From: Gammaproteobacteria bacterium
GTDB taxonomy: Bacteria; Pseudomonadota; Gammaproteobacteria; UBA6429; Thiohalophilaceae
Direction of reading: 5' to 3'
Assembly (NCBI GenBank): GCA_029881995.1
Contig: JAOULO010000006.1
Coordinates: 1 to 64,000, forward strand
Length of the DNA: 64,000 bases
The notes beneath the pieces were generated by a model. That model saw nothing but the letters and a program-made list of their open reading frames with translations. It did no database searches and was not told the origin of the DNA. The number at the start of each line of letters is the position of its first letter. Position 1 is the first letter of the stretch. This document shows positions 1-64,000 of the stretch, one piece after another. The translations under genes were made by a program, and so were the position numbers.

Positions 1-2
1 CT

Positions 3-230
3 GAAGGTCTCACGCAAAAGAACAATAATTGGCTCTACAGCATGGATGGATTGATTTCCTCTTATGAGGCCTTACGTCCCAGTGGCATCCTGGCCGTGTG
101 GTCAGCAGGACCAGCGAAGGATTTTTTGCAGCGCCTGCGAAAGATTGGCTTTAAGGTGGAAGAGAAACGTGTCTATGCATATGGTAATAAGGGAACACAA
201 CATGTTATCTGGTTTGCGAGACGTGATTAG
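3..230 (+). CDS. Spermidine synthase-like protein, C-terminal fragment
   Basis: The reading frame is already open at base 3 and runs to the stop at 228-230, so this is the last 75 codons of a gene that begins before the window. The visible part has the end of a Rossmann methyltransferase-like fold (PSGILAVWSAGP) followed by a strand-rich tail, as in the spermine/spermidine synthase family and its many bacterial relatives that lack proven aminopropyltransferase activity. The substrate-binding and catalytic residues lie upstream and cannot be seen. An internal ATG at 42 is not the start, because the frame continues upstream with family-like residues. Polyamine genes at 55.4-57.9 kb fit a polyamine role, but that link is inference. 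Confidence 0.7.
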   Translation, partial: EGLTQKNNNWLYSMDGLISSYEALRPSGILAVWSAGPAKDFLQRLRKIGFKVEEKRVYAYGNKGTQHVIWFARRD

Positions 231-295
231 AAAAACCAAAAGCATAGACACCTAAATAACATGCATGTAATCAGGAACGGGCCACGTTTGTTTAT

Positions 296-1246
296 TTAAT
301 ACGTATATCTTGCTAACAAATCCTCAACCTCCCCGACTTCGTTCATCTTGCGAATTTGATCAAACACCGCCTGCCCTTCGGCGTGATGTTTTCTTAACAT
401 GCCCAGCCATTGCTTGATGCGCATGACGACGTATTTATGGCTATAGTCGCGCTGCATTTGTTCGCTACTAACAAGTATCAGCGCGCTAATATCATGCCAG
501 CTCATTGGCTGGATTGTTTCACCATGATGATGTTGTTTGATTTGTCTAGCCAACGAGGGGTTGTTGATTGCACCACGACCCAGCATGACATCTTCGCAAC
601 CACTGGCATTCACACAGCGTTGATAGTCATCGAGGCTGCGGATATCACCGTTGGCAATCAGCGGTATGGTTAGTGCTTCTCGTAGTGGGACCAGTGCCTC
701 CCAGCGTGCTGGTGGTCGATACCCATCCACCTTGGTGCGCGCATGTACGACTAATTCTGTCGCGCCTGCGGATTCAATCGCCAGGGCATTATCCAGTGCC
801 AGCGTGTCGTCTTCATAGCCAAGACGCATTTTAGCCGTGACGGGGATGCTGGCATCAACGGCCTCGCGTACTGCAGTAACAATGCGATGCACGCGTTCAG
901 GTTCGCGTAACAATACGGAACCACCCAGCTTGCGATTGACGATTTTTGAAGGACAACCAAAGTTAATATCGATAGCCGGTGCACCGAGTTGTGCCGCCTT
1001 GTGGGCATTGGTCGCCATCACCTCCGCATCACCACCCAGTAACTGTAGTGAGACAGGAACACCAGATGTGGTTTGACCACCCTGCCCCAGCTCAGGAGAA
1101 ATTCGTTTAAACACTTTAGCCGGTAAACGCCGATCGGTAATCCGTAAAAACTCCGTAACGCAGGCATCATAACCGCCGACACTGGTCAGTGCGTGACGCA
1201 TATGGTGATCGATAACCCCTTCCATCGGGGCAAGTATGATTCTCAT
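296..1246 (-). CDS. dusC: tRNA-dihydrouridine(16) synthase DusC
   Basis: FMN-dependent enzyme that reduces uridine to dihydrouridine in the D-loop of tRNA; DusC acts at U16. The 316-residue length matches the family. It starts with the Dus hallmark MRIILAPMEGVID, has the catalytic cysteine at about residue 98 in NFGCPSK followed by NRKLGGSVLL, and then the TIM-barrel phosphate-binding region (LIANGDI, VMLGRGAINNPSL). The short C-terminal helical domain ends near EVEDLLARY. Assignment to DusC rather than DusA/DusB rests on the N-terminal and C-terminal pattern. It converges on the preceding gene with about 65 bases between them, and I see no strong terminator there. Confidence 0.93.
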   Translation of the reverse strand: MRIILAPMEGVIDHHMRHALTSVGGYDACVTEFLRITDRRLPAKVFKRISPELGQGGQTTSGVPVSLQLLGGDAEVMATNAHKAAQLGAPAIDINFGCPSKIVNRKLGGSVLLREPERVHRIVTAVREAVDASIPVTAKMRLGYEDDTLALDNALAIESAGATELVVHARTKVDGYRPPARWEALVPLREALTIPLIANGDIRSLDDYQRCVNASGCEDVMLGRGAINNPSLARQIKQHHHGETIQPMSWHDISALILVSSEQMQRDYSHKYVVMRIKQWLGMLRKHHAEGQAVFDQIRKMNEVGEVEDLLARYTY

Positions 1247-1329
1247 AATAGTTATTTAGAATTTTTCTCTGCAATCCATTGCGTCATATATTTTGAGCTG
1301 TTCATAGAGTGATGTTTAAGCATGGCGCC

Positions 1330-1358
1330 AGTAAAGTTGTTTATTCGATGTTGTTCAA
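1330..1358 (-). promoter_or_regulatory. Possible sigma-70 promoter for dusC
   Basis: On the minus strand a TTGAAC box (1353-1358) and a TTTACT box (1330-1335) are 17 bases apart, which is the optimal spacing. The -10 box is a fair but not strong match. It would give a leader of about 75-80 bases before the dusC ATG. Confidence 0.3.
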
Positions 1359-1406
1359 GATTTTCTGTCACTGAGGATATTTTCTTTATTAACTAATCAC
1401 CGAAAT

Positions 1407-1450
1407 GTAGGTTGGGTTAGGTGTGTTTTTTACACCGTAACCCAACATGC
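1407..1450. repeat. Palindromic GTAGGTTGGGTTA element
   Basis: An inverted repeat: GTTGGGTTAGGTGTG (1411-1425) pairs with TACACCGTAACCCAAC (1431-1446) around a short T-rich loop, with one or two unpaired bases. It is flanked by TGTAG and ATGC. From memory, elements of this GTAGGTTGGGTTA...TAACCCAACA form occur as dispersed intergenic repeats in many bacteria. Only one copy is present here, so repeat status in this genome is not shown. Confidence 0.55.
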
Positions 1451-1590
1451 GTGCCGGCAGGCACTCAATTTATAAGCAGTTAGTTACATTTCCAATCTAA
1501 TTGTAACAGCCCCTACTCTATGATTTCACCAATTTTCCTGGCAACTCCCTGCCCAACACCATTTTCTCAGAGACTCATCTCCCCCGATCT

Positions 1591-2454
1591 CTATGCCGCT
1601 TTGACGTTAATCTTTCCTTTTGCTATTGATGTTACGTCCGCTTCAGACTTTTTTTCAGTTTTGTCCTCGGGACGATGTTGTCTCTCATACAGGAATTTAA
1701 GCACTTCTGCACGATAGTGGTTATATTGCGCATCATCAGCAAGTGCAACACGGTTACGTGGGCGAGGTAACTCAACTTTGAGAATATCACCAATGGTTGC
1801 CGCTGGCCCATTTGTCATCATGACAATACGGTCAGAAAGTAATACTGCTTCATCCACATCATGGGTAATCATAATGACCGTATTATTCAATCTAGCTTGA
1901 ATCTCAATAAGGGAATCCTGCATATGGGCACGGGTCAGCGCATCAAGAGCACCGAAAGGTTCATCCATGAGTAGCACTTTGGGTTCCATGGCCAGTGCTC
2001 GGGCAATACCAACACGTTGTTTCATACCCCCTGAAATTTCATCAGGTCGCTTGTGCATGGCATGGCTCATGTGGACCAGCTCAAGATTGTGTTTGACCCA
2101 CTCATCCATTTCAGCTTTTGATTTGGTTTTCTTGAAGACCTGTTTCACGGCCAGTTCTACATTTTCATAAGCGGTGAGCCATGGCAACAGGGAATGATTC
2201 TGAAACACCACCGCCCTTTCCGGGCCAGGTTCAGTCACTTCCTTACCATCAAGAATAACGCCTCCGGTTGTTGCTTCGTATAAACCGGCAACGATATTGA
2301 GTACCGTTGATTTACCACAACCTGAATGGCCAATCAGGGAGACAAATTCACCCTCTTTGATATTCAAATTGACATTGTCCAGGACCTTAAATGGGCCACT
2401 CGGTGTAGGAAATTCAATACTCACCTGAGACAGCATTAAATGTTCATTACTCAT
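1591..2454 (-). CDS. nrtD: Nitrate/nitrite-type ABC transporter ATP-binding protein (NrtD-like)
   Basis: ATPase of an ABC importer for nitrate or a related anion, working on the cytoplasmic face with the NrtB-like permease encoded just upstream. The 287-residue protein has Walker A GHSGCGKST near residue 43, the Q-loop, the signature SGGMKQR, Walker B VLLMDEP and the switch histidine in ITHDVDEAV. Residues after about 250 form a charged tail found in NrtD/NasD-type proteins. The gap to nrtB is only 24 bases, so co-transcription is likely. There is no NrtC-type ATPase with a fused binding domain, so NrtD probably works as a homodimer. Cyanate (CynD) or bicarbonate systems are close relatives; the ANTAR gene nearby favours nitrate. 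Confidence 0.85.
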   Translation of the reverse strand: MSNEHLMLSQVSIEFPTPSGPFKVLDNVNLNIKEGEFVSLIGHSGCGKSTVLNIVAGLYEATTGGVILDGKEVTEPGPERAVVFQNHSLLPWLTAYENVELAVKQVFKKTKSKAEMDEWVKHNLELVHMSHAMHKRPDEISGGMKQRVGIARALAMEPKVLLMDEPFGALDALTRAHMQDSLIEIQARLNNTVIMITHDVDEAVLLSDRIVMMTNGPAATIGDILKVELPRPRNRVALADDAQYNHYRAEVLKFLYERQHRPEDKTEKKSEADVTSIAKGKINVKAA

Positions 2455-2478
2455 TGTTCTCTCCTGTCTTGAATTTGA

Positions 2479-3501
2479 TCAACGCAATACAGCGCTTTTA
2501 TCCCAGCTGACTTTTTTCTGCAGCATGAGCATTAACCTGTCCAGCATGAAACCGACAAAGCCAATGGCAAACACAGCTACCATGATGCGGGCCAGAGAAT
2601 TGGAACTGCCGTTCTGGAATTCATCCCAGACAAATTTACCTAGCCCCGGGTTTTGTGCCAGCATTTCTGCAGCAATCAATACCATCCAGCCGATTCCCAG
2701 TGAGACGCGTAGCCCGGCAAACATCATAGGAATGGATGAAGGAATAACGATCTTGAAGACCTTAGTCCACCAACCGAGGCGTAATACCTGGCTGACATTC
2801 AATAGATCCTTACTGATATTAGAAACACCCACTGTGGTATTAATAATGGTCGGCCAGATACAACACAGGGTCACTGTAATAGCTGATGTCAGGTAAGACT
2901 TGGAAAATATCGGGTCCTTACTGACATAAACTGCGCTGACAATAATGGTTACGATGGGCAACCAGGCCAGGGGCGATACCGGTTTGAATATCTGTATCAA
3001 TGGATTGAGTGCTTTATATAGAATTGGGCTCAAGCCACAGATAATGCCAATGGGAATAGCAAATAAGGAGGCGATTAGAAAGCTACTTGCCACTGTTATC
3101 AGGCTGGTCCATATCTGATCGAAAAACGTCGGTGATCCTGTATAAGGGCGTATTTTAACGATCGCGTCAGGATCCGCAGCCAGCTTTTTGGCATTACGTT
3201 TTTCCTGGCGTTCATAAAAACGTTTTTCTCGGCTACGTTCATTGTTATGCTCATCAACCAACACCATGGTCTGCTCCCAAACCTTGGCTGGACCTGGCAC
3301 CTTGCCAAGCGAGGTGTCTACCTGTGAGGCCGCCGCACCCCAGATGACAAGAAACAGAACAAAGGCAATCACTGGTATTGCAATAGATCGAATCAATTCC
3401 TGAGGATTAATGCCCTGGATTTTGTCCAGCATGGACATTAATCCGTTTGCAAGCCATTGCAAAGGTGTGGTCCCCAGTAATTTTAAAGTATCAGTCGTCA
3501 T
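2479..3501 (-). CDS. nrtB: Nitrate-type ABC transporter permease (NrtB-like)
   Basis: Inner-membrane permease of the same importer, 340 residues. A first membrane helix (about residues 40-58, IPVIAFVLFLVIWGAAA) is followed by a long charged stretch rich in Lys, Arg and Glu (about 85-120), then the BPD-type transport core with five to six helices. The EAA-like coupling loop is near WWTKVFKIVIPSSIPMMFAGLRVSLG. It ends VSWDKSAVLR. It lies between nrtA and nrtD on the same strand; the 107-base gap to nrtA holds a strong hairpin that may set the ratio of binding protein to permease. Confidence 0.87.
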   Translation of the reverse strand: MTTDTLKLLGTTPLQWLANGLMSMLDKIQGINPQELIRSIAIPVIAFVLFLVIWGAAASQVDTSLGKVPGPAKVWEQTMVLVDEHNNERSREKRFYERQEKRNAKKLAADPDAIVKIRPYTGSPTFFDQIWTSLITVASSFLIASLFAIPIGIICGLSPILYKALNPLIQIFKPVSPLAWLPIVTIIVSAVYVSKDPIFSKSYLTSAITVTLCCIWPTIINTTVGVSNISKDLLNVSQVLRLGWWTKVFKIVIPSSIPMMFAGLRVSLGIGWMVLIAAEMLAQNPGLGKFVWDEFQNGSSNSLARIMVAVFAIGFVGFMLDRLMLMLQKKVSWDKSAVLR

Positions 3502-3551
3502 GTTTGACTCCTAAACATGTTTACAGTTAACGCTTTCCGTATCAGGTATTA

Positions 3552-3588
3552 GGGGGTTGTTTCTTTTCTTTACAGGAAACAAACCCCC
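3552..3588 (-). promoter_or_regulatory. Intercistronic hairpin between nrtA and nrtB
   Basis: GGGGGTTGTTTC (3552-3563) is complementary to GAAACAAACCCCC (3576-3588) with one extra base in one arm and a 12-base loop. In nrtA-to-nrtB transcripts this forms a stable stem without a following U-run. Such hairpins after a binding-protein gene commonly protect the upstream mRNA from 3' decay or cause partial termination; that role here is inferred. Confidence 0.6.
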
Positions 3589-3608
3589 GCTACCCTTCGG
3601 AAAAACGC

Positions 3609-5009
3609 CTAGATTTTGTCCTTACCCTTTAAACCAATCTTGAATTTCTTCAGATAGGTATTTGGTTTGCGGCCATCGTAAGTCACGTTATCAATAAAGT
3701 GAGTCTGAGGTTTACGAAAACCGGTTTCTGTAGCAAAGTCGGGGAACTCACTGGCCTTTAATTTACCTTCAGCAATCAGTTCTTTTGCCGCCTTTGCATA
3801 AATATCAGGACGATAAACTTTTTTAGCGACCTTCATATACCAGCCATCTGATTTGTGATCGGATATCTGGCCCCAGCGACGCATCTGCGTCAGATACCAG
3901 ACCGCATCACTGTAATAGGGATAAGTCGCGTAATAACGGAAGAAGACGTTGAAGTCAGGTACTTCCCGTTTGTCACCCTTCTCATACTCAAAGGTGCCTG
4001 TCATGCTGTTGGCAATAACATCGTAATCCGCACCGACATAGTTACTCTTGGAAAGAATTTTAACGGCTTCAGGTCGGTTCTTGTTGTTGCCATCATCTAG
4101 CCACTTGGCTGCACGAATCATGGCCTTGACGACCCGGATATGAGTATTAGGATATTTATCTGCCCATTTCTTACTTACACCAAAGACTTTTTCCGGGTTG
4201 TTTTTCCAGATTTCATAGTCAGTGATAACGGGAACACCAATCCCTTTAAATACTGCCTGCTGGTTCCAGGGCTCACCCACGCAGTAACCGTTGATAGTAC
4301 CGGCTTCCATGGTAGAGGGCATTTGAGGTGGTGGTGTGACAGATAACAGTGCATCGGCTTTTACTGTACCGCTGGTATCACCTTTATGTGGTGCATAATA
4401 ACCAGGGTGAATGTCACCGGCTGCCAACCAGTAACGAAGTTCATAGTTATGCGTTGATACAGGGAAAACCATGCCCATCTTGAATGGTTTGCCCTGCTTC
4501 TTGAAATCTTCTACAACCGGCTTCAGGTAATCTGCCTTGATAGGATGAACCGGTTTACCACCTTTGTGAGGTACATGTTTCTTCATCTCTTTCCAGATGT
4601 CGTTGGAAACGGTAATCCCGTTACCATTCAGATCCATGCTAAACGCGGTAATGATGTGTGCCTTGGTTCCATAACCAATAGTTGCACCAAGAGGTTGCCC
4701 TGCCAGCATGTGAGCTCCATCTAATTGACCGTCAATAACACGATCCAACAGAACTTTCCAGTTAGCCTGTGCTTCCAGTGTGACATAGAGTCCTTCGTCT
4801 TCAAAAAAGCCTTTTTCATAGGCTATCGCTAAAGGTGCCATGTCGGTCAACTTGATAAAACCGAACTTCAGGTCTTCTTTTTCCGTAGCACCCACTGCCG
4901 CGGTCACTCCACGAATACTCGCTAATGCAAAAAAAACGCAGGTAAGCCCCACTAAAGTGAGATATTGTAAACTTGATTTATTCTCAATAGTTAAACTCAA
5001 AGTTTTCAT
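3609..5009 (-). CDS. nrtA: Nitrate-type ABC transporter substrate-binding protein (NrtA-like)
   Basis: Periplasmic binding protein of the importer, 466 residues from the chosen start [11 protein letters not shown]. An ATG 14 codons upstream would begin inside the leader terminator, so it is rejected. The N-terminus has a signal peptide with a hydrophobic core ([15 protein letters not shown]); no lipobox is visible. The mature part carries the NrtA/SsuA-type fold: [32 protein letters not shown], and [13 protein letters not shown] at the ligand cleft. The C-terminal third ([29 protein letters not shown]) is typical of NrtA. NasS sensors are homologous, but a signal peptide and operon with permease and ATPase point to the transporter subunit. 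Confidence 0.87.
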
Positions 5010-5032
5010 AGTTCTAATCCAATTATTTAAAA

Positions 5033-5081
5033 TAAAAAAAGGCGTCCACAACTGACTGATACCTCAGAAAGTGTGGACGCC
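5033..5081 (-). terminator. Intrinsic terminator (attenuator) in the nrtA leader
   Basis: On the minus strand GGCGTCCACA pairs perfectly with TGTGGACGCC (arms 5072-5081 and 5041-5050, loop about 21 bases) and is followed at once by seven T and an AT-rich tract. It lies 24 bases upstream of the nrtA ATG. A perfect terminator directly before the structural genes, behind an ANTAR-type hairpin, is the layout of antitermination-controlled nitrate operons. Confidence 0.88.
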
Positions 5082-5093
5082 TTCGCCCGGTTT

Positions 5094-5142
5094 ATAGTCT
5101 TCTTCGACTATTAAATATCTCAGCCAGCTTTAGCTAAAATAT
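5094..5142 (-). promoter_or_regulatory. ANTAR-target tandem hairpin leader
   Basis: Two hairpins precede the terminator in the minus-strand transcript. P1 (5142-5115) has an 11-pair stem, AUAUUUUAGCU with GGCUGAGAUAU including G-U pairs, closed by the hexaloop AAAGCU; A at loop position 1 and G at position 4 match the ANTAR-binding consensus. P2 (5111-5094) is AUAGUC / GACUAU with hexaloop GAAGAA, which keeps G4 but has G instead of A1. A further short stem GGGCG / CGUCC just 3' would use part of the terminator's 5' arm. Binding by the ANTAR protein encoded upstream is inferred. Confidence 0.78.
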
Positions 5143-5165
5143 ATGTGTTTGATGTTTTCCCTGCG

Positions 5166-5747
5166 TTAAGAAAGCAATTCTGAAACTTCGATTACGCTTT
5201 TTGCTACATTTACTATCTTTTCATTCCTGTCCATAGCAAGCTTACGAAGTGCTTTATAAGCATCATCTTCACTGCAATCCCGTTGCTTCATAATTATACC
5301 TTTGGCTTTATCAATAATTTTCCTGTCAGCCAAATCAGATTTTGTTTTGCTGAGCTCATCCTTCAAGGCCTGAAATTCTCTGAACCGAGCTATAGCCACA
5401 TCCATGATGGGCTTGATTCGACTTTCACTAAGACCATCAACAATACATGCACTTACCCCTGCCTTAACAGCACGTGAAATCGTATCGCTATCACTCTTGT
5501 CCGCAAACATGACAACAGGTTTTGGTGAATGTATATTTATGCTTTGAATGCTTTCGAGTATTTCGTCATCCGGAGAGTCCATAGAATAGATAACAACGTC
5601 TGTTTCTATTTTGTTAATTATTTCCGGAATATCTTCTTCCGTTGTAATTCTTCCCACGACATCATATCCATTATCAAGCAATGCACGTTCGACAACAGCA
5701 GAACGGCCACTGTTTTCATCAACAAGTAGTACTTTAATTTTTTTCAT
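5166..5747 (-). CDS. nasT: ANTAR-domain antitermination regulator (NasT-like)
   Basis: RNA-binding response-regulator-like protein, 193 residues from MKKIKVLLVDEN; the longer frame from 5867 adds 40 residues with no family likeness. Residues 1-120 form a receiver-like domain with phosphoacceptor-region DVVIYSMDSP. A coiled coil (about 120-140) leads into the ANTAR domain, DRKIIDKAKGIIMKQRDCSEDDAYKALRKLA, with the conserved three-helix pattern. In Azotobacter and Pseudomonas NasT acts as antiterminator for nitrate genes and is held by the nitrate sensor NasS. Here it sits directly upstream of the hairpin leader of nrtA on the same strand. No NasS is encoded alongside. Confidence 0.87.
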   Translation of the reverse strand: MKKIKVLLVDENSGRSAVVERALLDNGYDVVGRITTEEDIPEIINKIETDVVIYSMDSPDDEILESIQSINIHSPKPVVMFADKSDSDTISRAVKAGVSACIVDGLSESRIKPIMDVAIARFREFQALKDELSKTKSDLADRKIIDKAKGIIMKQRDCSEDDAYKALRKLAMDRNEKIVNVAKSVIEVSELLS

Positions 5748-5789
5748 ATTAATTATTGCAGCTAGATTATTCATGAATTGATAAAAGCA

Positions 5790-5795
5790 ATTATA
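5790..5795 (-). promoter_or_regulatory. Possible -10 box upstream of nasT
   Basis: A perfect TATAAT lies on the minus strand 42 bases before the nasT start. The region 17 bases further upstream does not match TTGACA, so this is only suggestive. I searched the interval to 5911 on both strands for a sigma-54 site and found none with correct GG-N10-GC spacing that looked convincing. Confidence 0.3.
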
Positions 5796-5911
5796 ATGCC
5801 AGTTATATTTAGCTATACAAATCAGTATCTTATGGTAATAATGGCAATGTGGGTTTATTTGCTGCACTTATAAGGAGCTATTGATTCACTCTATCGCACT
5901 AATATGGTTCA

Positions 5912-7090
5912 ATGTTCATTAAGACACAAACAATAGGTTTTGATGTGACTATTTCAGACATTATAAAAACTGAATTTAACCTGAGTGACGAACTCATGTA
6001 CCTGAATCACGCCGCAGTTGCCCCCTGGCCTGAGCGCACAAAGCAGGCTGTTTGTGATTTTGCCAGTGAGAACGCCCATTTTGGTTCAAAAAACTATCTC
6101 AAATGGGTTGAGCATGAATCGGAATTGCGCAGTATGCTGGCGACCTTGATCAATGCACCGTCCAGCAATGATATTGCACTTTTAAAAAGCACATCGGAAG
6201 CTTTGTCTGTTGTTGCCCATGGTCTTGACTGGAATGCAGGTGATAATGTCGTCATCAGTGATCAGGAGTTTCCTTCTAATCGTATAGTCTGGGAATCTCT
6301 GTCCTCATATGGTGTAGAGCTTAACCAGGTTGACCTGTCATCCGCTAAATCACCTGAAGTGGCACTTATCAATGCTTGCGATGATCATACCCGCCTATTG
6401 GCAATTAGCTCAGTTCAGTATGCAACTGGCCTACGCATGGATTTACCTATGTTAGGTGAATTTTGTCGGCAACATCAGATTTTCTTTTGTATTGATGCGA
6501 TTCAGAGTATTGGAGCCCTTCAATTTGATGTACAGCAATATAAAGCTGATTTTGTCATGGCCGATGGTCACAAGTGGATGCTGGGGCCTGAGGGATTGGC
6601 CCTGTTCTACTGCCGAGCTGAATTACGTGAGCAGGTAAAGCTCCACCAGTATGGTTGGCATATGGTAGAACATGCCCATGATTTTACTCGAACGGACTGG
6701 GAGCCGGCCAAAAGTGCGCGACGCTTTGAATGTGGTAGTCCCAATATGCTGGGTGTTCACGCCTTAAGAGCCAGCATTTCTCTCCTGCTTGAGGTGGGCA
6801 TGAGCAGTGTGGAGCAAAACCTGTTGGAACGGACAGAGTTTGTATTCAATGAAATTAACCGTTCTGACAATCTTCAGCTTGTGAGCCAGACTGAAGCCGG
6901 TCGATTTGCAGGCATAAGCACCTTTTCGCATAATTCGGCAGATCCTGAATTGCTCTATCGCTGGCTAATGTCCAAAGGTGTGATGTGTGCACCCCGAGGA
7001 GGTGGAATACGCTTCTCACCCCACTTCTATACCCCACTATCGACTATTGAGTCGGCGGTACATCTTGCCGATAACTATCCAGCAGATTGA
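5912..7090 (+). CDS. Class V aminotransferase family PLP enzyme
   Basis: PLP-dependent enzyme of the cysteine desulfurase/class V aminotransferase fold, 392 residues. Visible features are YLNHAAVAPWP at the N-terminus, the PLP-ring aspartate in FCIDAIQSIG (about residue 195), the Schiff-base lysine K221 in MADGHKWMLGPEGLA, and the C-terminal domain ending GGGIRFSPHFYTP. The mobile cysteine loop of true desulfurases is not evident, so an amino-group transfer or carbon-sulfur/nitrogen lyase role is as likely. The substrate cannot be read from the sequence. An alternative GTG start lies near 5945. It is a single gene upstream of the fad operon, separated by 112 bases. Confidence 0.8.
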   Translation: MFIKTQTIGFDVTISDIIKTEFNLSDELMYLNHAAVAPWPERTKQAVCDFASENAHFGSKNYLKWVEHESELRSMLATLINAPSSNDIALLKSTSEALSVVAHGLDWNAGDNVVISDQEFPSNRIVWESLSSYGVELNQVDLSSAKSPEVALINACDDHTRLLAISSVQYATGLRMDLPMLGEFCRQHQIFFCIDAIQSIGALQFDVQQYKADFVMADGHKWMLGPEGLALFYCRAELREQVKLHQYGWHMVEHAHDFTRTDWEPAKSARRFECGSPNMLGVHALRASISLLLEVGMSSVEQNLLERTEFVFNEINRSDNLQLVSQTEAGRFAGISTFSHNSADPELLYRWLMSKGVMCAPRGGGIRFSPHFYTPLSTIESAVHLADNYPAD

Positions 7091-7202
7091 CCTGGATTAA
7101 GTATTGCTAGCCTTTGATTGCCTATACTTATATGAGGCTAAGCTATATTTAATAAGAATAAAGCAGAAATTGGAAAGTTAACCTACTGACGATGAGGTTA
7201 TA

Positions 7203-8162
7203 ATGGATCTTGGAATCAGACGCCTGATTAGTCGTTGGATTACTAATTCTTTGATGAAGGAAGAAGCAGGGGAATCTTACAGCACCCCGCTGTATGATTT
7301 TGACCGACTTTGCTATGAACTACGCCCAGGTGATGTTCTTCTCAATGAGGGGCGCAGTCATGTATCTGATGTCATCAAGATGGCCACTCAATCTCCCTGG
7401 ACCCATTCAATGCTTTACATTGGTCGTCTTTATGATATTGAGAATCCCATCGAACGTGCCAGGGTTAAAGCCAACTACCCGGGTGATCCCAATGATCAAT
7501 TAGTGATCGAAGCCTTATTGGGCAAAGGCACCATAATTACCGCACTTAAAGAATATAAGGATGAGCATATTCGAATTTGCCGGCCCAAAAACCTGATGCC
7601 CCACGATGCTCAAAAAGTCATTTCCTTTTGTATTAATCAGGTTGGCCTGGATTATGACGTAAGACAAATCTTTGATTTGCTCCGTTTCATGTTTCCTTAT
7701 TCATTTTTACCAAGAAAATGGCGTTCCAGTTTATTTGCCAAAAATCCGGGTGCCCAAACACGCACGGTCTGTTCAACTATGTTGGCCGAGGCCTTTCATT
7801 CGGTCAAATTTCCGATCCTGCCTTTTGCTGAAAAAACAGAAAACGGAAAAATCAGATTGTTCCAGCGTAACCCTCGACTTTATACACCTAAGGATTTTGA
7901 TTACTCACCTTATTTTGACATTATCAAGTATCCATTCTTTGGTTTAGATGATGTTTCGATATACAAGCGCCTGCCCTGGGAAAATGAGGAGGTCTATTGC
8001 AATGATTTGAATGACTGTTATCTCAAGGCATCTCATGAGCCTGTTCAAATTGAAAGCAAAGGTGAATTTCCCGATTACAAGACTGTCGAAATAGATATAA
8101 ATGCCGAAAAAGATCTACCGGCAAATGAGGTAGTTAAAAAGAAACAACGACAAACTAACTAA
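7203..8162 (+). CDS. YiiX-like permuted papain-fold amidase/hydrolase
   Basis: Circularly permuted NlpC/P60-type (YaeF/YiiX) protein of 319 residues. The fold is shown by RPGDVLLNEG (41-50), the putative catalytic histidine H68 in SPWTHSMLYIG, an acidic residue E103 in VIEALLGKG, and the putative catalytic cysteine C190 in TRTVCSTMLAEAF. No signal peptide or lipobox is seen. A GAGG ribosome site lies five bases before the ATG. It is only 22 bases upstream of fadE and probably begins the beta-oxidation operon. Members of this superfamily include amidases and lipid-modifying LRAT-like enzymes, so acyl-lipid hydrolysis is plausible here but is inferred from the neighbours. Confidence 0.78.
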   Translation: MDLGIRRLISRWITNSLMKEEAGESYSTPLYDFDRLCYELRPGDVLLNEGRSHVSDVIKMATQSPWTHSMLYIGRLYDIENPIERARVKANYPGDPNDQLVIEALLGKGTIITALKEYKDEHIRICRPKNLMPHDAQKVISFCINQVGLDYDVRQIFDLLRFMFPYSFLPRKWRSSLFAKNPGAQTRTVCSTMLAEAFHSVKFPILPFAEKTENGKIRLFQRNPRLYTPKDFDYSPYFDIIKYPFFGLDDVSIYKRLPWENEEVYCNDLNDCYLKASHEPVQIESKGEFPDYKTVEIDINAEKDLPANEVVKKKQRQTN

Positions 8163-8184
8163 TATTGTTAGTAAGGATACCAAG

Positions 8185-10455
8185 ATGGACGATCAGACAC
8201 GCCACACAAATGAAGAAAGTTTTAAACTAAAGTGGATCAGTGGCCCACTTTTAAAAATGTTCCGAAAAGTCACCCCGGCCATGTCACAAACTGAACGTGA
8301 GGCCATCGATGCCGGTAGCGTTTGGTGGGATGGCGATCTGTTTAGCGGAAAACCCAAATGGAAAAAACTTCGCAATGTCCCTGCATCTCAGTTAACGACG
8401 GAAGAACAGGCCTTCATGGATGGGCCCGTTGAAGAGCTGTGTAAAATGCTCGACGACTGGAAGATGACGAATGAAGACTATGATATGCCCCAGGAAGCCT
8501 GGCGGTATATTAAAAATAAGGGTTTTTTAAGCATGATCATCCCCAAGGAATACGGAGGCCTGGATTACTCTGACCGGGCCCATTCCGAAGTGGTCATGAA
8601 AATCTCAACTCGCAGTATCTCGGCGGCCGTTTCTGTGATGGTGCCCAACTCATTGGGTCCAGGTAAGCTGATTCTGGAATATGGCACTCAGGAACAAAAA
8701 GACCATTACCTGCCACGGCTTGCCAAGGGACAGGAAATCCCCTGCTTTGCTCTAACTGCGCCCGATGCAGGTAGTGATGCCGGCTCTATTCCTGATTACG
8801 GCATTGTCTGCAAACAGGAATTTGAAGGTAAAAAAGATGTTCTGGGTATTAGACTCACCTGGAACAAGCGATATATCACTTTAGGTCCAGTCGCGACGAT
8901 TCTTGGTATGGCCTTTAAACTCTACGATCCAGAGCATCTGATCGGTGAAGAAGAAAACCGAGGCATTACCCTGGCACTGATTCCCACTAACCATCCCGGT
9001 GTCAACATCGGTCGTCGCCATAATCCTCTTAATATGGTGTTTATGAACGGCCCCAACTGGGGTAAAGATGTCTTCATCCCCATGGATTGGATCATCGGTG
9101 GCCAGGAGCGAGTTGGTCAGGGCTGGCGTATGTTAATGGAATGCCTGTCTGATGGTCGGGCCATTTCACTCCCTGCCCTTAGTGTGGGTGGTGGCAAGAT
9201 GTGCAGTCGTGTCGTCGGTGCTTATGCGAGAGTCCGTCGCCAGTTCAAAATGCCAATTGGTAAATTTGAAGGTGTAGAAGAAGCACTGGCGCGTATCGCC
9301 GGTAATACCTACCGGATGGATGCCGCACGTACATTAACCCTCAGTGCACTTGATATGGGTGAGAAACCATCGGTTATCTCTGCGATAGTAAAATATCACC
9401 TCACCGAAGGAATGCGTCGTATCGTTAATGATGCCATGGATGTTGTGGGTGGTGCTGGTATCTGTCTAGGACCCAATAATCTAATAGGCCGGGCCTACCA
9501 GGCATTGCCAATCAGTATTACGGTTGAAGGGGCCAATATTCTGACCCGCTCGATGATTATCTTTGGTCAGGGGGCGATTCGCTCTCATCCTTATATCTTC
9601 AAAGAAATGGAAGCCATGGCGGAAGTGGACCATAAGATAGGACTCTACAAATTTGATCGTGCCTTTACGGCGCATATTTATTTTGTGATTCGAAATTTCT
9701 GGCGCTCCCTGTTCCATGGTCTAACAGGTGGTCGCCTTATCCCGGCACCGGGTAATCGCTATACACGTCGTTATTATCAGAAACTAACCAGAATGAGTTC
9801 CGCCTTTGCCTTTGTTTCAGACATGGCCCTGTTAATTTTAGGTGGTTCACTTAAGCGTCGTGAAAAACTATCTGGCCGACTCGGGGATATTCTGAGTGAA
9901 CTCTATATTGCATCTGCGGTTATAAAACGCTTTGAAGATCAGGGTTGTCCGGAAGAAGATGTTCCCCTGATGCGCTGGTCCTGTGATCAAAGCCTCTACA
10001 ATATACAAAGTGCCATTGATGACTTTATGAAAAATATGCCCGTACGGCCTCTTAATTATGTTCTGCACTGGCTGGTCTTTCCCTGGGGTCGCTGTTTCCG
10101 TAAACCCAGTGACAAACTGGGACACGAGGTCGCCAGTATTATTATGAGCCCGTCTGCAGCACGTGATCGACTCACTGTTGGTATGTATCAGCCTACCGAT
10201 ATGGATGAACCTATCGGTCGTCTGGAAGATGCGTTAATGAAGGTGATGGCGGCTGAGCCCATTGAAAAACGTTTGCGTAAGGAAACACGTGGTTATGATC
10301 CGGGTATTAAGGGAATGGATGGATTGATTGATAAAGGCGTGGCAGACGGTATTATTAACATGGACGAAGCGACTGTTTTACGGGATGCGGAAGCGGCACG
10401 TAGTACAGTCATTCAGGTTGATGACTTTCCCTTTAATCTTGGTAAGGAGGCCTGA
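8185..10455 (+). CDS. fadE: Acyl-CoA dehydrogenase FadE
   Basis: FAD-dependent first enzyme of beta-oxidation, making trans-2-enoyl-CoA. At 756 residues it is about 60 shorter than E. coli FadE because the N-terminal membrane helices are absent; it starts MDDQTRHTNEES. The acyl-CoA dehydrogenase core runs from about residue 85 to 450 with IIPKEYGGLDYSDRA, CFALTAPDAGSDAGS and VVGGAGICLGPNN, and the likely catalytic base in TVEGANILTRSMI. A FadE-specific C-terminal helical domain (DUF1974 type) follows from about 470. An AAGGA site precedes the ATG. It is followed three bases later by fadI. Confidence 0.93.
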   Translation: MDDQTRHTNEESFKLKWISGPLLKMFRKVTPAMSQTEREAIDAGSVWWDGDLFSGKPKWKKLRNVPASQLTTEEQAFMDGPVEELCKMLDDWKMTNEDYDMPQEAWRYIKNKGFLSMIIPKEYGGLDYSDRAHSEVVMKISTRSISAAVSVMVPNSLGPGKLILEYGTQEQKDHYLPRLAKGQEIPCFALTAPDAGSDAGSIPDYGIVCKQEFEGKKDVLGIRLTWNKRYITLGPVATILGMAFKLYDPEHLIGEEENRGITLALIPTNHPGVNIGRRHNPLNMVFMNGPNWGKDVFIPMDWIIGGQERVGQGWRMLMECLSDGRAISLPALSVGGGKMCSRVVGAYARVRRQFKMPIGKFEGVEEALARIAGNTYRMDAARTLTLSALDMGEKPSVISAIVKYHLTEGMRRIVNDAMDVVGGAGICLGPNNLIGRAYQALPISITVEGANILTRSMIIFGQGAIRSHPYIFKEMEAMAEVDHKIGLYKFDRAFTAHIYFVIRNFWRSLFHGLTGGRLIPAPGNRYTRRYYQKLTRMSSAFAFVSDMALLILGGSLKRREKLSGRLGDILSELYIASAVIKRFEDQGCPEEDVPLMRWSCDQSLYNIQSAIDDFMKNMPVRPLNYVLHWLVFPWGRCFRKPSDKLGHEVASIIMSPSAARDRLTVGMYQPTDMDEPIGRLEDALMKVMAAEPIEKRLRKETRGYDPGIKGMDGLIDKGVADGIINMDEATVLRDAEAARSTVIQVDDFPFNLGKEA

Positions 10456-10457
10456 GG

Positions 10458-11855
10458 GTGGCTGAGAAAAAAACAACAGTAAAAAAGAAAAAGCCATTAG
10501 AAAAAAAAGAAACCGTGAATGAGACAGTAACAAGTACAACGACAAAATCAGGGGTAACTCAAACCTCTCTGGGTTGTGGTCGCGCCGTCTATATCGTTGA
10601 CGGTGCCCGAACCCCTTTCCTAAAGGCTAAAGGCAAACCAGGCCCCTTCCCTGCTGCTGATCTTGCAGTGGGCTGTGCGATGCCCTTAGTTGCACGGCAG
10701 CCCTTTGATGCTTCGGATATTGACGAAGTGGTGGTCGGTTGTGTGATGCCAAGTGCCGATGAGGCCAATATTGCAAGAATTTTATCGTTACGAATTGGTT
10801 GTGGAAAACATGTTCCTGCCTGGACCGTGCAACGTAATTGCGCCTCTGGTTTGCAGGCCCTTGATTGTGCAGCCGTTGAGATTGCCTTAGGTCGTGCAGA
10901 TATCGTTTTGGCAGGTGGCGTGGAATCCATGAGTCATGCACCGGTACTTCTGAATAATGACATGGTGGGTTGGTTGGGTGCATGGATGGGGGCGCGTAGC
11001 TGGCAACAGCGAATAAAAGCCCTGCTTGCGCTACGCCTCAAATTTTTCAAACCCATTATCGGCTTACTACGAGGCCTGACTGATCCGGTTGTTGGTTTGT
11101 CTATGGGACAAACAGCAGAAAATATTGCCCATCGTTTTGGGATTACTCGTGAACAGATGGATAATTTTGCGGCGAGGAGCCATCAACGGCTGGCCAGTGC
11201 ACAGGATAATCAGGTACTCGATGAGATTGAGGCGATATATGATACCCGTGGTCATGCCTATACTGATGATGATGGGCTACGCCGAGATTCTGAACCCGGC
11301 AAACTGGCCAAATTAAAGCCCGTATTTGATAAACCTTTCGGTAATGTAACAGCAGGTAATAGTGCACAGATTACCGATGGTGCGGCCATGTTAATTCTGG
11401 CCAGTGAAGATGCGGTGAAAAAATACAATCTTCCGATACTGGGCAAAATTATTGATAGCCACTGGGCAGGTCTTGAACCGGCACAAATGGGATTGGGACC
11501 GGTTCATGCTATTACTCCCATTTTAAAGAGAAACAATTTCAGTTTTAAAGATATAGATTATTGGGAAATCAATGAAGCCTTTGCTGCCCAGGTGCTGGCC
11601 TGTCTTGCGGCCTGGCAGGACAAGGACTATTGCACCAATGAACTGGGATTAAAAGATACTCTGGGTGAAATAAACCAGGATAAACTGAATATCGATGGTG
11701 GCGGTGTCAGTATTGGCCATCCAGTCGGCGCCAGTGGGGCACGAATTGTTTTACATTTATTAAAAACACTTGAACGAAACAAAGCTAAACGCGGTATGGC
11801 AAGCCTATGTATAGGCGGTGGCCAGGGTGGCGCCATGTTGATTGAACGCGTTTAG
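10458..11855 (+). CDS. fadI: 3-ketoacyl-CoA thiolase (FadI/FadA type)
   Basis: Thiolase that cleaves 3-ketoacyl-CoA to acetyl-CoA and a shortened acyl-CoA, last step of beta-oxidation; 465 residues, GTG start overlapping the Shine-Dalgarno GGAGG at the end of fadE. Catalytic parts are all present: nucleophile cysteine in NCASGLQALD, NEAFAAQ, GHPVGASGAR and the final cysteine in CIGGGQGGAML. The insertion around residues 165-200 resembles FadI. The first 40 residues are Lys/Thr-rich and unlike normal thiolases; they may be a tether or a disordered tag. The gene lies between fadE and the fadJ-like gene, its partner in the trifunctional complex. Confidence 0.92.
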   Translation: MAEKKTTVKKKKPLEKKETVNETVTSTTTKSGVTQTSLGCGRAVYIVDGARTPFLKAKGKPGPFPAADLAVGCAMPLVARQPFDASDIDEVVVGCVMPSADEANIARILSLRIGCGKHVPAWTVQRNCASGLQALDCAAVEIALGRADIVLAGGVESMSHAPVLLNNDMVGWLGAWMGARSWQQRIKALLALRLKFFKPIIGLLRGLTDPVVGLSMGQTAENIAHRFGITREQMDNFAARSHQRLASAQDNQVLDEIEAIYDTRGHAYTDDDGLRRDSEPGKLAKLKPVFDKPFGNVTAGNSAQITDGAAMLILASEDAVKKYNLPILGKIIDSHWAGLEPAQMGLGPVHAITPILKRNNFSFKDIDYWEINEAFAAQVLACLAAWQDKDYCTNELGLKDTLGEINQDKLNIDGGGVSIGHPVGASGARIVLHLLKTLERNKAKRGMASLCIGGGQGGAMLIERV

Positions 11856-11868
11856 GATTGGGGAAAAC

Positions 11869-13899
11869 ATGACTAATAATAATTACAAGAACTGGAAAAT
11901 TGATCAGGATAATGATGGTATTGTCTGGCTGCATCTGGATAAACCAGATAGCCAGGCCAATGTCCTTTCACAGGAAGTTTTGCATGAACTCAAAGAGATC
12001 ATCGCCGATCTTGAGAAACAAACCCCACGTGGGGTTATCTTTATATCTGATAAAGATAGCGGCTTTATTGCCGGTGCTGATATCAAAGAATTTCCTCTAA
12101 TTGAGTCTGAAGAACAGGCCCGTGAAGTATTAAACCTGGGTCATTCCATTTGCAATGGTATTGAAAACCTCTCCTGTCCGACAGTTGCAGTTATCCACGG
12201 CTTTTGCCTTGGCGGCGGCATGGAACTGGCACTTGCCTGTCGGTATCGCATAGCCGATACCGATCCAAAATGTAAAATGGGACTGCCTGAGGTCAAGCTT
12301 GGGATACACCCCGGTTTTGGAGGTACGGTACGTATGATTCGCCAGGTTGGAGTGATTAATGGCCTTGATGCCATGTTGACGGGGCGAAATATTTCATCAC
12401 GTATTGCAAAAAGAATTGGGCTTATTAATTATGCAGTACCAAGGCGTCACCACATAAATGCCGCTCGTAGTCTGATTTTTAAAGCACCCAAACCATTCAA
12501 GCTTCCCTTCTGGAACAAAATTCTGAACCATAAACAGGTTCGTCCCTGGGTAGCGAAAATGATGACGAAAAAAGTAGCTCAAAAGGCCAATCGTTCTCAC
12601 TACCCTTCCCCCTATGCCATGATCGATCTCTGGGTGCGCTGTTATGACGACCATAAGACAATGTTGCAGGAAGAAATTAATTCTTTCGTTGGACTAATCG
12701 TTGGAAAGACTGCGCAGAATCTTATCCGAGTCTTTTTACTAAGTGAACGATTAAAATCACTTGGTAAGGCAGGTGATTACAAGCCGAAGCATGTTCATGT
12801 TATCGGTGGTGGTGTGATGGGTGGTGATATTGCCGCCTGGTGTGCCTTTCGAGGTTTCAAGGTGACTTTACAGGATCGTCAGGTAGAAACACTGGCCAAA
12901 GTAAAAAAGCGAGCCTACGGACTTTACAAAAAACGCCTGAAAGATAGACTATTGATTACCGGCGCCCTTGACCGACTCATTCCCGATATTAAAGGTGATG
13001 GTGTTAAGACAGCTGATATTATAATTGAAGCCATCTTTGAAGATGCTCAGGTCAAGCGAGACCTGTTTGCTGAAATCGAACCAAAGATGAAAAAAGATGC
13101 CATTCTAGCTACCAACACCTCAAGCATTCCACTGGATGAATTGAATACTATCCTGAAGAAACCAGAACGCCTGGTGGGACTACACTTTTTCAATCCTGTT
13201 GCCATGATGCCACTGGTGGAAATTGTCCATAGCCCTAAAACTTCAGATGATATCACCAATAAAGCCGCTGCCTTTACCCGTCGTATTGATAAACTGCCAT
13301 TACCTGTTACCAGTACTCCGGGTTTTCTGGTTAATCGAGTTCTCATGCCCTATCTCATGGAGGCTGTCGAACTGGTAGAGGAAAACATCCCACTGGCTCT
13401 GATCGATAAAGAGGCCCTTGATTATGGCATGCCCATGGGACCAATCGAACTTGCGGACACTGTTGGTCTTGATATTTGTCTTAAAGTGGCTGAGATACTA
13501 TCCCAGCATATGGATATAGCCGTCCCCGAACGGTTACGCAAAATGGTAGAAAAAGGAAATCTGGGTAAAAAGACCGGCAAAGGGTTTTATACTTTTAAAA
13601 ATGGCAAACCCGTCAAACCAGCTATTCCAAAAGATTACCATCCTCCTACTGATTTACAGGATCGCATGATCATGAGAATGGTTAATGAAGCTGTTGCCTG
13701 TCTACGTGACAAAGTAGTTGATGATGCGGATCTAGGTGATGGCGGAATTATTTTTGGCACTGGCTTTGCCCCCTTCCGTGGTGGCCCATTTCACTACGTT
13801 GAAAGCAGGGGTAAAGATCAGCTTGTAAAATTACTTGACCAACTAGAGCACAGGCATGGCCCACGCTTTGCGGCAGATAAGGGCTGGAAAGAACTATAA
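11869..13899 (+). CDS. fadJ: Multifunctional enoyl-CoA hydratase/3-hydroxyacyl-CoA dehydrogenase (FadJ/FadB type)
   Basis: Bifunctional beta-oxidation subunit, 676 residues from MTNNNYKNWKID; GGGGA lies ahead of this ATG, and the ATG nine codons upstream is inside the end of fadI. Residues 1-190 form the crotonase domain with the oxyanion-hole motifs DKDSGFIAGADIKEF and HGFCLGGGMELALACRYRIA. Residues 305-480 form the NAD-binding dehydrogenase (HVIGGGVMGGDIAAW; ATNTSSIPLDEL; LHFFNPVAMMPLVEIV), then the C-terminal 3HCDH domain (TPGFLVNRVLMPYLMEAV, GKKTGKGFY). It pairs with the thiolase just upstream. FadJ versus FadB cannot be settled by eye. Confidence 0.92.
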   Translation: MTNNNYKNWKIDQDNDGIVWLHLDKPDSQANVLSQEVLHELKEIIADLEKQTPRGVIFISDKDSGFIAGADIKEFPLIESEEQAREVLNLGHSICNGIENLSCPTVAVIHGFCLGGGMELALACRYRIADTDPKCKMGLPEVKLGIHPGFGGTVRMIRQVGVINGLDAMLTGRNISSRIAKRIGLINYAVPRRHHINAARSLIFKAPKPFKLPFWNKILNHKQVRPWVAKMMTKKVAQKANRSHYPSPYAMIDLWVRCYDDHKTMLQEEINSFVGLIVGKTAQNLIRVFLLSERLKSLGKAGDYKPKHVHVIGGGVMGGDIAAWCAFRGFKVTLQDRQVETLAKVKKRAYGLYKKRLKDRLLITGALDRLIPDIKGDGVKTADIIIEAIFEDAQVKRDLFAEIEPKMKKDAILATNTSSIPLDELNTILKKPERLVGLHFFNPVAMMPLVEIVHSPKTSDDITNKAAAFTRRIDKLPLPVTSTPGFLVNRVLMPYLMEAVELVEENIPLALIDKEALDYGMPMGPIELADTVGLDICLKVAEILSQHMDIAVPERLRKMVEKGNLGKKTGKGFYTFKNGKPVKPAIPKDYHPPTDLQDRMIMRMVNEAVACLRDKVVDDADLGDGGIIFGTGFAPFRGGPFHYVESRGKDQLVKLLDQLEHRHGPRFAADKGWKEL

Positions 13900-13917
13900 T
13901 TACAGAGGGAGAGGACA

Positions 13918-15717
13918 ATGGATAAACTTCTCGATACCATCAATCCTGAGACAGCAGTTAGTCTATCAGGTCTTTTTTATGAACGCGTTCAACGTACTCC
14001 AGATAACGTTGCCTATCGATATTATGACAATGCCACATCCAGTTGGGCTGAATTGACCTGGCGTCAGACAGCGCAACAGGTAGCACGATGGGTGCAGGCC
14101 CTGAAGAATGAAGGACTGAATAAAGGTGATCGAGTTGCACTGATGCTGCGCAACTGTCCATATTGGGTTATCTATGAACAGGCGGCACTTGCAGCTGGCT
14201 TGGTTATTGTTCCCCTCTACACAAATGATCGAACTGAGAATGCCGTTTACATCGCAAATGATGCTGATGTTAAAGTGTTATTATTTGAAACAGATGAACA
14301 ATGGCAAACCCTTAAGCCTTCATTAGGAGAATTAAACAGCATAAAACGTTTTGTCAGTCTGGATAAAGTTAATGATACTTCCGAAGGTCGATTAGTCTAC
14401 AGTGATGACTGGTTGCCGGATACTACACCTGAATTAAGTAAGCCGGACATTGGTAAAGATGAATTGTCCAGTATTGTATACACATCAGGTACTACTGGTC
14501 GGCCTAAAGGTGTCATGCTCAGCCATTACAATATTCTTTCCAATGCCTATGCCAGTAGCCAGTGCGATACCTTTTTAACCTCGGATCAATTCCTCTCCTT
14601 TCTGCCCCTTTCACATATGTTTGAGAGAACGGCTGGCTATTACATGCCCATGATTGCTGGCAGCACAATTAACTATGCCCGATCCATTGAACAACTGGCG
14701 GAAGATCTGGTTGCCATTAAACCCACAGTGCTTGTTACTGTGCCACGTATTTTTGAACGGGTTTATAATAAAATTCATACTCAACTTGCTGCCAAATCCC
14801 CTGTCGCCCAAAAACTGTTTAATGCGGCTGTTGAAATTGGCTGGCATAAATTCCTGGTCAGACAAAAACGTGCATCCTGGCACCCTAAATTATTATTGTG
14901 GCCGATTTTGAACATCCTGGTAGCAGGAAAAATCATGGCCAAACTGGGTGGTAATATGCGTCTTGCTGTAAGTGGTGGTGCTCCATTAACGCTGAATATT
15001 GCCAAGACTTTCATTGGTCTGGGACTGGAGATTAGTCAGGGTTACGGTATGACAGAATTAAGCCCGGTGGTTTCTACTAATCGACTTTCTGACAATGAAC
15101 CTGGTAGTGTTGGGCAAACACTTTCTGGTGTGGAAGTTAAACTGGGTGAGCGTGATGAGCTGCTGGTCAAGGGACCAAACGTGATGTTGGGTTACTGGAA
15201 CAATGAGCAGGCAACCAAGGAAATTCTCCAGGCTGATGGCTGGTTACATACTGGTGATATTGCCAAGATTGAAAATGAACACATCTATATTACAGGTCGT
15301 ATCAAGGAGATCATTGTCCTGGCCAATGGTGAAAAAGTCCCTCCCACTGATGCCGAAATGGCCATAGCCACGGATACCCTGTTTGAACAGGTCATGGTGA
15401 TTGGTGAAGGTAAGGCATTCCTTAGTGCCATTACCGTGCTGAATCCAGACATATGGAACGATGTGGCTGCTCAGGCAGGTGTCGATCCTAATGCCACTGA
15501 AAGTCTAAATTGTGAGGCCGTCTGTAAGATAGTTATCGACAGAATTAAAGAGAAAATGTTCGAATTCCCGGGGTATGCCAAAATTGTACGCGTTCATAAT
15601 ACATTGGAACCCTGGACCATCGAAGATGGGTTGATCACCCCCAAGATGAGTTTAAAAAGAAATAAACTGGCCGACAAATATTCGAAACAAATTGAAAAGC
15701 TCTATGCGGGGCATTAG
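13918..15717 (+). CDS. Long-chain acyl-CoA synthetase (AMP-forming)
   Basis: Activates fatty acids to acyl-CoA through an acyl-adenylate; 599 residues. ANL-superfamily motifs are clear: P-loop YTSGTTGRPKGVMLSH (about 190), SGGAPLTLNIAKTF, GYGMTELSPVVSTN, LHTGDIAKIENEHIYITGR and the C-terminal GEKVPPTDAE. The size and the sequence after GYGMTE resemble the FadD15/ACSL group rather than E. coli FadD. Binding site GGGAG precedes the ATG and the gap to the hydratase gene is 18 bases, so it is part of the fad operon and feeds it with acyl-CoA. Confidence 0.9.
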   Translation: MDKLLDTINPETAVSLSGLFYERVQRTPDNVAYRYYDNATSSWAELTWRQTAQQVARWVQALKNEGLNKGDRVALMLRNCPYWVIYEQAALAAGLVIVPLYTNDRTENAVYIANDADVKVLLFETDEQWQTLKPSLGELNSIKRFVSLDKVNDTSEGRLVYSDDWLPDTTPELSKPDIGKDELSSIVYTSGTTGRPKGVMLSHYNILSNAYASSQCDTFLTSDQFLSFLPLSHMFERTAGYYMPMIAGSTINYARSIEQLAEDLVAIKPTVLVTVPRIFERVYNKIHTQLAAKSPVAQKLFNAAVEIGWHKFLVRQKRASWHPKLLLWPILNILVAGKIMAKLGGNMRLAVSGGAPLTLNIAKTFIGLGLEISQGYGMTELSPVVSTNRLSDNEPGSVGQTLSGVEVKLGERDELLVKGPNVMLGYWNNEQATKEILQADGWLHTGDIAKIENEHIYITGRIKEIIVLANGEKVPPTDAEMAIATDTLFEQVMVIGEGKAFLSAITVLNPDIWNDVAAQAGVDPNATESLNCEAVCKIVIDRIKEKMFEFPGYAKIVRVHNTLEPWTIEDGLITPKMSLKRNKLADKYSKQIEKLYAGH

Positions 15718-15723
15718 TTTGTT

Positions 15724-16107
15724 ATGCAGTTTCCCAAAGACAAGCAACCCGCCATTCGTGTATTTGCCATGCCCGCAGATACCAATTCCAAAGGAGATAT
15801 ATTTGGCGGCTGGTTAATGTCTCAGGTTGATCTGGCTGGTAGTGTTGCCGCCTATAGACGGGCTGGGTCCCGTGTTGCAACAGTTGCTGTTAACAATTTT
15901 CAATTCATTAAACCGGTATTTGTCGGTGATCTCGTTAGTATTTTTTCTGATGTAATTAAAGTTGGAACTACTTCCATTCAGGTATCCATTCAAGCTTTTT
16001 CTGAACGTGTCGCTAAAGGAAATGAAACTCTATTGGTAGCAGAGGCGACCCTGACCTATGTTGCCATTGACGATAATCACAGGCCAACGCCAGTAAAAAC
16101 AATTTAA
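15724..16107 (+). CDS. Acyl-CoA thioesterase, YciA/Acot family hot-dog fold
   Basis: Hydrolyses acyl-CoA thioesters; 127 residues in a single hot-dog domain. Family markers are IRVFAMPADTNSKGDIFGGWLMSQVDLAGSVAAYR, which carries the catalytic Asn/Asp region at positions 17-33, then VNNFQFIKPVFVGDLVSIF and a strand TLTYVAID near the end. It starts six bases after the acyl-CoA synthetase stop, so the operon pairs acyl activation with release. It most resembles YciA; the chain-length preference cannot be read. Confidence 0.87.
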   Translation: MQFPKDKQPAIRVFAMPADTNSKGDIFGGWLMSQVDLAGSVAAYRRAGSRVATVAVNNFQFIKPVFVGDLVSIFSDVIKVGTTSIQVSIQAFSERVAKGNETLLVAEATLTYVAIDDNHRPTPVKTI

Positions 16108-16125
16108 GCTTTAGCATGATCGGAT

Positions 16126-17169
16126 ATGCAACAGGATCAACTCATTGAATATATTAAATCACTGGTACCATTGAGTGATATTAAAAAAGAAGAGAATCAG
16201 AAAGAGCTCTTCAAAAATATTGTATTGGGTAAATCCCCAAAAGATAATCTTCTGGTCAATATTGACTTACCAAAGACAGATACCTTTTATTTAGTCGATG
16301 GTGAACTGGAAATCACTGATTCACTTGGGAACACTATTAAGCTTAATTCTACAAATTCGCAATGCAGGTTTCCCATTGGGTTCAACCAATCTGACAAATT
16401 TTCAGTTAAAACATGCTCCGAGGTTATTTATTTAAAGATAGATACCGAAACACTTGATGCGTTATTAACCTGGGACCAGGTTACATCCCCTCTTCTGAAA
16501 AAGCCAAGCCACTCTCAAGGGGGGGATGAAACACATTGGATGTCCCGTATCCTGGAGCTTGAATTATTTCAGCGCATTCCTCCGGTCAATATACAGGCTA
16601 TGTTTCTTCGGTTTGAAATATCCGAATATGAGCAGGAGGAAATAATTATTGAACAGGACACACCGGGTGATTATTACTATGTCATCAAAACAGGTCGATG
16701 TGCTATTTATCGCTCAGATGATGTAAAAGATGTACCACTACAACATAAACTGGCAGAACTGGGACCTGGAGACAGTTTTGGTGAAGAGGCCCTGGTATCC
16801 GATAGTCTACGAAATGCTACCGTTGTTATGCGGGAGGCCGGTGAGCTGGCTCGATTGTCCAAGGAAAACTTTCTCACATTACTAAAGGATCCTGTAATCA
16901 AGTCTGTTACTGCTGAGGAAGCCACGGAACTGGTTTCAAAAGGCGGTGTTTATATTGATGTCCGCACAGCCAACGAGTATCAACAGCAGCATCAGGAAAA
17001 CAGCCTCAACCTGCCTCTGAGTACCATACGAGAGCATCTGTCTGAACTGGATAAGAACAAGTCGTATGTCGTTTATTGTGACTCTGGCTCCCGCAGTGCC
17101 GCTGCCTGCTACATCCTGTCACAGCACGGCTTTGCTGCATATTTACTAGACAACACTAATAATCAATAA
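16126..17169 (+). CDS. Cyclic nucleotide-binding/rhodanese fusion protein
   Basis: A 347-residue cytoplasmic protein with three parts. Residues 40-125 look like a degenerate CRP-type beta roll. Residues 145-260 are a good cyclic-nucleotide-binding domain with the phosphate-binding cassette FGEEALVSDSLRNATV (218-233) and its key arginine R229. Residues 262-347 are a rhodanese domain with IDVRTANEY and an active-site loop CDSGSRS whose cysteine is C318. No DNA-binding helix-turn-helix is visible, so this is an effector rather than a CRP-like regulator: it could couple cAMP to sulfur transfer or act as a redox switch. It follows the thioesterase by 18 bases and precedes the TPR-barrel gene by 113. 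Confidence 0.85.
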   Translation: MQQDQLIEYIKSLVPLSDIKKEENQKELFKNIVLGKSPKDNLLVNIDLPKTDTFYLVDGELEITDSLGNTIKLNSTNSQCRFPIGFNQSDKFSVKTCSEVIYLKIDTETLDALLTWDQVTSPLLKKPSHSQGGDETHWMSRILELELFQRIPPVNIQAMFLRFEISEYEQEEIIIEQDTPGDYYYVIKTGRCAIYRSDDVKDVPLQHKLAELGPGDSFGEEALVSDSLRNATVVMREAGELARLSKENFLTLLKDPVIKSVTAEEATELVSKGGVYIDVRTANEYQQQHQENSLNLPLSTIREHLSELDKNKSYVVYCDSGSRSAAACYILSQHGFAAYLLDNTNNQ

Positions 17170-17282
17170 GTTAGGTGTTTGTATCTCTGCAAACAAAACT
17201 AAATACCTGTCAAAAATGGTCGATATTTCACATATACAATTTGAACCCCGTCACAGAATTGAATTTCCAGAGATGAGTACGG

Positions 17283-18593
17283 ATGCCTTTCAGAACAAGC
17301 CGACTACTGCTGATAATCCTCACCAGCCTGACTCTGGTGTATCCTGCCTATGGGGATGAATTCAGTCAGGCCAGAAAGCTTCTAAAACAAAATAAAACCA
17401 AACAGGCCTATGACTTTCTCGTAAAGGAAGAAGGCTATCATATGGGTGAACCAGATTTTGATCTCTTACTAGCCCAGACCGCACTTAAGGCCCGTCTCTG
17501 GCATGAGGCAATTTTTGCATTTGAGCGTGTACTGATTCACAACCCAGGTAATGTCCGGGCTCGTGTTGAAATGGCCATAGCCTATTTTCAGATTAAGGAA
17601 TATGAGAATGCTGAACGTCATCTTGATATGGTGATTAAGGCGAAGCCCAGTGAGGAAATCAGAGTTGTATTAGAAAAATATAAAGAACAGATTAATGAAA
17701 CGATGTCTGCCAGGCGGCACAGGTTTTCGGGGTTTCATCAATTCAAACAAGGTTGGGATAGTAATATTAATAGTGCTACCAATGAATCTGAGATTAGATT
17801 GAATATTCCTGGAGGGAGTTATCGACCCGTCGAAGGGGTAAGTAAACAGACAGACGATACATTCTCTGAGCTGGTAAATAGAATAAATTACGAGTACCAA
17901 CTGAGTGTTAATTCCCATTTTACTAACAGCCTGGGTTATTCGATCAGAGAAAACAATAATGAAAAATTTGATACCCAAAATGCAGATATCAGTATTGCCT
18001 ATAGTCGAACTACAGGCTTCGGTAAGTTTTCAATACCGCTGAGTTATCAGGCCAGTTGGCTGGATGAGAAAGAACTGCGAAATATCGGTTCAATAGGTTT
18101 GAGCCTGAATCGCTCAGGAACTGTTTTTACCCAATATGCTATCCAGTATGGAGAAGTCCGCTATCCTGGTCAGAAGGCTCTGGACGTGGATCAGGTGGTT
18201 TATAGTTATGTCATCGGGACAAATGACAATACCAGCCGAATTAATCAGTTATACGCCCTGTTCTATGGAGATGAAACTGAACGGGATAGTGTCTATAAAT
18301 TCAATGCCCGTGAGTACATGGGGTTACAACTAAAATTCCCCATGCGACTGACAAGCCAGCAATATGTGACTCCTCGTCTGGTTTATCAAGAATCTCGGTA
18401 CAAACAGCAACATCCCTTCTTTTTTCAATCACGCGAAGATAAGCATTCCAGTTTTAATCTGAACTGGGACTGGTATCTGAGTCAAAACTTGCAGCTCAAT
18501 GGCCAGGTTGGCCACTCAGTCAATAATTCTACTGTGGATTTATACACTTACGACCGAAACACCATCTTTGTAGGAACCACCTACAAATACTAA
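17283..18593 (+). CDS. TPR plus outer-membrane barrel protein, Slam/type XI secretion-like
   Basis: A 436-residue exported protein. Residues 1-24 are a signal peptide (hydrophobic LLLIILTSLTLV, cleavage near YPAYG). Residues about 28-145 are tetratricopeptide-like repeats (EFSQARKLLKQNKTKQAYDF; LWHEAIFAFERVLIHNP; NVRARVEMAIAYFQIKEYENAERHL). Residues about 150-436 are alternating polar/aromatic strands with short turns, ending GTTYKY, as in an outer-membrane barrel of some 14 strands. TPR followed by a DUF560-size barrel is the plan of Slam (surface lipoprotein assembly modifier) translocators. The gene just downstream encodes an exported protein with a TbpB-like C-terminal domain, the type of cargo such proteins carry. 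Family assignment is by architecture only. Confidence 0.66.
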   Translation: MPFRTSRLLLIILTSLTLVYPAYGDEFSQARKLLKQNKTKQAYDFLVKEEGYHMGEPDFDLLLAQTALKARLWHEAIFAFERVLIHNPGNVRARVEMAIAYFQIKEYENAERHLDMVIKAKPSEEIRVVLEKYKEQINETMSARRHRFSGFHQFKQGWDSNINSATNESEIRLNIPGGSYRPVEGVSKQTDDTFSELVNRINYEYQLSVNSHFTNSLGYSIRENNNEKFDTQNADISIAYSRTTGFGKFSIPLSYQASWLDEKELRNIGSIGLSLNRSGTVFTQYAIQYGEVRYPGQKALDVDQVVYSYVIGTNDNTSRINQLYALFYGDETERDSVYKFNAREYMGLQLKFPMRLTSQQYVTPRLVYQESRYKQQHPFFFQSREDKHSSFNLNWDWYLSQNLQLNGQVGHSVNNSTVDLYTYDRNTIFVGTTYKY

Positions 18594-18610
18594 TTAATTT
18601 ATTTTATAGC

Positions 18611-18637
18611 CAATATCCATAATATTTATGGTATTTG
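18611..18637. other. Imperfect palindrome after the TPR-barrel gene
   Basis: CAATATCCATAA (18611-18622) and TTATGGTATTTG (18626-18637) match at 9 of 12 paired positions around a 3-base centre. There is no U-run after it. It could be an operator for the following gene or a weak end structure. Confidence 0.3.
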
Positions 18638-18690
18638 GTCACGTTTTGTCCAGGTTTTCCATCATTTCATTAGTTTTTGTCCGATATTGT

Positions 18691-18778
18691 AATTGCGTAA
18701 ACGGCAAATCCTTAATTTAAATGCTGGTGCAGCGAAGCATTAGCGAGAAACGGTAAGCAGGACGCGCCCCTGGAGGGT
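18691..18778 (+). promoter_or_regulatory. Structured leader of the FecR-domain gene
   Basis: The leader holds a stem AATGCT/AGCATT (18720-18741) with a 10-base loop, two similar segments GCGTAAACGGCAA and GCGAGAAACGGTAA on either side of it, then GCGCCCC facing the ribosome site GGAGGG (18772-18777). Paired CCC/GGG could hide the site. I compared it by eye with the c-di-GMP-I (GEMM) consensus: a GGCAAA-like run is present but the GACGCAAAGCC core is not, so I do not assign a class. Confidence 0.4.
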
Positions 18779-18784
18779 ATGAAA

Positions 18785-20029
18785 ATGAAAATACTACAAC
18801 GTATGTTACTGACCTGGGTTATTGTGATGGTTACCACCATTGCAACTATCCCAAATGTTCATGCACAGGATCAGGCAGCTGTAGTGATTATTGCTACGGG
18901 TGATTTCTATGCGATGAATAAATCGCAACAAAAGCGTAGCCTGCAACGACGTTCGAAGGTCTTTGTCGGTGATACTATATCGACAGGTAAAAATAGTCGT
19001 GCTCAGGTACGCTTTATTGACGGTGCTGTGTTGTCACTGCGTCCTGAATCTGAGATGAAGATCCATAAATACAATTATGGTAAATCAAAGGCACAGGAAG
19101 GTAGCTGGATGACCCTTATCAAGGGTGGCTTCCGTACTATCACTGGTGCGATTGGTAAGAAACACTACAAAGTTAGTACCAGTATGGCCACTATCGGTAT
19201 TCGTGGCACACACTATGAGGCTGTCATTAATGATCAACAGCTCTATGTGGCGCTGTGGGATGGTGGTGTAACCCTTTCTAATGATGCCGGTGAAGTCGAT
19301 CTGGGACTTGGAGCTGATTACAACTTTGGTATGGTTCAGAGTAATACGATTGAACCACAAGGTCAGCTGGATCCACCTGAAGCCATTGTGAATGACACTC
19401 AGCCAGTAATTGCACCAGATCTGAGTAAAGATGAGTCTGGATCTACTACAACGACTTCTGAGACTACGGATGAAAGTCTGGCAACGGTCTCTGATGAAAG
19501 CTGGAATGATCTAACTACATTGGTATCATCGGGTTCAACGACTACTAGCTCTGGTGGTACTACATCAGACGGTGGTACTACATCAGACGGTGGTACTACA
19601 GTTACTATGCCTACTTCAGGTTATGGTATTTACACGGTAGCGACAGACCTGTCTGGTACCCCAACAACCGGTAATATCACAGCAACAGGCAGTACCGACT
19701 CGTTTTCATCTTTCAATATGAATGCTACAGTCAATTTTGCCTCGGCTGAGATCAGCGGAACACTAACGGCGACCACCATGTCAGCTGGTGTTTCAAATGA
19801 CTGGGATATGACATTCAGTGGTAGCCCAGGTGCTGGCAGCGGTGTTTCAGGTACTGACTTCAGTATGTCAGGAACTGGGCTTAAGAACAGTATTGATCCT
19901 GCCACAGTTGATATCAGCGGTACCTTCAGCGGTTCAACGGGTGAGAACATGGCAGGTACTGTAACTCTGTCAGACGGTTCTACCACTGAAACCGGGACCT
20001 TCAGTGCACCAGGTACCTATACACCATAA
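18785..20029 (+). CDS. Exported FecR-domain protein with TbpB-like C-terminal barrel domain
   Basis: A 414-residue secreted protein. I chose the second ATG (18785) because GGAGGG lies seven bases before it but only one base before the ATG at 18779. A signal peptide (LLTWVIVMVTTIATI, cleavage after VHA) is followed by a FecR domain (about 32-175) with VFVGDTISTGKNSRAQVRFIDGA, ATIGIRGTHYEA and ALWDGGVTL. Then comes a Pro/Ser/Thr/Gly linker with an 18-bp repeat. The last 130 residues are glycine-rich strands, VNFASAEISGTLTATT, MTFSGS, ISGTFSGSTGENMAGTVTL and TETGTFSAP, which read like the C-terminal eight-stranded barrel of TbpB/Slam cargo proteins. No lipobox, so probably a soluble or tethered secreted protein. 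It converges on the cyclase gene with a gap of three bases. Confidence 0.72.
   Translation: MKILQRMLLTWVIVMVTTIATIPNVHAQDQAAVVIIATGDFYAMNKSQQKRSLQRRSKVFVGDTISTGKNSRAQVRFIDGAVLSLRPESEMKIHKYNYGKSKAQEGSWMTLIKGGFRTITGAIGKKHYKVSTSMATIGIRGTHYEAVINDQQLYVALWDGGVTLSNDAGEVDLGLGADYNFGMVQSNTIEPQGQLDPPEAIVNDTQPVIAPDLSKDESGSTTTTSETTDESLATVSDESWNDLTTLVSSGSTTTSSGGTTSDGGTTSDGGTTVTMPTSGYGIYTVATDLSGTPTTGNITATGSTDSFSSFNMNATVNFASAEISGTLTATTMSAGVSNDWDMTFSGSPGAGSGVSGTDFSMSGTGLKNSIDPATVDISGTFSGSTGENMAGTVTLSDGSTTETGTFSAPGTYTP
19553..19600 (+). repeat. 18-bp tandem repeat in the FecR-protein linker
   Basis: The unit GGTGGTACTACATCAGAC occurs twice exactly (19553-19570, 19571-19588) with a partial third copy to 19600. 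It encodes GGTTSD repeats in the linker between the FecR domain and the C-terminal barrel. Perfect identity at the DNA level suggests recent slippage, so copy number may vary between strains without breaking the frame. Confidence 0.9.
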
Positions 20030-20032
20030 ATA

Positions 20033-22252
20033 TTATTTTTCCCGCCGTTCAAAGACCCCATCCCATTGGGGTCCAGGCGGATTTTTTCTAAACCAGTCAA
20101 TACGTTCCAGATAAAGATGATAAAGTGGTTTATCATTATCCTGCAATAAGTCTTCAAAAATCTCATTAGCTGCCTTGAAGTTCTGCACTCTATACAAACG
20201 TAGGGCTTCTAAATTACGTTCCAGCTCATACATTAGTGGTTTAGTTTCTTCACCGACTCGACATACTGGGTTATAAACCTTGATGGGACGAGAGGTACCT
20301 TTTACGACAATCAAATCAAGTTCCTGACAAATAAAATGATTTTTAACCTGTTCATAGGTTTTTTCACCTATTACCAATGGCAGGTCATAATAACGGGTCA
20401 GGCCCTCAAGACGAGAGGCCAGGTTGACCGAATCTCCAATGACTGTATAAGAACGTCGATATTCCGATCCCATGTCACCAACATTCATCACTCCGGTATT
20501 AATACCAATACCTATCTCAAAAGGTGGGATACCCTCTGCCTCGAATTCTATTTTGAGTGATTTGACCGCTTCCAGCATACCAAAGGCGGCTTCAACAGAA
20601 TTGACTGCATGATTTTCATCGACAAGGGGGGCTCCCCAGAAGGCCATGATCATGTCACCAACATATTTGTCGATGGTTCCCCGGCTTTCAAAAATAACCC
20701 GGGTCATAGGTGTAAAGAAGCGGTTCAACATATCTTTGAGTTTACTGGCCGTGAGAGCCTCCGAGATATTGGTAAAACCACAGATATCTGCGAACAATAC
20801 CGACATTTCACGACTGACACCTTCAAACCCATAATGCTTTGGATTGTCGGTCATCTCATCGACCAGCTCTCTGGGAATGTATTGGCCAAACATATCCTGT
20901 AACTGTGATTTACTTTCAGCCTCTGTCAAAAATCCATAAGCAAGGTTAACAGCGGATAAAACAAAAGCCTGCAGCAAAGGTAGAGCTACGGATAATACAA
21001 TACCTTGCTGGTTCCACATCCAGATATTGAAGTAGGTGATAACAGAAATAACTGTCAGGGCAAAAAATATCTTCAAATAGGGATTGGCAAAATAAGCCAG
21101 TACAAAGACCAGTAACAAGCCACTGACAATTAATACAACCAGATTAGCCCCACTCGCCCAGACAGGTTCTGCTGGAAATTTATCATCCAGTATTCCCGCT
21201 ACGATATTCGCATGGACTTCAACACCAGGATACACACTTTGCATGGGAACAGCACGAAGGTCGAACAGGCCTTCGGCAGTTGTTCCGATGAATACTATGG
21301 CGTTATTTAAAATACCATCCGGTACCTTGTTATGTAATACATCCGTGGCTGATACATAAGGAAAAGAATTATAAGGACCTTTAAATGGGATAATGACTCT
21401 GCCCTGACCATCGGTGGGTATGATCTTTTTCTCACTCAGACCAATACCAGTGATGTTGGTAACACCACTGATCTGCTCTGTCAGTACCGTAATTTTGTCT
21501 ACCAGTTGAAAAACCCTCGCTGTTTCAAGTGCCAGTGAGGGGTATATTCTATCCTTGTATTTAATTACCAACGGTACGCGTCGAATGATGCCATCAGGAT
21601 CTGCATCAAGAGAGAAGAAGCCAGCGTGTTTCGCGGCCTTTTGTAAAACAGGCAGACTGGCCGTATAGCCCTGCATTTCCGTAACAGTGGAATTGAGTAT
21701 CGTCGGTAGATTATCAGCCGCCAGGCTTCGAGGTAATAAACCAATAGGTTTGACCTTGCTGCGATGGAATATATAGCCCAGTACCACATCCTTGTCTTTC
21801 AGGCTTGTTGCAAATTTTGCATCATTATCAAAATCGCTCATGCGACTTTTTAATACCCGTCTTACCAGATTGGCGCCTGGAACATTTTTGTTTAAATCAT
21901 TAATAATCGTTTTGGCGCTGTTTCTTTCTGGTTCGGTGAACATGACATCAAAGCCAACGACAATAGCCCCACTTTTGAAGAGTTGTTCAAGTAATATTGC
22001 CATTTTGGCGCGGGACCAGGGCCATCGACCCTCATAGCGAAGGCTTTTTTCATCAATATCAACAATAACAACACGTTTATCCTGCTTGACCTGTTTTGGA
22101 AGGGTGGCGCTGAGGCGGAGATCGAAGGCGAGAAGTTCGAGGCGTTGCCGTAGATTAACGGCAGAGTCGTATTTGGTGGTTTGAAACCAGACAAAAGCAC
22201 CAAAGATCAGTAAACCAAGAACAATACTGGTGATTTGTCGTGTGTTCTGCAT
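20033..22252 (-). CDS. CHASE2-domain adenylate cyclase (class III)
   Basis: Membrane signal transducer of 739 residues making a cyclic nucleotide in response to a periplasmic signal. An N-terminal helix (8-24) leads to a periplasmic CHASE2 domain (about 30-355; VVIVDIDEKSL, GRWPWSRAKMA, GFDVMF, PGVEVHANIVAGIL), then three helices (about 368-442) and a class III catalytic domain. Metal aspartates are D489 (FADICGFT) and D533 (KYVGD); the base-specifying lysine K529 with D607 indicates ATP rather than GTP; N610 and R614 (NLASR) are the transition-state pair. It therefore appears active. It is the last gene behind tatD on the minus strand (30-base gap) and converges on the FecR gene. A cyclic-nucleotide-binding protein is encoded 3 kb away. 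Confidence 0.9.
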   Translation of the reverse strand: MQNTRQITSIVLGLLIFGAFVWFQTTKYDSAVNLRQRLELLAFDLRLSATLPKQVKQDKRVVIVDIDEKSLRYEGRWPWSRAKMAILLEQLFKSGAIVVGFDVMFTEPERNSAKTIINDLNKNVPGANLVRRVLKSRMSDFDNDAKFATSLKDKDVVLGYIFHRSKVKPIGLLPRSLAADNLPTILNSTVTEMQGYTASLPVLQKAAKHAGFFSLDADPDGIIRRVPLVIKYKDRIYPSLALETARVFQLVDKITVLTEQISGVTNITGIGLSEKKIIPTDGQGRVIIPFKGPYNSFPYVSATDVLHNKVPDGILNNAIVFIGTTAEGLFDLRAVPMQSVYPGVEVHANIVAGILDDKFPAEPVWASGANLVVLIVSGLLLVFVLAYFANPYLKIFFALTVISVITYFNIWMWNQQGIVLSVALPLLQAFVLSAVNLAYGFLTEAESKSQLQDMFGQYIPRELVDEMTDNPKHYGFEGVSREMSVLFADICGFTNISEALTASKLKDMLNRFFTPMTRVIFESRGTIDKYVGDMIMAFWGAPLVDENHAVNSVEAAFGMLEAVKSLKIEFEAEGIPPFEIGIGINTGVMNVGDMGSEYRRSYTVIGDSVNLASRLEGLTRYYDLPLVIGEKTYEQVKNHFICQELDLIVVKGTSRPIKVYNPVCRVGEETKPLMYELERNLEALRLYRVQNFKAANEIFEDLLQDNDKPLYHLYLERIDWFRKNPPGPQWDGVFERREK

Positions 22253-22282
22253 TTTGAGAATAATGAGTTAGTCCGTATTTCA

Positions 22283-23071
22283 TTAATTGCGTCCTCTGCC
22301 AAACAAACTGAAGTAGTTGTCCGTGGTCTGCTGGGCAATCTCTTCCAGATTGGTTTTCCTCAATTCTGCTACGTGTTCTGCCACTTGCCGAACATATGCG
22401 GGCTGGTTGGATTTGCCACGAAACGGAACCGGAGCAAGATAGGGAGAATCAGTTTCCACCAGCATGCGATCGGACGGAACCATTTTAGCGACTTCCTTGA
22501 GTTCTTTAGCACTGTTGAAGGTCACAATGCCCGAAAAGGAAATCATGAAGTTCAGATCCAGTGCACAGCTGGCAATTTCACGATTTTCGGTAAAGCAGTG
22601 CATTACACCACCCACTTCATCGGCTTTTTCTTCTTTAAGTATTCGTAAGGTGTCTTCCGCAGCTTCTCGCATATGGATGATTAGGGGCTTACCGGTTTCC
22701 CTGGCAGCAGCTATATGGGTTCTGAAACGATCACGTTGCCATTCGAGATCTCCTTCACTGCGAAAATAATCAAGGCCGGTTTCACCAATCGCCACGACCT
22801 GTTCATCATCGGCAAGCTTGATAAGCTCTTCAATTGTGGGTTCGTGACCTTCCGTTTCATTGGGATGTACACCGACTGAGGCCGATACAAAATCAAACTC
22901 TCGTGCTGGTTGTAGCACATCATCTAAATGTTCGAGATCGATACAGACACATAACATGTGACCAACCCCCTGATCATTGGCTGCCTGTAAGGCGTTAGCC
23001 AGCTTACCTTCAAAGGGCTCAAGATCAAGACGATCAAGGTGACAATGGGAATCTACGAGAAATGGTGTCAT
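22283..23071 (-). CDS. tatD: TatD family metal-dependent DNase/hydrolase
   Basis: TIM-barrel metal-dependent hydrolase of the TatD/YcfH type, 262 residues, a 3'-5' exonuclease or D-aminoacyl-tRNA deacylase in characterised members. Metal ligands are visible: HCHLD near the N-terminus (10-14), E in AIGETGLDYF, H in LIIHMREA and MHCFTE, and the aspartate in VETDSPYLAP. Its place after tmk-holB-pilZ is the usual one for YcfH. It lies 32 bases downstream of pilZ. Confidence 0.92.
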   Translation of the reverse strand: MTPFLVDSHCHLDRLDLEPFEGKLANALQAANDQGVGHMLCVCIDLEHLDDVLQPAREFDFVSASVGVHPNETEGHEPTIEELIKLADDEQVVAIGETGLDYFRSEGDLEWQRDRFRTHIAAARETGKPLIIHMREAAEDTLRILKEEKADEVGGVMHCFTENREIASCALDLNFMISFSGIVTFNSAKELKEVAKMVPSDRMLVETDSPYLAPVPFRGKSNQPAYVRQVAEHVAELRKTNLEEIAQQTTDNYFSLFGRGRN

Positions 23072-23103
23072 GTATCTGAAAAAGAAAGTTGTTTAAATCG
23101 AAG

Positions 23104-23466
23104 TTACAGAGTGTGGGTTTGACGATCAGATTTTAAAGCACCGGCGAGATAGGTTTCTATTTTTGCCCTGGCACCACCACCGTCTTGATCACTGAATTGC
23201 ACACCAATACCGGCAGCCCGGTTACCCTGGGCGCCCTTGGGTGTGATCCAGATAATTTTTCCAGCCACGGGCAGTTTTTCGGTTTCTTCCATCAGGGTCA
23301 ACAACATGAAGACCTCATCACCCAGCTTATAGCTCTTATTGGTTGGGATAAACAAACCGCCGTTTTTCACAAAAGGCATGTAGGCAGCATATAGCGCACT
23401 CTTGTCCCGAATTGTCAGGGATAAAATACCTTGTCTTGCGCCAATGCCGGCCGGGATATCTGCCAT
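23104..23466 (-). CDS. pilZ: PilZ domain protein
   Basis: Single-domain PilZ protein of 120 residues located between holB and tatD, the usual position of the type IV pilus biogenesis gene pilZ. It has ILSLTIRDKSALYAAYMPFVKNGGLFIP and GKIIWITPKGAQGNRAAGIGVQF. The classical c-di-GMP residues RxxxR at the N-terminus and DxSxxG are not present; KNGGLFI replaces them, as in PilZ proteins that act without binding c-di-GMP. It is one base from the holB stop. Confidence 0.88.
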   Translation of the reverse strand: MADIPAGIGARQGILSLTIRDKSALYAAYMPFVKNGGLFIPTNKSYKLGDEVFMLLTLMEETEKLPVAGKIIWITPKGAQGNRAAGIGVQFSDQDGGGARAKIETYLAGALKSDRQTHTL

Positions 23467-23467
23467 A

Positions 23468-24463
23468 TTATGCGAGCTTCCTGTTGTTTTGATTTGTCGC
23501 CAGGTATGTCCAGCTTAATAATATACCTTCAAGTAATAATAGCCCGTTTGCAGAGGTTTGTTGCAAACGTATCGCTTCACCTAGCTGGTCATGAAACTGA
23601 TAAAGTTTGCCTAAGTCTATCGTTTTCAGCAGAGTTTGCAACTGGTGCATGGCCGATTGATCAACAACGTAATTCTCGCCCGCTGTTTTTAAACGAATCA
23701 AGTCACATACCCAGTAATATAACCAGCTAAGAGGCTGGATATCAGACTGTTTATACCAGTTGGCAGCCACTGCAAGTGGCTGTTGATCCGCCTTTAGTAG
23801 GTCGAGTAAATCTTTTAAAACTACCTGTCGTCTTTTTAATATATCTGCTTCAAACATATGCACGGCCAATAAAGGAGCGCCATTGGCAGCAGTCAGAATT
23901 TCTTCTGTTTGATCTTTGAGCTTTGTTTGAAGCCAGGCAATGGCTTCATTATGTGATGGCAAAGAAAACCGTAGCTTTTGACAACGACTACGAATGGTTG
24001 CCGGCAGACGACTGATTTTAGAACAGACCAGCAGTATGATGGTATTTGCCTGGGGTTCTTCCAGAGTCTTGAGCAGGCTGTTGGAGGCAGCCAGGTTCAT
24101 CTGCTCAGCCTGGGTAATCAGAACTACGCGGTAAGTGCTCAAATGATGGCTTAAGCCCATTTGCTGAATGAGTTCACGAATTTGATCAACCTTAATGGCC
24201 TTACCGGCTTCTTCAGGCTGGATGTGGATAAAATCGGGGTGATTACCTGTGTTCAACAACTGGCAGGATTTACACTGGCCACAGGCCTCTCCAGACTCTC
24301 CGGTTTGTTCACACAGCAATGATCTGGCTATTGTCTGGGCGAAATCAGCTTTACCGATGCCCTCTGGCCCGTGCAATAACAGTGCGTGAGGCATGGCGCC
24401 CGCCTGGTGACGTTTCTGTAACTGTTGCCACTGTTGGCTCTGCCAGGGATAGGGGCTGCTCAT
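23468..24463 (-). CDS. holB: DNA polymerase III delta-prime subunit
   Basis: Part of the clamp loader of the replicase; 331 residues. It shows the AAA+ layout with Walker A-like GPEGIGKADFAQTIA, the zinc-binding cysteines CGQCKSC (with an upstream Cys), the sensor region ILLVCSKISRLPATIRSRCQKLRF and a helical collar domain. The start overlaps the tmk stop by four bases (translation coupling). The Walker A region is somewhat degenerate, as in delta-prime. Confidence 0.93.
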   Translation of the reverse strand: MSSPYPWQSQQWQQLQKRHQAGAMPHALLLHGPEGIGKADFAQTIARSLLCEQTGESGEACGQCKSCQLLNTGNHPDFIHIQPEEAGKAIKVDQIRELIQQMGLSHHLSTYRVVLITQAEQMNLAASNSLLKTLEEPQANTIILLVCSKISRLPATIRSRCQKLRFSLPSHNEAIAWLQTKLKDQTEEILTAANGAPLLAVHMFEADILKRRQVVLKDLLDLLKADQQPLAVAANWYKQSDIQPLSWLYYWVCDLIRLKTAGENYVVDQSAMHQLQTLLKTIDLGKLYQFHDQLGEAIRLQQTSANGLLLLEGILLSWTYLATNQNNRKLA

Positions 24464-25086
24464 GGGGCGGTCAACTCATCCAGAACGGTTTTGATGCGGG
24501 ATTGCACCGCTTCGATACTACCACTGGCATCAATGACACGGTAGCGCTGAGGCTCAGCCCTGGCCATGCCCAGATAAGTCTCCCTGACCCGCTCGAAGAA
24601 GGCCTGTTTCTCCTGCTCGAAGCGATCCGGGGTACTGCGCTCTCCAGCCCGTTTCAGGCCTTCATCTACCGGTAAATCCAGTAACAGGGTCAGATCGGGT
24701 CTGAGGGCGCCCTGAACCCATTCTTCCAGGCTGGCAATGCGGCTAATTTCTATGCCTCTACCCCCACCCTGGTAGGCATAGGTGGCATCGGTGAATCGGT
24801 CGCAAATGACCCAGTGACCAGCCTCCAGGGCCGGCACTATCTTTTCTTCCAGATGCTGGGCCCGGGCTGCGAACATCAACAATAACTCGGTGTTGTCGGT
24901 GATGCTGGTTTGACGGGCATCGAGCAGGAGATCACGGATTTTTTCGGCCAGGGGGGTACCACCGGGCTCTCGGGTTAGCAGAATGTCCTGACTGAGTTGT
25001 TTGAAGTAGTCTTCGATAAAGGCAATACTGGTGGTCTTCCCCACCCCTTCAACGCCTTCGATGGTGATGAATTTTCCCCGAGTCAT
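24460..25086 (-). CDS. tmk: Thymidylate kinase
   Basis: Phosphorylates dTMP to dTDP; 208 residues. P-loop GVEGVGKTTS at about 11-20, DR motif with REPGGTPLAEKIRDLLL, ICDRFTDATYAYQGGGRG, and the lid VDEGLKRAGERSTPDRFE. It sits between mltG (nine-base gap) and holB in the usual gammaproteobacterial order. Confidence 0.95.
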   Translation of the reverse strand: MTRGKFITIEGVEGVGKTTSIAFIEDYFKQLSQDILLTREPGGTPLAEKIRDLLLDARQTSITDNTELLLMFAARAQHLEEKIVPALEAGHWVICDRFTDATYAYQGGGRGIEISRIASLEEWVQGALRPDLTLLLDLPVDEGLKRAGERSTPDRFEQEKQAFFERVRETYLGMARAEPQRYRVIDASGSIEAVQSRIKTVLDELTAP

Positions 25087-25095
25087 CTAATGTTT

Positions 25096-26217
25096 TTACT
25101 TTTTGGCTTTGCCTGTTTTGGCGTCAAATGAAGAAAATGACTTTTTACGTCCTTTCAACTGATATTTAATGACAGCTCGGTTATGTTCTTCCAGTGTTGC
25201 GGAAAAATAATGACTGCCATCTCCCTTGGAAACAAAGTACAGCTCTTTCCCATCAGCCGGGTGCATGGCTGCATGGATGGCCTCACCTCCTGGCATTGCA
25301 ATCGGTGTAGGCGGTAAGCCCCGACGTCGGTAGGTATTATACGGGGTATCCTTTCTTAAATCACGTCGCCGAATATTACCGTCAAATTTGGGTAACAGGC
25401 CATAGATCACGGTCGGATCCGTCTGTAGGCGCATGCGTTTCTCAATGCGTCTGACGAAAACCCCGGCGATGGTCTTTCGCTCTGATGGCTGACCGGTTTC
25501 TTTTTCCACAATCGAGGCCATGGTCAGGGCTTCATAGGGGGTTTTATAGGGTAAGCCTGTTGCACGCTTATCCCACTCTTCAGCCAGTTTTTTTTCCATG
25601 GCGACATAGGCTCGTTTCAAAAACTCCACATCAGTGAGCCCCCTGGGGAAATGGTAGGTATCTGGATAAAAACGACCTTCCGGATGTGTCTCTGGATAAC
25701 CAATATGCTTCATGATCTCCTGATGAGAAAGCCCCTGTAAGGTGTGCTTTATATTGGGTTCGTTCTTAATGGCGTCCAGTAGTTGATAAATATTCCATCC
25801 CTCAACGATGGTGATACTGTACTGTATGACTTTGCCAGATAATATCTGGTCCATGAAGTCAGCTGCGCTTACACCTTGTTTAATAAGATATTCACCAGTG
25901 CTGATTTTATTGGCAGAACCACTTAGTTTTGCATACAGCAACAAATACCTGGGGTGTTCAATAAATCCCTGTTTTTTTAAATCATGAACAATTCGGGTCA
26001 GGTTAGAACCACTTCCAACTTCATATTTAAATTCACTCTCCTGTATACGTAGTGAAGAGTGAATTGATACCTGGTAATGAATAATCATTACCAACATCAA
26101 TAAAAAACCAGTGCTTGCTGCCAACAGATAAGGATTACGCCAACTTAATTTACGCAGGTGATCAAGTTGTAATTGGTGAATTTTCAATTGAATTATTTTA
26201 GATAATTTAAATGGCAT
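25096..26217 (-). CDS. mltG: Endolytic peptidoglycan transglycosylase MltG
   Basis: Inner-membrane enzyme that cuts nascent glycan strands and helps end their elongation; 373 residues. One membrane helix (about 31-47, LLAASTGFLLMLVMIIHY) is followed by a LysM-like region and the YceG catalytic domain with the key glutamate in ASIVEKETGQPSERKTIAGVF and LQTDPTVIYGL. The gene overlaps pabC by 11 bases and precedes tmk, as in E. coli (yceG). Confidence 0.93.
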   Translation of the reverse strand: MPFKLSKIIQLKIHQLQLDHLRKLSWRNPYLLAASTGFLLMLVMIIHYQVSIHSSLRIQESEFKYEVGSGSNLTRIVHDLKKQGFIEHPRYLLLYAKLSGSANKISTGEYLIKQGVSAADFMDQILSGKVIQYSITIVEGWNIYQLLDAIKNEPNIKHTLQGLSHQEIMKHIGYPETHPEGRFYPDTYHFPRGLTDVEFLKRAYVAMEKKLAEEWDKRATGLPYKTPYEALTMASIVEKETGQPSERKTIAGVFVRRIEKRMRLQTDPTVIYGLLPKFDGNIRRRDLRKDTPYNTYRRRGLPPTPIAMPGGEAIHAAMHPADGKELYFVSKGDGSHYFSATLEEHNRAVIKYQLKGRKKSFSSFDAKTGKAKK

Positions 26218-27028
26218 ATTTTGCCTGTAACGTTGATTGTAATTGTTGGGTCACAGGTCCAACAGGAAATGTCCTGTTTAATATATAGCTCACAGGCCAT
26301 ATACCGATCAAACTATTACTGATAAAAATTTCTTCAGCCTTTAGCAATTCTTTTGTTGACCATAATCCCATCTTAATAGAAATCGATTGCTCTTTTGCCA
26401 GCTGTATCACAATTTCACGCATTACACCGGCAACTCCGCAAGCAGTTAAGTCCGGAGTGTATAAAGTGCCATTATAAAACCAGAAGATATTGGACATTGT
26501 GCCTTCAATTACAAAGCCATTTGTATCGCACATGAGCCCTTCCTGGTACTCATTGCCCTGCCATTCGCTTCTGGCCAGAATCTGTTCAAGTCGATTCAGG
26601 TGTTTAATACCGGCCAAAACAGGGTTAATTCCCAATGGGGTTTTGCATGAATGTATCCTCACCCCCTTTTTCTGAAATTGTTCTGGGTATGCAGGTATTT
26701 CACCCAATAGAAATATGCGGGATACCTCGCAGCGATCTGGTATTACATAACCACGCTGCCCTATACCCCGTGTCAGTATGAGTTTAAGGACGGCATGGTC
26801 TGTTGCTGAAATACACTGCTGAATTTCCTGTGATAACAATTGTTCGTCCGGTAAAGGAATTTTCAGACGCTCACAACCATGTTGCAAACGGTCCCAATGG
26901 TATTTCCATAGGGGGATGCTTTGGTGATGGACTCGCATCGTTTCAAACAGACCATCACCGTACTGTAATCCTCGATCCAGGATTGAAATTTCACTACCAG
27001 GTTTCCCATTTAACAGAACGCATTTCAC
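26207..27028 (-). CDS. pabC: 4-amino-4-deoxychorismate lyase (PabC)
   Basis: PLP enzyme (fold type IV) that releases pyruvate from aminodeoxychorismate to give p-aminobenzoate for folate; 273 residues. It has RGLQYGDGLFETMR near the N-terminus, the lysine-bearing region GIKHLNRLEQILARSEW, and EGTMSNIFWF plus the cofactor-binding GVMREIV. Its start overlaps the pabB stop by four bases, so partner enzymes are co-translated. Branched-chain aminotransferases are the main alternative; context favours PabC. Confidence 0.9.
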   Translation of the reverse strand: MKCVLLNGKPGSEISILDRGLQYGDGLFETMRVHHQSIPLWKYHWDRLQHGCERLKIPLPDEQLLSQEIQQCISATDHAVLKLILTRGIGQRGYVIPDRCEVSRIFLLGEIPAYPEQFQKKGVRIHSCKTPLGINPVLAGIKHLNRLEQILARSEWQGNEYQEGLMCDTNGFVIEGTMSNIFWFYNGTLYTPDLTACGVAGVMREIVIQLAKEQSISIKMGLWSTKELLKAEEIFISNSLIGIWPVSYILNRTFPVGPVTQQLQSTLQAKYAI

Positions 27029-28425
27029 TGCAAATTCTCCTGCAATGACAAAAGCATTCCTCTGGCCTTGGCCCGGGTCTCCTGTAACTCTTTTTCTGCA
27101 ATGGAGTCAGCCACCAGCCCTGCACCAGCGCGAAAAGAAATCTTGTCCTTATCCATCACGATTGTTCGAATGAGGATATTAAGGTCCATATCACCATTAT
27201 GGTTCAGATAGCCCATAGCACCTGTATAGGGGCCACGACTCGTCTGCTCCAGTTCGGCAATAATTTCCATACAACGTACTTTAGGGCAGCCCGTAATGGT
27301 GCCACCTGGAAAAACAGCTCGAATGATATCTCCCGGTGTTTTATTGGCGGCTATTTCACCTCTGACATTGGAGACGATGTGGTGAACATGGGCATAGCTC
27401 TCCAGTACCATCAATTCATCAACACAAATCGATCCCGGATTGCAGATACGACCAAGATCATTGCGCTCAAGATCGATTAACATGACGTGTTCGGCCCTTT
27501 CTTTTGGGTGTCCGATTAATTCTTCGAGGTTGTGTTTATCTGCCTGATCATTACTTCCTCGAGGACGGGTTCCTGCGATAGGACGGGTTTCTATTACATT
27601 TTTGTGTGTACGAACCAGTCTTTCAGGAGAAGAGCTGATAATGGCAGCATTATCAAAATGAACTAGACCGGCAAAGGGTGATGGGTTGGACTTTGAGAGC
27701 CGGTTAAATAATTTGGTTTCTGACATATCTTGCCCACTATGGCCGGTCCATTTGCGGGATAGATTGACCTGGAAGACATCACCATCTCGAATATAGTTCT
27801 TTACTTGCTCAACACCATCAAGAAAGTTTTCTGGTGGGTCTTCCTCAAGAGTAATATTCCATTGAACATCTTCAGCCAATGATGTTGTTTTCAGGCAATG
27901 GATATCATCCATTGTATCTTTGATGACATGTTCATACTCAGGTTCACACACTAGCCAGCTTTGGTGCTCTAAGCGATCATTAATGACTGCCAGCGGAATT
28001 CGTATAGCAAGGGCGGTAGGAATAGCTGATGTTTCATTGTCAACAAGATGTAAACAGGGTTCAATTTCTGCAGCCAACTCATAACCCATGTATATAAACC
28101 AGCCTCCATGAAACGGCAGGTTTGATAGTGTTTCTGGTTTGTTTTTTCGTTCGCGCTGCCATGCCGTATCAAGCGCATGTAAAAACTGAGTTTCATCAAG
28201 CCCGGGGAGATCGCTGATCAAACCAGTTGGCCAAAGTTCAACTTTACTTTGCGGAAAGCCTAACAGGATATCGTAACGATCCAGTGAGGTATTAGACGTA
28301 CTATGTGATGTACTTGCCAGCAGGTAGGGATATCGTGCAGGCTGATGGGCATGTAAACGTGTTAAGTCGACGAACCCAGCAAGGCTCTCAACAATCAGTG
28401 AATTTTCTGTCATAAGCGTGGCCAT
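27025..28425 (-). CDS. pabB: Aminodeoxychorismate synthase component I (PabB), atypical active site
   Basis: Chorismate-utilising enzyme making aminodeoxychorismate, 466 residues. The N-terminal domain ends near residue 190; the catalytic domain has DGDVFQVNLSRKW, ISSSPERLVR, HVMLIDLERNDLGRI, FPGGTITGCPKVRCMEII and GDMDLNILIRT. The motif around residue 284 reads PIAGTRPRG: E. coli PabB has lysine there (PIKGT), while anthranilate synthase has alanine. Because it is fused into a pabB-pabC pair by a 4-base overlap, PabB is still the best call, but a TrpE-like reaction cannot be excluded. In E. coli pabB is not in the fab cluster. Confidence 0.82.
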   Translation of the reverse strand: MATLMTENSLIVESLAGFVDLTRLHAHQPARYPYLLASTSHSTSNTSLDRYDILLGFPQSKVELWPTGLISDLPGLDETQFLHALDTAWQRERKNKPETLSNLPFHGGWFIYMGYELAAEIEPCLHLVDNETSAIPTALAIRIPLAVINDRLEHQSWLVCEPEYEHVIKDTMDDIHCLKTTSLAEDVQWNITLEEDPPENFLDGVEQVKNYIRDGDVFQVNLSRKWTGHSGQDMSETKLFNRLSKSNPSPFAGLVHFDNAAIISSSPERLVRTHKNVIETRPIAGTRPRGSNDQADKHNLEELIGHPKERAEHVMLIDLERNDLGRICNPGSICVDELMVLESYAHVHHIVSNVRGEIAANKTPGDIIRAVFPGGTITGCPKVRCMEIIAELEQTSRGPYTGAMGYLNHNGDMDLNILIRTIVMDKDKISFRAGAGLVADSIAEKELQETRAKARGMLLSLQENLQ

Positions 28426-28468
28426 TGGCTCATCCTAGTTTTTAATCAGGAAAAGCCGCTGGCCAATT

Positions 28469-29710
28469 TTATTCTGGCTTTTTCAGAATCAGGGTTCCGT
28501 TTGTGCCACCAAACCCGAATGAGTTAGACATGGCATAATCAATCTTCATTTCACGGGCTGTATCGGGGACGAAGTCCAGATCACATTCCGGATCCTGGTT
28601 CTCTATATTGATTGTCGGTGGCGCCACCTGGTCACGAATTGCCAGTGCTGTAAATATGGCCTCGATACCGCCGGCCGCACCCAGTAGATGGCCGGTCATT
28701 GACTTTGTCGAACTCATGGCCAGTTTTTTCGCATGGTCCCCGAAAGCACCTTTGGCTGCCATGACTTCTGCCACATCGCCTGCTGGTGTTGAGGTACCAT
28801 GAGCATTGATGTAATCGATTTGCTCGGGATTGATGCCACCACTATTCATGGCCGCCTGCATGCATCGCATGGCGCCTTCTCCACCTTCTGAAGGTGAGGT
28901 CATATGGTAGGCATCACCACTCATTCCGTAGCCCACAACTTCTGCATAGATGTTCGCACCACGTTTTTTAGCAGACTCATATTCTTCCAGAACTACTACA
29001 CCAGCACCATCACTCAGAACAAAGCCATCACGGTCCTTGTCCCAGGGACGACTGGCCCTTTCAGGGTCATCGTTACGGCTGGAGAGGGCCCTGGCAGCGG
29101 CAAATCCACCTAACCCTAGCGCAGTGGTCGCCATTTCCGCTCCACCCGCCACCATGGCATCAGCATCGCCGTATTCAATCATTCTCGCCGCATCACCAAT
29201 ACTATGGGTTGCCGTAGCACAGGCGGTCACCGTCGCGACATTCGGGCCTTTAAAGCCAAACCGAATGGAGAGATTCCCTGAGATCATATTGATGATACTG
29301 GCGGGTATGAGGAAGGGAGATATTTTGCGAGGCCCACCTTTTTTGTAGGCCTCATAATTTTTTTCGATTGTGTGAAGGCCACCGATACCTGAGCCAATGG
29401 CAACACCGATCCGATGTGCGTTGTCATCAGTGACTTCAAGGCCAGCATCTTCAACTGCTTCAATCCCTGCTGCGATGCCATAATGGATAAAGGGATCCAT
29501 CTTACGTGCATCTTTGGCTGCCATGATGGTAGTGACATCGAAATCCTTTATCGAGCCACCAAAGCGGGTAGCAAAGGCACTGACATCAAAATGGGTGATT
29601 GGTGCGATACCACTTTTCCCTGCCAGAATATTTTCCCAGGATGATTTCACATTCAGTCCGACCGGTGACAACATACCCACACCGGTGATTACGACACGAC
29701 GCTTAGCCAA
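28469..29710 (-). CDS. fabF: 3-oxoacyl-ACP synthase II
   Basis: Elongation condensing enzyme of fatty-acid synthesis; 413 residues from a TTG start that has AGGAGG five bases upstream and gives exactly the usual FabF length (start [16 protein letters not shown]). An ATG nine codons further up is less likely. Catalytic residues are the cysteine in [14 protein letters not shown] in HGTSTPAGD and H in [12 protein letters not shown]. It is 85 bases after acpP. Confidence 0.95.
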
Positions 29711-29795
29711 GGAGGCCTCCTCATATGCAGGACACAAACAAAAGGCCGCATCGACAATCTGCTGATGCGGCCGGGTTAGATCTCAAACAACCAGT

Positions 29796-30032
29796 TTAAC
29801 TGGCGTTTGAGTTAATGTAATTAATTGCTTCTTGAACAGTTGTGATCTTTTCAGCTTCTTCATCAGGAATTTCAGTTTCAAATTCTTCTTCCAGAGCCAT
29901 AACCAATTCAACGGTATCCAGTGAATCGGCACCAAGATCGTCAACAAAAGAAGCGTCGTTTTTCACTTCGTCTTCTTTAACACCCAGCTGTTCTACAACA
30001 ATTTTTCTTACGCGTTCTTCAACACTGCTCAT
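29796..30032 (-). CDS. acpP: Acyl carrier protein
   Basis: Carrier of growing acyl chains; 78 residues, acidic, with the phosphopantetheine serine in [19 protein letters not shown]. It starts [17 protein letters not shown] and is preceded by GGAGGAA. A promoter of its own lies in the 164-base gap after fabG, matching its need for high expression. Confidence 0.97.
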
Positions 30033-30084
30033 GCGGTTTCTTCCTCCGATTTATATTTGTTCAACACGAACGCCATGTCGCCGT

Positions 30085-30114
30085 ATTGTATTGAATTCTG
30101 ATCAATGATGCCAA
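30085..30114 (-). promoter_or_regulatory. Promoter upstream of acpP
   Basis: Minus-strand TTGGCA (30109-30114) and TACAAT (30085-30090), 18 bases apart; five of six matches to each consensus. The predicted start gives a 5' leader of about 45 bases before acpP. E. coli acpP also has its own promoter in this position. Confidence 0.62.
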
Positions 30115-30196
30115 CTTCAATATAGTACTAATACACAACGTTGCTAGTTCAATTTACCATTTAATCACTTAATTTAACAAAGTGATTAATAAGTAT

Positions 30197-30940
30197 TCAG
30201 ACCATGTACATGCCACCGTTGACATGCAGGGTAGTGCCAGAAATGTAAGCAGCCCCTGGCGAGGCCAGGAAAGCTACTGCACTGGCAATTTCTTCGGGTT
30301 GTCCAAGACGATTTAATGGAATTTGACCCAGTAAAGCCTCTTTCACAGAGTCTGGTAGGGCTTTTGTCATATCTGTATCAATAAAGCCTGGTGCTACGAC
30401 ATTCACAGTAATTCCTCTTCCACCAACTTCACGGGCCAGGGACTTACTAAATCCCATCAAACCCGCCTTGGCAGCGGCATAATTCGTCTGGCCGGCATTA
30501 CCGGAAGCACCAACGACTGAGGCGATACTGATGATACGTCCTTTGCGCGCCTTGGTCATCTGTTTGAGGCAGGCCTTGGTGACTCGGAAAACAGAACTGA
30601 GATTGGTGTTAATAATGTCATCCCACTCCTGGTCTTTCATACGCATCAAAAGGTTATCTCGCGTAATCCCTGCATTGTTGACCAGAATACTCGGTGCACT
30701 GAATTTTTCTTCAATCAGCTTAACCCCATTAGTAATACTATCTGGATCGGTAACATTCATATTCATACCAAAACCAGTAATGCCTTCCGCTGATAGATAA
30801 TCACTGATCGCCTGGGCACCGTTATCGGAAGTGGCTGTACCGATTACTGTGGCACCCTCTTTACCTAAAGCCAGAGCAATGCACTTGCCTATTCCTCGAC
30901 TGGCGCCAGTTACCAGTGCCACTTCATTTTCCAGAGTCAT
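30197..30940 (-). CDS. fabG: 3-oxoacyl-ACP reductase
   Basis: NADPH-dependent reductase of fatty-acid synthesis, short-chain dehydrogenase family, 247 residues. Cofactor motif TGASRGIGKCIA, NNAG, catalytic Ser (SIASVVGASGN), Tyr-x3-Lys (TNYAAAKAGLMGFS) and the C-terminal VNGGMYMV. It lies between fabD and acpP in the standard order. Confidence 0.96.
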   Translation of the reverse strand: MTLENEVALVTGASRGIGKCIALALGKEGATVIGTATSDNGAQAISDYLSAEGITGFGMNMNVTDPDSITNGVKLIEEKFSAPSILVNNAGITRDNLLMRMKDQEWDDIINTNLSSVFRVTKACLKQMTKARKGRIISIASVVGASGNAGQTNYAAAKAGLMGFSKSLAREVGGRGITVNVVAPGFIDTDMTKALPDSVKEALLGQIPLNRLGQPEEIASAVAFLASPGAAYISGTTLHVNGGMYMV

Positions 30941-30986
30941 GTCGTCGTCCTCTTAATAACTATATTTTTTTGTATTTAGCATTTAG

Positions 30987-31913
30987 TTATGCTGATAAAG
31001 CCTTTGTCAGTGTCTCAGTATCATAAACTGGATAGGCATTCATTGTCTTTACAATGCGCTTATTAAGACCAGCCAGCACCTTGCCAGGACCAGATTCAAT
31101 CACAGTTTCTATATTCTGATCATGCATTGATTTTATCACTTCAACCCAGCGAACCGGTTGATAGAGTTGTCGAGTCAGGGCATCACGGATTTCTTCTGCA
31201 CCTGTTGGGCTAGCCACATCAACATTATTTATTACAGTTATTTCAGGGGTTTTAAATTCGATCTCGGCAAGTTTTTTAGCCAATTCATCAGCAGCAGGTT
31301 TCATCAGAGAACAATGAGACGGAACACTTACAGGAAGTAATACAGCTCGTTTGGCTCCTTTGTCTTTTGCGACCACGGTTGCTCTCTCTACGGCATCTTT
31401 ACTACCCGCCACAACAACTTGTCCAGGGGAGTTAAAGTTGACCGGTTCAACAATGTCTCCCTCAGCGGCCTCGTCACAGACAGCCTTTACGGTATCATCA
31501 TCCAGGCCAAGGATGGCTGCCATGGCACCACTGCCTGCTGGAACAGCCTGTTGCATTAACCTGCCTCGCTCAGCTACCAGACTGGCTGCATCAGCAAAGT
31601 TCAATACACCCGCACAAACCAATGCCGAATATTCGCCAAGGCTGTGACCTGCCATTACTGTGGGTGTTACACCGCCCTCTGCCAACCAGACCCGATAGGT
31701 TGCCACACCAGCAGCCAACATGGCCGGTTGGGTTATTTCAGTAGAATTGAGTTTCTCGGCTGGACCTTCCTGTACCAATTGCCAGAGATCAAATCCCAGT
31801 ACAGATGAAGCTTCCTGAAATGTCGCTACAACTTGTTCATGCGCTTCTGCCAATCCAGATAGCATTCCTACCGATTGAGAACCTTGACCGGGAAATATAA
31901 AGCCAATAGACAT
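30987..31913 (-). CDS. fabD: Malonyl-CoA:ACP transacylase
   Basis: Loads malonyl groups onto ACP; 308 residues. It begins with FIFPGQGSQSVGM, has the nucleophile serine in AGHSLGEYSAL and the catalytic histidine in SVPSHCSLMKPA, and ends with GPGKVLAGLNKRI. It follows fabH by 19 bases on the same strand. Confidence 0.96.
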   Translation of the reverse strand: MSIGFIFPGQGSQSVGMLSGLAEAHEQVVATFQEASSVLGFDLWQLVQEGPAEKLNSTEITQPAMLAAGVATYRVWLAEGGVTPTVMAGHSLGEYSALVCAGVLNFADAASLVAERGRLMQQAVPAGSGAMAAILGLDDDTVKAVCDEAAEGDIVEPVNFNSPGQVVVAGSKDAVERATVVAKDKGAKRAVLLPVSVPSHCSLMKPAADELAKKLAEIEFKTPEITVINNVDVASPTGAEEIRDALTRQLYQPVRWVEVIKSMHDQNIETVIESGPGKVLAGLNKRIVKTMNAYPVYDTETLTKALSA

Positions 31914-31932
31914 GAGTACACCTTAATCTTTA

Positions 31933-32901
31933 TTAAATTGTTACCAGCGCAGAGCCCCAGGTAAAGCCACCACCAAAGGCTTCAAACAGAACGGTATCAC
32001 CCTGTTTGATTCGCCCATCGCGCATGGCAATATCAAAGGCTAATGGAATTGAGGCAGCTGAGGTGTTGCCATGCTCGTGAACTGTGACAACAACATGATC
32101 CATGGACATGCTGAGTTTTTTGGCCGTTGCATTGATAATACGAATATTGGCCTGATGGGGTACCAGCCAGTCAATATCCGATTTTTTCATATCGTTAGCT
32201 TTGAGCGTTTCATCGACAATGCGGCCAAGGGTATTTACGGCCATTTTAAAGACTTCATTGCCCTTCATCTCCATATAGGCCTCACCGGCCTTGAGCTTCT
32301 GATAATTTTCAGAAATGCCAGCTGGAACTGTCAACAAATCCCGATACTGGCCATCAGCGTGTAAATGGGTCGACATAATACCGGGTGTATCGCTGGCCGT
32401 TAAAACAACTGCACCCGCCCCATCACCGAATAAGACACAGGTACCCCGGTCATTCCAGTCAACGATACGTGACAGAGTTTCTGCACCTACCACCAGGGCA
32501 TTTTTCGCCTTGCCGGTTTTGATGAACATATCGGCCATACCCATGGCATAAACAAAACCGGTACAGACTGCCTGGACATCAAAGGCTGGACAGCCATGGA
32601 TATCCAGACGTTGTTGTAACAGGCAAGCCGTACTTGGGAAAATGCGATCGGCGGTAGTTGTACCCACCACAATCAGATCAATATCCTTTGCCTTGAGACC
32701 AGCGGCATCTATAGCATTTCTGGCTGCCTGCTCTGCAAGATCACAGGTGGTTTGATTGTCATCGGCGATATGGCGTTTTTTAATACCCGTTCGCTCAGTG
32801 ATCCAGGCGTCCGTGGTATCAACCATCTTTTCCAGATCTGCATTGGTCAATACTTTCTCTGGCAAATAACTGCCCGTGCCAATAATTCGAGAATAGATCA
32901 A
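31933..32901 (-). CDS. fabH: 3-oxoacyl-ACP synthase III
   Basis: Starts fatty-acid synthesis by condensing acetyl-CoA with malonyl-ACP; 322 residues. The catalytic triad is present: cysteine in [11 protein letters not shown], histidine in VPHQANIRI and asparagine in [12 protein letters not shown]. Starts [20 protein letters not shown]. The start codon overlaps the plsX stop by four bases. Confidence 0.96.
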
Positions 32902-33926
32902 GCTGTGCGCTCCCCTACCAAGGTTGATTCCAGTCGACTGCTGATACGCTGCGGTACATTTTTTGTGACCTCAGTAATGGCTTCATTAATCGCATTAGTA
33001 AAGGCCAGAGCATCGGCACCGCCGTGACTTTTAATGACAATTCCCTGCAAACCTACAAGACTTGCCCCATTGTATTCCCTTGGATCAATTCGACGTTTGA
33101 AGGCCTTTAAGACTGGTGAGGAGATTAAACCTGCCAATAAGGTAAAGGGGTTTTTTTTGAATTCCTGTTTCATGTAGTGACTGATCATTTTGGCCACACC
33201 CTCACTGGTTTTGAGCATGACATTTCCTACAAAACCATCACATACAACCACATCAGCATGACCAAGATAGATCCCATCACCTTCTACATAACCGATGTAG
33301 TTGAGATGGCTGCCGGATAATAAACGAGCGGCTTCTTTGACTCGCTCATTACCTTTAATTTCTTCCTCACCAATATTCAATAGGCCAACTGTTGGTTTAT
33401 CTTTCTCTTCAACGGCACTGGCCAGCTCAGATCCCATTACGGCGAATTCAAACAGGTGTTCGGCAGATGAATCAACATTGGCTCCCAAATCCAGTACATA
33501 GGTATGGCCAGTCGTAGTGGGAAGGGTGGTACAGATGGCCGGTCGATCAATGCCAGGCAGAGTCTTGAGCACAAAGCGTGCTGTTGCCATCAGGGCACCG
33601 GTATTACCAGCACTGACACAGGCCTGTGCCTTGTTTTCCTTGACCAGGTTGATGGCAACCCGCATAGAAGAGTCTTTTTTACCTCGCAGAGCCTGCGAAG
33701 GCAATTCATCCATTGCAACTACCTGGGAAGCATGTTGAATACTCAAACGATCAGATAACTGTGCCTTATTATTTGCAAGTTCGGATTGGATTGTGGACTC
33801 ATCCCCGACAAGGATTAGTTTAAGACCGGCGTTCTTTTTTAACGCCTTTAATGCAGCCGGGACAACGATACTCGCTCCATGATCACCGCCCATTGCATCA
33901 AGTGCTATTGTGGCTTTCACATTCAT
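32898..33926 (-). CDS. plsX: Phosphate acyltransferase PlsX
   Basis: Makes acyl-phosphate from acyl-ACP for phospholipid synthesis; 342 residues. Characteristic regions are [49 protein letters not shown] and [16 protein letters not shown]. It is 159 bases downstream of rpmF, a gap that carries a perfect inverted repeat. Confidence 0.95.
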
Positions 33927-33976
33927 GAAATAGGTTTAACGCCGCTAATTGTTATAGTAATAATTGTGTGTTTTTT

Positions 33977-34006
33977 ATACAGGGCACGTTTAATCGTGCC
34001 CTGTAT
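33977..34006. repeat. Perfect inverted repeat between rpmF and plsX
   Basis: ATACAGGGCACG (33977-33988) and CGTGCCCTGTAT (33995-34006) are perfect 12-base arms around a 6-base loop. For rpmF-to-plsX transcripts the stem is followed by A residues, not U, so it is not an intrinsic terminator in that direction; nor is it one in the plus direction. It may be an mRNA processing or stability element, or an operator. Confidence 0.7.
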
Positions 34007-34085
34007 TGGACAAACAGTCTAATTTATTGCACTGACTTGTCAATCAGGAAGGAAGACCCTGCTGATAACAGGTTTCCAGAAATGA

Positions 34086-34268
34086 CTAGTCTTCCTGTTT
34101 GGTATCAAAGACCTTACGGCCACGGTAGTAACCATCGGCACTAACGTGATGACGCAGATGCGTTTCACCAGTGGTTGGCTCGATAGATACTGCACGTGCC
34201 GTCAGGGAGTCATGTGAACGGCGCATACCGCGCTTGGATGGGGTTTTACGATTCTGTTGAACTGCCAT
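34086..34268 (-). CDS. rpmF: 50S ribosomal protein L32
   Basis: 60-residue ribosomal protein with the family start [20 protein letters not shown] and [19 protein letters not shown]. It has no zinc-binding CXXC pairs, so it is the Zn-free form common in gammaproteobacteria. It follows yceD by 17 bases; the yceD-rpmF-plsX order is conserved. Confidence 0.97.
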
Positions 34269-34285
34269 AATCTGCCTCGTTTACT

Positions 34286-34819
34286 TCAATGATCTTTCTT
34301 TAGTTTCTCAAGAACAGCAAAGGGATTCTCTTTTGTCTCACCATTTGCATGCTGTTCAGCCAATTCTGTCTTGTCCTTGGTGGGTTGAGCGATACAATCA
34401 TTCTCACCATGCATCGGTACCTGTGGAATGGACAGGAGGATTTCATCCTCAATCACATCCAGTACATGCATGGGGGTTGATTCAACCACCAATGGTTCGT
34501 ATGTCTCGGGTAAACGTTCCACTTCACCATCACTCTGGATAATTGCCAGATGAAAGTCACTTTCCAGCGGATAATCCATCTTTGCCAGGCAGCGCTGACA
34601 TTGTAGTATCAGATTTGCCTTCAGATGACCCCGCAGGATTCGCATACCAATTTCATCAACTTCAAATTGAAGTTCGACATCGACATTTCCCTCATCAGAT
34701 TCCAGCAGGGGTAACAGCCTCTTGAACTGTTTTATCCTGACTGGACTGCTGAATTGGCGACCCTGTTCGGCCATGCGAAAAGGATCTAATTCGATAGGTA
34801 GACGCTGCTGCCCGGACAT
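34286..34819 (-). CDS. yceD: YceD (DUF177) large-subunit rRNA accumulation protein
   Basis: 177 residues from MSGQQRLPIELDPFRMAEQ, which aligns with the start of E. coli YceD; a longer in-frame ATG at 34921 adds 34 unrelated residues. It contains the cysteine pair CQRC in ILQCQRCLAKMDYPL and the acidic VEDEILLSIPQVPMH, and ends NPFAVLEKLKKD as in the family. Linked to 23S rRNA accumulation. A strong promoter ends only nine bases before the ATG and no ribosome site is visible, which suggests a nearly leaderless transcript. Confidence 0.9.
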   Translation of the reverse strand: MSGQQRLPIELDPFRMAEQGRQFSSPVRIKQFKRLLPLLESDEGNVDVELQFEVDEIGMRILRGHLKANLILQCQRCLAKMDYPLESDFHLAIIQSDGEVERLPETYEPLVVESTPMHVLDVIEDEILLSIPQVPMHGENDCIAQPTKDKTELAEQHANGETKENPFAVLEKLKKDH

Positions 34820-34828
34820 AAGCGGCGA

Positions 34829-34857
34829 ATTGTATCCGCGGCCCCACAAAGAGTCAA
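34829..34857 (-). promoter_or_regulatory. Strong promoter abutting the yceD start
   Basis: Minus-strand TTGACT (34852-34857), a 17-base spacer and TACAAT (34829-34834): five of six matches to both consensus boxes at optimal spacing. Only nine bases separate the -10 box from the yceD ATG, so initiation would fall zero to four bases before the codon. Confidence 0.68.
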
Positions 34858-34872
34858 AAGATATAGGCCATT

Positions 34873-34893
34873 TTATTGCGAATTCAATAACAT
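34873..34893 (-). CDS. Possible six-codon leader ORF upstream of yceD
   Basis: ATG TTA TTG AAT TCG CAA TAA (MLLNSQ) with an excellent ribosome site AAGGAG seven bases upstream (34901-34906). It is in a different frame from yceD and lies before the promoter at 34829-34857, so it would be read only from an upstream start. Short frames arise by chance; the good ribosome site is the only support. Confidence 0.25.
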   Translation of the reverse strand: MLLNSQ

Positions 34894-34950
34894 AATCTTT
34901 CTCCTTATTAATATAAGGCATTAATCCGTATCAATATTGGCGGAAATTTG

Positions 34951-34956
34951 TATAAT
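34951..34956 (+). promoter_or_regulatory. Possible -10 box for maf
   Basis: A perfect TATAAT on the plus strand, 35 bases before the maf ATG. The -35 region is poor, so the call is tentative. Confidence 0.4.
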
Positions 34957-34991
34957 TGCCGCCCATTGTTGATTTTGACTCGGATTGACCC

Positions 34992-35570
34992 ATGCCCAAG
35001 CTTGTTCTTGCCTCGACCTCCCCTTTCCGCCGGGCCATCCTGGAAAAACTGGGCCTGGCCTTTGAAGTTTGCTCTCCGGACATCGATGAAACCCCGTTAG
35101 GGGACGAGACCCCAGGACAACTGGTTGCCCGGCTGGCCTGTGCCAAAGCATCAAAAGTAGTTGAAGATTATCAGGATGCCCTGGTGATAGGCTCCGATCA
35201 GGTGGCAGTTATTGATGATGAGATTCTGGGTAAGCCGGGAGATCATGACAGCGCGGTAGCCCAGTTGCAAAAGGCCTCTGGGAAGACTGTGCAATTCTTA
35301 ACGGGTTTGTGCCTAATTAACAGTGCTACTGGCCAGACACAGTCGGAAACGGTTCCATTTCTGGTCCATTTTCGTTCATTGAATTCTGAACAAATTGAAA
35401 ATTACCTGCAAGCCGAGCAACCCTATAACTGTGCTGGAAGTTTTAAATCGGAGGGATTGGGCATTGCCCTGTTCGAACGACTGGAAGGTGAAGACCCCAA
35501 TACTCTGATTGGTCTACCATTGATTCGTTTGATCCGAATGTTAGAAAAAGAGGGAATGCCGGTTATTTGA
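34992..35570 (+). CDS. maf: Maf-like nucleoside triphosphate pyrophosphatase (YceF type)
   Basis: House-cleaning pyrophosphatase for non-canonical nucleotides, 192 residues. Family motifs: [17 protein letters not shown] at the N-terminus, CSPDIDETP, the conserved LACAKA and [11 protein letters not shown], then [13 protein letters not shown]. This is the m7GTP-type YceF subgroup judged by its position between rluC and yceD. It is divergent from yceD and its last eight bases overlap the end of the facing peptidase gene. Confidence 0.93.
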
Positions 35571-36546
35571 GTGGAAAGGACTGAAAGCCTGTGATCTGGG
35601 CAAAGGTTTTCGCAAAGGAGGCCCCAATCCGGTCAGCAAATCTTTCGAATACTGTTTCTCTAGGGGTGTAATTCACGATTTCTTCCGCTTCGATAATCTC
35701 TCGGGCAACATAACTGCTGCTGCCAAGCCCGTCTACCAGTCCCAGCTCCATACTTTCTTCTCCAGTCCAGACCAGACCGCTGAAAAGGCGAGGATCATCT
35801 TTCAGACGCTGGCCCCTACCTTGTTTGACGATATCGATAAACTGTCGATGAACAGTACCCAACATTTTATTGATATGGGCCACATCTTCTTTTTTCTGTG
35901 GGGAAAAAGGGTCTAGGAATCCTTTACTTTGACCTGAGGTATACATGCGACGTTCGACACCCAGTTTTTTCATGGCCTCCACAAAGCCAAAGCCATTGGT
36001 CACTACACCGATGGAACCGATCATGCTGGCCTTATCGGCAAAAATTTCATCTGCAGCTACTGCGATGTAGTAGCCACCTGAGGCACAAACATCGGTCACT
36101 ACGGCATAAACTTTTTTCTGTGGATAAATATCTCGCAGACGCTTAATTTCATCATTGATATAACCGGCCTGAACCGGGCTGCCACCCGGGCTATTGATAC
36201 GAATAATGACCCCAGCTGAGTGCTTGTCTTTAAAGGCAGAGCGCAGACCAGTAATAATGGTGTCTGCATTGGCTTCGGTATCGTTGGCAATGACACCATT
36301 GATTTCGACCAGTGCCGAATGACGCCCTGTTTTGAGACTGGTTTTGTCCACCCCTCCAGGTAAATACATCATCAGTAATATGAGCAGGAGATAGGCAAAT
36401 AACAGGGACTTGAAAAAGATGCTCCAACGCCGGGTTCGACGCTGTTCATTCAGGGCAGCAAAGGCCAGGCGGTTTATCACATCCTGTTGCCAGTCCTGAT
36501 CTTTATTGGGCTTCTGAGCTTCCTGAGGTGGTGTATCGTTCATCAA
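35563..36546 (-). CDS. S49 family signal peptide peptidase (SppA-like)
   Basis: Membrane-anchored serine peptidase thought to clear cleaved signal peptides; 327 residues. A helix at about 45-62 ([19 protein letters not shown]) anchors it. The peptidase domain has [12 protein letters not shown], the nucleophile serine in [13 protein letters not shown] and the [11 protein letters not shown] segment typical of short SppA forms. It is the SppA-36K-like short type rather than the long tandem E. coli SppA. Its end overlaps the maf end by eight bases. Confidence 0.9.
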
Positions 36547-36632
36547 CTATTTGATATGTCCGGATCAGTTTTGTGACTATGTTGTTGTTAATCTGATTGA
36601 GTATAACGGCTCGATAGGCGCTTGTCTTGATA

Positions 36633-37307
36633 TTAGCCTTTTGCAATTTCCGGACTGGGGTTGTTTAACAGCCAGTCTGATAATTCAGCAATACTGTCGA
36701 CACAGTTGAGTGGGTTGCAGTCTAGTAAGCGTTGCTTTTCATGCACCCCATAGCTGACGGCCAGCGCATCTGTCCCGGCATTATTGGCCATTTGCAGATC
36801 ATATTCACTGTCACCAACCATCAGGGTATCAGTTGTACCAACATCTATCTCCGCCATGATATCCAGCAACATTTTCGGGTGTGGTTTAGAAATGGTTTCA
36901 TCGGCGCATCGTGTGGTATTAAATACAGCATGCAATCCGGTTTCATCCAGAACTTTATCCAGCCCTGCTCTGCCCTTACCTGTGGCAACAGCCAGTAAAT
37001 GACCTTTTTCCAGGAGTTGTGATAAAAGCGGGATCACACCCTCAAAGAGCAAGCTGGGAGTTTTATCGCCTTCAAGAAAATGGTAGCGGTAACGATCAAC
37101 CAGAGCCTGATAGTCATTGGATGACAAATCGGGGTATAGGGTGGCAACTGATTCACGTAGGCCCAGACCGATGATGTTCCGAATGTCATTATCAGACCGG
37201 CCGGCTAGTCTCAGATCTTCAATCGCTCCACGCATGCAGGCAATGATTCTGGCTTCAGAATCCATGAGTGTGCCATCCCAATCAAATACGATTAATTTAT
37301 GTTGCAA
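36633..37307 (-). CDS. HAD-family phosphatase (phosphoglycolate phosphatase-like)
   Basis: 224-residue HAD hydrolase with all four motifs: nucleophile DWDGTLMDSE (9-18), VATGKGRAGLD, the lysine in ISKPHPKML and MVGDSEYDLQMANNAG. The helical cap lies at about 20-80. It overlaps rluC by 11 bases and is part of the same operon, as in many gammaproteobacteria. The substrate is not certain; Gph-type enzymes remove phosphate from 2-phosphoglycolate. Confidence 0.88.
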   Translation of the reverse strand: MQHKLIVFDWDGTLMDSEARIIACMRGAIEDLRLAGRSDNDIRNIIGLGLRESVATLYPDLSSNDYQALVDRYRYHFLEGDKTPSLLFEGVIPLLSQLLEKGHLLAVATGKGRAGLDKVLDETGLHAVFNTTRCADETISKPHPKMLLDIMAEIDVGTTDTLMVGDSEYDLQMANNAGTDALAVSYGVHEKQRLLDCNPLNCVDSIAELSDWLLNNPSPEIAKG

Positions 37308-38268
37308 GTTTGTACCTCATATCCAGTTTTTTAAGTAGCTGGGATAAATCTGAAGGTAAAGGGGCTGTCACAGTAATTTTTGGTCCATCATCAGATATTT
37401 CAAACTCCAGTTTTACAGCGTGTAAAAAAAGCCGTTTCAAACCCTGGGCTCTGAGTAATTTGTTGAAATTTTCATCTCCATACTTGTCATCTCCCGCTAT
37501 CGGGTGGCCGGTACTTGTTGCATGGACCCGGATTTGATGTGTCCTCCCCGTATCCAGTTTCACCTGCATCAGGCTGGCCTGCTCACTGCATGTCAGAGGT
37601 TGAAACAGGCTTCTGGCCGGCTTGCCATCCGGGCTGATAATGACCATGCGCTCTCCAGATTTCAGCGTATTTTTTCGTAAAGGGGCATCAATCACTCGAT
37701 CGCCACCGCCCCAGTCATTTTTCACCAGGGTCAGATAGTATTTGTCGACCTGATTTTGTCGTATTAATTCATGCAGAGTCCGCAAGGCACTGCGCTTTTT
37801 GGCAATAATGAGACAGCCGGATGTCTCACGATCCAGTCGATGCACCAGCTCCAAATATGGGGCATCTGGCCTTAAAGCCCGGAAAGCCTCAATGATTCCG
37901 TAACTCAGTCCACTACCACCGTGAACAGCAATACCACTGGGTTTATTCAAAATGAGTAGTCGTTTGTCCTCGAAGAGAATACTTTCCTCTATTTGCTGTA
38001 AAACCCGCTCATGGGGTTTGACAGGAACACTTTCTGATAGCCTGACAGGAGGAATACGGACCAGATCACCGGCCTGGAGGCGGTATGTTGGCTTGATACG
38101 TCCTTTATTCACCCTCACCTCTCCCTTACGCAGGATTCGGTAGATAAGGCTCTTGGGAGCTCCCTTAAGGCGGGCTAAAAGAAAATTATCTATCCGCTGT
38201 CCCGCCTGACTGACATCGATTTCGACCATTTTAACGGCTACGAGCTTGTTTTCTGGTGAATTTCCCAT
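37297..38268 (-). CDS. rluC: 23S rRNA pseudouridine synthase RluC
   Basis: Makes pseudouridine at three sites of 23S rRNA (955, 2504, 2580 in E. coli). From MGNSPENKLVAVKM it has 323 residues; a frame 16 codons longer has no family likeness. An S4 RNA-binding domain (IDNFLLARLKGAPKSLIYRILRKGEVRVN) precedes the catalytic domain with the aspartate in LVHRLDRETSGCLIIAKK and ends with GRTHQIRVHATSTGHPIAGDDKYG. It is divergent from rne, the normal arrangement. Confidence 0.93.
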   Translation of the reverse strand: MGNSPENKLVAVKMVEIDVSQAGQRIDNFLLARLKGAPKSLIYRILRKGEVRVNKGRIKPTYRLQAGDLVRIPPVRLSESVPVKPHERVLQQIEESILFEDKRLLILNKPSGIAVHGGSGLSYGIIEAFRALRPDAPYLELVHRLDRETSGCLIIAKKRSALRTLHELIRQNQVDKYYLTLVKNDWGGGDRVIDAPLRKNTLKSGERMVIISPDGKPARSLFQPLTCSEQASLMQVKLDTGRTHQIRVHATSTGHPIAGDDKYGDENFNKLLRAQGLKRLFLHAVKLEFEISDDGPKITVTAPLPSDLSQLLKKLDMRYKLAT

Positions 38269-38668
38269 ATGTACTCTGTGGTAAATGTGTGTGTGGGACA
38301 TTGATGGACCCATCATTCACTGATATAGTCAGTCAATGGCCTGGCCCTATTGTAGTGCGCTGACCTCTTAAAGGCAGACCAGCCGGGTTCATAAATTTTA
38401 CGGTTTTATGTCCTCTTCACCAATATTCAGTTGGAGAGGTATGAAAAGACACGGGGCAGTTCCGGGATAATCAAAACATCACCCGAACGCCAAAGGAAAA
38501 ACAGCGCTCCCGATGACCCAACAAGGATCATGCTGGGCAGACCCGAATAATTGAGTATACATCGTCTTGGTTTAGTATTAAGCCACCTGATGACGAATGT
38601 AAGGTCTGGCGAACCCGCTTGTCCCCCAGAGGGCCGTGGTTGAGCGCCGCAGACAAAAAGGTTTTAAC
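38269..38668. other. Intergenic region with the rne 5' leader
   Basis: 400 bases between divergent rluC and rne without a convincing gene. The rne side has several short stems: GTTCCGGG with CCCGAAC (38459-38488), and TCTGG with CCAGA near 38610-38633. E. coli rne has a leader of about 360 bases through which RNase E controls its own mRNA; a long structured leader here fits the same scheme. I found no convincing promoter pair. Confidence 0.5.
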
Positions 38669-41074
38669 ATGAAAAGAATGTTGTTTAACGCAACTCAGCC
38701 AGAAGAGTTGCGTGTCGCAATGGTCGATGGCCAGCGTCTATATGACCTGGATATCGAAACCACCCACAGAGAATCCAAAAAATCTAATATCTATAAAGGT
38801 CGTATCACACGCATCGAGCCCAGTCTCGAAGCCGCCTTTGTCGATTACGGTGCCGAACGCCATGGTTTTCTACCCCTAAAAGAGATCTCTCGTACTTATT
38901 TTAATAAAGACGTCGATCTTGGTGCTGGCCGCATTAATATCAAGGAAGTGCTCAATGAAGGACAGGAAGTCGTCATCCAGATTGGCAAAGAAGAACGTGG
39001 TAATAAAGGGGCAGCCCTGACCACATTTATTAGCCTAGCCGGTCGTTATCTGGTGTTGATGCCCAATAACCCTCGTGCAGGAGGAGTTTCTCGTCGGATA
39101 GAGGGTGAAGACCGTAGCGAGGCCCGCGACTCTCTCAGCAGTTTAACCATTCCTAATGATATGGGAATCATCCTGCGCACAGCGGGGGTCGGTAAAAGTG
39201 TGGAGGAATTGCAATGGGATTTGGATTATCTTATTCAGCTTTGGCAATCAGTAGATACTGCGGCCAATGAAAAACCAGCTCCATTTCTTATATACCAGGA
39301 AAGTAACCTCATAACTCGTGCCATCCGAGATTATCTCCGAGCCGATATTAATGAGATTCTGGTTGACCAAGAAAAGATCTATAACAAGGCCCGTGACTTT
39401 ATGTCTCAGGTTATGCCCCACAACCTGAACAAGATAAAGTTTTATAACGATCCAGTCCCACTGTTCACCCGTTATCAGGTTGAAACTCAGATTGAATCAG
39501 CTTTCCAACGTGAGGTACGACTACCTTCAGGTGGTTCAATTGTTATCGACCACACCGAGGCACTGCTTTCTGTCGATATCAACTCATCCAAAGCAACCAA
39601 GGGTGGGGATATTGAAGAGACTGCTCTTAATACCAATCTTGAAGCTGCTGATGAGATTGCCCGTCAGTTACGTCTGCGTGACCTGGGCGGACTGGTCGTG
39701 ATCGATTTCATTGATATGACCCCTGCTCGCAACCAGCGAGAAGTGGAAAATCGTCTGCGTGAAGCCCTGAAAATGGATCGTGCACGTGTTCAAATTGGCC
39801 GAATCTCACGCTTTGGTCTTCTGGAAATGTCGCGCCAACGACTGCGTCCTTCTCTGGGAGAGTCCAGCCAGATCGTCTGCCCTCGTTGCAGTGGCCAGGG
39901 CACGATACGCAGTATTGAATCTCTAGCTTTGTCAATTCTTCGAATCATCGAAGAAGAGGCCATGAAGGATAAAACCACGCGTGTGGTGGCACAAACACCG
40001 GTTGATGCAGCGACCTTCCTGCTAAACGAAAAACGTGATGTGATAGCGGCTATTGAGCAACGCCAAAAAATACAGGTCTTATTAGTTCCTAATCCTCACC
40101 TGGAAACACCTCACTATCTGGTTGAGCGAATCCGTGAAGGAGATAGTGGCGTAGAAAGTAAGCAGGCAAGTTATGAAATTGCCAGTACACCTGAAGTGTT
40201 ACTGGATAATATACAGGCTTCAACTGCCAAGCAGGTCTTTGAAGAGCCCGCTGTGAAAGCGGTAGCCCCCGCATCACCACGGCCCGTAGCTACCCAAGCG
40301 AGGGGTCCTGGACTTCTGGTCAGATTATTCCGTGCTTTGTTTGGAACAGGTGAGAAAAAACCTAAACAGGCCCAAAAACCACAACGTGGCCAACAACGAG
40401 GTAAAGCTCAACCACAACGCCGGCAGCAGCAACGCAACCGTGGCCAGCAACGTCGTACGCAACAGCCACGCCAACAAACTGCAGGTTCTCAACAGCGTAA
40501 GGATAAACAGCCGGATAAAACACCGACCCAAGCTCAGCAGCAGGATGCCAAGCAAAATCCTCAAAAACAGAATGTACGTAATACCCCGCAGCAGGCAGGT
40601 GGCACTGGTGGTCAAGGTCAGGGGCAACGCCGTGGCCGCCGTGGTAACAACCGTCGTCGCCGTCCTCAACAAAACGGAAAACAGGCAGGTCAGGAAGGTG
40701 ACAATAGTACTAATATTGATCATTCTACCGGACAAGAAGTGTCCAGTCCTGTACCTTCTTCTGCTCCTCGGGAAACAAATCCAGAAACCAGGCCAGTAGA
40801 AAAGACATCTTCCAAGAATCCTCCTGAAATGGAAAAATCACCTTCTACAACACCAGCATCTCCATCTTCTACAAGTGGCGGAAATGGAACGTCATCAGGG
40901 CCAAAGTTGCAACAGGTGGAAACTAAAGTTCCTTCTGCAGCACCTCAAACAGAGAAGTCCTCGACCGCTAATAGTGGTGAAAATAAATCGGGTAATGTGT
41001 CGCAGAGTCAGCCCAGTAGTTACAAATCATCTGGTGAGACTAAACCCACTGACCCTCCTGTCCGTGTGGATTAA
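38669..41074 (+). CDS. rne: Ribonuclease E
   Basis: Endonuclease that starts mRNA decay and matures rRNA and tRNA, scaffold of the degradosome. From [17 protein letters not shown] it has 801 residues; the frame 11 codons longer is not used. The S1 domain lies at about 35-125, catalytic aspartates in [14 protein letters not shown] and [13 protein letters not shown], and the Zn-link cysteines C404 and C407 in CPRCSGQGT match E. coli numbering. From about 545 the segment [13 protein letters not shown] is an amphipathic membrane-binding helix. The rest is disordered, first Arg/Gln-rich, then Ser/Thr/Pro-rich, shorter than in E. coli. Confidence 0.95.
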
Positions 41075-41097
41075 TCTTCAATTGTGATTCAGACCTT

Positions 41098-41123
41098 AAA
41101 AAGGAGCTTTTGCTCCTTTTTTT
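41098..41123 (+). terminator. Intrinsic terminator of rne
   Basis: AAAAAGGAGC, loop TTTT, GCTCCTTTTTTT: a 7-10 pair stem with a U-run, 24 bases after the rne stop. Confidence 0.92.
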
Positions 41124-41205
41124 ATTGTCTGGTGGGCTCTCTGGCCTAAACAGAAGCCCGAAAAGGCCGATAGCATTTAATGAAATCACTTACTTGTGTA
41201 TCTAT

Positions 41206-41667
41206 ATGAAACAAATCACTCTCCTCGCATTACTGTTTATAGGCATTTTGGTAACCCCACTGGCAAGTGGTGCCGCCAAGGAAAAGCCGAAAGAAGAATC
41301 CAAAGGCGACAAAAAAGAACAGATTGCACCAGAAGAAGAATCCACTTTACCCAAGATTTATCTCAAACTGGATCCTTCATTGGTGGTTAATGTAGAGGAA
41401 AAAGACGTCACCAGGTTTTTACAGGTTGATACACAATTGCAGTTTACGGATCCATTGGCGCAGGGCATTATTGAAAAACACATGCCCGCCATTCGTCATA
41501 CCATTATCATGGTCATTAGCGGTTCCGATGTTCCCACAATTAAAACATCCAAGGGAAAAGAAGAGCTGAGGAAAAACACACTGGTAGCCTTGCAGAAAAC
41601 GATGGGGGATATTACAGGTGAACCTGTAATCGAAGAAGTCTACTTCACTGGATTTATTATCCAGTAA
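41206..41667 (+). CDS. FliL-like exported protein
   Basis: 153 residues from MKQITLLALLF; an ATG 32 codons upstream lies in the terminator. A hydrophobic N-terminus (LLALLFIGILVTPLA) is followed by a Lys/Glu-rich linker and a FliL-type domain: IYLKLDPSLVVNVEEKDVTRFLQVDTQLQF, HMPAIRHTIIMVISG, GKEELRKNTLVAL and EEVYFTGFIIQ. FliL links to flagellar stator units, but no flagellar gene is near, so this is an orphan paralogue of unknown role. It stands alone between the rne terminator and the convergent phosphatase gene. Confidence 0.82.
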   Translation: MKQITLLALLFIGILVTPLASGAAKEKPKEESKGDKKEQIAPEEESTLPKIYLKLDPSLVVNVEEKDVTRFLQVDTQLQFTDPLAQGIIEKHMPAIRHTIIMVISGSDVPTIKTSKGKEELRKNTLVALQKTMGDITGEPVIEEVYFTGFIIQ

Positions 41668-41668
41668 A

Positions 41669-42151
41669 TTACGATAGATGTCTTTTTTGGATATGTTCCA
41701 ATAGACCAAGGGCAGCCTGTTCTACCATATCAAAGACAACCTCAAATCCCTTAGCACCACCATAATAAGGATCTGGAACTTCTGTACCAGGGTGATTTCT
41801 GGCAAATTCTAGAAACAGCGATAAGTTGCCCTGATAGTCGGGCGGACAGAGATCTTCAAGAACTGTGTAATTATCATTATCCATGGCAAGAATATAATCA
41901 AATTCTTTGAAATCCTTTTCACTTACTCTTCTGGCCTTTAGATCAGACAAATCAATCCCACGTTTAGATGCCGTTGCCTGGGCTCTGCGATCAGGTTGCT
42001 CGCCTACATGATAAGCATGGGTACCAGCAGAATCTGTTATAATGGAATCGCTTAAATTTCTTTCCTGGACAATGTGCCGAAAAATACCTTCTGCAGTTGG
42101 TGAGCGGCATATATTGCCCATGCAAACAAATAGAACGTTAATAGTCTTCAT
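41669..42151 (-). CDS. Low-molecular-weight protein-tyrosine phosphatase
   Basis: 160 residues with the P-loop CMGNICRSPTAEG (Cys at 10, Arg at 16) at the N-terminus and the catalytic acid in VPDPYYGG near the C-terminus, which together define LMW-PTPs. Such enzymes dephosphorylate tyrosine kinases of exopolysaccharide export or arsenate in related forms; the arsenate branch is less likely because DPYYGG is present. It is 25 bases after kdsB on the same strand. Confidence 0.92.
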   Translation of the reverse strand: MKTINVLFVCMGNICRSPTAEGIFRHIVQERNLSDSIITDSAGTHAYHVGEQPDRRAQATASKRGIDLSDLKARRVSEKDFKEFDYILAMDNDNYTVLEDLCPPDYQGNLSLFLEFARNHPGTEVPDPYYGGAKGFEVVFDMVEQAALGLLEHIQKRHLS

Positions 42152-42176
42152 AATTAATCTATGTGTTAAAAGCTTG

Positions 42177-42944
42177 TCAGGTGTTTATAAAATAATTTTG
42201 TGCATTTAGTAAATCTTGTTCTGTATCGATACCCTGGCCTGGGGGCTCAATCGCAACTCCCATCGCAATATCAAAACCGTGCCATAGAACTCTAAGTTGT
42301 TCCAGTGACTCCAACTTTTCCAGAGGGCTTGTTGTCATCGAAATATACTCTTTCACGAAACCGGCACGATAAGCATATAACCCAATATGCCTGAAACAGT
42401 TGTTAGATAATTCAGATGATATTTTCTTATCTGATGTTGCAAAAACATCTCTATCCCAGGGTATAGGGGCGCGACTAAAGTAAATGGCATGATGACTTTT
42501 ATTGAGGACAACTTTGACTACATTTGGGTCAAATACGTCTTCAATATTAGTTATCAATTCACAAAGACTGGCCATTTTACATTCTGGGTTTGACTGTAAG
42601 AGCTCAGCCACCTGATCCAGACAGGCTGTTGGCATCATGGGTTCATCACCCTGTAAATTGATGATTATCGCTTCATCACCTAATTTTTTTTTCTCAATAA
42701 CCTCGGCCAGTCTTTCTGTCCCTGAACTATGCTGGTTTGATGTCATGCAGACTTCAGCACCAAATGCCTCTGCCGTTTGCTGAATCCTTTCATCGTCTGT
42801 TGCAATAATGACAGAACTGGCCTGACTCAGGCTGGCCTGTTCATAGACATGTTGAATGATAGGTTTATCGGCAAGCAGGCGAAGGGGTTTTCCTGGTAAA
42901 CGCGTAGAGGCATACCGGGCAGGTATGATTACATGAAATTGCAA
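42177..42944 (-). CDS. kdsB: CMP-KDO synthetase
   Basis: Activates KDO with CTP for lipopolysaccharide core; 255 residues. Starts MQFHVIIPARYASTRLPGKPL with the nucleotide-binding IPARxxSTRLPGKPL motif, then NLQGDEPMMP and YFSRAPIPWDR. Its start codon directly abuts the ycaR stop. It closes the msbA-lpxK-ycaR-kdsB block. Confidence 0.96.
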   Translation of the reverse strand: MQFHVIIPARYASTRLPGKPLRLLADKPIIQHVYEQASLSQASSVIIATDDERIQQTAEAFGAEVCMTSNQHSSGTERLAEVIEKKKLGDEAIIINLQGDEPMMPTACLDQVAELLQSNPECKMASLCELITNIEDVFDPNVVKVVLNKSHHAIYFSRAPIPWDRDVFATSDKKISSELSNNCFRHIGLYAYRAGFVKEYISMTTSPLEKLESLEQLRVLWHGFDIAMGVAIEPPGQGIDTEQDLLNAQNYFINT

Positions 42945-43124
42945 TCAGACTTCCTCGTGAGGTTCCAGTTGTCTGGCCTCTTCTTCCAGCATGACAGGAA
43001 TGCCATCTCTTACGGGAAAAGCCAGTCGATCAGCTTTACAAATAAGTTCCTGGTTGTTTTTATCGTAGACCAGGCTGCTTTTACAGACAGGACAGGCAAG
43101 AATATCGAGCAGTTTATTATCCAT
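42945..43124 (-). CDS. ycaR: Trm112-like zinc-ribbon protein (YcaR/UPF0434)
   Basis: 59-residue protein found by reading the gap between lpxK and kdsB. It starts [20 protein letters not shown] with the CPVC pair at 11-14 and continues [20 protein letters not shown], the complete pattern of the YcaR/UPF0434 family, related to the methyltransferase partner Trm112. Its start overlaps the lpxK end by eight bases and its stop touches the kdsB start. Molecular role in bacteria is not well known. Confidence 0.93.
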
Positions 43125-44133
43125 TTGTATGGATTTCCTTCAGTTTTTCTATAATTTTTTGTCCAAATATTTCCTGGACTTCAACGGTAACAGGTACGTA
43201 CCAGAAATCCTGTTGTGCATATCGTTTGCATTTTACCGCATCTTTTTCCGTCATTAAAATTGGTTTTTTGTCTTCAAACACCAGTTCCTCTTCTGTAAAA
43301 GGATGATGATCTGGGAATGGGTGTGGAATGACTTTAATACCAAATTCCTGTAACTGTGTAAAAAATCGGTCAGGATTGCCAATACCTGCCACTGCATGAA
43401 CCTCTTTTCTCTTAAACTGTTCGAGAGGAACAGTTTTTGTTGAATCGAGCAAACTGCAGGCATGTGTAAGTGTATATCGCATGGCATATTCATCTTTTTG
43501 AGCTTCACCATTTGCGATAATAAAATCAACTTTTTCCAGTCTTTTAACCGGTTCACGCAACGCTCCGGCCGGTAAGCAATAGCCATTTCCAAAACGCATT
43601 TTTCCATCGACAACAGCGACTTCAATATCACGATGAAGGGCGTAATGCTGTAGGCCATCATCAGAAATAATGACATTACAGCTTGGATGATATTGCAGTA
43701 ATTCCTGGCATGAGATCAAGCGTTCAGGTCCTACCGCCATAGGAGAGTGAGTTCGCTTTGAAATCAGGATAGCCTCATCACCTACTGCATAGGGATCACC
43801 GTCGGGACGAACCTGTTGTGGCCAATGTCTCGCCTTCCCACCATACCCCCGACTTATGATGCCTGGTTGATATCCTTTATCTTTCAGGTAGTTTGTCAGC
43901 CAGGTAACCAGAGGGGTCTTGCCTGTACCACCTACTGTCAGGTTGCCAACCATGATAACAGGGACATTGACCTTTTCAGTCTTTTTTAATTTGAGGTGAT
44001 AGGCAAGTCGTCGGCAAATAACAATGGCACAATACAACCAGGAAATCGGTCTTAAAATCTTGGCGGCTCCCTGCTTGCTTTGCCAAATGGCAAACAGTTT
44101 GAACTCCAGTTTACGTTTTAAGGCTTTGATCAA
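43117..44133 (-). CDS. lpxK: Tetraacyldisaccharide 4'-kinase
   Basis: Adds the 4'-phosphate of lipid A at the inner membrane; 338 residues. A hydrophobic N-terminal segment precedes the P-loop [17 protein letters not shown] (about 60-76), then [24 protein letters not shown] and [14 protein letters not shown]. It is three bases after msbA, typical partner order. Confidence 0.95.
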
Positions 44134-44136
44134 CTA

Positions 44137-45909
44137 TTATTCCCCAGTTTCACTGTTTTTTTCCTGAAATTGCAATTTATAAAGCTTTGCATACATAGCG
44201 TCTTTTGCCAGTAACTCTTGATGAGAACCCTGTTCGATGATTTTGCCCTGCTCCATTACCACGATTTTGTCGACTCTTTCGATGGTGGATAAACGATGCG
44301 CAATTACCAGTGTAGTTCGACTTTTCATCAGTTCATCCAGGGCCTGCTGAATATAGCGCTCAGATTCATTGTCCAGTGCAGATGTGGCTTCATCCAGGAT
44401 CAGGATGGGGGCATTTTTCAGGATTGCGCGTGCAATAGCCAGGCGTTGACGCTGACCACCTGACAGGAGTACACCATCTTCACCAACTTGAGTATTCAGG
44501 CCCTCAGGTAATTGCTCGATAAACTCCATGGCGTGGGACATTTTTGCCGCACGAATAATATCTTCTTCTGTAGCAGTTTCTAGCGCACCATATGCGATAT
44601 TATGTGCAATAGTGTCATTAAAGAGGGTGACATGTTGACTAACTAAAGCGACATGGTCACGCAGGCTTGATAGCTTTATTTCCCGAATATCTTTTCCATC
44701 GAGTGTGACCCGCCCATCAGTCAGTTCATAGAACCTGGGTAGCAAGTTAACCAGAGTGGTTTTACCAGCACCAGATCGGCCTACAAAGGCAACACTTTCT
44801 CCAGCCGGTATATCCAGGTTTACCCCATCAAGAACTTTCCCCTTGTCAGCCATATAAGCAAAACTGACCTGTTCAAAACGGATATCACCTTTGACTAATG
44901 AAATCTCATCCCCACCGATGTCTTTTTCACGTTCCATGTCCAGAAAATCAAAAACACTTTGTGCAGCAGCAATTCCCTGTTGTAATAGTGCGTTAACACT
45001 GGTCAGCCTTCTAATTGGTTGCATTAACATCAACATGGCCATGATAAATGAAACAAAGGTATCAACACCGATAATTTCCCGAAGCCCAGGCATCGTGGCC
45101 AAATAAACAATAGCGGCAAAGGCAATGGCAACGATCAATTGTACCAGGGGTGTGCTGATAGCCGTGGTGGCCGCAATTTTCATGGTTTGTTTGCGATTAT
45201 ATTCGTTGGCATGGGCAAATTGCGTGGACTCATAGGTCTGACCACCAAAAATTTTAATTACCCGTTGCCCATCAATGGCTTCTTCCGATATGTGAGATAT
45301 ATTTCCCATGGATGATTGAATACGTTTGGCAAGTTTTCGGAATCGCTGGCTGACAAAAGTGATAATAATGGCCAGGATAGGTGCCAGGATGATAAAGATA
45401 ATGGTCAAAGACCAGCTGATGTAAAACATCCAGCCAATCAGAGCGATGATAGTGATGGTATCACGCACCAGAATGGTAATGGCCTGAGAAGATGCTGCAG
45501 CGACCTGCTCCACATCATAAAGTAGCTTGGAAAGAATCTGCCCGGATGAGGAAGTGTCGAAAAATGTCACAGGTAAACGCAACAGCTGATCAAACATCTG
45601 TCCACGTAGGGTTTTGATGACGTTACGGGCAATCCAGCTCATCCCGTAGTTGGCCGTGAAGCCTGCTAACACCCTGACAACAAACAACCCGATGATCATA
45701 AACGGGATCCAACGGATTGTGACCGGGTCTTTGTCGACGAAACCCGCGCCGGTAATGACTTTCATGATCGCAGCAAATCCGGCGTCAGAAGCGCCGAATA
45801 TGATCATGCCGGTGATGGCCAGTATAAACACCTTCCAAAAGGGAAAAACATACCCCAGAAGACGGCGATAAATGGTAGCCGCTTTTACTTGCTCTGCCTG
45901 TTGGACCAT
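44137..45909 (-). CDS. msbA: Lipid A export ABC transporter MsbA
   Basis: Flippase for lipid A-core across the inner membrane; 590 residues from MVQQAEQVKAATIYRR, chosen over an ATG 11 codons upstream inside exbD. Six helices lie in residues 1-315; the ATPase has Walker A GRSGAGKTTLVNLL, signature LSGGQRQRLAIARA, Walker B ILILDEATSALD and switch VIAHRLSTI. It follows exbD by seven bases. Confidence 0.95.
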   Translation of the reverse strand: MVQQAEQVKAATIYRRLLGYVFPFWKVFILAITGMIIFGASDAGFAAIMKVITGAGFVDKDPVTIRWIPFMIIGLFVVRVLAGFTANYGMSWIARNVIKTLRGQMFDQLLRLPVTFFDTSSSGQILSKLLYDVEQVAAASSQAITILVRDTITIIALIGWMFYISWSLTIIFIILAPILAIIITFVSQRFRKLAKRIQSSMGNISHISEEAIDGQRVIKIFGGQTYESTQFAHANEYNRKQTMKIAATTAISTPLVQLIVAIAFAAIVYLATMPGLREIIGVDTFVSFIMAMLMLMQPIRRLTSVNALLQQGIAAAQSVFDFLDMEREKDIGGDEISLVKGDIRFEQVSFAYMADKGKVLDGVNLDIPAGESVAFVGRSGAGKTTLVNLLPRFYELTDGRVTLDGKDIREIKLSSLRDHVALVSQHVTLFNDTIAHNIAYGALETATEEDIIRAAKMSHAMEFIEQLPEGLNTQVGEDGVLLSGGQRQRLAIARAILKNAPILILDEATSALDNESERYIQQALDELMKSRTTLVIAHRLSTIERVDKIVVMEQGKIIEQGSHQELLAKDAMYAKLYKLQFQEKNSETGE

Positions 45910-45916
45910 ATAATTG

Positions 45917-46336
45917 TTATTCTTCCGCCTGCTTTGTCGCAAAGGTCAGATTGACCAGCCCAAGTTGCCTTGCGGCATCCATTGCAGTAACGACAGCCTG
46001 ATAAGGAGTATTACGGTCAGAGCTGATAATGAGTTGAGGAGTTTTTTTCCGCCCCTGAGTCAGACGAATGGCCCTTTTCAAAGTTGAGACCTTATTATCC
46101 TTGACGCGTTGCTGATTCACAAAATAACGCCCCTGATTATCGATCTCAATCTCGATGACAAATTTTTCAGTTTTAAGGGGTTTGCCACTGGCTTCGGGTA
46201 ACTCAATACTGATTTCAGACTGTTTATTAAACGTAGTCGAAACCATGAAAAAAATCAGTAACAGAAAAACCACGTCAATCAGTGGGGTAAGATTCAGTTG
46301 AGGTTCTTCTTCTGTCTGGCCCTGGCGAAAATTCAT
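45917..46336 (-). CDS. exbD: ExbD/TolR family protein
   Basis: 139-residue partner of the proton channel encoded just upstream (4-base overlap). Single membrane helix LTPLIDVVFLLLIFFMVSTTF with the proton-carrying aspartate, then a periplasmic domain. No TonB or TolA gene is near. The location before msbA is common in gammaproteobacteria and suggests a role in envelope energy transfer, not a known one. Confidence 0.9.
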   Translation of the reverse strand: MNFRQGQTEEEPQLNLTPLIDVVFLLLIFFMVSTTFNKQSEISIELPEASGKPLKTEKFVIEIEIDNQGRYFVNQQRVKDNKVSTLKRAIRLTQGRKKTPQLIISSDRNTPYQAVVTAMDAARQLGLVNLTFATKQAEE

Positions 46337-46971
46337 ACAGCAGATTCCTGAGCAGAAAGACTCTTTTCCCTATCGCCATGCATAACGTCAACAATTTTCA
46401 TGGCCTCTTCTTCCATTTTCAGCACCAGCTCATCGACCTTGCCACGAAAATAACGGTAAAAAATAAGGCTGGGAATGGCCACCAGCAGGCCCGCTGCTGT
46501 GGTTATAAGGGCCTCGGAAATTCCCCCAGCAAGTACGGTTGGATTCCCCACTCCCTGAGTAGTGATCGCAGCAAACACCTTAATCATGCCGATGACGGTG
46601 CCCAACAAGCCCAGTAAGGGGGTAATAGAGGCAATGGTTCCCAGGGTATTCAGATATCGAGTGAGGTCTGCAACGACCTGTCGTCCCGTCTCTTCGATGC
46701 TTTCTTTCATGATTTCCCTGGGATGATGACGATTTACCAGGCCTGCCGCGAGTACTTTGCCTAGTGGTGAACTGGTTGAAAGTGCCCGAATATGCTCTTT
46801 GTCCAGTGCTTTACTCTTGTGCCACTGCCAGATCTGGGTCACCAGATTTTTTGGGGCAATTTTTTGTTGTTGTAATGACCAGAATCGTTCCCCAACTATT
46901 GCCAGGGCGATCACTGAGCACAAAATAATCGGCACCATTAGCCAACCACCTGCCTGGACCATCTCAAACAC
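46333..46971 (-). CDS. exbB: MotA/TolQ/ExbB proton channel protein
   Basis: 212 residues from a GTG start with GGAG eight bases before it (VFEMVQAGGWLMVPIILCS); a longer ATG frame adds 19 residues without family likeness. Three helices: about 8-25, 92-115 (LNTLGTIASITPLLGLLGTVIGMIKVF) and 140-165 (ISEALITTAAGLLVAIPSLIFY). Works with ExbD to use the proton gradient. First gene of the exbB-exbD-msbA-lpxK-ycaR-kdsB operon. Confidence 0.9.
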   Translation of the reverse strand: MFEMVQAGGWLMVPIILCSVIALAIVGERFWSLQQQKIAPKNLVTQIWQWHKSKALDKEHIRALSTSSPLGKVLAAGLVNRHHPREIMKESIEETGRQVVADLTRYLNTLGTIASITPLLGLLGTVIGMIKVFAAITTQGVGNPTVLAGGISEALITTAAGLLVAIPSLIFYRYFRGKVDELVLKMEEEAMKIVDVMHGDREKSLSAQESAV

Positions 46972-47069
46972 GAATATTTCTCCTCGAATACGTCTTAACG
47001 GGATTTGATTTGCGGCTAACTTTAGCAAAGACGGGCCGGGGCTGAAAGCACCATGATTCCTGTCTGGGA

Positions 47070-49382
47070 CTATTTAGTAGCGATATGATGCCAATAGCGT
47101 TTTTGTAGTGAACGTGTCCGTTCAGGTTGTTCGATTATGCCATGATTTTTCAAATCAAACCGAATAGCGCCATCACGGGCTGTACTTAATAGTTTCGCAC
47201 CGAGAGTTCTATATCGGTCAACAACCTCGGCATAGGGAAATCGATAACGATTTCGGTATCCAACAGGAAAAATGACATATTGAGGTTGTACTGCCTGAAG
47301 CCATTTAAGGCTTGATGAGGTTTTACTGCCATGATGGGGGGCTACCAGGATATCGGCCAGTAAACTGTTTTTAACGGTAGTTAGAAGCTGAGCTTCCGCT
47401 TTTCGCTCAATGTCCCCCGGTAATAGTATGGAGCCACCCTGGCCTTTGATATGAAGCACACAGGACTGGTTGTTCTCTTTTTCGGGTAAATTTTCCACGG
47501 AGGGATGCAAAACCTGAAAAGAGACATTGTCCCAAACCCAGGATGTGCCCCTATCACAGGGAATGGCCGCATAATGCTTAATCAAGCTGGGAGCGCTACT
47601 CATGACCTGTCTAACTGGCATCTCCTGTACGACACTGTCAAAACCACCAATATGGTCATTATCACCATGGCTAATTAATAAGATATCCAGCTTTTTGATG
47701 CCCTGATGCCTGAGATATGGGAGAACGACGGCACTACCGGTATCGAACTGCTCGCTGAATTTCGGCCCTGTATCAAATACCAGGGTATGGTTTTGGGTCT
47801 GAACCACGGCTGACAGCCCCTGCCCGACATCCAGCAAGGTAAAAATCAACTCTCCTTTATCGATCGACCTGGCCTGATGAAAAACCATGGGCAGTAAAAA
47901 GACCAACCCTAACCAGCGGGCACTTTTTATCGGCCAGAACAGCAGCCATAAAACACCCATAATTGAAATCAGTAACTGGGGTATTTCAGAGACTGACCCT
48001 GACCAACTGGCATATGACAGATTTCCTAACTCATGTAACAAGAGCGTAAGATACTCAAGTAACCATGCCCCCTGACTAAGCAGAAAACCACCTGCCATAT
48101 CAGATATACCACTAACCAGCATGCCACTTAATAAAATGGGAACTATCAACAAACTGACCAGGGGAACAGCGATAAAATTGGCCACAGGTGAAATAATGGA
48201 GCCCTGCTGAAAAAATAGAAGGAGAAAAGGAAATAAACCCAGCCCGACTATCCACTGGATCCGAAACCACCTGTCCCACCAGGCTATGCCATTTTTTTTA
48301 CCCTGCATGGCAAGAAAGATCAGGCCTACTGCCCCAAAAGACAGCCAGAAGCCAGGGCTAAGTACGGACAGTGGGTCATGCAATAACACCAGCAGCAGGG
48401 CCAGACTAAAGCCATGACGTGGCAGAATATGTCTTTTAAAGACAATGGCCAGCATCACAACTGCCACCATAATCAGGGCCCGCTGTGTAGGAAGTGACCA
48501 TCCTGCCAGAGCCGCGTATATGGCAGCACAAAAAAAGCTCAAAATCGCAGCAATAATCGGTGTGGGTAACTGAAGAGATAAACGTCCTGCTCTCGACCAC
48601 AACCAGCGAACCATAAAAAATACCAACCCTGCCACAAGACCAATATGTAAACCTGATATGGCAATCAAATGATTGGTGCCTGTTTGCCGATAGGCCTGCC
48701 ACTGGTCCTGAGTAATGTGTTCTCGATGCCCCAGAACAAGTGCTGACACTAGACCCTGTACCGTGCTATCAGGTAGCAAGTATTCGACTTTTTTCTGTAA
48801 ATGCTGCCTAAACCGCTGTAGCGGATAAACCCATTGGTCGTGAGTCAAATGTGTAACTTCAGATTTTGAACGAACATACCCTGTCGCCCTTATCCTCTGA
48901 CTAAATAACCACTTTTCATAATCAAAACCACCAGGGTTCATAAAACCGTGGGGTTGTTTCAGGCGCACAGTGAGTTTCCACTGGTCACCGACCGATAATT
49001 CAGGTGTTTGGCCATACCAGTTTAATCTTACCCGTTTGGGTAGATTGACTTCTTTACCCTTAAAGCTTGCCGAATTGATATCAAATAAAAAGCGGGTCAA
49101 TCGATCACGTTGTGTAGGAAGACTGGCGATATAACCTACCACCTGAACATCTTTGCCTACTAAGGATTTGGGAAGATGTTGATCCAGTATCAACCAAGCC
49201 TGCAGCCAGGCCCAGATAAATCCTGCTAAAACCCAGCTAAGCAGTCGTAAATATTTACTGTTGTTTATGGTATTTAGGAAAAAGACAGAACAAATTAGTG
49301 CTAACCAGTGTAATTCTGGTAGCTCTTTAAAGGCCTGTAAGGATAAAATACCGAAAAGAAATGCGATCGTCCCAGATTGCAT
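47070..49382 (-). CDS. comEC: DNA internalisation protein ComEC/Rec2
   Basis: Inner-membrane channel for uptake of single-stranded DNA in natural transformation; 770 residues. The N-terminal DUF4131-type soluble part (about 50-190) is followed by the competence membrane domain with GLVSALVLGHREHITQDQW and NHLIAISGLHIGLVAGLVFF, and a C-terminal metallo-beta-lactamase domain with DVGQGLSAVVQ, SHGDNDHIGGFDSVV and HHGSKTSSS. It is full length. The gene lies 98 bases downstream of exbB on the same strand. Many gammaproteobacteria keep this gene at this place. Confidence 0.93.
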   Translation of the reverse strand: MQSGTIAFLFGILSLQAFKELPELHWLALICSVFFLNTINNSKYLRLLSWVLAGFIWAWLQAWLILDQHLPKSLVGKDVQVVGYIASLPTQRDRLTRFLFDINSASFKGKEVNLPKRVRLNWYGQTPELSVGDQWKLTVRLKQPHGFMNPGGFDYEKWLFSQRIRATGYVRSKSEVTHLTHDQWVYPLQRFRQHLQKKVEYLLPDSTVQGLVSALVLGHREHITQDQWQAYRQTGTNHLIAISGLHIGLVAGLVFFMVRWLWSRAGRLSLQLPTPIIAAILSFFCAAIYAALAGWSLPTQRALIMVAVVMLAIVFKRHILPRHGFSLALLLVLLHDPLSVLSPGFWLSFGAVGLIFLAMQGKKNGIAWWDRWFRIQWIVGLGLFPFLLLFFQQGSIISPVANFIAVPLVSLLIVPILLSGMLVSGISDMAGGFLLSQGAWLLEYLTLLLHELGNLSYASWSGSVSEIPQLLISIMGVLWLLFWPIKSARWLGLVFLLPMVFHQARSIDKGELIFTLLDVGQGLSAVVQTQNHTLVFDTGPKFSEQFDTGSAVVLPYLRHQGIKKLDILLISHGDNDHIGGFDSVVQEMPVRQVMSSAPSLIKHYAAIPCDRGTSWVWDNVSFQVLHPSVENLPEKENNQSCVLHIKGQGGSILLPGDIERKAEAQLLTTVKNSLLADILVAPHHGSKTSSSLKWLQAVQPQYVIFPVGYRNRYRFPYAEVVDRYRTLGAKLLSTARDGAIRFDLKNHGIIEQPERTRSLQKRYWHHIATK

Positions 49383-49449
49383 AAATTATAAACAACTCCA
49401 TGTCATTATTTTGGATTAGTAAGAACATAGTGTAATTAACAAGTCACTC

Positions 49450-49983
49450 ATGCCAAAGAAGTTTTTCAAGAAGTGGATCCCGCATCCGGACAAGGTTCGG
49501 AAGCATCCCCGTCTCAACCGGATTTTTGGTACCCTGCTACACGATCCAAACCTGTTACACCTGAATCGTCGTTCAGTTTCTGGTGCCTTTTTCATTGGTC
49601 TGTTTATCGCCTTTATTCCAATTCCCTTGCAAATGGTACTGGCTGCGGCCCTGGCAATTTATTTTCGAACCAATTTACCTCTGTCTGTAGGCTTAGTCTG
49701 GATCTCAAACCCTGTCACCATCCCTCCATTAAGCTGGTTTTGCTACAAAGTTGGCTCCATGATACTCGATACACGAATTCAGCATGTCACGTTTGAAATC
49801 AGCTATGAATGGATTACTAATGAGTTACTTTTGATCTGGCAGCCGTTTTTACTGGGCTGTTTCCTGGTGGGACTGTTCGCCTCACTGGCAGGTGGATTTG
49901 GTGTGAGCCTGATATGGCGTTATAACGTCTCGCGTCAGTGGCATTTACGCAAGATGTTAAGGGATAAGAAAATACTTAAATAA
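49450..49983 (+). CDS. DUF2062 membrane protein
   Basis: 177-residue membrane protein with the DUF2062 pattern: HPRLNRIFGTLLHDPNLLHLNRRSVSGAF, two helices (about 45-72), ISNPVTIPPLSWFCYKVG and a third helix near 132-155, then a basic C-terminus. Its function is unknown. It is alone on the plus strand between comEC and the convergent lolD, the usual neighbourhood for the family. Confidence 0.87.
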   Translation: MPKKFFKKWIPHPDKVRKHPRLNRIFGTLLHDPNLLHLNRRSVSGAFFIGLFIAFIPIPLQMVLAAALAIYFRTNLPLSVGLVWISNPVTIPPLSWFCYKVGSMILDTRIQHVTFEISYEWITNELLLIWQPFLLGCFLVGLFASLAGGFGVSLIWRYNVSRQWHLRKMLRDKKILK

Positions 49984-50002
49984 TATGTTGTAAGATATTG
50001 TT

Positions 50003-50689
50003 TTAATTTATTATTCCATCTTCCAGATGTAGCACTCTATCCATTTTTTCCGCAAACCGTTGATCGTGAGTTACAACAATAAAACTGGTGCGTAGATCCC
50101 GGTTTAATTCCTGCATCAGCTCATACACTCCATCAGCGGTTTTGCTATCGAGATTACCCGTCGGTTCATCGGCCAGGACACATTGGGGATGTGTCACCAG
50201 GGCACGGGCCACCGCTGCGCGTTGACGTTCACCACCTGACAATTCGTTTGGTTTATGTTCAAGTCGATGACCAAGTCCAACACGCTTCAACATTTCTGCG
50301 GCGGCGTGCAGGGCTTCGGTGGGTTCCTTGCCACGGATAAGTAAAGGCATGGCCACATTTTCATGGGCGGTGAATTCCATTAACAGATGATGGAACTGGT
50401 AGATAAAACCAAGTGTCTGGTTTCTTAGCTGTCCCCGTTCCGTTTCATCCAGGCCAGACATCTGTTGCCCTATGACCTGCACACTACCTCGAGTCGGGAT
50501 ATCCAGACCGCCAAGCAAATGGAGCAAAGTGCTTTTGCCTGAACCTGAGGCGCCGACGATAGCTACCTGTTCACCACTTTGAATCGAGAGATCTACGCTT
50601 TGTAATACCTCAACAGTAGCTGGCCCCTCTTCAAAGGTTTTGGCCAGATCCTGACAGGCAATAATGGTCTGATTTTGAGAACTATTCAT
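50003..50689 (-). CDS. lolD: Lipoprotein-releasing ABC transporter ATPase LolD
   Basis: Powers release of outer-membrane lipoproteins to LolA; 228 residues from [14 protein letters not shown], the longer frame being inside the permease gene. Walker [19 protein letters not shown], the Lol motif in [25 protein letters not shown], signature [15 protein letters not shown] and [11 protein letters not shown]. Its start overlaps the permease stop by eight bases. Confidence 0.95.
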
Positions 50690-51932
50690 AACGAAGTGCC
50701 TGTGCCGGTTGCGTCTGGCTGGCACGTCGAGCCGGATAGATCGTCGAACCCACACCTAACAGGAAAGAAATAATACATATGGTCCAGACATCCGACCAAT
50801 GTAAATCAGAAGGAATCGCACTGATGTAATACACGGAAGGATCCAGAATATGAAAACCGAACAGCCGTTCGATAAAGGGCACCACCGTATCCAGATTCAA
50901 GGCCAGACCGACACCACCCAATGTACCGAGAAGGGTTCCGACCGTCCCGATAACCGTCCCCTGTACCATAAAGATATGCATGATCGTGCGGGGAGAGGCA
51001 CCAAGGGTTCGGAGGATCGCAATATCACTTTCCTTGTCCGTCACTACCATAACCAGGGTGGAAACGATATTGAACGCTGCCACCGCGATAATCAAAAGCA
51101 GCAAAAGAAAGATCATGCGTTTTTCTATTTTCACTGCCCGAAACCAGTTAACGTGATAACTGCTCCAGTCTCTTACCCAGTATGAGTTCAGCTCATCCGT
51201 AGCCTGCAATTGCTGTCGAACAAACGGGGCCTCGAATAAATCTTCGACCTGTATCCGGACGCCACTGGCCTGACCCTTCATTTTCATCAGACGGGCTGCA
51301 TCTTCCATATGAATAATGCCCATGCTGGTATCGTAAATATTGTGCCCGACCTGGAAAATGCCAGTGACGGTAAAACGCTTCATTCTTGGTGCCACACCGG
51401 CGGGAGTTACGTTTACACTCGGGGTGACCAAGGTCACTTTGTCACCCACGCTGGCCCCAATCAGTCTTGCCAGATCGTATCCCAGTAAGATATTAAAACT
51501 GCGGGGCTTGATACTGTCCCATTTACCTTCAACCATGCGGTCGGCAATTTTGGATACCTTCTTTTCATCACCTGGGATGACACCCCTGATTAAGGTTCCT
51601 CTGACATTGCCAAGATAAATCAACATGCCTTCAGCCTTGATATAGGGCGCGGTTCCCACCACTTTCGGGTGCTTATTAGCAAGCCCCATAACCTTTTTCC
51701 AGTCCCTGACCCGCCCATCAAAATCAGAAATGGTCAGATGCGAGATGGTATCCAGCATCCGTTCGCGGACTTCTTTTTCAAAGCCGTTCATCACGGATAG
51801 CACGGTGATCAGGGCTGTCACCCCCAACGCGATGCCAAGCATGGAAGACAAAGAAATAAAGGAAATAAAATGATTTCGGCGCTTGGCCCGGGTATATCGC
51901 AGGCCTACAAACAGAGCAAATGGTTTATACAT
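50682..51932 (-). CDS. lolC: Lipoprotein-releasing permease, LolC/LolE type
   Basis: Inner-membrane subunit of the Lol exporter, 416 residues. A first helix (about 24-48, [39 protein letters not shown]) is followed by a long periplasmic domain (50-265) and three helices in the FtsX-like domain (273-400), ending [18 protein letters not shown]. Only one permease is adjacent to lolD; E. coli has separate LolC and LolE. It may be a hybrid LolF working as a homodimer, unless a lolE is elsewhere. Confidence 0.9.
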
Positions 51933-51959
51933 GGGAAGGCATTAAAGCATAAACATCAG

Positions 51960-52685
51960 TTATGCGCCATGTGTGGGTACACCCTGGTAAATCGGGACCG
52001 ATTTGACAAGAACAACCTCAGAAGGCTCGACCCTTGCCTGCCAGGCCATGACTTCAACCCCCTGGCAAAGTACTTCTTTCAATGTTTTGGCATATAGTGG
52101 GTCAATTTCCCAGGCTGGTCGGAAACCGGTTATGTCCTGACGTTGAATGGAAAAAAATATGACTGCTCGATGGCCTTGTTCAACCATGGCCCTAAGCTCG
52201 CGCAGGTGTTTTGTTCCCCGTTGTGTAACTGCATCGGGGAAAATGGCAAGCCCATTTTTATCAGCCGCTGTCACATTCTTGATTTCGATATAGCATTTTC
52301 CCTGTTTGCCACTGAGTAAAAGATCAATTCGGCTGTTTTCCTGACCATATTTCACTTCAGTCTGAATGCTGTCATATCCACGTAAGGTATCTATGGCTCC
52401 ATTTTCAATGGCTTCGCTCACCAGTTGATTGCTAAGCCCGGTATTTACGCCAATTTTTGTTCCATCGGCAGTCTCACTCATTTCCCAGGAGTAAAGATAC
52501 TTCCGTTTTGGGTTTTGTGTGTCCCGCAACAAGATCCGCATTCCCGGCTCGGCACAACCCAGCATACTGCCGGTGTTTGGGGTATGAACAGTCAGTTCCG
52601 TACCATCATCAAGACGAACGTCGGCCAGAAAGCGTTTATAACGCTTTATCAGGGTGGCAGGAAATAAGGGAGGATCTATTTTCAA
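51960..52685 (-). CDS. sfsA: SfsA family protein
   Basis: 241-residue SfsA (sugar fermentation stimulation) protein: LIKRYKRFLADVRLDDGTELTVHTPNTGSMLGC at the N-terminus with an OB-like fold, then a nuclease-like part NSRIDLLLSGKQGKCYIEIKNVT with the D, E-x-K arrangement and the C-terminal QRQDITGFRPAWEIDP. The exact activity is uncertain. It lies 27 bases upstream of lolC and 30 bases downstream of the RelA-like gene on the same strand. Confidence 0.93.
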   Translation of the reverse strand: MKIDPPLFPATLIKRYKRFLADVRLDDGTELTVHTPNTGSMLGCAEPGMRILLRDTQNPKRKYLYSWEMSETADGTKIGVNTGLSNQLVSEAIENGAIDTLRGYDSIQTEVKYGQENSRIDLLLSGKQGKCYIEIKNVTAADKNGLAIFPDAVTQRGTKHLRELRAMVEQGHRAVIFFSIQRQDITGFRPAWEIDPLYAKTLKEVLCQGVEVMAWQARVEPSEVVLVKSVPIYQGVPTHGA

Positions 52686-52715
52686 ATCGCCGACTTTAAT
52701 ACAAAACAGCCCGGA

Positions 52716-54926
52716 TTATATATTACGTCGTACTTCCATCACATTCGGCAAAGTGCCAATACGGTTTAAAATACGGCTCAACTGATCCAGGTCCTGAATT
52801 TCGAGCCGAAATTTCATGGTGGCGGTATGGTTCTGGGTATTGGAATGTGTGTTCACCGCGAGCATATTGATATGCTCATTGCTTAGAATGGTCAATATAT
52901 CCTTCAAAAGGTTTTGTCGATCAATGGCTTCGACTGAAACATCCACCAGGTATTTTTCGGTGACGGCATTTCCCCAGTCCACTGCAATTAGCCGACCTCG
53001 CTTGGTTTCATCCATTTTGAGGATATTGTGACAATCTCGTCGATGAACCGTGACACCTCTGCCTTGGGTAATAAAACCGATAATGGGATCACCCGGTACC
53101 GGTTTACAACAATTGGCAATATTCGTCAGCAGGTTCCCAACCCCTTCGATGGCGATATCATTGGCTGATTTGCCACTGTACTGTCTGGCCAGAGACAGAT
53201 TTGATGATGAGGGTTCATCCGGTTGCTCATCCAGGAGTATTCGCTGAACGGCCCCGGCCAGTTGGGTGGATGTGATATCACTCCGGCCAAGGGCGGCCAG
53301 AAAGTCGTCCAGGTTTTTATAATTGCAATGTTCAGCCAGGGTGTGATGATTGATCTCATGCACACCCAGACGATGGAGTTCTTTTTCCAGGGCCGTGCGG
53401 CCAGATGCCACATTGATTTCATAATCCAGTGCCTTTAACCAGGTACGGACCTTGGCCCGGGCACGGTTGGTTTTCAGATACCCTAGCTGAGGGTTTAACC
53501 AGTCACGACTTGGTCGACTATGGCGGGTGGTTAGAATATCCACCTGTTCACCACTTTTAAGTTCATAAGTTAGCGAAACAATGCGTCCATCCACCCTGGC
53601 ACCGCGGCAACGATGCCCCACTTCGGTGTGAATGTGATAAGCAAAATCCAGAGGAGTCGCCCCCTGAGGCAAGTCCACCACTTTTCCCTGGGGAGTTAAA
53701 ACATAAACTCTGTCCTGGAAAACTTCTGATTTGAATCGATCAATGAAGTCTCCATCATCATCAGATTCCTCATTCCATTCGAGTAATTGCCGGAGCCAGG
53801 CAATCTTCTGCTCAAACATACCATCCTGCTTATTACCTTCCTTGTATTTCCAGTGAGCAGCAACCCCCAGTTCGGCATGGGCATGCATATCCTGTGTCCT
53901 GATTTGAACTTCCAGGGTCTTCCCCCCACTACCAACCACAGCAGTATGAATAGACTGGTAATTGTTTTCCTTGGGGGTGGCGATGTAGTCATCAAATTCT
54001 TTTGGTATGTGTTTCCACATACCATGTACGATGCCGAGAGCGGCATAACAGTCACGCTTGTTGTTCACCAGAATACGTAGTGCCCGGACATCATAAAGTT
54101 CATGAAACCCCAGGCCCTTGCGTTGCATCTTTTTCCAGATACTGTAGATATGTTTGGGACGACCCTGGATATCCGCTTCAATATCGGCCTGCTTCAATTC
54201 GGTGGTTAATACTTTGATGGCATGAGCAATATACTTTTCTCGATCCACACGTCGTTCATCAAGAAACTGGGCCACCTGTTTGTAAGCGTTTTGATCAAGA
54301 TACCGAAAAGAAAGATCTTCCAGTTCCCATTTGATTTGCCATATACCCAACCGGTTGGCCAGTGGTGCATAGATATCCAGCGTCTCGCGTGCAATGCGAA
54401 GCTGCTTCGATTCAGGCAGATATTTTAAGGTACGCATGTTGTGCAATCGGTCTGCTAATTTTATCAGCACCACTCGCACATCTTCGGCCATCGCCAGTAA
54501 CAGTTTGCGGAGATTTTCGGCCTGCAGCACAGCCTTATCACCCCTGGACTCCGCGCCTCGATCGATGATTTTCATTTTGGTAACACCATCGACCAGACCA
54601 GCAACATTGGCGCCAAAGCGTTTCGATAAATCTTCCAGAGTAAATTCAGAATCTTCTACAACATCGTGTAAAATCGCAGCAATAATCGCTTCCGCATCCA
54701 GATGCAGGCTGGCCAGAATATCGGCCACGGCCACAACATGGTTCACATAGGGCTCACCGGAGGCCCTTTTCTGTCCTTTATGGGCCTCTTTTGCCAACTC
54801 TATGGCCTGCCAGATTTGCTCAGATTCCTGCTCAGTTTGTGGCAGGCCGAGTTCAGCCAACCAGTTAGCCACAGCATCGGTACTGGCCAGTTGTTCAGCA
54901 GTTTTAAGATTGGTTAATTGCACCAT
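52716..54926 (-). CDS. relA: RelA/SpoT-family (p)ppGpp synthetase with intact HD motif
   Basis: Alarmone enzyme of 736 residues from MVQLTNLKTAEQ; an ATG 29 codons earlier is unlikely. The HD hydrolase domain keeps R54, H63, H87-D88, E91-D92 and D159/N163, so it may be active. The synthetase has GRPKHIYSIWKKM and, at 310-313, EFDD, the acidic EXDD form typical of monofunctional RelA rather than the RXKD form of bifunctional enzymes. TGS (about 400-465), helical and zinc-finger-like parts, and a C-terminal ACT domain follow. It is therefore a hybrid by motif. The symbol relA is given for the synthetase type; spoT-like activity is possible. Located upstream of sfsA. Confidence 0.88.
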   Translation of the reverse strand: MVQLTNLKTAEQLASTDAVANWLAELGLPQTEQESEQIWQAIELAKEAHKGQKRASGEPYVNHVVAVADILASLHLDAEAIIAAILHDVVEDSEFTLEDLSKRFGANVAGLVDGVTKMKIIDRGAESRGDKAVLQAENLRKLLLAMAEDVRVVLIKLADRLHNMRTLKYLPESKQLRIARETLDIYAPLANRLGIWQIKWELEDLSFRYLDQNAYKQVAQFLDERRVDREKYIAHAIKVLTTELKQADIEADIQGRPKHIYSIWKKMQRKGLGFHELYDVRALRILVNNKRDCYAALGIVHGMWKHIPKEFDDYIATPKENNYQSIHTAVVGSGGKTLEVQIRTQDMHAHAELGVAAHWKYKEGNKQDGMFEQKIAWLRQLLEWNEESDDDGDFIDRFKSEVFQDRVYVLTPQGKVVDLPQGATPLDFAYHIHTEVGHRCRGARVDGRIVSLTYELKSGEQVDILTTRHSRPSRDWLNPQLGYLKTNRARAKVRTWLKALDYEINVASGRTALEKELHRLGVHEINHHTLAEHCNYKNLDDFLAALGRSDITSTQLAGAVQRILLDEQPDEPSSSNLSLARQYSGKSANDIAIEGVGNLLTNIANCCKPVPGDPIIGFITQGRGVTVHRRDCHNILKMDETKRGRLIAVDWGNAVTEKYLVDVSVEAIDRQNLLKDILTILSNEHINMLAVNTHSNTQNHTATMKFRLEIQDLDQLSRILNRIGTLPNVMEVRRNI

Positions 54927-55076
54927 ATTTAACTTATGGCCCTGTTTTATAAGTGTTTCAAGTCTGTTAATCAGACTTTGTGTAAAAAAACAATAAATTC
55001 CATTAGGTATCAAGGCTAATTACTTGATACCATACCAATTAAACGGATGAGTAGCTGAATTATTTTGGAGATAAGC

Positions 55077-55364
55077 ATGCACAGACCGCTTTTTGCTATT
55101 ACAGCAACATGTCTGCTTTTAATAAATGCCTGGCCGGCACTGGCCGATACCCTGAGTGTCCCTGAGCCCAAGCAGGAAACCTTTTCGATCACCCTGCCGG
55201 GTCGCGGAATGAGCATGGCACAGGTAGAAGATAAATTTGGTGAGCCGCAGGAAAAAAATGATGCGGTAGGCACTCCCCCTATCACCACCTGGATTTATGA
55301 CGGGTTTACCGTATATTTTGAAGATCGATTTGTCATACACGCCGTTTTTCACAAGCCAAAATAA
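55077..55364 (+). CDS. Small exported SmpA/OmlA-like protein
   Basis: 95-residue protein with a clear signal peptide (MHRPLFAITATCLLLINAWPA, cleavage near ALA-D) and GGAG six bases before the ATG at 55077. The mature part, GRGMSMAQVEDKFGEPQEK ... WIYDGFTVYFEDRFVIHAVF, has the helix-plus-strands pattern of SmpA/BamE-like repeats (GMSxxxVxxxFGxP). The domain is found in lipoproteins and small periplasmic proteins of many proteobacteria; function unknown. It lies 18 bases before aguA on the same strand. Confidence 0.75.
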   Translation: MHRPLFAITATCLLLINAWPALADTLSVPEPKQETFSITLPGRGMSMAQVEDKFGEPQEKNDAVGTPPITTWIYDGFTVYFEDRFVIHAVFHKPK

Positions 55365-55382
55365 GCTTCATTAGCCTCATTT

Positions 55383-56423
55383 GTGTCCAATAGAATACTC
55401 CCAGCTGAGTGGTACCCACAGGACGGTATTCTGCTAACCTGGCCTCATGCCGACAGTGACTGGGCACCCTGGTTATCGCAAATTGATAAGCTCTATTGTC
55501 AGATCGTCAAAACCATCAGCCTTTACGAAAAGGTTTTGCTGGTGTGTTTTGATGATCAACATCAGACCCATATTGCAAAATTACTTAAAGAATCTGATGT
55601 TGCGTTAAGTAAAATACTTTTTAAGATTATCTCTTCCAATGATAGCTGGGCCAGAGACCATGGTCCGATCACTGTAATAGAAGATCACCAACCAACATTA
55701 CTGGATTTTGCCTTTACTGGTTGGGGTGGGAAATACCGTTCGGAACGGGACAATCTCATCAGCCAAAGGCTTTTTACTCAAAACACATTTAACCGAATCG
55801 ATATCGAAGCCCAGCCACTGATACTGGAAGGGGGTAGTATCGATTGTGATGGTCAGGGTACTTTGTTGACCACGGAAGATTGTCTGTTGAATCCCAATCG
55901 AAACACCGATCTCACTAAATCAGATTATGAAAACTACTTCAGACAACACTTTGGAGTTCAAAGGGTACTCTGGTTAAGTCAGGGTGAACTCGTGGGTGAC
56001 GATACCGATTCCCATATTGATATGCTGGCTCGATTCTGTGACAGCAAGACCATTGCCTATACCGCATGCGATGATAAAAAAGACATTCATTTTGAACCTC
56101 TCTCTTTCATGGAGAAAGAATTGCAGAGTTTCAGAACACTGACTAATCAACCGTATAAGCTTGTTGCTTTGCCCATTCCTGCACCCATTCATAATGATCA
56201 GGGTGAGAGACTACCTGCCAGCTATGCCAATTTTTTAATTATTAATGGCGCCGTGCTTGTCCCAGTCTATGGTGATAAAAATGATCAGATCGCAGTAGAA
56301 AGACTTGCTGAGTGTTTTCCTGACAGAAAAATTATTCCGATTAACTGTCGAAGCTTGATTGAGCAATTTGGCAGCCTGCACTGTATCAGTATGCAGCTAC
56401 CTGCGGGGACATTAAAGAGATAG
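55383..56423 (+). CDS. aguA: Agmatine deiminase
   Basis: Converts agmatine to N-carbamoylputrescine; 346 residues from a GTG start (SNRILPAEWYPQDGILLTWPH aligns with family starts, and no upstream ATG does). Catalytic parts: SNDSWARDHGPITV with the Asp, GGSIDCDGQGTLLTTEDCLLN, DDTDSHIDMLARF and the nucleophile cysteine in SLHCISMQLPAGT near the end. The next enzyme of the route, aguB, is encoded 535 bases downstream beyond a lipoprotein gene on the other strand. Confidence 0.94.
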   Translation: MSNRILPAEWYPQDGILLTWPHADSDWAPWLSQIDKLYCQIVKTISLYEKVLLVCFDDQHQTHIAKLLKESDVALSKILFKIISSNDSWARDHGPITVIEDHQPTLLDFAFTGWGGKYRSERDNLISQRLFTQNTFNRIDIEAQPLILEGGSIDCDGQGTLLTTEDCLLNPNRNTDLTKSDYENYFRQHFGVQRVLWLSQGELVGDDTDSHIDMLARFCDSKTIAYTACDDKKDIHFEPLSFMEKELQSFRTLTNQPYKLVALPIPAPIHNDQGERLPASYANFLIINGAVLVPVYGDKNDQIAVERLAECFPDRKIIPINCRSLIEQFGSLHCISMQLPAGTLKR

Positions 56424-56429
56424 TTGAAA

Positions 56430-56834
56430 CTATTTAAAATCAGGGAAAGGTGTTAATAATACCCAGGCATTACGTTCCAGCTCAAAAACCCATTCCTGAT
56501 CTACAGTAAGGGAACGCAAGACACCATAAGAGCGATTGTAGTATTTGAGACCTACCTTTTGGACAAACTTTTTACCACCAGGTAAAAGTTTGCTGAATAA
56601 AACTTCATACGAGGTCACTTTAATGGAGTTTAGCTTTTCACGTTGATAAGACGACATTTTATCGCCCTTATGTGAAGTCAGGATATAGTTATACTCACCC
56701 CACAACATGGCCTTTTCATAATTGTTTAAGGTAGTATCCAGCATCTCGAGTTCTTCAGGTACCGATGCACAGGAACTCAGCAGTAAAAATACCATTAGAG
56801 ATAGGAAAGTATAAAACTTGTTTGTTAAACCCAT
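56430..56834 (-). CDS. Hypothetical lipoprotein
   Basis: 134 residues with a lipoprotein signal peptide ending LLSSC (hydrophobic FLSLMVFLLLSS). The mature part has an acidic helix (VPEELEMLDTTLNNYEKAMLWG) and several strands (TSYEVLFSKLL, QKVGLKYYNRS, QEWVFELERNAWVLLTPFP). I do not recognise the family. It is convergent with aguA (six-base gap) and divergent from aguB, so it breaks up the agmatine pathway genes. Confidence 0.75.
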   Translation of the reverse strand: MGLTNKFYTFLSLMVFLLLSSCASVPEELEMLDTTLNNYEKAMLWGEYNYILTSHKGDKMSSYQREKLNSIKVTSYEVLFSKLLPGGKKFVQKVGLKYYNRSYGVLRSLTVDQEWVFELERNAWVLLTPFPDFK

Positions 56835-56957
56835 TAGCTCAATATCTCCTGAATTTCTATTAACAACACCTGATCAAACTATCAGTGAACATGCATCGCC
56901 CCTGGTCGAATTACAGGATATAATTACACAGGCATTATAATTAATAAACAGAATTTT

Positions 56958-57863
56958 ATGCGTAGCCCACAAAATCAAATCAAAATTGCATTGATTCAAT
57001 CAAGCTGCAGTGAAGACATCAGCTCGAATCAGCAACAGATCGATGAAAATATTAAATCTCTTGCCAGTCAGGGTGTTCAGTTGGTCCTGTTACAGGAGCT
57101 GCATAACAGCCTGTACTTCTGTCAAACTGAAGATCCCAGTCTGTTTGATCTTGCTGAAACGATTCCTGGCCCCAGTACTGAACGACTGGGTCAACTCGCA
57201 AAGTCACAACAAGTCGTGATTGTTGCCTCCCTGTTTGAAAAACGAGCGGCAGGCCTGTATCACAATACCGCCGTGGTTCTCGATACTGACGGCAGCATCG
57301 CCGGTATATACCGTAAAATGCATATCCCCGATGACCCAGGCTTTTATGAAAAGTTTTACTTTACTCCCGGTGACCTCGGCTTTACTCCCATACAAACGAG
57401 CCTTGGTAAATTAGGGGTACTGGTCTGTTGGGATCAATGGTTCCCAGAAGCAGCTCGACTGATGTGCCTTGCTGGTGCTGAGCTATTACTTTATCCGACT
57501 GCGATTGGTTGGGACCCTGCAGATGATAAAGACGAACAAGCCCGCCAACTGGATGCCTGGATGACCATTCAACGCGGACATGCTATAGCGAATGGTATAC
57601 CTGTCGTGGTCTGCAATCGTACCGGTTTTGAGGCCTCACCTGAGAAAGCAGACAATGGCATTCAGTTCTGGGGCAATAGTTTTATCGCTGGCCCACAAGG
57701 CGAGATTCTGGCCCAGGCGAGCCAGGATAAACCTGAGATCATCACACATGAGCTTGATATGAACCGCAGTGAATCAGTTCGTCGCATCTGGCCCTATCTG
57801 AGAGATCGCCGTATCGATGCGTATGAAGATCTGTCCCTGAGATACAGAGATAAGACGGAGTAA
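56958..57863 (+). CDS. aguB: N-carbamoylputrescine amidase
   Basis: Nitrilase-fold amidase that turns N-carbamoylputrescine into putrescine; 301 residues. The Glu-Lys-Cys triad is visible: E in LVLLQELHNSLYFCQ, K in IYRKMHIPDDPGFYEKFYF and C in LGVLVCWDQWFPEAARL. Also AIGWDPADDKDEQARQLDAW, typical of AguB. It is ten bases ahead of the DAHP synthase gene. Confidence 0.94.
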   Translation: MRSPQNQIKIALIQSSCSEDISSNQQQIDENIKSLASQGVQLVLLQELHNSLYFCQTEDPSLFDLAETIPGPSTERLGQLAKSQQVVIVASLFEKRAAGLYHNTAVVLDTDGSIAGIYRKMHIPDDPGFYEKFYFTPGDLGFTPIQTSLGKLGVLVCWDQWFPEAARLMCLAGAELLLYPTAIGWDPADDKDEQARQLDAWMTIQRGHAIANGIPVVVCNRTGFEASPEKADNGIQFWGNSFIAGPQGEILAQASQDKPEIITHELDMNRSESVRRIWPYLRDRRIDAYEDLSLRYRDKTE

Positions 57864-57873
57864 ATTCAAAAAA

Positions 57874-58995
57874 ATGATTGTTATTATGCAAGCCGATGTC
57901 AGTAAAGACTCTAGTGAGTATCAAACTACGCTGACCCATCTACAGCACCTGCCTAACATCCAGGTTCGTGTCCATGAAGAACATGGTACCCAACAGGTAC
58001 TAACCGAGTTTTATCTGGTCGGGGATACCGCCAAACTTATTCAGGAAGATATCGAAGCCCTTCCCGGGGTAGAACGGGTGGTCAGGGTGTCTCAGGAATA
58101 CCGTATCCTGGGCCGTCACAAGGATGATCACCGGCCAACTTCTTTCGAATATAACGGTGTCCACTTTGGCCAGGACAATCTGAATATCTTTGCCGGCCTC
58201 TGTGCTGTGGATAATCCTCAACATGTTGAAATCATGATGAAGGCCCTGCAGGAAAATAATCAGGTTTGTACCCGTATGGGGGCCTATAAACCTCGCACCA
58301 ACCCCTATTCCTTCCAGGGACACGGTAAAAACTGCTTGCCCTATGTGTTCGAGCTGGCTGGAAAATATGGCATTAAGGTGATCGCCATGGAGATCACACA
58401 CGAAGATAATATCGACGAAATTCGTGAAGCATTACAAAGTACGGGAAACCCCACCGGGGTGATGTTGCAAATCGGAACTCGTAATACCCAAAATTTTGAA
58501 TTACTCAAAGCGGTGGGAAGACAAAGGGAGTTTCCTGTTCTGATCAAACGTGGTTTTGGTATCACTCTCGAAGAATCACTCAACGCCACGGAATACCTGG
58601 CCAGCGAAGGCAATACCAAAATCATTTTTGGTTTACGAGGCATGAAAACCAATATGGGGGATCCCCATCGTAATTTTGTCGATTTTGCCCACGTACCTGT
58701 TATAAAACGCCTGACCCGTATGCCAGTCTGTATCGATCCATCCCACTCAGTAGGTGTCAAACAGGCTGATCCGGATGGTGTACTGGATATCATGCACGTC
58801 ACGGCTCAGGGCATTATCGCGGGTGCAAATATGGTATTAGTTGATTTTCACCCTGTCCCCTCTAAGGCCCTGGTCGATGGTCCCCAGGCTTTAACGCTAG
58901 ATGAACTACCGTATTTTATTGAAGACGTAAATATTGTTCGCCAGGCCTATGAAAAGCGACTCGACTTACATAAAAAATTTACATCAGACAACTGA
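57874..58995 (+). CDS. DAHP synthase, type I-beta with regulatory N-terminal domain
   Basis: First step of the shikimate pathway, joining erythrose-4-phosphate and phosphoenolpyruvate; 373 residues. Residues 1-75 are a ferredoxin-like domain (MIVIMQADVSKDSSEYQT ... LPGVERVVRVSQEYRILGR), as in Thermotoga-type DAHP synthases where it binds tyrosine or phenylalanine. The barrel has RMGAYKPRTNPYSFQGHG, IGTRNTQNFELL, LIKRGFGIT, IFGLRGMKT and CIDPSHSVG. It is not the aroFGH type. Linked to aguB by a ten-base gap; the metabolic reason is unclear. Confidence 0.93.
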   Translation: MIVIMQADVSKDSSEYQTTLTHLQHLPNIQVRVHEEHGTQQVLTEFYLVGDTAKLIQEDIEALPGVERVVRVSQEYRILGRHKDDHRPTSFEYNGVHFGQDNLNIFAGLCAVDNPQHVEIMMKALQENNQVCTRMGAYKPRTNPYSFQGHGKNCLPYVFELAGKYGIKVIAMEITHEDNIDEIREALQSTGNPTGVMLQIGTRNTQNFELLKAVGRQREFPVLIKRGFGITLEESLNATEYLASEGNTKIIFGLRGMKTNMGDPHRNFVDFAHVPVIKRLTRMPVCIDPSHSVGVKQADPDGVLDIMHVTAQGIIAGANMVLVDFHPVPSKALVDGPQALTLDELPYFIEDVNIVRQAYEKRLDLHKKFTSDN

Positions 58996-59117
58996 GCACA
59001 AATACACATACAATGTGTGGTTAAGTTCTCATAATTAAATGAATTTTCTATAAATTCTTGATTCTTTGCCGATAAGACCAATACTTAGAGGAAATGTAAT
59101 TTGAAAGGTATTACACA

Positions 59118-59876
59118 ATGACGCTTAAACATTATTTTACTTCTGCTGTTTTATCATTTTTCCTGATTTCTATCAGTCATGCTGACACACTTGCATTTCG
59201 TGTTGGTGGAGGTATCTGGCAACCTGATGCCTCTGGAACATTTAGGCATGGTGGCACAGAAAATATTGATTTGAAAAAGGATCTGTTCCTTAAAGATGGT
59301 GAAAACCAGAACTATGTATATGCATTACTCGAGCACCCCATTCCTTTCATCCCCAATATCAAACTCAGCCAAACCGCACTGACACTCAAGGGTGCGGGAA
59401 CAGTTACAGGCGCTGGTTATACGTTTAGTGGTACCAACTATGCTGCTGGAACACCTGTGACTACCAGTATGGTACTTGATCACTCAGACACGACTGTATA
59501 CTACTCAATGTTAGACAACTGGTTTCATTTAGATCTTGGACTCACAGCCAAAAAATTTGATGGTTCCTTGTCTGTAACTAGCGGTGGTACAACTGAAACG
59601 ACAAATATTGATAAAACCATTCCATTGCTATATGTCAATATGGGAATTGAAATACCTTTTATTGAAGATCTGTTCTTTGGTGTTGAAGCGAACGTTCTAA
59701 ATATTGGTGACCATACAATCCAGGACATTGTGACCAAAGTATCATACACAACCAGTTACTTTGTTGGGTTTGAGGCAGGTATCCGCACCTTTACCGTTGA
59801 AATGGATAAATTAAATGGTAACACCAGTAATATGGAATTCACCGGGCAATTTGCCAATGTCTTTATCCATTTCTAA
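59118..59876 (+). CDS. TIGR04219-like outer membrane beta-barrel protein
   Basis: 252 residues with a signal peptide (cleavage near SHA-D). Mature sequence begins TLAFRVGGGIWQPDASGTFRHGG and consists of amphipathic strands ending in NVFIHF, the aromatic C-terminus recognised by the Bam machine. The pattern GGIWQP, NYVYALLEHPIPFIPNIKL and YYSMLDNWFHLDLGL is that of the TIGR04219 family of small outer-membrane barrels of unknown cargo. A paralogue follows directly. Confidence 0.85.
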   Translation: MTLKHYFTSAVLSFFLISISHADTLAFRVGGGIWQPDASGTFRHGGTENIDLKKDLFLKDGENQNYVYALLEHPIPFIPNIKLSQTALTLKGAGTVTGAGYTFSGTNYAAGTPVTTSMVLDHSDTTVYYSMLDNWFHLDLGLTAKKFDGSLSVTSGGTTETTNIDKTIPLLYVNMGIEIPFIEDLFFGVEANVLNIGDHTIQDIVTKVSYTTSYFVGFEAGIRTFTVEMDKLNGNTSNMEFTGQFANVFIHF

Positions 59877-59900
59877 TCAATAGAAGCGGATTACATCACA

Positions 59901-59928
59901 AAAAGCCGGCTTAGACCGGCTTTTTTTT
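59901..59928 (+). terminator. Intrinsic terminator after the first TIGR04219-like gene
   Basis: AAAAGCCGG, a short loop, then CCGGCTTTTTTTT, 24 bases after the stop: an excellent GC stem and U-run. It separates the two paralogous barrel genes into different units. Confidence 0.92.
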
Positions 59929-59999
59929 ATTACTGATTGTTAAGTTTATCTGGTTCAGGACGTTAAATAAGTTACCGAACTAACCAGAATTGACGACTC

Positions 60000-60770
60000 A
60001 TGGACAGAAAATCCTCAATATTTAAAATCACCACTGTAAGTGTATTTTTACTGCTCAATTTGATCAGCTATCAAGTCAGTGCTGATTTTATTGGTGTCTA
60101 TGCCGGTGCGGGTATCTGGCAGCAAACCCCCTCTGGTCATATAAATAATCAGGGCACCAATGCTGACATGGAAAAAAACTTCCTTTATGGTGAGGAAAAT
60201 GCCAATTTTGTATACGTTGCTATCGAGCACCCCTTTCCTCTGATCCCTAATATCAGGGTTAATATGTACAATCTGGAAATGTCGAAAACGACAACACTGA
60301 CTGCAGCCAATGCTTTCACTTTTGCAGGAACCAGTTACACTGCAGGAACAAGTATTCAGTCCAAATTTGAATGGCAAGAAGAAGATGCCCTGCTTTATTA
60401 TGAGTTTCTGGATAATATTGTCAGTTTTGATCTTGGTCTTGGCATGAAGACTGTCACAGCAGAGTTGTCTATCACTTCAGGTGGTGTAACCAACACATTA
60501 GAAATTGAAGAGTCCTTACCTATTGCCTATGCCATGGCAGGTGTCCACATAGTAGGAACTGGTATCAGTATTATTGTTGAACAAACCACCAGCTTTGGTG
60601 GCTCAATGGAAATCAGCCAGAGCAGTAGCAAACTTGTCTACGAGACAGATTATATGCTGGGCGTTGAACTAGGGTATCGAACAACAACCACTAATCTTGA
60701 TGATATGCCTATCATTACTGGCGAAGTAGAATTTAGTGGCCCTTTTGCAAATCTTCTGTTCCATTTTTAA
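60000..60770 (+). CDS. TIGR04219-like outer membrane beta-barrel protein, paralogue
   Basis: 256 residues; signal peptide to about VSA-D, mature part with YAGAGIWQQTPSGHINNQG, NFVYVAIEHPFPLIPNIRV and YYEFLDNIVSFDLGLGM, and a C-terminal LLFHF. It is clearly a diverged copy of the gene before it (matching blocks GIWQ, EHPxPxIPNI, YYxxLDN, SxTSGGxTxT, EFxGxFANxxxHF). The function of the family is unknown. Confidence 0.85.
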   Translation: MDRKSSIFKITTVSVFLLLNLISYQVSADFIGVYAGAGIWQQTPSGHINNQGTNADMEKNFLYGEENANFVYVAIEHPFPLIPNIRVNMYNLEMSKTTTLTAANAFTFAGTSYTAGTSIQSKFEWQEEDALLYYEFLDNIVSFDLGLGMKTVTAELSITSGGVTNTLEIEESLPIAYAMAGVHIVGTGISIIVEQTTSFGGSMEISQSSSKLVYETDYMLGVELGYRTTTTNLDDMPIITGEVEFSGPFANLLFHF

Positions 60771-60795
60771 TAAAGCAAGACCTTTTCATCAACTA

Positions 60796-60834
60796 AATAT
60801 ATTGGCTGGTTTATAAAAAACCTGCCAATATATT
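60796..60834 (+). promoter_or_regulatory. Hairpin directly before the DsrE-like start codon
   Basis: AATATATTGGC (60796-60806) and GCCAATATATT (60824-60834) are perfect 11-base arms, with an inner GGTTT/AAACC stem. The stem ends three bases before the ATG at 60838 and no ribosome-binding site is visible outside it. It is not followed by a U-run. It could limit translation or act as an operator. Confidence 0.7.
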
Positions 60835-60837
60835 ATT

Positions 60838-61347
60838 ATGAAAAGGGCATTTCATATTCTCATTTTTGTTATTTTCAGCATTGCTCTTCACGCTGAAGAG
60901 CATGGTCGTTTTGTCAACACTCCATACACTGCACAGAATGTCGTATTTGATTTTTATTTTGATGAACCAGAAAAAATTAATAGTGGTCTTTTCTGGATTC
61001 GTTCATTACTCAATCCACTAATGGAAGAACCTTACGGCCTGGCTCCCGAAGAAGTGAATATAAAAGTTGTTATTCACGGCACTGAAATTGTCACACTAGT
61101 AAAAAAGAATAATAAGAAATATAAAGAAGCGGTACAACGCATGCAGTATTACGCCGGTTTTGGGGTGGAGTTTAAAGTCTGCGGCCTGGTAATGGATGAA
61201 TATGGCTACAGTGTTAAGGATTTTTATGAGTTTGTCGAAATTGTCCCATCCGCTATTACCGAGCTGGTTCATTGGCAAATGAAGGGCTACGGGCTAATTA
61301 CCCCTCAAGTAAGACTAAAGAAACACGATATCAAAGATATTCGCTAA
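60838..61347 (+). CDS. Exported DsrE-like protein
   Basis: 169 residues with a signal peptide (MKRAFHILIFVIFSIALHA). The mature part has the DsrE/DsrF fold: NVVFDFYFDEPEKINSGLFWIRSLLNPL, VNIKVVIHGTEIVTLV, a helix, EFKVCGLVMDEYGY with the single conserved cysteine C115, and a C-terminal ITELVHWQMKGYGLITP. DsrE-like proteins bind or carry sulfur at that cysteine. Exported forms occur in sulfur-oxidising and other proteobacteria; role unknown. The hairpin before it may hold its expression low. Confidence 0.8.
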   Translation: MKRAFHILIFVIFSIALHAEEHGRFVNTPYTAQNVVFDFYFDEPEKINSGLFWIRSLLNPLMEEPYGLAPEEVNIKVVIHGTEIVTLVKKNNKKYKEAVQRMQYYAGFGVEFKVCGLVMDEYGYSVKDFYEFVEIVPSAITELVHWQMKGYGLITPQVRLKKHDIKDIR

Positions 61348-61420
61348 TCCCGGCCAAATACGGCTTCAACCCCCCTGTCAATATCGTTAGAATGTGCGCC
61401 TTTTGCATAATTCAATAGCC

Positions 61421-64000
61421 ATGACCGACAGCAAGCTCAGCTCCATACTCAAACCGGTATTTGACCCCAAGAATCGTCAGACTCATCACTGGGGACACCT
61501 CTATGGCAGTAGCTTTGGACTGATTATCCAACAGACTGCCATGGCACATTCTGGCCCCGTCCTGGTAGTGACAGAAGACAGTGCCAGTGCCCAACGGCTT
61601 GAGGATGAATTACGCTTTTATCTAAAAGGCAGTGAACTGCCCTTGCTCAGTTTCCCCGACTGGGAGACCCTGCCCTATGACATGTTCTCTCCCCATCAGG
61701 ATATTATTTCCGATCGCCTGGCAACGCTTTATCAGCTACCCAAATTAAAACAGGGCATCCTGGTTGTATCTATCCAGACCCTGATGCACCGAGTCAGTCC
61801 CCAGGCCTTTTTAGATCAACATTGTCTGTTTCTCGAACTGGGTCAACAGCTCGATCTGGATGAAATGCGCCTAAGACTCGATAACGGTGGCTATCGTCAT
61901 GTTTCCAGTGTCATAGAGCACGGCGAGTTCACTATTCGAGGCAGCCTGCTGGATCTGTTTCCCATGGGCAGTCAGACGCCTTATCGTATTGAGTTATTCG
62001 ATGATGAAATAGAAACCATTCGAACCTTTGATCCCGAGTCACAGCGTACACTGGAAAAGACCCAGCAGATCCGCCTGTTACCGGCCCGTGAGTTTCCCAT
62101 TCACAAAGAGGCGATTTCAAAATTCCGCCAGGCCTTTCGTGCTCGATTCGAGGGTGATCCACAACAATCGATCATCTATCGAGATATTTCCAATGGCAAT
62201 GCCTCTCCGGGTATTGAGTATTACCTGCAGCTATTCTTTGATGAACTGGAAAATCTGTTTAGCTATCTCCCGCAGCAAACCCTGTTGATAACAGTCAACG
62301 GCGTCGAAGAAGCATCCAAAGGCTTCTGGACGGATATTCAAGATCGGTATGAACAGCATAGACATGATATTGAACGTCCCCTGTTAGCTCCCGAGTATGT
62401 TTTTCTGAATGAAGAACAGCTTCAATTAGGGTTTGACGGTTTCACGCATATTGAAATACAACACTATGCCCACGAAGAAACAGAACGCTCAATCAATTTT
62501 AATAGCCTTGCCCCACCCCAGCTAACCCTGGATGCCCGCGCCGCTGAACCGGCAGATAAATTAATTCACTTCATGAAAGAGTTTGAAGGACGCATCCTGT
62601 TTGTGGCTGAGACCACAGGCCGACGTGAAACCCTGTTGGAACTCTTACGCGGCCACCACATTCAACCGAAGCAATTCGATAGCTGGCAGGCCTTTTTCCA
62701 GGCAGGTGACTCTATGGGTATTACCGTGGCCCCCTTGGAGCATGGCCTGATACTCGCTGAGCCCAATATTGCGGTTATTGCTGAGCCGCAACTATTTGGC
62801 CAGACCGTCATGCAGCGACGCCGTCGGCAGAGAGCCCAACGTGATTCCGACAGCATTGTTCGTAATCTCGCCGAACTGACCCCTGGCGCCCCCGTGGTCC
62901 ATGAAGAATACGGTGTCGGCCGTTACATTGGACTTCAAACACTACAAACTGGCGAGTTACAGACCGAATTTCTGACCCTGGAATATGCCGGGGGTGACAA
63001 ACTCTATGTACCAGTGGCCTCACTGCACCTCATCAGCCGCTATACCGGCACTACGCCAGAGACCGCACCCCTGCATCGCCTGGGCTCAGGTCAGTGGGAG
63101 AAGGCCCGCCGCAGGGCCAGTGAGCGTGTCAGGGATGTGGCGGCCGAGTTACTGGATATCTACGCCAAACGCGAGGCACGCCAGGGTTTTGCCTACCCCT
63201 ATGATGAAATCCAGTACCGTGGTTTTGTAGCCAACTTCCCCTTTGAGGAAACCCCGGATCAGCAGGATGCCATCGATGCCGTCGTGGAAGATATGCGTTC
63301 AAGCAAGCCAATGGATCGACTGGTCTGTGGGGATGTGGGTTTTGGTAAAACCGAAGTCGCCATGCGGGCGGCCTTTATGGCGGTGATGGCCGGTAAACAG
63401 GTGGCTGTTTTGACACCCACCACCCTGTTAACCCAGCAACACACCGATAATTTCCGTGATCGTTTTGCCGACTGGCCAGTACAGGTGGATTCACTTTCTA
63501 GATTTAGATCTAAAAAAGAAACCGACACCAATCTTAAAAAACTGGCCGAAGGCAAAATCGATATCGTTATCGGTACCCACAAGTTGTTACAGACCGATGT
63601 AAAGTACAAAAACCTTGGCCTTGTCATTATTGATGAAGAACACCGCTTTGGTGTACGCCAGAAAGAACGTTTTAAATCTCTGCGTTCAGAAGTCGATGTA
63701 CTAACCCTGACCGCCACGCCCATACCCCGTACACTCAATATGGCGGTGGCGGGTATTCGTGATCTGTCTATTATTGCCTCACCGCCAGCAAGACGTCTGG
63801 CGATCAAAACCTTTGTCTCACAATGGAACGACGTATTGGTTAGAGAGGCCTGTCTGCGTGAGATCAAACGTGGTGGCCAAGTGTTCTTTTTACATAATGA
63901 AGTCGATAGTATCGATAAACAGGTAAAAAAGATTCAGGAACTGATCCCCGAAGCCGAAGTCCACTTTGCCCATGGACAGATGCGTGAGCGTGAACTGGAA
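61421..64000 (+). CDS. mfd: Transcription-repair coupling factor Mfd (5' part)
   Basis: ATP-driven translocase that removes RNA polymerase stalled at DNA damage and recruits UvrA; 860 of about 1150 codons are here, the frame runs off the end of the window. Starts MTDSKLSSILKPVF. The N-terminal UvrB-like region has LLSFPDWETLPYDMFSPHQDI and LATLYQLP; the CarD-like RNA polymerase interaction domain is near VVHEEYGVGRYIGLQ; then helicase motifs VCGDVGFGKTEVAMRAAF (Walker A), DEEHRFG (DEExH-type) and LTATPIPRTL. It ends here after FAHGQMRERELE. Confidence 0.96.
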   Translation, partial: MTDSKLSSILKPVFDPKNRQTHHWGHLYGSSFGLIIQQTAMAHSGPVLVVTEDSASAQRLEDELRFYLKGSELPLLSFPDWETLPYDMFSPHQDIISDRLATLYQLPKLKQGILVVSIQTLMHRVSPQAFLDQHCLFLELGQQLDLDEMRLRLDNGGYRHVSSVIEHGEFTIRGSLLDLFPMGSQTPYRIELFDDEIETIRTFDPESQRTLEKTQQIRLLPAREFPIHKEAISKFRQAFRARFEGDPQQSIIYRDISNGNASPGIEYYLQLFFDELENLFSYLPQQTLLITVNGVEEASKGFWTDIQDRYEQHRHDIERPLLAPEYVFLNEEQLQLGFDGFTHIEIQHYAHEETERSINFNSLAPPQLTLDARAAEPADKLIHFMKEFEGRILFVAETTGRRETLLELLRGHHIQPKQFDSWQAFFQAGDSMGITVAPLEHGLILAEPNIAVIAEPQLFGQTVMQRRRRQRAQRDSDSIVRNLAELTPGAPVVHEEYGVGRYIGLQTLQTGELQTEFLTLEYAGGDKLYVPVASLHLISRYTGTTPETAPLHRLGSGQWEKARRRASERVRDVAAELLDIYAKREARQGFAYPYDEIQYRGFVANFPFEETPDQQDAIDAVVEDMRSSKPMDRLVCGDVGFGKTEVAMRAAFMAVMAGKQVAVLTPTTLLTQQHTDNFRDRFADWPVQVDSLSRFRSKKETDTNLKKLAEGKIDIVIGTHKLLQTDVKYKNLGLVIIDEEHRFGVRQKERFKSLRSEVDVLTLTATPIPRTLNMAVAGIRDLSIIASPPARRLAIKTFVSQWNDVLVREACLREIKRGGQVFFLHNEVDSIDKQVKKIQELIPEAEVHFAHGQMRERELE

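Follow-up and report, generated by a model that had tools for sequence, protein, structure and literature searches.

What is a FecR domain doing in front of a C-terminal barrel that recalls those of outer-membrane secretion cargo, between the genes of a TPR-barrel outer-membrane protein and of a nucleotide cyclase? This question is raised by a locus in the window analysed here, a stretch of 64,000 nucleotides from a Gammaproteobacteria bacterium of the Thiohalophilaceae (contig JAOULO010000006.1). A sequence-only reading of this DNA had suggested that the end of the FecR protein resembles the C-terminal barrel of TbpB and of Slam cargo. The T11SS carries soluble or lipidated proteins from the periplasm to the outside, and its cargo is considered to be addressed to it by the C-terminal barrel (PMC12282271). 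Most DUF560/T11SS proteins, in turn, are without known cargo (PMC8406197, PMC12282271). We consider it rather likely that secretor and cargo of a T11SS-like system are encoded here, with FecR as the passenger and a coupling to cAMP signalling (for the features see Table 1).

Table 1. Features of the FecR-barrel locus. Positions are those of the window and residues are those of the respective protein.
Feature	Position	Strand	Basis
cNMP-binding and rhodanese protein, directly upstream of the putative secretor	16126..17169	+	Pfam; in 6 fetched loci
TPR (residues 25-140) and 14-strand outer-membrane barrel (146-435), Slam/DUF560-like putative secretor	17283..18593	+	AlphaFold2, hhalign, Slam model
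FecR-barrel protein, 416 aa, no cysteine; predicted soluble T11SS cargo	18779..20029	+	ORF, Pfam, cysteine count
Probable Sec signal peptide, residues 1-29, ...NVHA/QDQ, without lipobox	18779..18865	+	read by eye; lipobox regex scan
FecR domain PF04773, residues 65-164, passenger	18971..19270	+	Pfam 9e-18, 65 bits, cut-off 24
Ser/Thr/Gly-rich low-complexity linker, TTSDGG repeats, about residues 205-276	19391..19606	+	sequence
C-terminal eight-strand TbpB-type barrel (predicted), residues 277-416	19607..20026	+	Pfam, AlphaFold2, PDB profile, Foldseek, shuffles
CHASE2 adenylate/guanylate cyclase, convergent, 3 bp beyond the FecR gene	20033..22252	-	Pfam CHASE2 1e-61, Guanylate_cyc 1e-21

The strand strings that the sequence-only reading had quoted are all found in the translation of 18779-20026, the part it singled out (19625-20026) corresponds to residues 283-416, and the low-complexity linker that it placed before the tail is indeed there. 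The protein is devoid of cysteine and therefore of a lipobox, so that a soluble cargo like haemophilin is suggested. A regex scan detected no lipobox in 42 of 45 FecR-tail ORFs and its matches in the remaining three are doubtful.

The identity of the tail was approached at the levels of sequence profile and fold. The Pfam model TbpB_B_D matches residues 277-410 with 22.3 bits in the whole protein and 25.2 bits in the tail alone, for a gathering cut-off of 26. A control model of 26 tails from other bacterial families, from which the window and the genomes of its own family had been left out, gives 38.3 bits to the window tail, while the highest score among 2,000 shuffles is 11.6 bits and the reversed tail obtains 0.2. 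The sub-threshold match is genuine. Related tails of FecR proteins from the fetched genomes were further assembled in an alignment of 34 rows, most of which display the motif F-x-G-x-x-A...G-x-F; the window tail has a degenerate version of it (FSGSTGENMAGTV). The profile of this alignment matches 29 of all PDB sequences at E<=1 (best 9.8e-07), all of which are T11SS cargo proteins, namely TbpB, LbpB, NHBA/GNA2132, haemophilin and fHbp. Only the profile search was successful in this respect, as the window tail searched in the PDB as a single sequence gave no match. Taken one by one, 12 of the 34 tails match TbpB_B_D (best 5.5e-07). In another class of the phylum, FecR and a TbpB_B_D domain scored above the cut-off (30.3 bits) are united in one protein (L195). 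The FecR-tail model also recognises cargo adjoining typical Slams, such as the TbpB_B_D proteins of L151 and L198.

The AlphaFold2 model of the window tail (144-residue construct, mean pLDDT 91.2) displays eight long strands, which span construct residues 10-17, 37-47, 52-63, 66-76, 88-97, 101-112, 118-126 and 131-143. Foldseek places LbpB, NHBA, TbpB and fHbp at the top of its PDB matches with a probability of 1.00 and a moderate TM of about 0.5. The eight-stranded barrel that the sequence-only reading had anticipated is thus predicted, and the best matches in the profile and structure searches of the PDB are TbpB-type cargo barrels. From profile and model together, the FecR protein is assigned a C-terminal eight-strand barrel of the TbpB_B_D/lipoprotein-C type, and homology and fold support the suggestion that the FecR domain is the passenger of such a barrel.

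The second component is the outer-membrane protein encoded upstream, for which AlphaFold2 predicts TPR helices and 14 long strands (pLDDT 93). Pfam matches TPR_Slam only weakly to the window protein and gives no match of this protein alone to SlipAM (PF04575) at E<=1. The miss probably reflects the limited reach of the model, since relatives in cassettes of the same type pass: 17 of 36 relatives match PF04575, the best with 1.5e-10. An alignment of typical Slam proteins, with SlipAM scores of up to 354 bits, was compared with the cassette outer-membrane proteins by hhalign and yielded a probability of 100% (E 5.4e-41) over 365 columns. Searched against 6,318 ORFs, the Slam HMM retrieves the window ORF with 5.4e-16 and its matches are almost solely neighbours of FecR genes. 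Deprived of its TPR part, the window barrel still obtains 24.8 bits from the Slam model versus 9.4 when shuffled. On these profile comparisons, the protein is classified as a distant Slam/DUF560 (T11SS) homologue over TPR and barrel.

The search proposed in the sequence-only reading, for further FecR proteins that have this tail and a TPR-barrel gene next to theirs, was successful. In 60 regions around FecR matches from Gammaproteobacteria, the order of secretor, FecR protein (with or without barrel) and convergent CHASE2 cyclase recurs. At distant loci the trio alone is kept amid different flanking genes; in L195, where the FecR-barrel protein adjoins SlipAM and a cyclase, it is present in another class. 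The cyclase, a conserved partner that the sequence-only reading had left unmentioned, occurs in 31 of 80 fetched regions, many of whose contigs are short. The association was also visible from the other partners. A FecR gene lies within the fetched flank of 13 of the 14 above-cut-off SlipAM genes from 143 gammaproteobacterial genomes. Of 299 genomes of the phylum searched with the tail only, 10 had a match, which in 8 of them lay no more than about 5 kb from a SlipAM-type gene. Detectable tails and secretor adjacency are not associated in a contingency table (32/10 versus 20/10, Fisher p 0.43), which is blurred because tandem copies count as unlinked, divergent tails are missed (e.g. L098, L109, L116) and gene order is reversed. 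Finally, the distances among tails correlate with those among secretor barrels once the FecR-domain distance is removed (partial r 0.24, a value that 2,000 permutations never attained), in a test that removes species history in part. Given its recurrence in many environmental bacteria, the trio appears to form a secretion-plus-signalling unit that has so far gone unrecognised.

The number of barrels per FecR protein varies from one to four, with two copies in L066 and L067. L068 encodes tandem FecR proteins with four (7397-11398) and three (11549-14668) TbpB-type barrels. In L070 (4974-6711), several frames 3' of the FecR gene contain pieces of barrel, which gives the impression of a multi-barrel tail with frameshifts. 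Large proteins with one or more barrels and without a clear FecR domain adjoin SlipAM in L194 (4635-8252), L196 (2531-5077) and L197 (6170-7864), and possibly represent further T11SS cargo types. One genome contains four tail matches of another kind, exemplified by a 208-aa protein (L199, 3325-3948, genome G489) with neither secretor nor FecR nearby. A search of plasmids returned one weak FecR match.

How could such a unit operate? The FecR protein would cross to the periplasm by Sec and remain unlipidated. There, the neighbouring TPR-barrel protein would recognise its C-terminal barrel, and the outer-membrane pore would move it to the surface or into the medium, as Slam-family pores do with haemophilin and TbpB. 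Export by the neighbouring pore seems to us a likely event. The FecR domain may be the variable working part, with a probable role in extracellular binding. The cyclase would expose its CHASE2 domain to the periplasm and may thereby sense either the FecR protein during its passage or the state of the export step; in the simplest joint model, the cyclase would sense the periplasmic FecR protein, the amount of which would depend on export. A functional contact between FecR and CHASE2 is plausible because a LysM-FecR/CHASE2-kinase operon (PMC5192318) and a Campylobacterota cluster (PMC9239204) bring these partners together. The role of the cyclase in reading the export pathway is proposed with considerable reserve. 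The cNMP-binding/rhodanese protein may possibly read the cAMP of the cyclase, and its gene is linked to the trio only in the close relatives examined. Slightly more speculative still is the full picture of a module widespread in environmental Proteobacteria, in which a Slam-family pore would export a FecR sensor or binder by means of its barrel and a CHASE2 adenylate cyclase would turn the transit or surface state into cAMP.

The same genes can be arranged in a scheme without export. The FecR-barrel protein would then be retained in the periplasm, dock onto the TPR domain of the outer-membrane protein and regulate the CHASE2 cyclase, and its barrel would serve for docking or for ligand binding. 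In favour of this scheme, CHASE2 is a sensor of the extracytoplasmic kind, and in Burkholderia a LysM-FecR protein adjoins a CHASE2 histidine kinase without any secretor (PMC5192318). Furthermore, short tail-less FecR proteins adjoin SlipAM-type secretors at some loci, so that the barrel is not obligatory for pairing. One of these loci belongs to the genome of the window itself (L192): a SlipAM-like gene (6693-8312) is paired with that of a barrel-less FecR protein (8279-9331), followed by a calcineurin-type phosphoesterase (9383-10213) which is possibly a cAMP phosphodiesterase. Relatives hold similar pairs of SlipAM-like and FecR genes. However, the barrel belongs specifically to the type known from T11SS cargo, and the tails are the most variable part of the proteins, with a mean identity of 0.21 versus 0.42 among FecR domains, as expected of exposed or exported parts. 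We therefore regard a purely periplasmic device as unlikely.

A second objection to the secretor/cargo pair is that the barrel could be no more than a remnant or some generic small barrel, while the outer-membrane protein exports or imports another substrate, for instance a polysaccharide like BcsC/EpsL. The outer-membrane protein is weakly similar to EpsL and BBP2_2, and its PDB matches are generic porins and BcsC, the latter being the best fold match; since no Slam structure is present among these matches, the fold search cannot decide on Slam. The Slam similarity is nevertheless far stronger and extends from end to end, polysaccharide genes are absent from the conserved part of the loci, and the tails are not only kept but multiplied up to four copies, which renders this explanation very improbable. 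A reading as a classical FecR anti-sigma regulator whose low-complexity tail arose by accident has the Pfam FecR domain in its favour, but was rejected as next to impossible: a probable signal peptide, read by eye, replaces the cytoplasmic anti-sigma N-terminus, the adjoining genes encode the putative secretor and the cyclase, those inspected include neither a sigma factor nor a TonB receptor, and the accidental origin of the tail is ruled out by its fold (pLDDT 91) and its score above shuffles.

The export of a FecR passenger through a Slam-like pore, if correct, would provide environmental DUF560/T11SS proteins with a concrete and testable cargo type and would tie the T11SS to cAMP signalling. 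Of ten DUF560 clusters, nine lack a characterised member, and most of these come from water and soil (PMC8406197); such clusters would gain a cargo and a role beyond iron uptake and host colonisation. FecR-domain annotations would also have to be read otherwise, as the proteins described here would not be iron-citrate anti-sigma regulators. FecR is not mentioned in the main text of two T11SS surveys (PMC12282271, PMC8406197). A search restricted to open-access papers, with subscription papers, preprints and supplementary tables outside its scope, found none that links FecR to T11SS, DUF560 or surface lipoprotein assembly modifier.

Compared with the known T11SS cargo (TbpB, LbpB, fHbp, NHBA, the haemophilins HphA/HrpC/Hpl and Pls), the FecR-barrel protein is alike in its variable N-terminal part, its predicted C-terminal eight-strand barrel and the location of its gene next to a Slam/DUF560-like gene; its probable Sec-type signal, read by eye, may be a further likeness. 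In contrast, the FecR passenger, the cyclase partner and the occurrence of one to four barrels distinguish the cassette, which also has no TonB receptor and no haem or iron partner. The putative secretor shares with the Slam/NilB DUF560 proteins (SlipAM PF04575) the TPR and 14-strand barrel architecture and profile similarity over most of its length, but it is only about 17% identical to them and lies below the Pfam cut-off. The BiofilmReg operon combines a FecR protein with a CHASE2 sensor as well, yet LysM takes the place of the barrel, a histidine kinase that of the cyclase, and the secretor is absent (PMC5192318). Also comparable is a Campylobacterota cluster of CHASE2 cyclase, phosphodiesterase, FecR and TPR proteins reported in 2022, which the accessible part of the source describes as a putative cAMP pathway with no link to a barrel or to T11SS (PMC9239204). 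The system of secretor, FecR-barrel protein and cyclase proposed here may offer an explanation for that cluster.
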